This document shows positions 1 through 33,760 of a stretch of 33,760 nucleotides of DNA, piece after piece (positions within the stretch are counted from its first letter, which is position 1; every line of letters begins with the position of its first letter). The notes beneath the pieces are model-generated. The model did no database searches, was not told the DNA's origin, and was given only the letters and a program-made list of their open reading frames with translations. The translations under genes and the position numbers were made by a program. Location: contig JAAURS010000006.1 of NCBI GenBank assembly GCA_012032135.1, positions 1 through 33,760 on the forward strand, written 5' to 3'. This DNA comes from Acaryochloridaceae cyanobacterium RU_4_10. GTDB lineage: Bacteria; Cyanobacteriota; Cyanobacteriia; Thermosynechococcales; Thermosynechococcaceae.

Positions 1-850
1 ATTGGAGAGATTGGAAGACTTCGGTAGCGGTGGAATAGCGATCGCTGGGTTTGTGGGCTAGCATCTGGTCAAAGATGGCGGCGAGTTCTGGGGTTATGGT
101 GGCGTGGGGTTTCCAGCTCCAGGCAGCAGCGGCATCGTCAAACAGTTGGGTAGGTTCGCGTCCGGTTAGTAGGACGAGGCAACACACGGCCAAAGAATAG
201 AGATCGCTACTAGGGTAGGCACGACCGGATTGGAGTTGCTCGATCGGCGCAAACCCAAACTTTCCCACTGCGGTACCGGAGGGCATCACGCGGGTTTGCT
301 GAAGTTGGGTGACGACGGTTTTGACGACGCCAAAGTCAATCAAGACAGGAGTTTGGTCTGCTGTTCGTAAGATGAGATTGTCGAGGGACAGATCGCGGTG
401 GATCAGTCCTTCCCCATGCACGTAGGAGAGGACGGGCAGCAATTGATGGAGCAATTGCCGGATCTCCGCTTCGGAGAAGGGTTTACCTTCCTGCAATCGC
501 CGTCGCAACACCGTCCGATAGGTTTGACCTTCAACGTAATCTTGGACCAGAAAGAGCTTTTTTTCATCGTTTAGGGTTTCTGCAAACAAGGCCCGAAATT
601 TGGGAATTTGGGGATGTTCTAGTTTGTAGAGCGTCTGAGCTTCCCGTTGAAACAATTCTTGAGCCTTCTCAAACACCTTGGCATCGCTGGAATTGGGGCA
701 AAACTCCTTGACGACGCACCGTTCCCCAAAGCGTCCGCGATCTTCGGCTAAGTAGGTTTGCGCAAAACCACCCTCTGCCATTCGCTTGAGCAGTCGGTAG
801 CGATTGTGTAAAACCGTTTCTGAGGCTAAGGGCGATCGCATGTACTCCAT
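1..850 (-). CDS. Serine/threonine protein kinase (3' part cut by window edge)
   Basis: Reverse-strand translation from ATG at 850: MEYMRSPLASETVLHNRYRLLKRMAEGGFAQTYLAED...CVVKEF...VQDYVEGQTY...GLIHRDLSLDNLI...VLIDFGVVK...GTAVGKFGFAPIEQLQSGRAYPSSDLYSLAV; Gly-loop, VvK, HRDLsldN and DFG motifs. Open at the left edge. Confidence 0.92.
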   Translation of the reverse strand, partial: MEYMRSPLASETVLHNRYRLLKRMAEGGFAQTYLAEDRGRFGERCVVKEFCPNSSDAKVFEKAQELFQREAQTLYKLEHPQIPKFRALFAETLNDEKKLFLVQDYVEGQTYRTVLRRRLQEGKPFSEAEIRQLLHQLLPVLSYVHGEGLIHRDLSLDNLILRTADQTPVLIDFGVVKTVVTQLQQTRVMPSGTAVGKFGFAPIEQLQSGRAYPSSDLYSLAVCCLVLLTGREPTQLFDDAAAAWSWKPHATITPELAAIFDQMLAHKPSDRYSTATEVFQSLQ

Positions 851-866
851 CCATCATTTGACAGGG

Positions 867-2132
867 CTAGGTGGGGGAGGGTTCCGGCTCCACCCAACGA
901 CCATCGGATTTAATCAGGTCAATTAACTCCGCCACGCCCCGATCTTCTGGGACCTTTTTAACTTCATCCCGACCGCGATACAGGGAAATGAATCCAGGCT
1001 GTTTGCCTACATATCCGTAGTCTGCATCCGCCATCTCCCCAGGCCCATTGACGATGCAGCCCATGACGGCAATATCCAGACCCGTCAGGTGATTAGTTGC
1101 GTTGCGGACTTGGTGCAGAACCTCTTCTAGGTTGAATAGCGTCCGTCCGCAGGAGGGACAGGCTACGTATTCCACCATTGTTTTGCGTAAACCCAAGGCT
1201 TGCAAAATGCTATAGCAGACTGGAATTTCTTTTTCGGGGGCTTCGGTCAGGGAGACGCGCAGGGTGTCGCCAATGCCTTCTGCCAAGAGGGTAGCGATGC
1301 CTGCGGTGGATTTAATCCGGCCATACTCCCCATCTCCGGCTTCGGTGACGCCTAGATGGATGGGGTAATCCATGTTAAATTCGTCCATCCGTTTTGCCAG
1401 AAGCCGATAGGCTGCAAGCATCACAGGCACCCGCGATGCCTTCATGGAAATTACCAGGTTGTGGAAATTCAGGGACTCGCAAATCCGAATGAATTCCAAG
1501 GCCGATTCCACCATACCTTCTGGGGTATCGCCATAGGTGAAGAGCATCCGCTCCGCTAAGGATCCGTGGTTGACGCCAATCCGCATGGCTTTGTTTTGTT
1601 CGCGCAGGGACACGACCAAGGGTTCCAGGGTTTCGCGGATGGTGTCGCCAATTTCAGCAAATTCTTCTGGGGAATATTCCGTGCGATCGGCTTTGGGTTT
1701 TTCAAACACGTACAGTCCGGGATTGATCCGCACTTTATCGACGTGTTTGGCCACTTCTAGGGCTATTTTGCTGCCGTTATGGTGAACGTCGGCGACGAGG
1801 GGGACGACTTGGTAGGTGGCAATCAGTTTTTGCTTGATTTCAGCAAGGGCTTTGGCATGGGCCATGCTAGGCACAGTCACGCGGACAATTTCGCAGCCAA
1901 TTTCATGAAGCCGTCGAATTCCAGCAACGGAGCCGTCGATATCGAGAGTATCTTCGTTGATCATGGACTGGACGACGACGGGATGTCCGCCGCCCAAGAT
2001 GACGTTACCTACGGCGACGGGACGGGTTTTACGTCGGGGGATGGTGGTATCAGTAATGGACCAGGGGTCTTGGACGGTGGCGGGATTGGATAGGGTTTGC
2101 ATAGGGGTGGATGACGGCGAAGACAGCAACAA
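867..2132 (-). CDS. ispG: 4-hydroxy-3-methylbut-2-en-1-yl diphosphate synthase (GcpE/IspG); start may be Met at 2099
   Basis: Translation with [41 protein letters not shown] and [19 protein letters not shown], typical of IspG. Confidence 0.97.
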
Positions 2133-2243
2133 ATCTTACAAGGGGCTAGGGGTGGATGGGTTGGTGGCGCTACTGACTGACCCACCCGCCCTACGGGCAC
2201 CCCTCCCTGGAGGGGATTTACCACATTTTGGCTCTTTGATGGT

Positions 2244-3186
2244 TTACTTAGGCGGAGGGGCGATCGCACCTTCTACTACATTTTTGAAATTCTGAGGTCC
2301 GGTGTAGGCTGAGGCTTTGCCAAGTTCGGTAAGAGACTGGGTTCCAGGTAACTCCTTCCCATTAATTTTCCAGGTTGGGTAGCTTTTGATTTTAGCTGCC
2401 GTACATAGATCGGGCTTTGCATTGGGGCCATTGGGGTCGCACTCAATGTAGGGCATTTTGCTAACGGCTTCTTTGCCAAACAATTGCTTTTGATCGTGAC
2501 AGTGAGGGCACCAGTAAGCCCCATACATCTTGGCATCCGTTGATGCTAAATGTTCTGCTAAAGCAATTTCGGGAGGGCCAGAGTTAGTGGTAACGGGCAA
2601 CATTTCTTTGGTGGTCGCTTGAGGGCCACCTGCAACGCTTGAATAAAACATCAAGGTACCAATGGAAACAATTACTGCAACCACAATTCCCACAAAAAAG
2701 ATCTGCCCGATATCCGGCCACGATCGACCAAAGAGGGTCAGCAGCAGCATTGATACGGCAAAGGCTGCGGAGGCGACACAGTAGATGCAAATGCCCGCGT
2801 TGATTTTGAAAAACAACAGCCACATCAAATAGCCGCTGAAAACGACCATTGCGATCGCTCCTGCCAGCAGCAGTAGCCAGGTCCAGTCCTCTAGCTTTTT
2901 GCGAAGGTCTTTTTTGTTGGGCGTCGCCTAAAGCCAGCGGCCCCAAGGAAAAAAGCGCCATGCTGGCGTAGGCTAAGGTACCAAATAGAGACAGGGGTAA
3001 GCCACCCAGTTTGGCGTATTTACTGCTGAGTACGGCATCGCAGCCACTGGTGGGACAAGCTACGGCCTGTCCTTGAAAATGGCTGATGGTAAGGTAGCCA
3101 GTAATGACAGCACCCAAAATAGCAATCCCGCCAATGAGGAAGCGGGACCAGCGATGAATCCAGGGGGTTGAACGACGACGAGACAT
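2244..3186 (-). pseudogene. VKOR-thioredoxin fusion (vitamin K epoxide reductase family), interrupted by an apparent frameshift at the 6-T run 2910-2915
   Basis: N-part MSRRRSTPWIHRWSRFLIGGIAILGAVITGYLTISHFQGQAVACPTSGCDAVLSSKYAKLGGLPLSLFGTLAYASMALFSLGPLALGDAQQK; the C-part DLRKKLEDWTWLLLLAGAIAMVVFSGYLMWLLFFKINAGICIYC...YGAYWCPHCHDQKQLFGKEA is in another frame. Confidence 0.88.
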
Positions 3187-3365
3187 AGTTCTGCGGCTGA
3201 ATCGCAATAACGACACTGAAACATTTACTCAATCATACTGGGTTGAACCCACCATCGGCGCTGGTGTCTCTCAATCCCTAGCAATTCCAAGCCTGACGGA
3301 GAGAATTCGATATCATACGGTTTGAAGTGAATGAATGGTCTAAAGTTCCATCGGGAGAATCTGCT

Positions 3366-3824
3366 ATGCCCACGCTCGATCAATGGTTTACTGGAGCCAA
3401 TGTTTTTGTTTTGCCCTTTTGGACGTTGATGATTTTATTGCCGAATTGGGACTGGACCCGTCGGGTGATGAGTTCGCTGTTGCCCTTTGTGGCATTGGCT
3501 TTACTGTATGTGGGTCTGTTTGCGACTGCCATTACGCCAGAATCAGCTCAGGCACTCTCCAATCCCACGCTGCCCGTGATTGCCCAATTTTTCTCTGACG
3601 AACGTGCAGCAGCAACAGGTTGGGTGCATTATTTGGTGATGGATCTGTTTGTGGGGCGTTGGATTTACTGGGAAGGTCAGCGCCTGGGGGTGTGGACGCG
3701 CCATTCTTTGGCACTTTGCTTTTTTGCAGGCCCCATGGGGTTGTTGTCCCATATTGCGACCGCTGCGATCGCCCAGAAGATGACCAAGGATTCCGCACCC
3801 CAACCTAGCGAAGCAGGAACATGA
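3366..3824 (+). CDS. ABA4-like (DUF4281) membrane protein
   Basis: MPTLDQWFTGANVFVLPFWTLMILLPNWDWTRRVMSS...GWVHYLVMDLFVGRWIYWEGQRLGV...FFAGPMGLLSHI matches the ABA4/DUF4281 pattern. Upstream ATG at 3327 is less likely. Confidence 0.85.
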   Translation: MPTLDQWFTGANVFVLPFWTLMILLPNWDWTRRVMSSLLPFVALALLYVGLFATAITPESAQALSNPTLPVIAQFFSDERAAATGWVHYLVMDLFVGRWIYWEGQRLGVWTRHSLALCFFAGPMGLLSHIATAAIAQKMTKDSAPQPSEAGT

Positions 3825-4111
3825 TTTTAGAAGTTGCGGTGCTGGATGTGAAGCCTGGAATGACGGCTAAGTTTGAGGTAGCTTTTAGTACGGCTTCAAA
3901 CATCATCGCTGGGATGCCGGGATATATTTCCCACGAACTTCAGCGTTGCATAGAAAACACAAATCGCTATATTTTGCTGGTGCGTTGGCAAACGTTGGAA
4001 GACCATACGATCGGGTTTCGGCAATCAGCGGAGTATGAGGAGTGGCGATCGTTGTTGCACCATTTTTACGACCCGTTCCCAACGGTCGAGCATTACGAAC
4101 TTGTGTTGTAG
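3821..4111 (+). CDS. Antibiotic biosynthesis monooxygenase (ABM) domain protein
   Basis: MILEVAVLDVKPGMTAKFEVAFSTASNIIAGMPGYISHELQRCIENTNRYILLVRWQTLEDHTIGFRQSAEYEEWRSLLHHFYDPFPTVEHYELVL; ATGA overlap with the upstream gene. Confidence 0.85.
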   Translation: MILEVAVLDVKPGMTAKFEVAFSTASNIIAGMPGYISHELQRCIENTNRYILLVRWQTLEDHTIGFRQSAEYEEWRSLLHHFYDPFPTVEHYELVL

Positions 4112-4164
4112 AACATCTGTATCTAGAAAGACCTCTTGGTTGAATGGGTCGATAGCGATCGCCT

Positions 4165-4500
4165 TTAAGCAACGCCATATCCCGTATATGGGCGTTTGTA
4201 AGCAGGATGCAACCCTAAAATGATATCTTCCTTCAAAACACCCATCTCAACCAATTCTGCGGCAATATCTACATCCGTCATATTTTGCTGAATCCAAACT
4301 TGCTCAGCCTTAATATCAAAATGCATCACACTATGATAAACCCGCTTCAGGCCATTCCAGCCCACCCGCATCAACTGATAGCGATCGCGTCCTTCATCAA
4401 AAATCAACTCACTTTCCACATCCTCGGGTTGAGACTGGTAATTACTGTGATTTGTAAGAATCCTCTTAACACATTGCCGATAATGGCTTAATTTATCCAT
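4165..4500 (-). CDS. xisI: XisI-like (fdxN element excision controlling factor) protein
   Basis: MDKLSHYRQCVKRILTNHSNYQ...VESELIFDEGRDRYQLMRVGWNGLKRVYHSVMHFDIKAEQVWIQQNMTDVDIAAELVEMGVLKEDIILGLHPAYKRPYTGYGVA; paired with a XisH-like gene. Confidence 0.92.
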   Translation of the reverse strand: MDKLSHYRQCVKRILTNHSNYQSQPEDVESELIFDEGRDRYQLMRVGWNGLKRVYHSVMHFDIKAEQVWIQQNMTDVDIAAELVEMGVLKEDIILGLHPAYKRPYTGYGVA

Positions 4501-4904
4501 CGCACAATTTCCTCCGATAGCTGGTCGTACACAATAAGCTTCAGTTGGTGTCGTTGCACCACAAGCTGAGCAAATCGAGTCTGGAAAAACGTTTCAAATG
4601 TTTCAAATGGTACCGCCAAATAGAGCAGACGTTCTGACCCATTTGCTTCTAGCATAATCCGATAGTTGAGGAACTGCCCCAGCGCCGTATGAAAATCGCT
4701 GACGGTTGAAGCACCCACAAAACTTTTAATCTCAACCGCAATTTTCTTCTCAGCCTTTTCTGCTGCAATCAACCGCTCGGCACCCATGTCAACCTTGAAG
4801 GTTATTTCTTCAAGTTCCAACTCTAGAGGGTCATGGGTAATCTTCCATGATTCTTTCTGAAGTGCACGTTTGACAGCATTATGAAATAAATCTTTGGCTG
4901 ACAT
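4488..4904 (-). CDS. xisH: XisH-like protein
   Basis: MSAKDLFHNAVKRALQKESWKITHDPL...GAERLIAAEKAEKKIAVEIKSFVGASTVSDFHTALGQFLNYR...; overlaps xisI by 13 nt. Confidence 0.92.
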   Translation of the reverse strand: MSAKDLFHNAVKRALQKESWKITHDPLELELEEITFKVDMGAERLIAAEKAEKKIAVEIKSFVGASTVSDFHTALGQFLNYRIMLEANGSERLLYLAVPFETFETFFQTRFAQLVVQRHQLKLIVYDQLSEEIVRWIN

Positions 4905-5161
4905 TGGCGCTAAGTTTGCTCAGTTGAACCTAGCTTAATGCATTGGAACTCAGTGACCGAAATCAAGCGATCGCCTATTTTTTCCACTGCGATCGCGATT
5001 GGGTAAGAAAAATAGGATTGCGGACTCTTGAGGTGTAGCTATCACCATATTAGTGTCTCGATCTCCTTTTGCTTTAACATCCATTGATTCCCGCTGGCAA
5101 GATCTATTTCGTTTATCATACGGGGATACAATGGCGATATCGCACTTAGGCCAGAAACATT

Positions 5162-5270
5162 GTGCCGATCGCTGTTGCATCATTTTTATGGCCAATTCCC
5201 GACGGTTGAACATTACGGGCTAGTTTTTCCAGACTCATCCGATCCATTTAAATCAAATTTTATTGAGTGA
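5162..5270 (+). pseudogene. Relic of the 3' end of an ABM-domain gene (paralogous to 3821-4111)
   Basis: Reads ..RSLLHHFYGQFPTVEHYGLVFPDSS.. against RSLLHHFYDPFPTVEHYELVL of the intact gene; nucleotide similarity begins at the CGATCG near 5165. Confidence 0.8.
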
Positions 5271-5299
5271 GCTACGATCCATCTAGGAGGTAATGCACG

Positions 5300-5533
5300 A
5301 TGCTACAAGCAATTGAAGGCATTTATAAGGATGGCAAAGTTGAACTGACTGAAAAACCTCAGGGAATTTCAGAAGGTCGAGTGATTGTGACGTTTTTATC
5401 TGTTCATTCTTCACCTGGAAATACACAGTTGATGACGTTTGGAGTGTTCTCTGGGGCTAATCAGTCTACGGAAGAAGATTTCAAGTTGGCTGAATTTAGT
5501 GGGGATATTGAGGATGGACTGGATTGGTCATGA
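5300..5533 (+). CDS. VapB/DUF104-like antitoxin
   Basis: Short ORF MLQAIEGIYKDGKVELTEKPQGISEGRVIVTFL... immediately upstream of a PIN-domain gene; RBS-like AGGAGG at 5286. Confidence 0.78.
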   Translation: MLQAIEGIYKDGKVELTEKPQGISEGRVIVTFLSVHSSPGNTQLMTFGVFSGANQSTEEDFKLAEFSGDIEDGLDWS

Positions 5534-5536
5534 AGT

Positions 5537-5929
5537 ATGGTCGTCGATACTCATGCTCTGATTTGGTTTCTGGAGGGTAATCCACGCCTTGGAGCAATCG
5601 CAAAAGCCGTATTAATGGATCCAGTTAGCGAACTTGTTTTGCCTGCAATTGCTTTAGCAGAAGCAGTTTGGATTGTCGATCGGGGTAAAACGTCTATTCC
5701 TTCTGTTAGGTCTTTGTTGGACTCAATTGCTCAAGATGCCAGAGTGGTCTTGTATCCGCTAGATTTGGGAATCATCGCCCAGAGTATGGACTTAAGCTCC
5801 ATCAATGAGATGCACGATCGCCAAATTGTCGCTACTGCAAAAGTTTTGGAGACACAAGGCAAACGAGTAGCTTTGCTGACTTGCGATCGAAATATTACGG
5901 CATCCAATCTGGTGGCAATAGTTTGGTAG
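5537..5929 (+). CDS. PIN-domain (VapC-like) toxin
   Basis: MVVDTHALIWFLEGNPRLG...LPAIALAEAVW...INEMHDRQIVATAKVL...LLTCDRNI; acidic PIN residues present. Confidence 0.9.
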   Translation: MVVDTHALIWFLEGNPRLGAIAKAVLMDPVSELVLPAIALAEAVWIVDRGKTSIPSVRSLLDSIAQDARVVLYPLDLGIIAQSMDLSSINEMHDRQIVATAKVLETQGKRVALLTCDRNITASNLVAIVW

Positions 5930-6048
5930 CGATCGCGTTCCGTATCAAAGATAAGTTCGTTTTCTACTTCTCCATAAGCATAGGGATAGCTTGCATATTT
6001 TTTCAGCAGGTTTTGAATACAATCTCGATAATGGTTTAGTTTTTCCAT
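5927..6048 (-). pseudogene. xisI remnant (N-terminal part only)
   Basis: MEKLNHYRDCIQNLLKKYASYPYAYGEVENELIFDTERDRYQ aligns to XisI at 4165-4500; homology stops at GCGATCGC 5929-5936. Confidence 0.85.
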
Positions 6049-6142
6049 TGCACAATCTCCTCCGTTTCAATGTTGTAACGGTCCACCCGTCTTTCTGTAA
6101 TGCCCGTTTGACTGCATCATGGAATCGATCTTTTGCAGACAT
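6020..6142 (-). pseudogene. xisH remnant with large internal deletion
   Basis: MSAKDRFHDAVKRALQKDGWTVTT (XisH N-terminus) abuts, out of frame, IETEEIVQWKN* (XisH C-terminus-like); about 100 internal codons are missing. Confidence 0.83.
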
Positions 6143-6192
6143 GAATTACACAGTATTGAAATCAAGCCTATTGTAGATAGTCTTTTTCTTGG

Positions 6193-6261
6193 GCGATCGC
6201 CCAGAAATGGATGGCCAAGGATTCTGGATCTAAGCCTGAAGTCAACCCTAGCGAAGGGTAA
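6193..6261 (+). pseudogene. Relic of the 3' end of an ABA4-like gene (paralogous to 3366-3824)
   Basis: Reads AIAQKWMAKDSGSKPEVNPSEG* against AIAQKMTKDSAPQPSEAGT*; similarity begins at HIP1 GCGATCGC 6193-6200. Confidence 0.8.
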
Positions 6262-6296
6262 TCGTTAAACGTAGATAGTTTAGGATCGCTCGCTCT

Positions 6297-6887
6297 TTAA
6301 TCATCCGTAAACAGATCGACCTGCAAGCTAAATTCTGGTAATACAGATTCGCCAGAAAGTTGAGTTGGGAGTGATAGAACTTCTTTCACTTGCCCTTGAC
6401 GGTAGATTTCCACTTGTTGATCTTGCGGATTAAAGAGCCAGCCAAGTTTTACACCACTATCCATATACTCTTGCATTTTCTCCTGGAGCATGGCTAAGCT
6501 ATCGGTTCGCGAACGTAATTCAATTACAAAATCTGGTGCGATCGGTGGGAATTTCTGACGTTGTTCTGGGGTGAGTGCTTTCCAACGGGATAATTCAACC
6601 CAAGCAGCATCAGGAGAGCGATCGCCTCCACTCGGAAGCTTGAAAATGGTTGAAGAGCTAAAAACCTCACCCAGTTTAGTCTGACGATTCCAAAGGCCCA
6701 GATCGATGATGAACCCTGCTTCTCGTCTGCCACTATCGCCGCCAACAGGTACCATAAAAATTAAAACTCCTTTGGCGCTGCGTTCAATATTGAGATCTGG
6801 ATTAGCAATACAGAGTTGATAAAACTGCTCATCGCTCAGATAAACGTGCTTTAGATCGACTTGGAGGGGTAGTGTCAGTGTGGTCAT
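6297..6887 (-). CDS. Uma2-family (DUF820) putative endonuclease
   Basis: LSDEQFYQLCIANPDLNIERSAKGVLIFMVPVGGDSG...SPDAAWVELSRWKALTPEQRQKFPPIAPDFVIELRSRTDSLAMLQEKMQEYMDSGVKLGWLFNPQDQQVEIYR. Confidence 0.95.
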   Translation of the reverse strand: MTTLTLPLQVDLKHVYLSDEQFYQLCIANPDLNIERSAKGVLIFMVPVGGDSGRREAGFIIDLGLWNRQTKLGEVFSSSTIFKLPSGGDRSPDAAWVELSRWKALTPEQRQKFPPIAPDFVIELRSRTDSLAMLQEKMQEYMDSGVKLGWLFNPQDQQVEIYRQGQVKEVLSLPTQLSGESVLPEFSLQVDLFTDD

Positions 6888-7054
6888 CGACTTGGCTCCT
6901 ATACAATCAAGCGTTTGTTGCAGTGAACAGATACGAATAATCGCTAATTTATATTGTAACTTTTCAATTCTTTCTCAACTTTGCCCCTTTAGATTACGAT
7001 ACTGAGAGGTTTAAGCCCTTTTACTTTGAATAATCCCTTAAAATCAAGCCCATC

Positions 7055-7684
7055 ATGATTGACTATAACGCTAGATTATCCGCCACAATTTTGGGTGTGG
7101 GTGTTGCGCTGGTGCAGATACAGTCTGCTCAAGCACTCACCAAGGTTGAAGTGAGCAAAGTGGCTCAAAGTGTTACGGTCATGATTCAAGATCCTCAAAG
7201 CCCTCAGACGACTGGGTCAGGCATCATCATTAAGCGGGAGGGCGAAACTTATACAGTCCTGACGGCGCATCATGTGGTCAAGCAGTCACCGAACTATCAG
7301 GTGATGACCCCAGATAAAAAGATGAATCCGATCGTGCAGGGTTCTATTAAACCGTTGCCCGGTGTGGATCTGGCGCTGGTGCAGTTTAAGAGTGCTGGGG
7401 CTTATGGGATTGCCAAAATGGGAGATTCTGCCCAAAGCCCATCGGGTAGTGCCAGCTTTGTGGCAGGCTTTCCAGGCACCACGGAGGTGAGGTCTGAGCC
7501 AGAGTACTATTTCACTTCTGGCAAGATTGCTGCCAATGGAAGTCGTCCGAATAAGGATGGGTATGCTTTGGCGTATAGCAATCCTACTTTGCCAGGGATG
7601 AGTGGGGGGCCAGTGTTGAACGAGCAAGGGGAGCTAATTGGAATTCATGGACAGTTAAGGGTCGTTAGGCATCATAAAGTTTAA
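7055..7684 (+). CDS. Trypsin-like serine protease, C-terminally truncated relative to 29947-31071
   Basis: H (TAHHVV), D (GVDLALVQF) and S (LPGMSGGPV) triad motifs present; similarity to the second copy ends at LIGIHG. Confidence 0.85.
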   Translation: MIDYNARLSATILGVGVALVQIQSAQALTKVEVSKVAQSVTVMIQDPQSPQTTGSGIIIKREGETYTVLTAHHVVKQSPNYQVMTPDKKMNPIVQGSIKPLPGVDLALVQFKSAGAYGIAKMGDSAQSPSGSASFVAGFPGTTEVRSEPEYYFTSGKIAANGSRPNKDGYALAYSNPTLPGMSGGPVLNEQGELIGIHGQLRVVRHHKV

Positions 7685-7817
7685 ACTACACAGAAATTGA
7701 GTGTTTTCCAAAAGTAGACAACCGCTATAGCTGACGCATCATTTGAAAAACGAACCCAATGTGGCAATTTGAATTAGGATCCACTAGAGCTACAGATTCG
7801 CCAGTAGGTCTAACCCA

Positions 7818-8152
7818 TTAGCGAGTTGGCCAAGGTAGAGCAATTGCAGCTATTGCAAGATGTTTTTGGTCAGATCGTTATTCCGCAAGAGGTTTACGAT
7901 GAGTTGATAGTGAGGAATCATCTGGCTGTCTTGGCAATACAGTCTGCAAATTGGATTCAGGTCAGGTCACTGAGCGATCGCTTCAGTCTTCAAGAATTAC
8001 AAACCCAAACAAATCTGGATTTAGGAGAACGTGCAGCCATTCTTTTAGCGGAAGAATTGGAGACTGACCGACTCATCATTAATGAAAGAGCTGCAAGACA
8101 AATTGCCAAGTCTAGAAGACTCCCCGTGATTGGAATGGTTGGGGCTCTATGA
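7818..8152 (+). pseudogene. DUF3368/PIN-like protein fragment
   Basis: ..PISELAKVEQLQLLQDVFGQIVIPQEVYDELIV...LDLGERAAILLAEELETDRLIINERAARQIAKSRRLPVIGMVGAL matches the DUF3368 pattern; the usual N-terminal DTSP segment is missing (in-frame TAA just upstream) and it ends early. Confidence 0.7.
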
Positions 8153-8234
8153 CCAAGCTATTCGTCTTGTCCCCCAAAAAGCTATGGCCTATTTCAGGCG
8201 TAGCCTTATTCGCAATAAGCTGCTCATCCCAAAA

Positions 8235-8321
8235 CGGAGAGGAGAGGATTCGAACCTCCGGATACATTGCTGCATCATCTGATTTCAAGTCAGACGCAAT
8301 CGACCACTCTGCCACCTCTCC
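8235..8321 (-). tRNA. tRNA-Ser (anticodon UGA)
   Basis: Reverse complement GGAGAGGTGGCAGAGTGGTCGATTGCGTCTGACTTGAAATCAGATGATGCAGCAATGTATCCGGAGGTTCGAATCCTCTCCTCTCCG: acceptor GGAGAGG/CCTCTCC, anticodon loop CTTGAAA, long variable arm, TTCGAAT T-loop. Confidence 0.97.
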
Positions 8322-8410
8322 AGGTGGATCATTTCCTTAGCCGGAAATGCATTAATCTCTATATTACTGCGATCGCCTATAAATTTCGACACCCAGATAT
8401 AATATCTCTT

Positions 8411-9613
8411 ATGAAAAAACAGTTTTACACTCTTTCCCTTATCACACCCACCCTATTGATTCTGGCCGCTTGTACCGCCACAAGCCCCACCACAACCTCA
8501 TCCAATGGAGCAAAAAGTGCGATCGCCATTGGGATTGGAGTCGCTCAGACCAGTAACGTCGCCCTTTTGGGACAAGAACAAGTCGCAGGAGCCAAGCTGG
8601 CCGAAAAATTTTTTAATGACAATAAAGGCGTTAATGGCACCCCCATTAAACTGATTATTCAAGACACCGCTGGAGACGAAGCTGGAGCCATCAACGCCTT
8701 TCAAACCTTGATTAGTAAAGATAAAGTCGTGGGCATTGTGGGACCCACCTTATCCCAGCAAGCCTTCAGTGCAGACCCCATCGCCGATCGCGCCAAGGTT
8801 CCGGTTTTGGGACCATCCAATACCGCCAAAGGCATTCCCGACATTGGCGAATTCGTCGCGCGGGTTTCTGCTCCGGTTTCAGTGGTTGCGCCCAACGCCG
8901 TGAAAGCAGCCCTTAAAATGAACCCCAAAATTAAAAAAGTAGCGGTTTTTTATGCCCAGAATGACGCCTTTAGTAAATCTGAAACCGAAATTTTTCAGAA
9001 AACCCTTAAAGACCAAAAGCTAGACTTAGTCACCGTTCAGAAATTTCAAACCACCGATACAGATTTCCAAACCCAAGCCACCTCAGCCATCAACCTCAAA
9101 CCCGACCTAGTCATTATTTCTGGTTTAGCTGCCGACGGTGGCAACTTGGTGCGTCAGATGCGGGAATTAGGCTACAAGGGATTGATTATCGGCGGTAACG
9201 GCCTCAACACCTCCAACCTGTTTCCCGTTTGCAAAACTCTCTGTGATGGCGTGTTGATTGCTCAAGCCTACAATCCAGAGTATGTCAGTCCGATCAACAA
9301 ATCTTTCCGAGACGCGTACAAAGCTCAGTACAAAAAAGAACCGCCTCAATTTAGCGCTCAAGCTTTTACGGGGGTTCAGGTCTTTGTAGATGCCCTCAAC
9401 ACTTTGGATAAAGGCGGAAAAAAGGTAAGTCAAATGCCCTTGGCGGAATTACGGGTTGCTTTAAACCAGCAGCTTCTCAAAGGCAAATACAACACGCCCA
9501 TCGGTGAAATTTCTTTTACGCCCAAGGGTGAAATTATTCAGAAAGACTTTTACGTGGCCCAAATCAAAATGGATACTGATGGGACGAGCGGTAAGTTTGC
9601 GTTTCTTAAATAA
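8411..9613 (+). CDS. Branched-chain/neutral amino acid ABC transporter substrate-binding lipoprotein (LivJ-like)
   Basis: Lipobox LILAAC after MKKQFYTLSLITPT; IAIGIGVAQTSNVALLGQEQVAGAKLAEKFFNDNKGVNGTPIKLIIQDTAGDEAGAINAFQTLISKDKVVGIVGPTLSQ. Confidence 0.95.
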   Translation: MKKQFYTLSLITPTLLILAACTATSPTTTSSNGAKSAIAIGIGVAQTSNVALLGQEQVAGAKLAEKFFNDNKGVNGTPIKLIIQDTAGDEAGAINAFQTLISKDKVVGIVGPTLSQQAFSADPIADRAKVPVLGPSNTAKGIPDIGEFVARVSAPVSVVAPNAVKAALKMNPKIKKVAVFYAQNDAFSKSETEIFQKTLKDQKLDLVTVQKFQTTDTDFQTQATSAINLKPDLVIISGLAADGGNLVRQMRELGYKGLIIGGNGLNTSNLFPVCKTLCDGVLIAQAYNPEYVSPINKSFRDAYKAQYKKEPPQFSAQAFTGVQVFVDALNTLDKGGKKVSQMPLAELRVALNQQLLKGKYNTPIGEISFTPKGEIIQKDFYVAQIKMDTDGTSGKFAFLK

Positions 9614-10563
9614 ATGACCCTTACCCAGATTATTCAAAACCTTCTCAATGGCCTATCAGTAGGGAGTGTCTATGCCATCTTTGCTTTAGGCTACACCCTA
9701 GTCTTTTCCATTTTGGGCATTATTAACTTTGCCCACGGTGCTGTTTTTACCCTGGGTGCCTACTTCACCTATATCTTGATGGGGGGTGCTTTTGGCTTTA
9801 ATGGGTTGCTGGCCAACCTGAAATTGCCTATCGCCTTACCCTTGCGATCGCCCTGATCCTGAGTGGCACGCTTTCCGGTCTGGTGGGTGTTGCGATCGAA
9901 CGGTTGGCCTTTCGACCGTTACGACGACGGAATGCAGACCCCTTGCTGACTGTCGTGTCCAGTCTTGGGGTCGCCTTTGTGATTGTGAATGTCATTCAAT
10001 ACCTAGTGGGTGCTGAAACCTATACGTTTCCGGCTAATACTTACGGAAGCCTCCCCCCTGCCATCAACTTCGGTAGTGCAGACAATCCCATTCCCATCCG
10101 CACGGTACAGATCGTCATTTTTGGAGTTTCTGTGGTAATTCTGGGGATATTAACCTATCTCATTAATGGCACTAAGTACGGCAAAGCCATGCAGGCCGTG
10201 GCCGAGGACCAGACTACTGCAAGCCTATTGGGCATCAACACCGATCGCTTTATAGTGCTGACATTTTTTGTGAGCAGTTTTTTGGGTGCTTTGGCCGGAA
10301 CCCTGGTGGGATCTAGCGTGAGTATTGCGGGGCCTTACTTTGGGATTGGGTTTGGGTTGAAGGGGTTGGCGGTGATCGTTCTGGGTGGACTGGGTAGCAT
10401 TCCGGGTGCGGTAGTGGGGGGCTTGCTGATTGGAATTGTGGAAGCGTTTGTGCCGGGTGAATATTCGGCGTACAAGGATGCTGTGGCGTTTGGGATTTTG
10501 TTTGCCATGCTGCTCCTCAGACCGCAGGGTTTGTTGGGTCGATCGCTGATTCAAAAGGTGTAA
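9614..10563 (+). pseudogene. Branched-chain amino acid ABC transporter permease LivH-like, split by an apparent 1-nt frameshift near 9830-9846
   Basis: Frame 1 MTLTQIIQNLLNGLSVGSVYAIFALGYTLVFSILGIINFAHGAVFTLGAY...LKLPIALP; frame 2 continues LAIALILSGTLSGLVGVAIERLAFRPLRRRNADPLLTVVSSLGVAF. Confidence 0.88.
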
Positions 10564-10571
10564 GACTGCCG

Positions 10572-11504
10572 ATGGATGATTTTGTTGCGACCTACGGTCC
10601 ACTGCTGATCTCGATGCTCTTGGGTGCAATGTTGGGGTTATCGCTTTACTTGCCCTTGATGGCGGGACAGCTTTCCCTTGCCAGTCCTGGGTTTTATGCC
10701 CTCGGTGGCTATATTGCAGCTATTTTATCCACCCAAGCCTTTAAGACGGATGCGGCATTGTTTCCCGTCCCGTTACTGCTAGTAGAAATGGCGATCGCTG
10801 GAGTAGTTTGCGGCGTTTTGGGAGTGCTAGTCGGGATTCCGGCCTTGCGGCTGAGTGGGATTTACTTGGCGATCGCGACGATCGCGTTTGTGGAAATTTT
10901 GCGGATTCTCTCGCTGAATTTGGAGATTACAGGCGGTGCCGTGGGCATCTTTGGCATCCCTCAACCCTTTGACAGCGCCATTGAATACCTGTGGATCGTG
11001 TTGCCCCTATTAGGGTTGAGCATGGTCTTTGTGTATCGCCTGGAGAACATCCGTGTAGGACGTGCCCTCAGCGCCATCCGTGAAGATGAATTGGCTGCGG
11101 ATGCGATGGGAATTAATCCTACTCACTATAAGGTTTTAGCCTTTACTCTTGGGGCAATCTTGGCTGGAATGGTAGGTGCCATTAGCGCTCACTTTTTGAA
11201 TACCTGGAATGCCCGTCAGGGAACTTTTGATGCCAGTATTATTTATCTCACCTTTGTTTTAATTGGCGGTTCGCGGACTTACTTGGGGCCAGTAGTGGGT
11301 GGGATGGTGTTTACAGCCCTGCCTGAAATTCTCAGAGCGGCAGGGGATACGCCAGGATTGCCGTTGTGGTTGGGACAACTCCTGAAAGATGGCCGACTCA
11401 TTATTTTTGGATTGCTGATTGTGCTGGGTACTATCTTCTTCCCCCAAGGGTTAGTCAGGCCCGGTGTCCTGAAACGTCGCGCCAAGGGAGGCCGGACTTC
11501 ATGA
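10572..11504 (+). CDS. Branched-chain amino acid ABC transporter permease LivM-like
   Basis: QLSLASPGFYALGGYIAAILS...IPALRLSGIYLAIATIAFVEIL...GRALSAIREDELAADAMGINPTHYKVLAFTLGA. Confidence 0.95.
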   Translation: MDDFVATYGPLLISMLLGAMLGLSLYLPLMAGQLSLASPGFYALGGYIAAILSTQAFKTDAALFPVPLLLVEMAIAGVVCGVLGVLVGIPALRLSGIYLAIATIAFVEILRILSLNLEITGGAVGIFGIPQPFDSAIEYLWIVLPLLGLSMVFVYRLENIRVGRALSAIREDELAADAMGINPTHYKVLAFTLGAILAGMVGAISAHFLNTWNARQGTFDASIIYLTFVLIGGSRTYLGPVVGGMVFTALPEILRAAGDTPGLPLWLGQLLKDGRLIIFGLLIVLGTIFFPQGLVRPGVLKRRAKGGRTS

Positions 11505-12283
11505 TTGCGGAGCAAGGTACAATCCCTGTTTTAGAAGCCCAATCCTTAACCCGACGCTTTGGCGGTTTGGTTGCAGTGAACGATGTTTCCTTTAGCGTCA
11601 ATTCGGGAGAAATTTTTGGGTTGATTGGTCCCAATGGGGCAGGCAAAACGACGCTCTTTAATGTAGTGACGGGACTAATTCCAGCCTCTGGGGGGCACCT
11701 CTTATTCAATGGGGAAGCGCTGCTCCGGCAACGGCCCCATCAAATTGCGGCCAAGGGCATTGCGCGGACGTTTCAGAATATTCGCTTATTTGGAGCATTA
11801 TCTGCCCTAGAAAATGTGATGATTGCTCAGCACGTTCATACCCGTAGTGGGGTGTTGAAAGGGGTTTTAGGATTGCCACCTGCTCCTCAAGAAGAAAAAG
11901 CCATTCGCGCTAAGGCGACTGAGTTGTTGGAATTGGTGGGTCTGGGCGATCGCACGTCCGAACAAGCCAAAAACTTCTCTTATGGCGATCAGCGCCGTCT
12001 GGAAATTGCCCGCGCTTTAGCTCTAAATCCCAAGGTGTTGCTCCTGGACGAACCCGCCGCTGGAATGAACCCCAACGAAAAACATCAGCTCAGCGACTTT
12101 ATCCGCGACCTGCGCGATCGTTTTAGTCTCACTATTTTGCTGATTGAACACCATGTACCTCTGGTGATGGGACTGTGCGATCGGATTGCAGTACTGGATT
12201 TTGGGCAGCTCATCGCCCTTGGTGAACCCGATCGGGTTAGAACGGACCCTGCGGTTATTGCGGCCTATCTGGGCAATGAGTAA
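11501..12283 (+). CDS. Branched-chain amino acid ABC transporter ATP-binding protein LivG-like
   Basis: Walker A GPNGAGKTT, FSYGDQRRLEIARALALNPKVLLLDEPAAGMNP, IEHHVPLVMGLCDRIAVLDFG; ATGA overlap with livM. Confidence 0.95.
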   Translation: MIAEQGTIPVLEAQSLTRRFGGLVAVNDVSFSVNSGEIFGLIGPNGAGKTTLFNVVTGLIPASGGHLLFNGEALLRQRPHQIAAKGIARTFQNIRLFGALSALENVMIAQHVHTRSGVLKGVLGLPPAPQEEKAIRAKATELLELVGLGDRTSEQAKNFSYGDQRRLEIARALALNPKVLLLDEPAAGMNPNEKHQLSDFIRDLRDRFSLTILLIEHHVPLVMGLCDRIAVLDFGQLIALGEPDRVRTDPAVIAAYLGNE

Positions 12284-12450
12284 TGCCAAACCCATCTCTT
12301 GATTGATGAGTGCTAACGCCTTTTGCATTAATCTCTCTCCACTTCCGCCGAAATATCACTGACTTACTCTTGTGGGGAAGGCAAGTACTAATAATAAAGA
12401 TGGTGTTTAGACATTCTTGGTTCGCAGTTTTAGTTTCCGCCTAACTGAAT

Positions 12451-13059
12451 TTAAGGCGATCGCTGGGACTGAAGAAAACGATACCCACGATCGAATCGTG
12501 GAATCATCCGACAGTTAAGTTGCTTGAGTTCATCGATGATATCAGGACGATCGAAGTCTTTTGAGTTTCGATTTAAGAAACAGGCTTGCTGGGGTTGATA
12601 GCGTCGCAAGTGATCGATAACCGATGCATAAACCAAAGCATCTTGTGGCGTTAAATCATAGGTGGCTTCATGAGAAGCTGCTTCTGCCAGAATATCGGCA
12701 GTGAGCGCAACAATCTCTCCAGTGTTGAGAAGTCGTTCTCGATATTGAATAAAACGATCGTGTTCTTCCTCGTTGCTTTTCACAATCAAGTTGGCAATAT
12801 CTTGAATACTTTTGATGCGGTTTGCGTAGGAAGATGTCCGGGAAAGTTGCTGCAATACAGTGTCTAGAGATCGTTGCAGTTCTCGACGATTCCGAGCCTC
12901 ACGGATCAGTTTTTCATGGGGTTCGGCAAGGCTATAGGCTGGAACAATGAGTTTTGATTGTCCGGCTTCACAAAGTTGCAGAATTTGTTCGCAACTTGCA
13001 GATTGTTCTTGCTCAAAGGTTAGTTCTAGAACAAAGTTGGTTTCAACATAAATATTCAC
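12451..13059 (-). CDS. PIN-domain protein
   Basis: MNIYVETNFVLELTFEQEQ...SKLIVPAYSLAEP...TYDLTPQDALVYASVIDHL...ACFLNRNSKDFDRPDI; PIN-like acidic positions. Confidence 0.8.
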   Translation of the reverse strand: MNIYVETNFVLELTFEQEQSASCEQILQLCEAGQSKLIVPAYSLAEPHEKLIREARNRRELQRSLDTVLQQLSRTSSYANRIKSIQDIANLIVKSNEEEHDRFIQYRERLLNTGEIVALTADILAEAASHEATYDLTPQDALVYASVIDHLRRYQPQQACFLNRNSKDFDRPDIIDELKQLNCRMIPRFDRGYRFLQSQRSP

Positions 13060-13526
13060 GCAATGGCCTCATGCTCAATTTTGCCTCCGGCTAAGGCAGC
13101 ATAGAGTCCTGAGTCAATTACCCAATGTTGAGACTTATCAATGTCTTCATAGGGGTTCTCGGAGTGAATGATCTCTCTGAGCCAGGATTCAACGATAAGC
13201 TCAAGGCTTTGGCTACTGATTTTTTCAGCCGTTACCCCAACTCGTTCAAGGTAAGGGTGGAGAATGGGACGTGCATCAAGGGTGTAGGTGGGCTCACTCC
13301 GATCTAATTGAGCGTCAGCATTGACCCATAAATAAAATTGATCTGGAAAGACCATCAAGAAATACGGCGCTTTTGGAAAGGTGCCGTGGGCAAGAATATT
13401 GCTTCGGAGGCTTGCAGCCCATTGGGGTGATGCGCCAGTTTTCCGATTGACCTCTACTACAAGGGTAAGCTGACCAACGCGATTGTCTACTGATAAGTCC
13501 CAGCGAGAACTGAGGTTAGCAACCAT
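13056..13526 (-). CDS. Conserved hypothetical, possible PD-(D/E)XK-like fold; partner of the PIN protein
   Basis: MVANLSSRWDLSVDNRVGQLTLVVEVNRKTGASPQWAASLRSNILAHG...APYFLMVFPDQFYLW; 4-nt overlap with 12451-13059. Confidence 0.75.
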   Translation of the reverse strand: MVANLSSRWDLSVDNRVGQLTLVVEVNRKTGASPQWAASLRSNILAHGTFPKAPYFLMVFPDQFYLWVNADAQLDRSEPTYTLDARPILHPYLERVGVTAEKISSQSLELIVESWLREIIHSENPYEDIDKSQHWVIDSGLYAALAGGKIEHEAIA

Positions 13527-13791
13527 AATAGGCTCACTTTAAAGACCAACTGCTCTACCAGTCTGCCGTAAAATACTGACTTTTTGCCAGGTTCTTAGGA
13601 TTGATTAAAGTGCAATGCCAGTAAAATCTTGCGTCAACATGACTTTTTGCCGGGAGAGAATACAATCACCATATTATGAACCAGGTTACACACTCTATTA
13701 TTCTCTAGATAAAGTAACGAAAGAGCGTGAAATATATGCAAGGCGCAGTTCCCCACAACCAATCTGATTTTGAGGCTCAAAAAAATTAGGA

Positions 13792-13923
13792 ATGGAACAT
13801 GGCCCAAACGATACCCCTCTCGAAGAAGTTAAAGCAAACTTGAGAAGGGCTTTGCAAGAGTCAAGCTTTGGTCAGAGAATTCCCATTGCCCAAATGTGGG
13901 AAGGCATTGATACAACGCCATAA
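13792..13923 (+). CDS. Small antitoxin-like protein (43 aa), orphan
   Basis: MEHGPNDTPLEEVKANLRRALQESSFGQRIPIAQMWEGIDTTP*; resembles small TA antitoxin-like proteins common in cyanobacteria. Not in the supplied ORF track (below its length cutoff). Confidence 0.6.
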   Translation: MEHGPNDTPLEEVKANLRRALQESSFGQRIPIAQMWEGIDTTP

Positions 13924-14089
13924 TCAATAAATCTTGGATTGATCATGGGACAGTGCAATCGAATGGATGTGTTTTCGTGTCAGGACTTGATGCGATCGCC
14001 CTTCCTATTCTTGGGAAAGACTGCGATCGCCAAAACCACTGTAGGATTCTGAGAATACATTACCTTGCGTCCATCAAAATCCCTCATCC

Positions 14090-14659
14090 ATGACCGATCT
14101 CTCCCAAATTCAAACGCTTCACCTCAGCGACCTTTGCCAGAATAAACTAGAACGTCCTGGATGGTCACTCACCTTTGGGGGCGCTTGCGCCGCTGCCGCC
14201 GCTGTTTGCCTAGACGAGCAAAACCATCCGAATCCAGTCATCCTCCAAATTGACGGACAGTATCCTTGCGAAATCGAGATTCAGTGGAATGCAGTAGATG
14301 ACACCACAAGACGATTTAACGCCGACCCAGAAGTCGCCACTGAATATGGAGCCTATGGAATCGCATCGCTCATAATGCCTCATCTGACCAACCTTACAGT
14401 CATCGAACGTTCCATCAAAGGCAAAGGCTGCGGCTTCGATTTTTGGCTTGGCTCCATCGATAATCCAGACACCCTGTTTCAACACAAAGCCCGTCTTGAA
14501 GTTTCAGGAATTCGTAACGGATCGCAAAGCATCATTCAATCCAGAGTTAATATGAAGCTAAAGCAGATCGGCCCTTCCGATGCTGTAGCTCCTGGCTACG
14601 TCTGTATCGTTGAATTTGGCACACCGCGATCGCGCATCATTGAAAAATGCAGAACGTAG
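14090..14659 (+). CDS. Conserved hypothetical protein, first gene of a two-gene operon
   Basis: 189-aa ORF; second gene overlaps its 3' end by 13 nt; no family confidently recognised. Confidence 0.75.
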   Translation: MTDLSQIQTLHLSDLCQNKLERPGWSLTFGGACAAAAAVCLDEQNHPNPVILQIDGQYPCEIEIQWNAVDDTTRRFNADPEVATEYGAYGIASLIMPHLTNLTVIERSIKGKGCGFDFWLGSIDNPDTLFQHKARLEVSGIRNGSQSIIQSRVNMKLKQIGPSDAVAPGYVCIVEFGTPRSRIIEKCRT

Positions 14660-14994
14660 AAACCCTCCACCATGAAGCGATGGAACTAGCAGACCAAGCG
14701 GTCTTAGCGCGTCAACGTGGCGATACTCAGGCCGTCCAGACATTTTCTAGGGCTGCTTTTAGTAAAGAACGAGCAGCGGCTGATTTGGTTGCCAATCACC
14801 TAGACCTAGAACCCACCCGCGCCGTCCTACACCGCAGCGCCGCAGTTCTTGCCCTAGAATGCTCCGAACTACGAGAAGCCGAACGACTAATTGGTCGAGC
14901 ACTCGCCGGAAATCCCCCCGACGACATTGCGAACGAACTTCGTGACCTATTGTTAGAAGAAATTTATTCTCAACGCCAAGCCATAGGCAACTAG
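14647..14994 (+). CDS. Conserved hypothetical helical (TPR-like) protein, second gene of the operon
   Basis: MQNVETLHHEAMELADQAVLARQRGDTQAVQTFSRAAFSKERAAADLVA...LEPTRAVLHRSAAVLALECSELREAERLIGRALAGNPPDDIANELRDLL. Confidence 0.75.
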   Translation: MQNVETLHHEAMELADQAVLARQRGDTQAVQTFSRAAFSKERAAADLVANHLDLEPTRAVLHRSAAVLALECSELREAERLIGRALAGNPPDDIANELRDLLLEEIYSQRQAIGN

Positions 14995-15000
14995 AAGCTA

Positions 15001-15171
15001 ATGGGTATAGTTTTCATGTCAGGATTTGATGCGATCGCCCTGCATGTCTTTGGGAGAGAATGCGATCGCCAAAGCTACTATAGGATTCTGAGAAAGCATT
15101 GCCTTGCGTCTATCAAAATCCCCACAAAGCATTATTCAATCCAAAGTTAATATGAAGCTAAAGCAAAGCGG
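15001..15171 (+). repeat. Diverged partial duplicate: upstream region of 14090 (13963-14083) joined to an internal fragment of that gene (14524-14571)
   Basis: 15006-15122 aligns with 13968-14083 (e.g. TAGGATTCTGAGAA.....TTACCTTGCGTC/TTGCCTTGCGTC...ATCAAAATCCC); 15124-15165 aligns with 14524-14565 (CAAAGCAT[CT]ATTCAATCCA[GA]AGTTAATATGAAGCTAAAGCA). Confidence 0.9.
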
Positions 15172-15244
15172 ATTGAATCCGTATATATCGCCAAACCAGA
15201 GATATGGATGGACAATCATCCGCCCATATGCCAAATTAGGGTAT

Positions 15245-15267
15245 ATAGATGGATGTTGTCCATCTAT
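15245..15267. repeat. Perfect 9-bp inverted repeat, 5-nt loop
   Basis: ATAGATGGA-TGTTG-TCCATCTAT. Confidence 0.9.
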
Positions 15268-15449
15268 TTAGAGTTATGCTGCTTAGGTGATCGGTTAGGG
15301 CGTAGTGGAAATCTTGCATATTGATGTTTAGAGTAAAATTGCTACAATCTCATCAATAAGATAGAACTTCAAGGCTTGTGATAAGGCAATTATAATTGGG
15401 TTGAGCTAGTATCTAGGCAGCATCAGAAAGCATAGGAGTTCTTTTAAGA

Positions 15450-16967
15450 GTGTTGTTTCAAAGCGAAATTAGACCTTCTCAGGTTAATGACCTCCTTGAG
15501 AAAGTTCAAAACAAAAATTATGGACAATATTTGCTCAAAATATCTATTGAAAAAGCACGGACTTTTCAAGGAAAATCGATAAACTTTGATTTTCCTGTAA
15601 CGGCAATTGTAGGAATAAACGGTGGCGGCAAAACAACAGTATTAGGTGCAGCAGCATGTGCCTATAAAACAGTTAAGCCATCATTATTCTTTGCCAAAAG
15701 TGGTCGATTTGACTCCAGTATGCAGAACTGGAAATTTGAGTACGAGTTGATAGACAGGCGTATACGACCATCAGACACTATTCGACGAACTGCTAAATTC
15801 ACTCGTTCTAAATGGTCGCGTGATTGGCTAAAAGAATTAGATAGGACAGTGGTTGTCTTCGGTGTCTCTCGTACTGTACCAGCAAATGAACGTCCAGAAC
15901 TTCAGCGATGTGCATCCAACTCTTTTGATGTACTTCCAGAACACATTGATGAAATCAGTTCAGGCGTTGCTGAAGCGGTAGCTAGAATCCTTGATAAGGA
16001 TATATCCACATTCTCATTTCTGCGTGTGGATACTCGCGGTCGAGTTACGCTGCTTGCTGGACAAACTTCAGCGGGAGATTCATATTCGGAGTTTCATTTT
16101 GGTGCTGGAGAGTCTAGTATCATTCGCATGGCAATCAAATTGGAAACTATACCGGAGAATTCACTTGTTCTTATTGAAGAGATAGAAAATGGGCTTCATC
16201 CAGTTGCAACTGTTCGCATGGTTGAATACTTGATTGATTTAGCTCTACGAAGAAAAATCCAAGTCATTTTCACTACACATTCAAATGATGCACTCAAGCC
16301 ATTGCCCGACAAAGCAATATGGGCAGCCGCAAATGGCAGCTTATATCAGGGTAAGTTAGATGTTGGCTCTCTTCGTGCAATTAGTGGTCAAATAGACTCT
16401 CAGCTTGTTGTATTTGTTGAAGATAGTTTTGCCCGAACATGGGTAGAAGAAATTTTACGTTCTTTATCTGGAGTAGCTATGGATGCTGTCAGTGTCCATG
16501 CAATGGAAGGTGATGGAACAGCTGTAACAGTGCATCGAGGTCGTAAGCTTGATCCTAGTGTATCCCAACCTTCGGTTTGTTTAATCGATGGCGATTCTAA
16601 ACAACATGACTCTCTAACAGAAGCTATACATCGTCTTCCAGGGCAAAGCCCCGAATCTTACATCTACGATAAGGTTATTGAAAAACTTAATGAAGTATCA
16701 GGAGAACTAGCTGTTGCTTTATTGCGTCCCTACGAAGACGAGGCAAGAGTTGCAGAGATTGTTCGGAGTGTGCGTAATACAAACAGAGATCCTCATGTTC
16801 TCTATTCGCAGGTAGGTAAAAAACTTGGGCTTATTCCTGAAGCACGGGTGAGAGAGGCATTCATTACTCTCTGGGCACGTACATTTCCGAATGAAGTTCA
16901 ATTTATTACAAAACCTTTTATAGATAAAATTCCTCTAGAAAGCAGTCAGATAAGTATTGCCAGATAA
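15450..16967 (+). CDS. AAA ATPase with TOPRIM-like C-terminal region (OLD-family-like), GTG start
   Basis: Walker A GINGGGKTT, FGAGESSIIRMAI signature, Walker B SLVLIEEIENGLHP, VIFTTHSNDAL; TOPRIM-like VVFVEDSFARTWVEEIL and VCLIDGDSK. AGGAGT upstream. Confidence 0.88.
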   Translation: MLFQSEIRPSQVNDLLEKVQNKNYGQYLLKISIEKARTFQGKSINFDFPVTAIVGINGGGKTTVLGAAACAYKTVKPSLFFAKSGRFDSSMQNWKFEYELIDRRIRPSDTIRRTAKFTRSKWSRDWLKELDRTVVVFGVSRTVPANERPELQRCASNSFDVLPEHIDEISSGVAEAVARILDKDISTFSFLRVDTRGRVTLLAGQTSAGDSYSEFHFGAGESSIIRMAIKLETIPENSLVLIEEIENGLHPVATVRMVEYLIDLALRRKIQVIFTTHSNDALKPLPDKAIWAAANGSLYQGKLDVGSLRAISGQIDSQLVVFVEDSFARTWVEEILRSLSGVAMDAVSVHAMEGDGTAVTVHRGRKLDPSVSQPSVCLIDGDSKQHDSLTEAIHRLPGQSPESYIYDKVIEKLNEVSGELAVALLRPYEDEARVAEIVRSVRNTNRDPHVLYSQVGKKLGLIPEARVREAFITLWARTFPNEVQFITKPFIDKIPLESSQISIAR

Positions 16968-17301
16968 GCCTACCAATTTTACTACGTTACGATTTAATCT
17001 AAGTGCGTGTAGCGATCACCGCATACCATCCCAATGCACCGGAACAAAGTCAAGTGATCGGTGAGTAGAGAAGGGTGTCTGTGTCCGGTGATTGGGAGCG
17101 TTAAGCGGCAGGAATACAGTCTGCGCTTGTCAACACTTCATCGAGACAACATGTCCTGGCACACATACGAAGTTCCTCCGAGGCTGGGTGGGAAGTAGAT
17201 TTGAGGCACGAACCCATCGTGTTCTAGATCCCAAACGACACGGGGACTCATACCTTCAAGCTAGAATTGAGGAAGGATCTAGTTACAGTGAGGGCAAATC
17301 T

Positions 17302-17574
17302 ATGGCAGTCCGCCAGCGACGTTACAGTAAAGAAGAGTTAGCGCAACGGGGACAAAAGCTCTATGAGTCGGGCATTCGGCAGCAGATCGAATCGGGAAAT
17401 GATGGCAAAATAGTGGCGATCGATATTGAAACCGGAGAGTTTGAGGTCGATGAAACTCTCATGGGTGCAACCGATCGGCTCTTTGAACGCCAGCCCAATG
17501 CTCAACCTTGGACGCTTCGGATTGGACACAGTGCTGTCTATCATTTTGGAGCGAGGAGTCTGAAAAAGGATTAA
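17302..17574 (+). CDS. Conserved hypothetical protein (partner of a clan AA aspartic protease)
   Basis: MAVRQRRYSKEELAQRGQKLYESGIRQQIESGNDGKIVAIDIETGEFEVDETLMGATDRLFERQPNAQPWTLRIGHSAVYHFGARSLKKD; TAATG junction with the next gene. Confidence 0.85.
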   Translation: MAVRQRRYSKEELAQRGQKLYESGIRQQIESGNDGKIVAIDIETGEFEVDETLMGATDRLFERQPNAQPWTLRIGHSAVYHFGARSLKKD

Positions 17575-17942
17575 TGATTCATGGAGTTGTTAATTTCCGC
17601 TATGAACTAACGCTTCCCCTTATGGTCGGGAACTCGAATGAGCAACGAGAGTTTGTCAATACCGTAATTGACACTGGATTTGATGGATTCCTATCTTTGC
17701 CTTCTGAAATTATTGTTCGCCTTGAATTGCCTTGGAGAACCTCTAACGTAGCGACCTTGGGCGATGGTAGTAAAGCTCTGTTTGACTTTTATGCCGGAAC
17801 CGTAATCTGGGACGGTCAATACCGCTCAATCGATATTGCCGAATCAGAAACGGAACCCCTGTTAGGATTATCAATACTTCGCGGATATCGCTTGCAGGTT
17901 GATAATGTTGAGGGAGGTATCGTTAAAATCGAAGCACTATGA
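17574..17942 (+). CDS. Clan AA (retropepsin-like) aspartic protease
   Basis: NTVIDTGFDGFLSLPSEIIVRLELPW (DTG active-site motif)...LLGLSILRGYRLQVDNVEGGIVKIEAL. Confidence 0.88.
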   Translation: MIHGVVNFRYELTLPLMVGNSNEQREFVNTVIDTGFDGFLSLPSEIIVRLELPWRTSNVATLGDGSKALFDFYAGTVIWDGQYRSIDIAESETEPLLGLSILRGYRLQVDNVEGGIVKIEAL

Positions 17943-18062
17943 TTCTATTGGTAAGTCATTGGTGAGGCATATCTACCAGGGCGTGAAGCGGATGGCCTCA
18001 AAACTCTAGTAATGACTCAAAAATACTTGCCACCTGTGAAGCCCAAGCCCTTAAAATCCTCT

Positions 18063-19631
18063 TCAATCGTTATCGTTAGAAATTTCTGTCACAGTTGTTT
18101 GGCTTTTGTCCATCTGTGGAAAATTTTGGGACTTCAAAAGATTAACTGCTTCCTTGGGGAGCTGTGCGATCGCATCTTTCACAAACGCCTTTACAAACTC
18201 ACCCCTGCGATTCAGTTCAAACTGTTGTTGCACCACCGCCGTAATACCCCCATCTCCCCAATCCTGGTCATTGCGGAAATATTCAATAAAACTTTTGCCA
18301 GCAATTCGGGTTAAATAAGCCGCACTAATACTTTGAATGGACTTACCTACCACATACCCGCCAATACTAAGTTCCAACGCCGTAGAGACCAACTCGATCG
18401 CACTGGCAAGAATACCAAGACCCGCCAACGTTTTAGCCAAAGATAGCGCTAACTCCTTCCCGCGTTCCAAATCCATCTCACAGCCATAGACGCGGCCCAA
18501 TTCCACCACCATTTGAGCGTTTACTACCGCAGTCGCTAGCAAATCCACGACGGGTAAGGGCGTAATCCAAATAACCCCAGCCCCAATCCACTGAAAGCGA
18601 TCGACCAGTTTGTTAGCCTTTAGAAGGCGTTGATCGTCAATCAGTTGCCGGACATTTTCGCCTAATTGTTGCGCTTGAAGCAAAATATTATCGGCAAGGA
18701 GATCTTCTCCCTCCGCACGTAAAATACTCACCATCTGCCGCAGGAGAGGCAAAATTTCTGGATTGGGCTGGACGGTTTCGCCTGTGGGTAAGCGGATAGG
18801 CTGAGGATGTGCTGCGATTGCCACCAAGTCTTCTCCCACCCGTTCGCTGAGTCTCTGGATAATTAACTCGCGATCGGTGGTGGTATAGCGATCGATCTTG
18901 TTGAAAACTAAAATAAACCGTTTGCCAATTTGCCTGAGGGCATCGAGAGCAGCGTATTCTGATTGAGTTAAGTCTGCATCTACCACAAACAGGAGCAAAT
19001 CTGCTTCCGTTGCAAGTTGTCGGGCAGCTTTTTCGCGTTCGGTGCCTGCTACTCCTACTTCTAGCAACCCTGGCGTATCAGTAATTAAAAGTTCTCGTTG
19101 AATGCCCTTGAGTTCTAGGCGGTAGGTTTCGCCAATAGTGGTAGTACCCATAATGGGCGATACTGCGCCAACCATCCGGCCCAAAAGTGCGTTGACCAAA
19201 GAAGTTTTACCTGCGGATCCGGTCCCAAAGACCACAATTTGCAGTTCGCGGTATTGCAAGTCTTGCTCGATTTCCTGCGATCGTACCAGCAATGCCTGTC
19301 TCGCTACTTCGTCCTGGATTTGAGAGACCTGACGCCGCACTGCTTGAAGGGTCTGTTCGGCAACGGCAGTTTTTCGATCGGGTAATTGAATGGGCTCTGC
19401 CTTAATGCGATCTTTGCGACGGGGACGGCTGAAGGCGATGCCGTAGTAGATGAACACTCCAACCAAAACTAAAAACAGTGCGATCAGTCCAGCAATGAGA
19501 AAATTAGCCAGCAATGGCGAAGTTACAGCAATATTGCGATAGAGCTGGAGCAACGTATTGGCCAACCACAACATCAGCCCTAGCAGAACGCCAGTACCAA
19601 TGAGCGGTAAAACCAATCGGGGAAGACGCAT
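18063..19631 (-). CDS. Membrane-anchored GTPase with DUF697-like C-terminal domain
   Basis: N-terminal TM helices; G1 GTGSAGKTS, G3 DTPG, G4 NKID; hydrophobic C-terminal segment typical of DUF697 GTPases. Confidence 0.93.
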   Translation of the reverse strand: MRLPRLVLPLIGTGVLLGLMLWLANTLLQLYRNIAVTSPLLANFLIAGLIALFLVLVGVFIYYGIAFSRPRRKDRIKAEPIQLPDRKTAVAEQTLQAVRRQVSQIQDEVARQALLVRSQEIEQDLQYRELQIVVFGTGSAGKTSLVNALLGRMVGAVSPIMGTTTIGETYRLELKGIQRELLITDTPGLLEVGVAGTEREKAARQLATEADLLLFVVDADLTQSEYAALDALRQIGKRFILVFNKIDRYTTTDRELIIQRLSERVGEDLVAIAAHPQPIRLPTGETVQPNPEILPLLRQMVSILRAEGEDLLADNILLQAQQLGENVRQLIDDQRLLKANKLVDRFQWIGAGVIWITPLPVVDLLATAVVNAQMVVELGRVYGCEMDLERGKELALSLAKTLAGLGILASAIELVSTALELSIGGYVVGKSIQSISAAYLTRIAGKSFIEYFRNDQDWGDGGITAVVQQQFELNRRGEFVKAFVKDAIAQLPKEAVNLLKSQNFPQMDKSQTTVTEISNDND

Positions 19632-19637
19632 AGGGTA

Positions 19638-20033
19638 CTAGGATGAATGTTTAGTGGAACTGAGTCCAGGCAGAGCAAGGGTTTGACGTTTCCAGAGGCG
19701 GACCATTAACCACAGTGAGGTCACAAAGTAACCCGAGGTAAAAACGCTATTGAACAACAACATTGACATTTGAGCGCTCGCGCCATTTTCACCCACGCTT
19801 ACCCCCGATGTATTAAACACTAAGCAGCCTAACCCCCATACTAAACCTAAGGTGAGGGCCAGACGACTCATTGAACGATGGCGGCGATCGCTTTTCCCTC
19901 GTGTTAAGGTCCAGGCGGCGGGTATCATCCCAAAGACGGGAACCAAGTAGGCAAATAATATCAGACGGTTCAATGCGGGACTGGTTAATACGTCTTGTAC
20001 GTCATCCATACCTAACTCCTGGATTATTCCCAT
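19638..20033 (-). CDS. Conserved membrane protein of unknown function
   Basis: 131-aa ORF with three or four hydrophobic segments, adjacent to the GTPase. Confidence 0.8.
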   Translation of the reverse strand: MGIIQELGMDDVQDVLTSPALNRLILFAYLVPVFGMIPAAWTLTRGKSDRRHRSMSRLALTLGLVWGLGCLVFNTSGVSVGENGASAQMSMLLFNSVFTSGYFVTSLWLMVRLWKRQTLALPGLSSTKHSS

Positions 20034-20084
20034 TACTGTTATCCTAACGATCCATTCCTCAGTATGCCCAAATTAAGGTGAAGG

Positions 20085-20696
20085 TTAGGCGATCGTGCTT
20101 TCTGGAAAAATTTTGGATAAGTCTAATAGGGTATCTGTGAAACCAGGAATGGGGACCGTTTCATTGGGAAGAGAAATCTGTTTGCTGCGATATTGAAACT
20201 CACCTTGAGCGGTTTGATAAGGCTGACTGTAACGCTCGAGTTGTTGAGCATTAAGGTTCGCGATCCAATAGTCAGAAATTCCTGCTGCTGCATAGAGTTT
20301 CAGCTTAATTGTTTGGTCGAAGGTTAGGGTTGTATCTGAAACTTCGATAACGAGTAAGATCTCTTCGGCGTAAGGATGATGCTGGACATAATCTTCTAGT
20401 TGTCCGCGTGCAATCACGACATCTGGCTCGGGTTCGCTGTCTGCAAGAAGTGTGATAGGGTCTTGTCCGCGAATTGCGGCTTTATCTCCCAACAATCTAT
20501 CTAATTGCCGACACAGAAGGCCACCACAGACGGTATGAGGCGTTCCTTTTGTGGCCATTTGAATCAGCTCTCCTCGAATTAGCTCAATCCGTTCGTGTTT
20601 GCCATCTCGGAGAGCACCGCCTTCTACTAGAAACCCTAGTTCGATGAGTTGATGGTATTCATCGATGGTAAATCGTTTTGCTGTAGCAACACTCAT
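20085..20696 (-). CDS. Uma2-family (DUF820) putative endonuclease
   Basis: MSVATAKRFTIDEYHQLIELGFL...HERIELIRGELIQMATKGTPHTVCGGLLCRQL...EPEPDVVIARG...EILLVIEVSDTTLTFDQTIKLKLYAAAGISDYWIANL. Confidence 0.96.
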   Translation of the reverse strand: MSVATAKRFTIDEYHQLIELGFLVEGGALRDGKHERIELIRGELIQMATKGTPHTVCGGLLCRQLDRLLGDKAAIRGQDPITLLADSEPEPDVVIARGQLEDYVQHHPYAEEILLVIEVSDTTLTFDQTIKLKLYAAAGISDYWIANLNAQQLERYSQPYQTAQGEFQYRSKQISLPNETVPIPGFTDTLLDLSKIFPESTIA

Positions 20697-20947
20697 AAAG
20701 GATCCTTTCAAAGGATTTTTAGCGGTTTACATTTCTGGATGCTTATTTAAGTCTAGCGCTCTGTCTCAATAGCCGTTATCTGAATTTAGAGTCCCAATAG
20801 TTTGGTAAGTTATGCGATCGTATCTAGAATTCCAACGCTGTACGTTTCTTTACTGTATATATCCACAAAGTTTTGTAAAATACCTTAAGCCGAAGGGTCG
20901 GATAGAGTTGGGCACTGCCCTTTGCCTGTGTTTGGAGAGGTCTGGAA

Positions 20948-21787
20948 ATGGAAACAAGATTTATCAGAACACTAATTTTATTTTTTATCCTCACCATTGT
21001 CTTTGGTATTCTGGAACATTTTTGGCCCAGCATTCCCAATCAACCCAAATTGCGACGCGGTCTTGGAGTTGACGTCCTATATTGGTTTTTTACCCCGCTA
21101 GTCACTCAGGTCCTAGTGATGGTTGCAGTTGCGATCGTGGCCTTACCCATTTATGTATTGTTAGGTAGATCCCTTGATATCAATAGTATCCTGGCAGGGT
21201 ATGGGCCAGTTGAAAAGATCCCGCTTTGGCAACAAGGATTAATTGTCATTGTCCTTGGGGATTTCATCGGTTACTGGACGCATCGCATCAACCACACCAT
21301 CACACAACTCTGGATGTTTCATGCCGTTCACCACAGTTCAGAAACTGTAGACTGGCTCACTGCTGTTCGCATACATCCTGTAAATGATGTCTTCTCAAAA
21401 GGGATACAAGCGCTACCTATCGTTCTTTTGGGTTTCTCCCCCATAGCTGTCGAACTATACACCCCCCTCTTATCGAGCTATATCGCCCTAATTCATGCCA
21501 ATGTTTCTTGGAACTATGGTCCCTTCCGCTATGCGATCGCGAGTCCAGCCTTTCACCGCTGGCATCATGAAATAGATAAAAAAGCCTGGGGGAAAAACTA
21601 TGCAGGACTATTCCCCATTTACGATGTCATTTTTGGCACATTTTACCTGCCTCTTAACCAACAACCCAAGGAATTTGGAATCTATGGTGAGAAGATGACA
21701 GAAAATTTTATCGATCAAATGCTGTATCCCTTTCGGAATTGGAAGTTTCCCAGAAGGAGGCTGAATACTGCTCGAACCAGTCGTTAG
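20948..21787 (+). CDS. Sterol desaturase / fatty acid hydroxylase family protein
   Basis: Histidine motifs HRINH, HAVHH and HRWHHE with GDFIGYWTHRINHTITQLWMFHAVHHSSETVDWLTAVRIHPVND. Confidence 0.95.
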   Translation: METRFIRTLILFFILTIVFGILEHFWPSIPNQPKLRRGLGVDVLYWFFTPLVTQVLVMVAVAIVALPIYVLLGRSLDINSILAGYGPVEKIPLWQQGLIVIVLGDFIGYWTHRINHTITQLWMFHAVHHSSETVDWLTAVRIHPVNDVFSKGIQALPIVLLGFSPIAVELYTPLLSSYIALIHANVSWNYGPFRYAIASPAFHRWHHEIDKKAWGKNYAGLFPIYDVIFGTFYLPLNQQPKEFGIYGEKMTENFIDQMLYPFRNWKFPRRRLNTARTSR

Positions 21788-22764
21788 TTTTTTAGTACAA
21801 CACTTTTTGCCACTGAGCGAAAGATAGGTAGATAATCTTGAGCACTGGTATTGGGCACCATTCCTTGCACAATATAGTAGGTTTTATCCGTTGCAATAAT
21901 AACCTGGTAAACCGTCAAGGGTTTGTTGGTACGAAGATCGTATCCTCGTGCAACTAGCTCAAATGCTTTTTGTCCTGCGATCGGGGTGGGCTGGCCGCTG
22001 ATTTCAACCAAGTCTTTGACTTCAGGGGTTTGTTTGAGTCTGGTGCGGGAAAATTTGCCAAGGTCTTCAATCTGAACTTGACTGTAGGCAGAACCCAACA
22101 CCAACAGAGGGTCAGAGGGCGGAATGGGTGACTTTGCACCATTTTTGGTCAGAATAACTGTGTTAGATATTCGTCCTGATACTTTTAAGTCTCCGTAGGT
22201 TTGAAAACTGAAGGGAAGTCCTTCTAGGAGCCGATCTGGAGAACTGGCTTTCCAACTCACAGTCATGATTGCCTGTCGAAGCGGTTCGCGCAATGCCGTT
22301 GACCGAGACTCAGGAAAAGGGGCTGTCACAATGAGGATGCGATCGCCCTCATTTAACACTGCAATCCACTTCAGAAAAGGGATGCCTTGTGCGGTTTGAG
22401 AAACTAACAGCAATTTGCCAGGACGTTCAGCAATGGTAATGTCCTTAGATTCTATGACGCGCATCCCTTTAGACTTCAAGGCTTCGGGAGAACCGAGTTG
22501 TGTGAGGGTTTTGGGAATGGCTTCTTTAGGGACAGGTAACTCTACCACAACGATGGAGGCTCCAGAGGTCTTTTGCTCAAAGCCGGAGAACAGTTGGCTG
22601 GGCTGGAAGCCTTCTGGTGGAGTAATCCTCACGGATGTTCCTGGCACTTTAGCGGGAGACTTAGGCAATGCGATCGCCTGTAATTGCAAAACCGCAATTA
22701 GGGCTAGGATATAAAAGCGACCGGAAGACTTAGCTAGAAAGCGCACAATTTTCATGGCAATCAA
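21784..22764 (-). CDS. Secreted/membrane-anchored protein of unknown function (start may be 22755)
   Basis: Signal-like N-terminus MKIVRFLAKSSGRFYILALIAVLQLQAIALPKSPAKVPGTSVRITPPEGFQPS; no clear family. Confidence 0.8.
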   Translation of the reverse strand: MIAMKIVRFLAKSSGRFYILALIAVLQLQAIALPKSPAKVPGTSVRITPPEGFQPSQLFSGFEQKTSGASIVVVELPVPKEAIPKTLTQLGSPEALKSKGMRVIESKDITIAERPGKLLLVSQTAQGIPFLKWIAVLNEGDRILIVTAPFPESRSTALREPLRQAIMTVSWKASSPDRLLEGLPFSFQTYGDLKVSGRISNTVILTKNGAKSPIPPSDPLLVLGSAYSQVQIEDLGKFSRTRLKQTPEVKDLVEISGQPTPIAGQKAFELVARGYDLRTNKPLTVYQVIIATDKTYYIVQGMVPNTSAQDYLPIFRSVAKSVVLKN

Positions 22765-22859
22765 TGAAACTGGGACTCTATTCTAAGCTTTCAAAAGGTC
22801 GATCGCGCTGCTTGTGCAAAGTTTGTAAGCTATGCCCATTCAATAAAAGAGAGGTTCCT

Positions 22860-24092
22860 ATGAATTGGACTGGATTGGATGGCTTCATAGCCTCGATTGA
22901 ACTGGGTATGTTACTACTCTCTGGATATATCATTGTGCGCTTTCATCAAAGCTTTCAAGCATCCATGACCTCTGCCCCCCGCCTAGAGCCCTTGCAAACG
23001 CTACCCGATCGTCTACCCTCGATCGCCGTCATCATTCCCGCCTACAACGAAGCCATCAACATCCGCGACTGTGTTGAATCCGTATTGCACAGTGACTTAC
23101 CCGACCCACAACAGCTTCAAGTCTGGATTGCCGATGATGAATCCACAGATAGTACGGGTACGATCGCCCAAGAACTCCTCGCCCAAGATTCCCGCATCCA
23201 TCTCCTTTCAGTTCCCCCACGTCCCGCGCAAGAGATATGGATGGGCAAGAATTGGGCCTGTACCCAGGCCGTAGCCCAAGCCCAAGGAGACTATCTACTC
23301 TTTATTGATGCGGATGTCAGACTGGAGCGCGGGGCGATCGCAGCCGCTCTAGTTGAGGCTCAAGCCCAACAGACGGATTTGCTGAGCTGTATGCCACAGG
23401 TAGTTTGTGGATGTTTGGCCGAATGGTTGGCTCAGCCGATTATTTTTAGGATGTTGATTGCAGGATTTAATATGGGTGGCGTCAACGATCCAGATCAGTC
23501 CGATGTTGCTTTTGCGGCTGGACCATTCATGTTATTTCGCAAAACTGCTTACGAAAAAATTGGTGGGCATCAAGCCGTCGCGGATGACTTGGTGGAAGAT
23601 GTTGCACTGGCACGGCAAATCAAGGCAGTAGGGCTGAAAATGCATCTGATTGTGGGATTGGAATTGGTCAAGGTCAGAATGTATCAAAACCTGGCTGGAT
23701 TGTGGGAAGGCTGGACTAAAAATCTTCATATGGGCGCAAAGCGTAGTGTTTCTGGAACATTAACGATCGCACTGATTTCCTTTTTTACATTGACGGTTCC
23801 CTGGATAGGATTAGTAGTCGGTAGTATCGAACGTTTTGCATGGGGCTGGCCTGGAGGTGTGATTTTGGGTGCGTCCGTTGTGCTCTGTATCTTAGAATCA
23901 ATACTTTGGAGACAACAATCTGCTTTGCTCCATCAACCCGTCCGCTACTGGGGGTTGAGTTGGGTGGGTGGACTACTGGTTGCAGCGATCGCCGTAGCCT
24001 CGATTGTAAAAACTGAAACGGGCTGGGGCTGGACCTGGCGCGGACGTTCTTTAGCAATGCCCAATGATGCAAAAACAAATCCGACAGCTTAA
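22860..24092 (+). CDS. Family 2 glycosyltransferase, membrane-associated (possibly CruG/CruC-like, tentative)
   Basis: IAVIIPAYNEAINIRDCVESVLHSDLPD...IADDESTDSTGTIAQ...FIDADVRLE, C-terminal TM helices ending W.WTWRGRSL. Confidence 0.92.
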   Translation: MNWTGLDGFIASIELGMLLLSGYIIVRFHQSFQASMTSAPRLEPLQTLPDRLPSIAVIIPAYNEAINIRDCVESVLHSDLPDPQQLQVWIADDESTDSTGTIAQELLAQDSRIHLLSVPPRPAQEIWMGKNWACTQAVAQAQGDYLLFIDADVRLERGAIAAALVEAQAQQTDLLSCMPQVVCGCLAEWLAQPIIFRMLIAGFNMGGVNDPDQSDVAFAAGPFMLFRKTAYEKIGGHQAVADDLVEDVALARQIKAVGLKMHLIVGLELVKVRMYQNLAGLWEGWTKNLHMGAKRSVSGTLTIALISFFTLTVPWIGLVVGSIERFAWGWPGGVILGASVVLCILESILWRQQSALLHQPVRYWGLSWVGGLLVAAIAVASIVKTETGWGWTWRGRSLAMPNDAKTNPTA

Positions 24093-24903
24093 TCCTTACC
24101 ATGCCGCTTATATAGAACAGGGAACGGGTTTTCCTGTCATCTTTCTGCATGGTTTTTTAGGAGAAGGAAGTTGCTGGCTGTCCGTCATGTCGCACTTGCC
24201 GGAGCATCGCTGCATTGCGTTAGATCTCCTTGGGTTTGGCGAATCATCCAAACCCGAATTGCGCTACAACATCTGGCACCAAGTTGAATTCTTACAACAG
24301 TTCCTACAGGCTTTAGAACTGGAACGCTTTTGGCTCGTCGGTCATTCCTATGGTGGGTGGACGGCAGCAGCCTATGCGATCGCCTGTACCACGGGCTATA
24401 CCGGACTCCCCCACCAACAAAAGGTGCTGCCATCTCCCCAGAATGCCCTAAACGGACTGGTGCTCATTGCTCCCGCAGGCATCCGTGACGATAAGTTTGT
24501 GGGACGATATGCCCACCTCAGACCTTTACTTTGGGAAACACCCTGGATCGATTGGGGATTAAAGGCGATCGCACCCATCAGCCGATTAATCGGCCAACAA
24601 GATGCGTTTGCGGAGATCGCGAACGTCCGCGAAGCACTCCTCGCGCAACCCGTCGCCAAATCTTTTCTGCGCGATCGCTTGCGACCAGAAGATGCGATCG
24701 ATACGGTTGAGCAGGACTTACATCAGATTCAAGTACCAACCCTTGTCATAGCTGCCCAGCAGGATGAAACGATTCCACTCTGGCATACACAAGCTTATGC
24801 AGAAGGCATTGCAGGATGCGCAAAGGATTGTGTTAGAAGATGCAGAGCATGGACTGCTTCAAACTCACCACATCTTTATCGCTCAAACAGATTGCTCAGT
24901 TGA
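24064..24903 (+). CDS. Alpha/beta hydrolase fold protein; apparent frameshift near 24806-24815
   Basis: PVIFLHGFLGEGSCW, WLVGHSYGGWTAA nucleophile elbow, VPTLVIAAQQDETIP; the expected His-containing end (QDAQRIVLEDAEHGLLQTHHIFIAQ) is in the +1 frame. Overlaps the upstream GT by 29 nt. Confidence 0.88.
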   Translation: MMQKQIRQLNPYHAAYIEQGTGFPVIFLHGFLGEGSCWLSVMSHLPEHRCIALDLLGFGESSKPELRYNIWHQVEFLQQFLQALELERFWLVGHSYGGWTAAAYAIACTTGYTGLPHQQKVLPSPQNALNGLVLIAPAGIRDDKFVGRYAHLRPLLWETPWIDWGLKAIAPISRLIGQQDAFAEIANVREALLAQPVAKSFLRDRLRPEDAIDTVEQDLHQIQVPTLVIAAQQDETIPLWHTQAYAEGIAGCAKDCVRRCRAWTASNSPHLYRSNRLLS

Positions 24904-24956
24904 GCTATTTGGGAAATGGATAGAAAAAAAAATTAGTAGTTTGGCAATACAGAATT

Positions 24957-26591
24957 ATGAATCTTTTGCATCTTCTTCTCAGTACTTCGTGGCTTAGCGT
25001 TGCTTTTGCTGTAGTAGCGGGGCTTCTTGGTGGAATTTGTAGTGCGGGTTTGATTGCTTTGATTAACTTTGCGATCGCGAATCCTCAGTCATCTAATTGG
25101 ATGCTGCTAATGGGGTTCATCGGACTTTGCCTCCTGTTACTCGGAACCATGACGTATTCTCTACTGATTTTGGGACGACTGGTTCATGGTGTAACTTTCC
25201 GTTTGAGAATTCAATTAATTCAACGTATATTAGCTTGTCCCTTGCGACACCTTGAAGAACTGGGCGCACCCAAACTCCTTGCCGCACTCACAGATGATGT
25301 TGAAGCCATCTCTATGGCCTCATTCCTGATTGCTAACTTATGCGTGGCGATCGCAATGCTTATGGCTTGTTTGCTTTACTTGAGTTGGCTTTCTTGGGAG
25401 TTGAGTGGCATTATTCTGATCTACATGTCCATAGCAGTCTGGGGCTATAATACTCTCCTCAAACGGGGTAGATACTTCTTCAGGAAAGCACGAAATGCAC
25501 AGGACCAATTATTTGGACACTTTCGCACGGTGATTGAGGGGACCAAAGAACTCAAATTACACGCGAATCGACGGGTGGATTTTCTCAGCCAAGATCTAGA
25601 AATTACTGCGGATTCCGTTCAGAAATATAACGTAACTGCAACCGATATTTTTGCTTTTACAGGTAGTCTCGGGTTAGTGTTAATGTTCTTACCCATTGGT
25701 ATTGCCGTAATTGTCGCGCCATTATGGGGGAACCTACCAACATCCGTTTTGTCTGGTGCGGCCCTTACCCTGATTTTTTCACTAACCCCATTACGCATTA
25801 TTTTGAATTCTATGCCAGAACTGATCAAGGCGAGTGTGGCACTTGAAAAGATTGACTCGTTGGGGTTATCTCTATCTGCTCAAGTTGCTGATGCTAGGAC
25901 TACTTCAACACTATCGTCACCAAAATCGGAAGGCGTCTCTTTTGAATTGATTAATGTTACCCATACCTACAAGCACGAGCGAGATAGTAGTTTTTTTACC
26001 CTTGGCCCTATCGATCTTTCGTTTAGTCCTGGCGAACTGGTTTTTATTGTTGGCGGAAACGGAAGTGGAAAATCAACACTTGTGAAGCTCATCACGGGGC
26101 TGTACGCGCCTGAAAATGGTGCGATTCGGATAAATAGTTCAACCATTACGAATGAAAATCGCGAAAGGTATCGCCAGAACTTTTCAGTCGTCTTTTCCGA
26201 CTTTTATTTATTCGATCGCCTTTTAGGGTTAGATCGATCTGATTTAGATCCGCAGACCCAAGACTATTTGATTCGATTGCAACTCGATCGTAAGGTTCAG
26301 GTAAAGGACGGAGTGCTTTCGACTACTGCACTTTCTCAAGGACAACGCAAACGGCTAGCTTTATTAACTGCTTATCTGGAAGATCGGCCCATCTACGTTT
26401 TTGATGAATGGGCGTCCGATCAAGATCCGGTTTTTAAAGAGATTTTCTACTCTCAACTCCTACCCGAACTCACGAATCGAGGGAAAACGGTCCTTGTAGT
26501 GAGTCACGACGATCGCTATTTTGACTGTGCGGATCGGATTGTAAAGCTAGATTATGGGAAGATTGAATACGTCAAGCAGTTGAAAGTCTAA
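24957..26591 (+). CDS. Cyclic-peptide-export-type ABC transporter (SyrD/PvdE/YojI-like), fused permease-ATPase
   Basis: Six TM-like segments, FRTVIEGTKELKLHANRR; Walker A GGNGSGKST, LSQGQRKRLALLTAYLEDRPIYVFDEWASDQDP. Confidence 0.93.
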   Translation: MNLLHLLLSTSWLSVAFAVVAGLLGGICSAGLIALINFAIANPQSSNWMLLMGFIGLCLLLLGTMTYSLLILGRLVHGVTFRLRIQLIQRILACPLRHLEELGAPKLLAALTDDVEAISMASFLIANLCVAIAMLMACLLYLSWLSWELSGIILIYMSIAVWGYNTLLKRGRYFFRKARNAQDQLFGHFRTVIEGTKELKLHANRRVDFLSQDLEITADSVQKYNVTATDIFAFTGSLGLVLMFLPIGIAVIVAPLWGNLPTSVLSGAALTLIFSLTPLRIILNSMPELIKASVALEKIDSLGLSLSAQVADARTTSTLSSPKSEGVSFELINVTHTYKHERDSSFFTLGPIDLSFSPGELVFIVGGNGSGKSTLVKLITGLYAPENGAIRINSSTITNENRERYRQNFSVVFSDFYLFDRLLGLDRSDLDPQTQDYLIRLQLDRKVQVKDGVLSTTALSQGQRKRLALLTAYLEDRPIYVFDEWASDQDPVFKEIFYSQLLPELTNRGKTVLVVSHDDRYFDCADRIVKLDYGKIEYVKQLKV

Positions 26592-26598
26592 TCGGCAC

Positions 26599-27027
26599 TC
26601 AAGCTACATTCGCTCGTATAATCTGATGACGCGAACTCATGATTGAATGAATGAGTTGGAACAATGCGATCGCTTGACTTTTGAGGACGACATAAACGCC
26701 TCTGCCAAGCAGTTTCAAAATCACCGCGCCCATCATCTCGACCGTTGGTGACTTAACATCCACGATCCGGTTGGGCAGTTTTGAGAAGACCGACAAAATG
26801 AGAGTATTGAGAATTAGGGCACCGATGAGGAAATATGTAGCGGCAACTGGCCCCAAAGCCCCTTTCTGTACCAAGGGGAGAAACATCGTCAATCCCGAGA
26901 TAATCCAACCCAGACTGAAAGGTGCCAACCACTTATTGAGGCTCAATTCGCGACTGGAGCACTTTAAGAGGTTGACGCTCGTGACGATGAAGACTGCAAT
27001 GAAGGTGTACAGATCGAAATCGAACAT
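26599..27027 (-). CDS. Conserved membrane protein of unknown function
   Basis: 142-aa ORF with several hydrophobic segments; convergent with 24957-26591. Confidence 0.75.
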   Translation of the reverse strand: MFDFDLYTFIAVFIVTSVNLLKCSSRELSLNKWLAPFSLGWIISGLTMFLPLVQKGALGPVAATYFLIGALILNTLILSVFSKLPNRIVDVKSPTVEMMGAVILKLLGRGVYVVLKSQAIALFQLIHSIMSSRHQIIRANVA

Positions 27028-27295
27028 AACTACCCCTTGCCCTTTATGCTTGCAGTCATATTAACTGTATTGATAAATTTGTCAACCCTTGAACCGAAAA
27101 ATCGATATTTCTCATCTTCATAGCACTAATATCAATCCGCTTCTATGTCTTTGCGAACAATGAGTAGCACCAATGCGATCGGTTCTGGAATAAGCACGGC
27201 CATCGCAGTGAGTTTGAGCAACCAAGTTTTTGTCTGCATTAAACAACCCCGCAGCACTAATCCTAATCATCATTACCCATCCGTTTCGCGCAGAG

Positions 27296-27517
27296 TTATT
27301 GAGTCTTTGAGGACGAAGGTTGAGTCTGAATGGAATGCATTATCGTTTGGATGGCCTGAATCGCAAAGGGCAAGCCAAACATTAAAGCCAACGCTAGGGC
27401 AACCCATTTATACCAGTCCTTCTTACCACGCCCCTTAATGGGAAACTCGCAGCTCAGGCAAATCTCCGCATCTTCACTATTTAACGTTCCACAGACTTTG
27501 CAAGGGACTAAGCTCAT
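27296..27517 (-). CDS. Small zinc-ribbon membrane protein
   Basis: MSLVPCKVCGTLNSEDAEICLSCEFPIKGRGKKDWYKWVALALALMFGLPFAIQ: CxxC...CxxC plus one TM segment. Confidence 0.8.
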   Translation of the reverse strand: MSLVPCKVCGTLNSEDAEICLSCEFPIKGRGKKDWYKWVALALALMFGLPFAIQAIQTIMHSIQTQPSSSKTQ

Positions 27518-27685
27518 CACAATCACCAGACGGGGTGGGCGATACCATCAAAATTATATTCTGCTTCAAGGGCTTAGGTTGTGTTTTCACAACGGATCGC
27601 CATGCAGAATGGGGCCATATAAGACTAATGTGGACGTAAGAACCGATTAACCTGCATCGCAGAGCCCCCTCAGCATTTTTGCTCT

Positions 27686-29917
27686 ATGTCTTATCCCCTA
27701 CACGTCGCCTTCATCTGGCACCAACACCAACCCCTCTACAAAAGCTGCCTCACCGGAGAGTATCGTTTGCCTTGGGTCCGGCTGCATGGCGTCAAAGACT
27801 ATTTGGATCTCGTGTTGCTGTTAGAAAAATACCCTAAGCTGCACCAGACCGTTAACTTAGTGCCGTCGCTGATCCTGCAAATTGAGGATTATGTGGCAGG
27901 GAAAGCCATCGATCCGTACTTGGCGGCTACGCTTACTCCAACCGAGCAGTTGACCCGAGAACAAAAAGAATTCGCCATTCAACACTTTTTTGATGCCCAA
28001 CACCACACCCTCATCGATCCCCATCCCCGCTACAGCGAACTCTATGCCCAACGCCTCGACAAAGGCGAAGCTTGGTGCCTGGAAAACTGGGACCAAAACG
28101 ATTACGGCGATCTCCTGGCTTGGCATAACGTAGCCTGGATCGACCCGCTGTTTTGGGACGACCCCGACATTGCACGATGGCTCACCCAAGACCGCAACTT
28201 TACCCTGAGCGATCGCCAAGGCATCATTGAAAAACACCGCCAAATTCTCAGCCGCATCTTGCCCCAACATCGCAAAATGCAGGAGAACGGCCAACTAGAG
28301 GTAACCACCACCCCCTATACCCATCCCATCCTGCCCTTGTTGGCGGATACTCAAGCGGGACGGGTGGCAGTCCCCCTCATGCAATTGCCCAAAAAACGCT
28401 TTCAGTGGGCTGAAGATATTCCGCGCCATCTCGACAAAGCCTGGGATATGTACAAAGATCGCTTCGGTTGCGAACCGCGCGGGTTGTGGCCTTCAGAGCA
28501 ATCCGTAAGTCCTGCTATTTTGCCCTACGTAGCCGATCGAGGGTTTCAATGGCTGTGTTCTGACGAAGCAACCTTAGGCTGGACCCTCAAACACTTTTTC
28601 CATCGCAACGAGTACGGCACCGTCTGCGAACCAGAGCTGATGTATCAGCCCTATCGCCTGGAAACACCTCAAGGTGACTTGGCGATCGTGTTCCGAGATC
28701 ACCGTTTGTCAGACCTCGTGGGCTTTACCTACAGCGCCATGGAACCCAAAGCCGCCGCAACGGACTTAATCGGACATTTGGATGCGATCTCCCAGTCCTT
28801 AATCGATCGTCAAGAGGGTGAATCGACGGGACTCGAAAAACCTTGGCTGGTTACCATTGCTCTAGATGGTGAAAACTGCTGGGAGTTTTATCAAAAAGAT
28901 GGCATTCCCTTCTTGGAAAGTTTGTATGGGCAACTGAGCGATCGCGATGACATCCGCTTAGTGACGGTTTCTGAATACATCGATGAGTATCCCGTAAGGG
29001 AAAGCTTACCCGCAGAGAAATTGCATAGCGGCTCTTGGGTGGATGGTAGCTTCACGACCTGGATTGGCGATCCAGTCAAAAATCGAGCGTGGGACTTGCT
29101 GACGGATGCCAGACAAACCTTGGCCCATCATCCCGAAGCCACGGAGACTGCCAATCCCACCGCTTGGGAAGCACTCTATGCTGCCGAAGGATCTGACTGG
29201 TTCTGGTGGTTTGGGGAAGGACATTCCTCCAACCAAGATGCCATGTTCGATGAATTATTCCGCGAACATTTATTTGCCCTTTACAAATCCCTCAACGAAA
29301 CCGTTCCCGAAGCGCTACTTCATCCTTTAGAACGCCATGAAAACAAACACGATGGTCGTCCCCGTAACTTCATTCACCCTGTCATCAATGGGTTAGGTGA
29401 CGAACAAGATTGGGATCAAGCAGGGCGGGTGACAGTAGCAGGCGCGCGAGGCACTATGCATCGCAGCAGTCCCATCCAACGGCTCTGGTATGGCTTAGAC
29501 CACCTCAACTTTTACTTCCGCTTTGATTTTCAAGGGGGCAAACAACCCGGCGTGGATTTCCCGCCCGAACTTCATTTGTTTTGGTACTACCCCGGCCAAA
29601 CTATGCACAATAGCCCCCTTCCTTTGGCCGATGTACCCAATGTCGCCCCAGCAAATTACTACTTCCACCATCACCTTGGGATTCATTTAACCAATGGAGC
29701 CACTTGGTTGGAAGAAGCCGCCGATTCTCATCAATGGCACGGGCGATCGCATCAAGTTCAGATGGGGCTGCAACAATGTCTGGAAGTTGCAGTGCCTTGG
29801 TCTAACTTGCACGTTCAACCCGACTGGCCGCTCGAAGTGTTGGCCGTACTGGCAACCGATGGTCATTTCGTTGAATACCTACCAGAAGATACCTTGATCC
29901 CGCTACGGGTGCCATAA
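27686..29917 (+). CDS. Glycoside hydrolase family 57 protein
   Basis: LHVAFIWHQHQPLYK, YDLVL-type region, GLWPSEQSVSPAILPYVADRGFQWLCSDE, VTIALDGENCWEFY, SDWFWWFGEGHSS. Confidence 0.96.
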   Translation: MSYPLHVAFIWHQHQPLYKSCLTGEYRLPWVRLHGVKDYLDLVLLLEKYPKLHQTVNLVPSLILQIEDYVAGKAIDPYLAATLTPTEQLTREQKEFAIQHFFDAQHHTLIDPHPRYSELYAQRLDKGEAWCLENWDQNDYGDLLAWHNVAWIDPLFWDDPDIARWLTQDRNFTLSDRQGIIEKHRQILSRILPQHRKMQENGQLEVTTTPYTHPILPLLADTQAGRVAVPLMQLPKKRFQWAEDIPRHLDKAWDMYKDRFGCEPRGLWPSEQSVSPAILPYVADRGFQWLCSDEATLGWTLKHFFHRNEYGTVCEPELMYQPYRLETPQGDLAIVFRDHRLSDLVGFTYSAMEPKAAATDLIGHLDAISQSLIDRQEGESTGLEKPWLVTIALDGENCWEFYQKDGIPFLESLYGQLSDRDDIRLVTVSEYIDEYPVRESLPAEKLHSGSWVDGSFTTWIGDPVKNRAWDLLTDARQTLAHHPEATETANPTAWEALYAAEGSDWFWWFGEGHSSNQDAMFDELFREHLFALYKSLNETVPEALLHPLERHENKHDGRPRNFIHPVINGLGDEQDWDQAGRVTVAGARGTMHRSSPIQRLWYGLDHLNFYFRFDFQGGKQPGVDFPPELHLFWYYPGQTMHNSPLPLADVPNVAPANYYFHHHLGIHLTNGATWLEEAADSHQWHGRSHQVQMGLQQCLEVAVPWSNLHVQPDWPLEVLAVLATDGHFVEYLPEDTLIPLRVP

Positions 29918-29946
29918 TTGTGGGAGTTTAGGTACCTTTTATCACT

Positions 29947-31071
29947 ATGAATCGTTGGTCTATTCCAGCCGTTGTGCTGGGTGTCTCTGCTGTGTTGGTG
30001 GTTGTTCGGCCTCACATTGCTGTCGCGTTGAGCAGTTCGGAGGTCAATGGAATTGCCAGACGGGTGACGGTTCGCATCATTTCTCTAAGTGGGTCGGGAT
30101 CTGGAGTACTGATTCGTAAAGACGGTAAGACTTACACCATTTTGACCTCAGCCCACGTTCTCTTAAACAAGGGCACTTACGAGGTGCTGACCCCCGATGG
30201 ACAACGCTACAGCTTGGACCCTAACTCCATCAAAAAGCACAACCAAGTGGATCTGGCGATCGCACAATTTTCCAGCCCTAAATCCTATCCCATCGTCGAG
30301 ATTGGCGATTCGAGCGCGGTGGCTGAAGGTTCGCCCAGCTACGTTGCTGGATTCCCGGCTCGCACAGAAGCGATCACGGAATCAATTTACAATTTTTCAA
30401 AGGGCGAAGTAACAGGCGTTTCTTCCAAACCGTTCAAGGATGGCTATAGCCTGATTTACACCAATACCACGTTGCCAGGGATGAGTGGCGGCCCAGTGTT
30501 GGATGCCAACGGTCGTTTGATTGGAATTCACGGGCGATCGGATGCGAAGACAGAGTTTCAAGACCAGCAACTCAATCCCAAGATTTTCGTGAAGTCGGGG
30601 GTGAATTTGGGGATTCCGATTAATGCATTGTTTAGCGTGATTCCCAAAAATCAATTAACCATCGCCACCTCTTCTAGTATCCGTTCTAACGCAGACCAAT
30701 CTCTCATTAACGATTTGTTGGCACAATCCAATTTTAGGCGTCGTCAAAATGATGTGCCAGGGGCGATCGCGGCTCTGGACCAAGTGATCCGCCTAGATCC
30801 CAATAATCTAAATGCATTCAACGAACGCGGGTCGCTCTATTTGCAGCAGCAGGATTTTCTTGCGGCTGTGGTGGATTTCAGACAAACCGTACAAATCGAT
30901 CCCAACTTTGCTGAAGGATATTACAACCAAGGATGGGCTCAGTTGCGCAGCGGCGATCCTAAAGCAGCAGCAGCAAACTTTAGAAAGGCAGCAGCAATGT
31001 TTAAAGCTCAGGGTAAAACTGAGAAATATAAAGCAACCAAAGAAAGGCTTAAAGGGATGCCGACTGAGTAA
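29947..31071 (+). CDS. Trypsin-like serine protease with C-terminal TPR repeats
   Basis: TSAHVLL, QVDLAIAQF, LPGMSGGPVLDANGRLIGIHGRSD; TPR-like ...AIAALDQVIRLDPNNLNAFNERGSLYLQQQDFLAAVVDFRQTVQIDPNFAEGYYNQGWAQLRSGDPKAAAANFRKAA. Confidence 0.94.
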   Translation: MNRWSIPAVVLGVSAVLVVVRPHIAVALSSSEVNGIARRVTVRIISLSGSGSGVLIRKDGKTYTILTSAHVLLNKGTYEVLTPDGQRYSLDPNSIKKHNQVDLAIAQFSSPKSYPIVEIGDSSAVAEGSPSYVAGFPARTEAITESIYNFSKGEVTGVSSKPFKDGYSLIYTNTTLPGMSGGPVLDANGRLIGIHGRSDAKTEFQDQQLNPKIFVKSGVNLGIPINALFSVIPKNQLTIATSSSIRSNADQSLINDLLAQSNFRRRQNDVPGAIAALDQVIRLDPNNLNAFNERGSLYLQQQDFLAAVVDFRQTVQIDPNFAEGYYNQGWAQLRSGDPKAAAANFRKAAAMFKAQGKTEKYKATKERLKGMPTE

Positions 31072-31136
31072 AGTCTGGGTAGGTGAGAGTGGCGATCGCT
31101 GGTTCGGGGAATCTTATCGATAGGAAATGAAACGCT

Positions 31137-33254
31137 TTGAGTCTAAGAAACTTGAAACTTTCTGATGAATATCGCAGCGACAACTGTCAGCTCATACAAG
31201 ATTTCTATTTGCCTTGTTTAGAACGGGCAACTTTATATAGCCGTGCTGTGGGCTTTTTTTCGAGTACATCGATGGCCGCCGTGGCCAGTGGTTTGACAGT
31301 ATTTATCAAAACGGGCGGGCGAATGCGGTTGGTGGCTTCTCCCAATCTATCTAAAGAGGATGCTACGGCAATTATGGCGGGTTTGCGAAGTCGCGAAGAA
31401 GCGATCGCAACCGCCATCGTGCGAGAGCTAGACCAAACAATTAACGATATTATTCGCGATCGCCTTGCTTGCTTGGCGTGGTTGTTAAGTCAGGGAATTT
31501 TGGACATTAAGCTGGCGGTTCCCAAAGATATTAAGAACCGAGGAATCTATCACGAAAAATTAGGACTTTTTGCCGATAATGAAGGAAATATCGTCGCTTT
31601 TACAGGTTCGGCAAACGAAAGCTCAAACGCACTCGTTGATAACTTTGAATGTATTGATGTGTATACATCCTGGGAACCTGGAGTACAGCAGCGAGCGCAG
31701 CGAAAGGCAGAGCATTTTGAACGACTCTGGCAAAATGCTACTCCGAATGTTGAGGTGATTGAGTTTCCAGAAGCCGCACGGCGATCTCTACTGAAACTGC
31801 GGCCCGAGCAACCGCCAACCCATGAACCTAAAGCAGCGGCCCAGAGCGCTCAATATCGGGTTCAGCAAAAAGTCGATCTACATCTTCAAAAAACAGGAAT
31901 GCCCAGCATTCCGGCGCAAATTATATTGCGCCCCTATCAAGAGCAGGCGATCGCAAACTGGTTTGCCAACAAGGGGCGCGGTACCCTGAAAATGGCAACG
32001 GGGAGCGGAAAGACCATTACAGCCTTGGCGATCGCCACTGAACTCTATCGCACCCAGTCCCTGAAAGTACTCATCATCGTTTGCCCCTATCGGCATTTGG
32101 TGACGCAGTGGGATAGGGAATGTCGGCGATTCGGCTTAAATCCGATTTTGGCCTTTGAGGACATTAAGAAGTGGCAGGGAAAGCTCTCTAGCCAACTGTA
32201 TGCTCTACGTGCCGAACACCAACCCTTTTTAACGGTGATTACGACCAATGCGACGCTGATGGGCCAAGGTTTCCAGTCCCAGCTTGCTTATTTCCCTGAA
32301 AAGACGTTGATTATCGGCGATGAAGCCCATAATTTAGGCGCAATGCGGCTAGCCCAGAGTCTTCCGCAAGCGATTCCGTTTCGATTGGCACTTTCTGCAA
32401 CGCCAGAACGCTATTTCGATGAGTCGGGCACCCAGGTTATTTACGATTATTTTGGAGCGGTGCTGGAACCGGAATTTACCTTAAGCGATGCGATCGCCCA
32501 GGGTGCTCTCGTTCACTACCTATATCACCCAATTTTGGTGGAACTCACGGAATCGGAGTCGCAGCGCTATATTGCATTATCAACTAAAATTCGGCGTTTG
32601 ATTGGGATGGGCGAACCAGATGATGAGAATCCCGCTTTAACACCATTGCTAATGGAGCGATCGCGACTGGTTGGTTCGGCAGCCAATAAGCTAGAGGCGC
32701 TGCGGGAGTTAATGGGCGATCGCCTAGAGACAACCCATACGTTGTTTTATTGCGGGGACGGAAACGTCGAGGATAACGTCTCAGAAACCAGCGAGCGGCA
32801 AGTGGCAGCGGTAGCGAGGCTGCTGGGACGAGAGTTAGGCTATCGCATCAATACCTACACTGCCGATACGCCGCTAGAGGAACGTGCCGATTTGCATACG
32901 TTATTTGAATCGGGCGAGTTGCAGGGCTTAGTGGCGATTCGGTGCTTGGATGAAGGAATTGATATTCCGGCAACCCAAACGGCGGTGATTTTAGCGAGTA
33001 GCAATAATCCGCGTCAGTTTGTGCAACGGCGAGGCCGTATTCTGAGACCTCACCCGCACAAACAGCGCGCTACGCTATTTGACATGATTGTCGTGCCGCC
33101 AGCGTTGGATCGCGCTACGTTTGAAATGGAGCGTCAATTGCTCAGAACGGAGCTAATTCGGTTTGTTGAGTTTGCCGATCTTGCAGACAATGCAGGAGAG
33201 GCACGCTTAAAGTTGCTGGCGCTTCAGCAGCAGTACGATTTATTAGATGTATAA
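31137..33254 (+). CDS. PLD-like nuclease + SF2 DEAD/DEAH helicase (resembles the Dnd phosphorothioation-associated restriction enzyme family); TTG start inferred
   Basis: HKD motif YHEKLGLFADNEGNIVAFTGSANES; helicase motifs ILRPYQEQAI, KMATGSGKTITALA, IIGDEAHNL, LALSATPERY, IRCLDEGIDIPATQTAVILASSNNPRQFVQRRGRILR. Confidence 0.92.
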   Translation: MSLRNLKLSDEYRSDNCQLIQDFYLPCLERATLYSRAVGFFSSTSMAAVASGLTVFIKTGGRMRLVASPNLSKEDATAIMAGLRSREEAIATAIVRELDQTINDIIRDRLACLAWLLSQGILDIKLAVPKDIKNRGIYHEKLGLFADNEGNIVAFTGSANESSNALVDNFECIDVYTSWEPGVQQRAQRKAEHFERLWQNATPNVEVIEFPEAARRSLLKLRPEQPPTHEPKAAAQSAQYRVQQKVDLHLQKTGMPSIPAQIILRPYQEQAIANWFANKGRGTLKMATGSGKTITALAIATELYRTQSLKVLIIVCPYRHLVTQWDRECRRFGLNPILAFEDIKKWQGKLSSQLYALRAEHQPFLTVITTNATLMGQGFQSQLAYFPEKTLIIGDEAHNLGAMRLAQSLPQAIPFRLALSATPERYFDESGTQVIYDYFGAVLEPEFTLSDAIAQGALVHYLYHPILVELTESESQRYIALSTKIRRLIGMGEPDDENPALTPLLMERSRLVGSAANKLEALRELMGDRLETTHTLFYCGDGNVEDNVSETSERQVAAVARLLGRELGYRINTYTADTPLEERADLHTLFESGELQGLVAIRCLDEGIDIPATQTAVILASSNNPRQFVQRRGRILRPHPHKQRATLFDMIVVPPALDRATFEMERQLLRTELIRFVEFADLADNAGEARLKLLALQQQYDLLDV

Positions 33255-33269
33255 GGTATCGAAACTTTA

Positions 33270-33443
33270 ATGGCCCAAGACAATAAACTCATCCAAGTCC
33301 AAGATCCCATTCATAGCGCTTCGCCAGCGGTGCGGCAGATTATCGAGCGAGTGCTGGAGCTAGAAAAAGATCGGCTCGACCGCAACGATCGCGGTGTAAT
33401 TCATACGGATATTCTCAATATTGTGAAGGAAGCGGTGCAATGA
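33270..33443 (+). CDS. Small hypothetical protein (57 aa) between helicase and ATPase genes
   Basis: MAQDNKLIQVQDPIHSASPAVRQIIERVLELEKDRLDRNDRGVIHTDILNIVKEAVQ*; ATGA overlap with the next ORF. Confidence 0.8.
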   Translation: MAQDNKLIQVQDPIHSASPAVRQIIERVLELEKDRLDRNDRGVIHTDILNIVKEAVQ

Positions 33444-33760
33444 AGCTGCTGAGCCTGAAACTCCTCAACTTTCGTCCGTTTTTTGGGGAACATCGGTTGA
33501 TGTTTGCCAAAAGTCACGATCGCAATATCACGGTCATCCACGGCAACAATGGCGCGGGCAAAACAGCCCTGCTGAATGCGTTTACCTGGGCGCTCTACGA
33601 AAAATTTACGGCGGCGTTGTCTTCACCAGAATACTTGGTGAACCGTAGGGCGATCGCCGAAGCCAAGGTGGGCAAAACGGTGGAATGTTGGGTAGAGGTT
33701 GGGTTTGAGCATGATGGCAAGCAGTACCGTCTTAAACGAAGCATTGAAGTTCGCAAGACG
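33440..33760 (+). CDS. SMC/DndD-like AAA ATPase, N-terminus only (cut by right edge)
   Basis: MKLLSLKLLNFRPFFGEHRLMFAKSHDRNITVIHGNNGAGKTALLNAFTWALYEKFTAALSSPEYLVNRRAIAEAKVGKTVECWVEVGFEHDGKQYRLKRSIEVRKT; Walker A GNNGAGKT. Confidence 0.88.
   Translation, partial: MKLLSLKLLNFRPFFGEHRLMFAKSHDRNITVIHGNNGAGKTALLNAFTWALYEKFTAALSSPEYLVNRRAIAEAKVGKTVECWVEVGFEHDGKQYRLKRSIEVRKT

What the first reader, a model, noticed from the sequence alone, without database searches (positions are those of the whole stretch)
31137..33760. Helicase-PLD / 57-aa ORF / DndD-like ATPase operon at the right edge: probable Dnd-like defence module
Seen: a 705-aa protein joining an HKD nuclease motif to a full SF2 helicase, then a 57-aa charged ORF, then an ATGA-coupled SMC-like ATPase that begins like DndD/RecF-type proteins. 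Established: PLD-SF2 helicase proteins are annotated as Dnd phosphorothioation-associated restriction enzymes, and DndD is an SMC-like ATPase. Inference: this is the start of a defence operon. The 57-aa ORF would be easy to miss in annotation and may be a structural or regulatory subunit.
Basis: partly seen in the sequence, partly recalled or inferred. Interest (0 to 1): 0.72.

Follow-up and report, generated by a model that had tools for sequence, protein, structure and literature searches.

The report
PbeABCD anti-virus operon, cyanobacterial
The right edge of this window is the start of a known type of bacterial anti-virus system (PbeABCD, the partner of sulphur-marked DNA). The overlooked 57-amino-acid gene is its conserved PbeB subunit, and the rest of the operon sits on another contig, next to two sulphur-DNA-binding nuclease genes and a broken remnant of the sulphur-marking gene.

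Summary
31137-33254 is PbeA (PADLOC 828 bits, full length; TIGR04095 638 > 600 cutoff). 33270-33443 is PbeB: found directly upstream of PbeC in 44 of 49 distinct loci, 43 with the same 4-nt overlap. 33440-33760 is the first 107 codons of PbeC, not DndD or RecF. The window ends at a contig end. The remainder of PbeC is on contig C432 of the same genome, followed by Uma2, a DUF4351-like ORF, PbeD (TIGR04062; modelled fold closest to DndE), an SBD-only protein, an SBD-HNH nuclease and a ~43-codon dndC relic. No dndC, dndD or dndB was found in the 77%-complete genome. PbeC, PbeD and dndC on C432 show breaks (assembly error or decay). In 386 cyanobacterial-phylum genomes, Pbe genes and dndC co-occur almost one to one (89 shared of 98 and 93). 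SBD-HNH lies within 4.4 kb of dndC in 33 of 35 dndC+ genomes, although this nuclease family is expected to cut phosphorothioated DNA. The core is a new member of a known kind; the SBD/SBD-HNH pair is the part worth testing.

The parts
31137..33254 (+). PbeA: PLD/HKD nuclease-like N-terminus fused to SF2 helicase (705 aa)
   Evidence: PADLOC PDLC02704 PbeA 828 bits over 3-689; TIGR04095 638 bits > cutoff 600; helicase nearest solved relatives XPB/RAD25
31551..31577 (+). HKD-type motif HEKLGLFAD (residues 139-147) of PbeA
   Evidence: translation
32001..32015 (+). Walker A GSGKT of the PbeA helicase (DEAH at 32319-32330, RRGR motif at 33027-33038)
   Evidence: translation
33270..33443 (+). PbeB: 57-aa small subunit
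   Evidence: Upstream of PbeC in 44/49 loci, 43 with 4-nt overlap; 9 invariant residues in 17 relatives; model of three helices, pLDDT 69; no HMM library recognises it
33440..33760 (+). PbeC, first 107 codons (contig ends here); Walker A GNNGAGKT at 33542-33565
   Evidence: PADLOC PDLC02753 PbeC 173 bits over 1-107; remainder on contig C432 (L008:94-1713), 711 bits over 151-648 of 648

Best explanation
This is a PbeABCD locus, the CxC ABC-ATPase-anchored exclusion system that works with DNA phosphorothioation (PT). Most likely mechanism: PbeC (ABC ATPase with coiled coil and CxC hook) and PbeD (DndE-like DNA binder) scan duplex DNA. PbeA (SF2 motor with a PLD/HKD nuclease-like domain) is recruited and blocks replication of, or nicks, DNA lacking PT at the expected sites. 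PbeB is a small helical adaptor or brake co-translated with PbeC. Shown here: gene content, order, families, DndE-like fold of PbeD, conservation of PbeB, and co-occurrence with dndC in cyanobacteria. Inferred from relatives: anti-virus activity, PT-gating, the roles of PbeB and of the HKD domain. In this genome dndC survives, as far as seen, only as a ~43-codon relic beside the operon, so the local copy may be uncoupled from PT or decaying. (Confidence is for the identity as PbeABCD; I put the detailed mechanism at about 0.5.)
For: Full-length PbeA and both PbeC halves match PADLOC models. PbeD passes TIGR04062 (144 > 74 bits), and its model's top 12 PDB matches are all DndE (E 0.05-1.1, prob up to 0.99). 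CxC motif RCICG in PbeC. PbeB conserved with translational coupling. Same order PbeA-B-C-(Uma2)-PbeD-SBDHNH-dndC-dndD in relatives. In 386 genomes the helicase (98) and dndC (93) co-occur in 89, Fisher p 2.6e-71, not corrected for ancestry. Experiments on the archaeal H. jeotgali A29 system: all four pbe genes contribute, ~10^4-fold protection, PT required (PMC6459918).
Against: The joining of C284 to C432 is inferred from complementary PbeC halves and synteny; about 25-43 codons are unseen. PbeC is out of frame in the first ~93 bases of C432 and PbeD lacks its conserved C-terminal tail. No dndC/D/B in the genome (77% complete). PbeB and the PLD domain are recognised by context, not by a passing Pfam model. 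No activity was tested.
Confidence: 0.85

Rival explanations
1. A decayed locus: dndC deleted, PbeC and PbeD frame-broken, so the operon is a pseudogene cluster with no present function.
For: dndC relic of ~43 codons, 67% identical to the C-terminal part of relatives' DndC and cut at both ends; PbeC frame break at the start of C432 and a PbeD tail readable only in another frame; no dndC/D/B in the genome.
Against: PbeA, PbeB and PbeC codons 1-107 are intact in the window; SBD, SBD-HNH and Uma2 ORFs are intact on C432; the PbeC break and the dndC relic lie at contig ends of a fragmented assembly, where errors are common.
Confidence: 0.35
2. The downstream SBD and SBD-HNH proteins, not PbeA alone, are the working nuclease: the SBD-only partner reads PT and the SBD-HNH cuts, as a PT-sensing effector inside the same operon.
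For: SBD-HNH lies within 4.4 kb of dndC in 33 of 35 dndC+ SBD-HNH genomes; the paired SBD-only protein keeps the sulphur-contacting HK in 17 of 17 loci, while SBD-HNH varies (YQ here); R117Q weakened PT binding in ScoMcrA (PMC6224610); SBD matches solved SBDHga1, E 2.5e-31.
Against: Only 39 of 386 genomes have it against 97 with PbeC, so it is optional; the nearest homologues of the pair here are stand-alone (L128-L130); the SBD region is AT-rich (GC 0.36) against 0.50 for PbeA-B-C, suggesting a later arrival.
Confidence: 0.25
3. The ATPase is a housekeeping RecF/SbcC-like repair protein unrelated to the helicase.
For: The N-terminal 107 aa also match SbcC and Rad50 models (TIGR00618 67 bits, far below its 478 cutoff).
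Against: PbeC models give 173 and 711 bits on the two halves; linkage PbeB-PbeC in 44 of 49 loci; TIGR04095 helicase and PbeC co-occur in 95 genomes, only 3 and 2 with one alone.
Confidence: 0.01

Closest known systems
PbeABCD of the archaeon H. jeotgali A29 (PMC6459918)
   Same: Gene order pbeA-B-C-D; PbeA with PLD, ResIII and Helicase_C; small PbeB (66 aa there, 57 here); AAA ATPase PbeC; PbeD about 140-150 aa
   Different: No intact dndCDEA seen beside it; Uma2 and a DUF4351-like ORF between PbeC and PbeD; SBD and SBD-HNH after PbeD; cyanobacterial
CxC ABC-ATPase-DndE system (PMC10853773)
   Same: HKD-SF2 helicase, small protein, CxC ATPase, DndE cognate; nucleases in the same neighbourhoods
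   Different: The HNH neighbour described there is wHTH+SAD+HNH; here it is SBD-HNH with no SAD found, plus a separate SBD-only partner
Cyanobacterial dnd+pbe loci (e.g. L102, L041/L093, L098)
   Same: PbeA-B-C-(Uma2)-PbeD-(SBDHNH)-dndC-dndD
   Different: Most relatives' helicase lacks the PLD domain (36 of 50 loci); here PLD is fused; dndC is a relic here
SBD-HNH PT-dependent endonucleases, EcoWI/SprMcrA type (PMC7461809)
   Same: SBD followed by HNH; NF045808 111 bits
   Different: Below NF045808's 180-bit cutoff; HK replaced by YQ in the SBD of the HNH protein; linked to dnd/pbe genes, where <3.6% was reported

Membership tests
PbeABCD / CxC ABC-ATPase system | PbeA: HKD/PLD fused to SF2 helicase | tested here: met
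   (828 bits over the full model), motifs
PbeABCD / CxC ABC-ATPase system | Small PbeB between pbeA and pbeC | tested here: met
   position and conservation in 44/49 loci
[quoted passage not shown]
   PbeC models; CICG motif within the coiled-coil insert; the two halves are on two contigs
PbeABCD / CxC ABC-ATPase system | PbeD, a DndE cognate | tested here: met
   TIGR04062 144 > 74 bits; model matches DndE first; the C-terminal tail seen in relatives is missing
PbeABCD / CxC ABC-ATPase system | PT modification genes present in the cell | tested here: inconclusive
   No dndC/D/B found; genome 77% complete; dndC relic beside the operon. Published PbeAC are also often without dndCD within 10 kb (PMC6459918)
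PbeABCD / CxC ABC-ATPase system | PT-gated protection from viruses | not testable with these tools
   Needs phage challenge
DndD | TIGR03185 above cutoff 245.85 | tested here: not met
   45 and 106 bits on the two halves
RecF/SbcC | TIGR00611 / TIGR00618 above cutoff | tested here: not met
   23.6 of 172 and 67 of 478.5 bits, on the N-terminal fragment; neither hits the remainder
PT-dependent SBD-HNH endonuclease (contig C432) | SBD with H and K/R at the sulphur cavity plus HNH | tested here: inconclusive
   HNH_2 passes; NF045808 below cutoff; SBD of the HNH protein has YQ, its SBD-only partner has HK

The most novel reading that the evidence does not exclude
In cyanobacteria the PT operons carry their own PT-reading nuclease, in some loci split into an SBD-only sensor (HK kept) and an SBD-HNH cutter (HK lost). 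It acts with PbeABCD as a regulated effector that is triggered by, or held off by, the host's own PT marks, rather than as a barrier against foreign PT DNA.
Probability: 0.25. Interest if true: 0.62.

Novelty: new member of a known kind. Interest (0 to 1): 0.37.

Why it matters
It puts a name and a partner list on an operon cut by the end of a contig, and shows that the tiny ORF is a conserved subunit that profile libraries miss. The wider survey bears on two published statements. One paper says PT restriction components are absent from Cyanobacteria, having looked for dndFGH (PMC8569181); Pbe genes accompany dndC in almost every sampled genome. Another finds SBD-HNH nucleases rarely near dnd genes (<3.6%, PMC7461809); in cyanobacteria they sit beside dndC in 33 of 35 dndC+ genomes that have them. 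How a cell can encode a PT-cutting enzyme family inside its PT-making operon is directly testable.

Tried and rejected
First scan of genome contigs with the single PbeA sequence found no relatives: too few conserved patterns. PADLOC, NCBIfam and Pfam have no model that hits the 57-aa ORF. The first 150 bases of C432 occur nowhere else in the assembly, so no repeat is visible as the cause of the contig break. Intein considered for the PbeC break and rejected by inspection (no C-terminal HN; translations). PbeD profile finds no PDB chain by sequence, only by fold. PbeD tblastn in phage records: none. The ~200-aa gene upstream of the PLD-less helicase was thought to be a split-off PLD domain; in three loci it is LexA and in one Uma2.

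Full report
What is in the window. Three ORFs run rightwards at the right edge: 31137-33254 (705 aa), 33270-33443 (57 aa) and 33440 to the end (107 codons, open). The first matches PADLOC PbeA over its whole length (828 bits) and TIGR04095 above its cutoff (638 of 600). It has an HKD-type motif HEK...D at 139-147 and helicase motifs GSGKT, DEAH and RRGR. The helicase half is nearest to XPB/RAD25 among solved structures. The third is PbeC by the best PADLOC model (173 bits over positions 1-107); DndD, SbcC and RecF models score far below their cutoffs.

Beyond the window. C284 is 33,760 bases, so the window is the whole contig. The same genome has exactly one other strong PbeC piece, at the start of contig C432 (5,058 bases), covering model positions 151-648. 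The halves are complementary, GC agrees (0.50 and 0.52), and relatives have this gene order, so I read them as one gene. This is inference: 25-43 codons are unseen. C432 continues with Uma2 (1713-2360), an 89-aa DUF4351-like ORF (2373-2642), PbeD (2834-3250; TIGR04062), an SBD-only protein (3290-3841) and an SBD-HNH protein (3826-4785; HNH_2 44 bits, NF045808 111 of 180 bits).

Membership. The 2019 paper defines PbeABCD in H. jeotgali A29: PLD-ResIII-helicase, a 66-aa protein, an AAA protein and a 152-aa protein, all contributing to protection. The 2024 reappraisal renames the parts: HKD-SF2, small protein, CxC ABC ATPase, DndE cognate. All four are met here: CxC as RCICG in the coiled-coil insert, and the PbeD model (pLDDT 83) has DndE structures as its first twelve PDB matches (E-values modest, 0.05 to 1.1).

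The 57-aa ORF. In 49 distinct loci with a PbeC start, 44 have a PbeB relative just upstream and 43 of these overlap PbeC by exactly 4 nt. Nine columns are invariant in 17 relatives. The model is three helices at moderate confidence (pLDDT 69), so 'mostly disordered' is not clearly supported for this branch. RefSeq lists a 57-aa hypothetical protein in the same position on plasmid pPg_01 of Pseudanabaena galeata.

Co-occurrence. In 386 genomes of the phylum the TIGR04095 helicase is in 98, PbeC in 97, DndC above cutoff in 93; helicase with DndC 89, PbeC with DndC 88, helicase with PbeC 95. P-values ignore shared ancestry. Most of these helicases lack the PLD domain: 36 of 50 loci with enough upstream sequence have none, so the fused form in this window is the minority form in cyanobacteria. 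RefSeq can also hide it: on pPg_01 the PLD part is present and in frame but the annotated start lies after it.

The nuclease pair. SBD-HNH (alignment A2) is in 39 of 386 genomes, 35 of them with DndC, and in 33 of these within 4.4 kb of dndC. The seed alignment came mostly from dnd-linked copies, which biases the count upward; a scan of genome contigs found both linked and stand-alone copies among the best 80. The SBD matches the solved SBDHga1. In ScoMcrA the sulphur cavity uses H116, R117 (K in most homologues), Y164 and P165, and R117Q weakens binding. The SBD-only partner keeps HK in 17 of 17; SBD-HNH proteins vary, and six of the paired ones, including this one, have YQ. This suggests, but does not show, a division of labour. 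SBD/wHTH-containing HNH proteins in Dnd loci as such were already noted in 2024 (wHTH+SAD+HNH, 698 taxa; PMC10853773), so the linkage is an extension, not a first sighting.

Signs of decay. Right after SBD-HNH, where relatives have dndC, about 43 codons match DndC residues about 400-440 (up to 67% identity, E down to 4e-18), preceded and followed by unrelated sequence. No DndC, DndD or DndB is found in the genome, which is 76.9% complete. The first ~93 bases of C432 do not read as PbeC in one frame. PbeD stops before the EEFDLSKFL tail of relatives, and a similar string lies just downstream in another frame. Contig-end errors and real decay cannot be told apart here.

Verdict. A real defence operon, ordinary in kind but informative; core identity secure, local function uncertain, with an SBD/SBD-HNH module as the open question.

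Noticed in passing
L008:4807-4962: ~43-codon relic of dndC directly after SBD-HNH, cut at both ends
   Followed up: yes
L098:2030-2701, L101:18444-19049, L105:18751-19377: LexA repressor gene directly upstream of the PLD-less PbeA helicase in three loci; possible SOS link, not tested
   Followed up: partly
L208:13941-14652 (NZ_CP112875.1): RefSeq start of 'DNA phosphorothioation system restriction enzyme' is internal: the PLD domain is encoded in frame upstream but left out of the annotation
   Followed up: yes
L128-L132, L140 and others: Two-gene SBD-only + SBD-HNH module occurs with and without dnd/pbe genes, so it may move as a unit
   Followed up: partly
G170:C2:741394-742389, G060:C23:582341-583261, G011:C1:68817-69791: Divergent DndC-like PAPS-reductase proteins (~130-137 bits, below the DndC cutoff), two of them beside Pbe loci or Pbe remains; substrate unknown
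   Followed up: no
L097, L098, L099, L103-L106: A ~530-aa DGQHR/DndB-like gene sits between PbeD and dndC, usually on the opposite strand, distinct from the ~394-aa DndB
   Followed up: partly
window 15450-16964: ATPase matching AAA_15/AAA_21 (OLD-like), possibly a second defence-type gene, away from the Pbe operon
   Followed up: no
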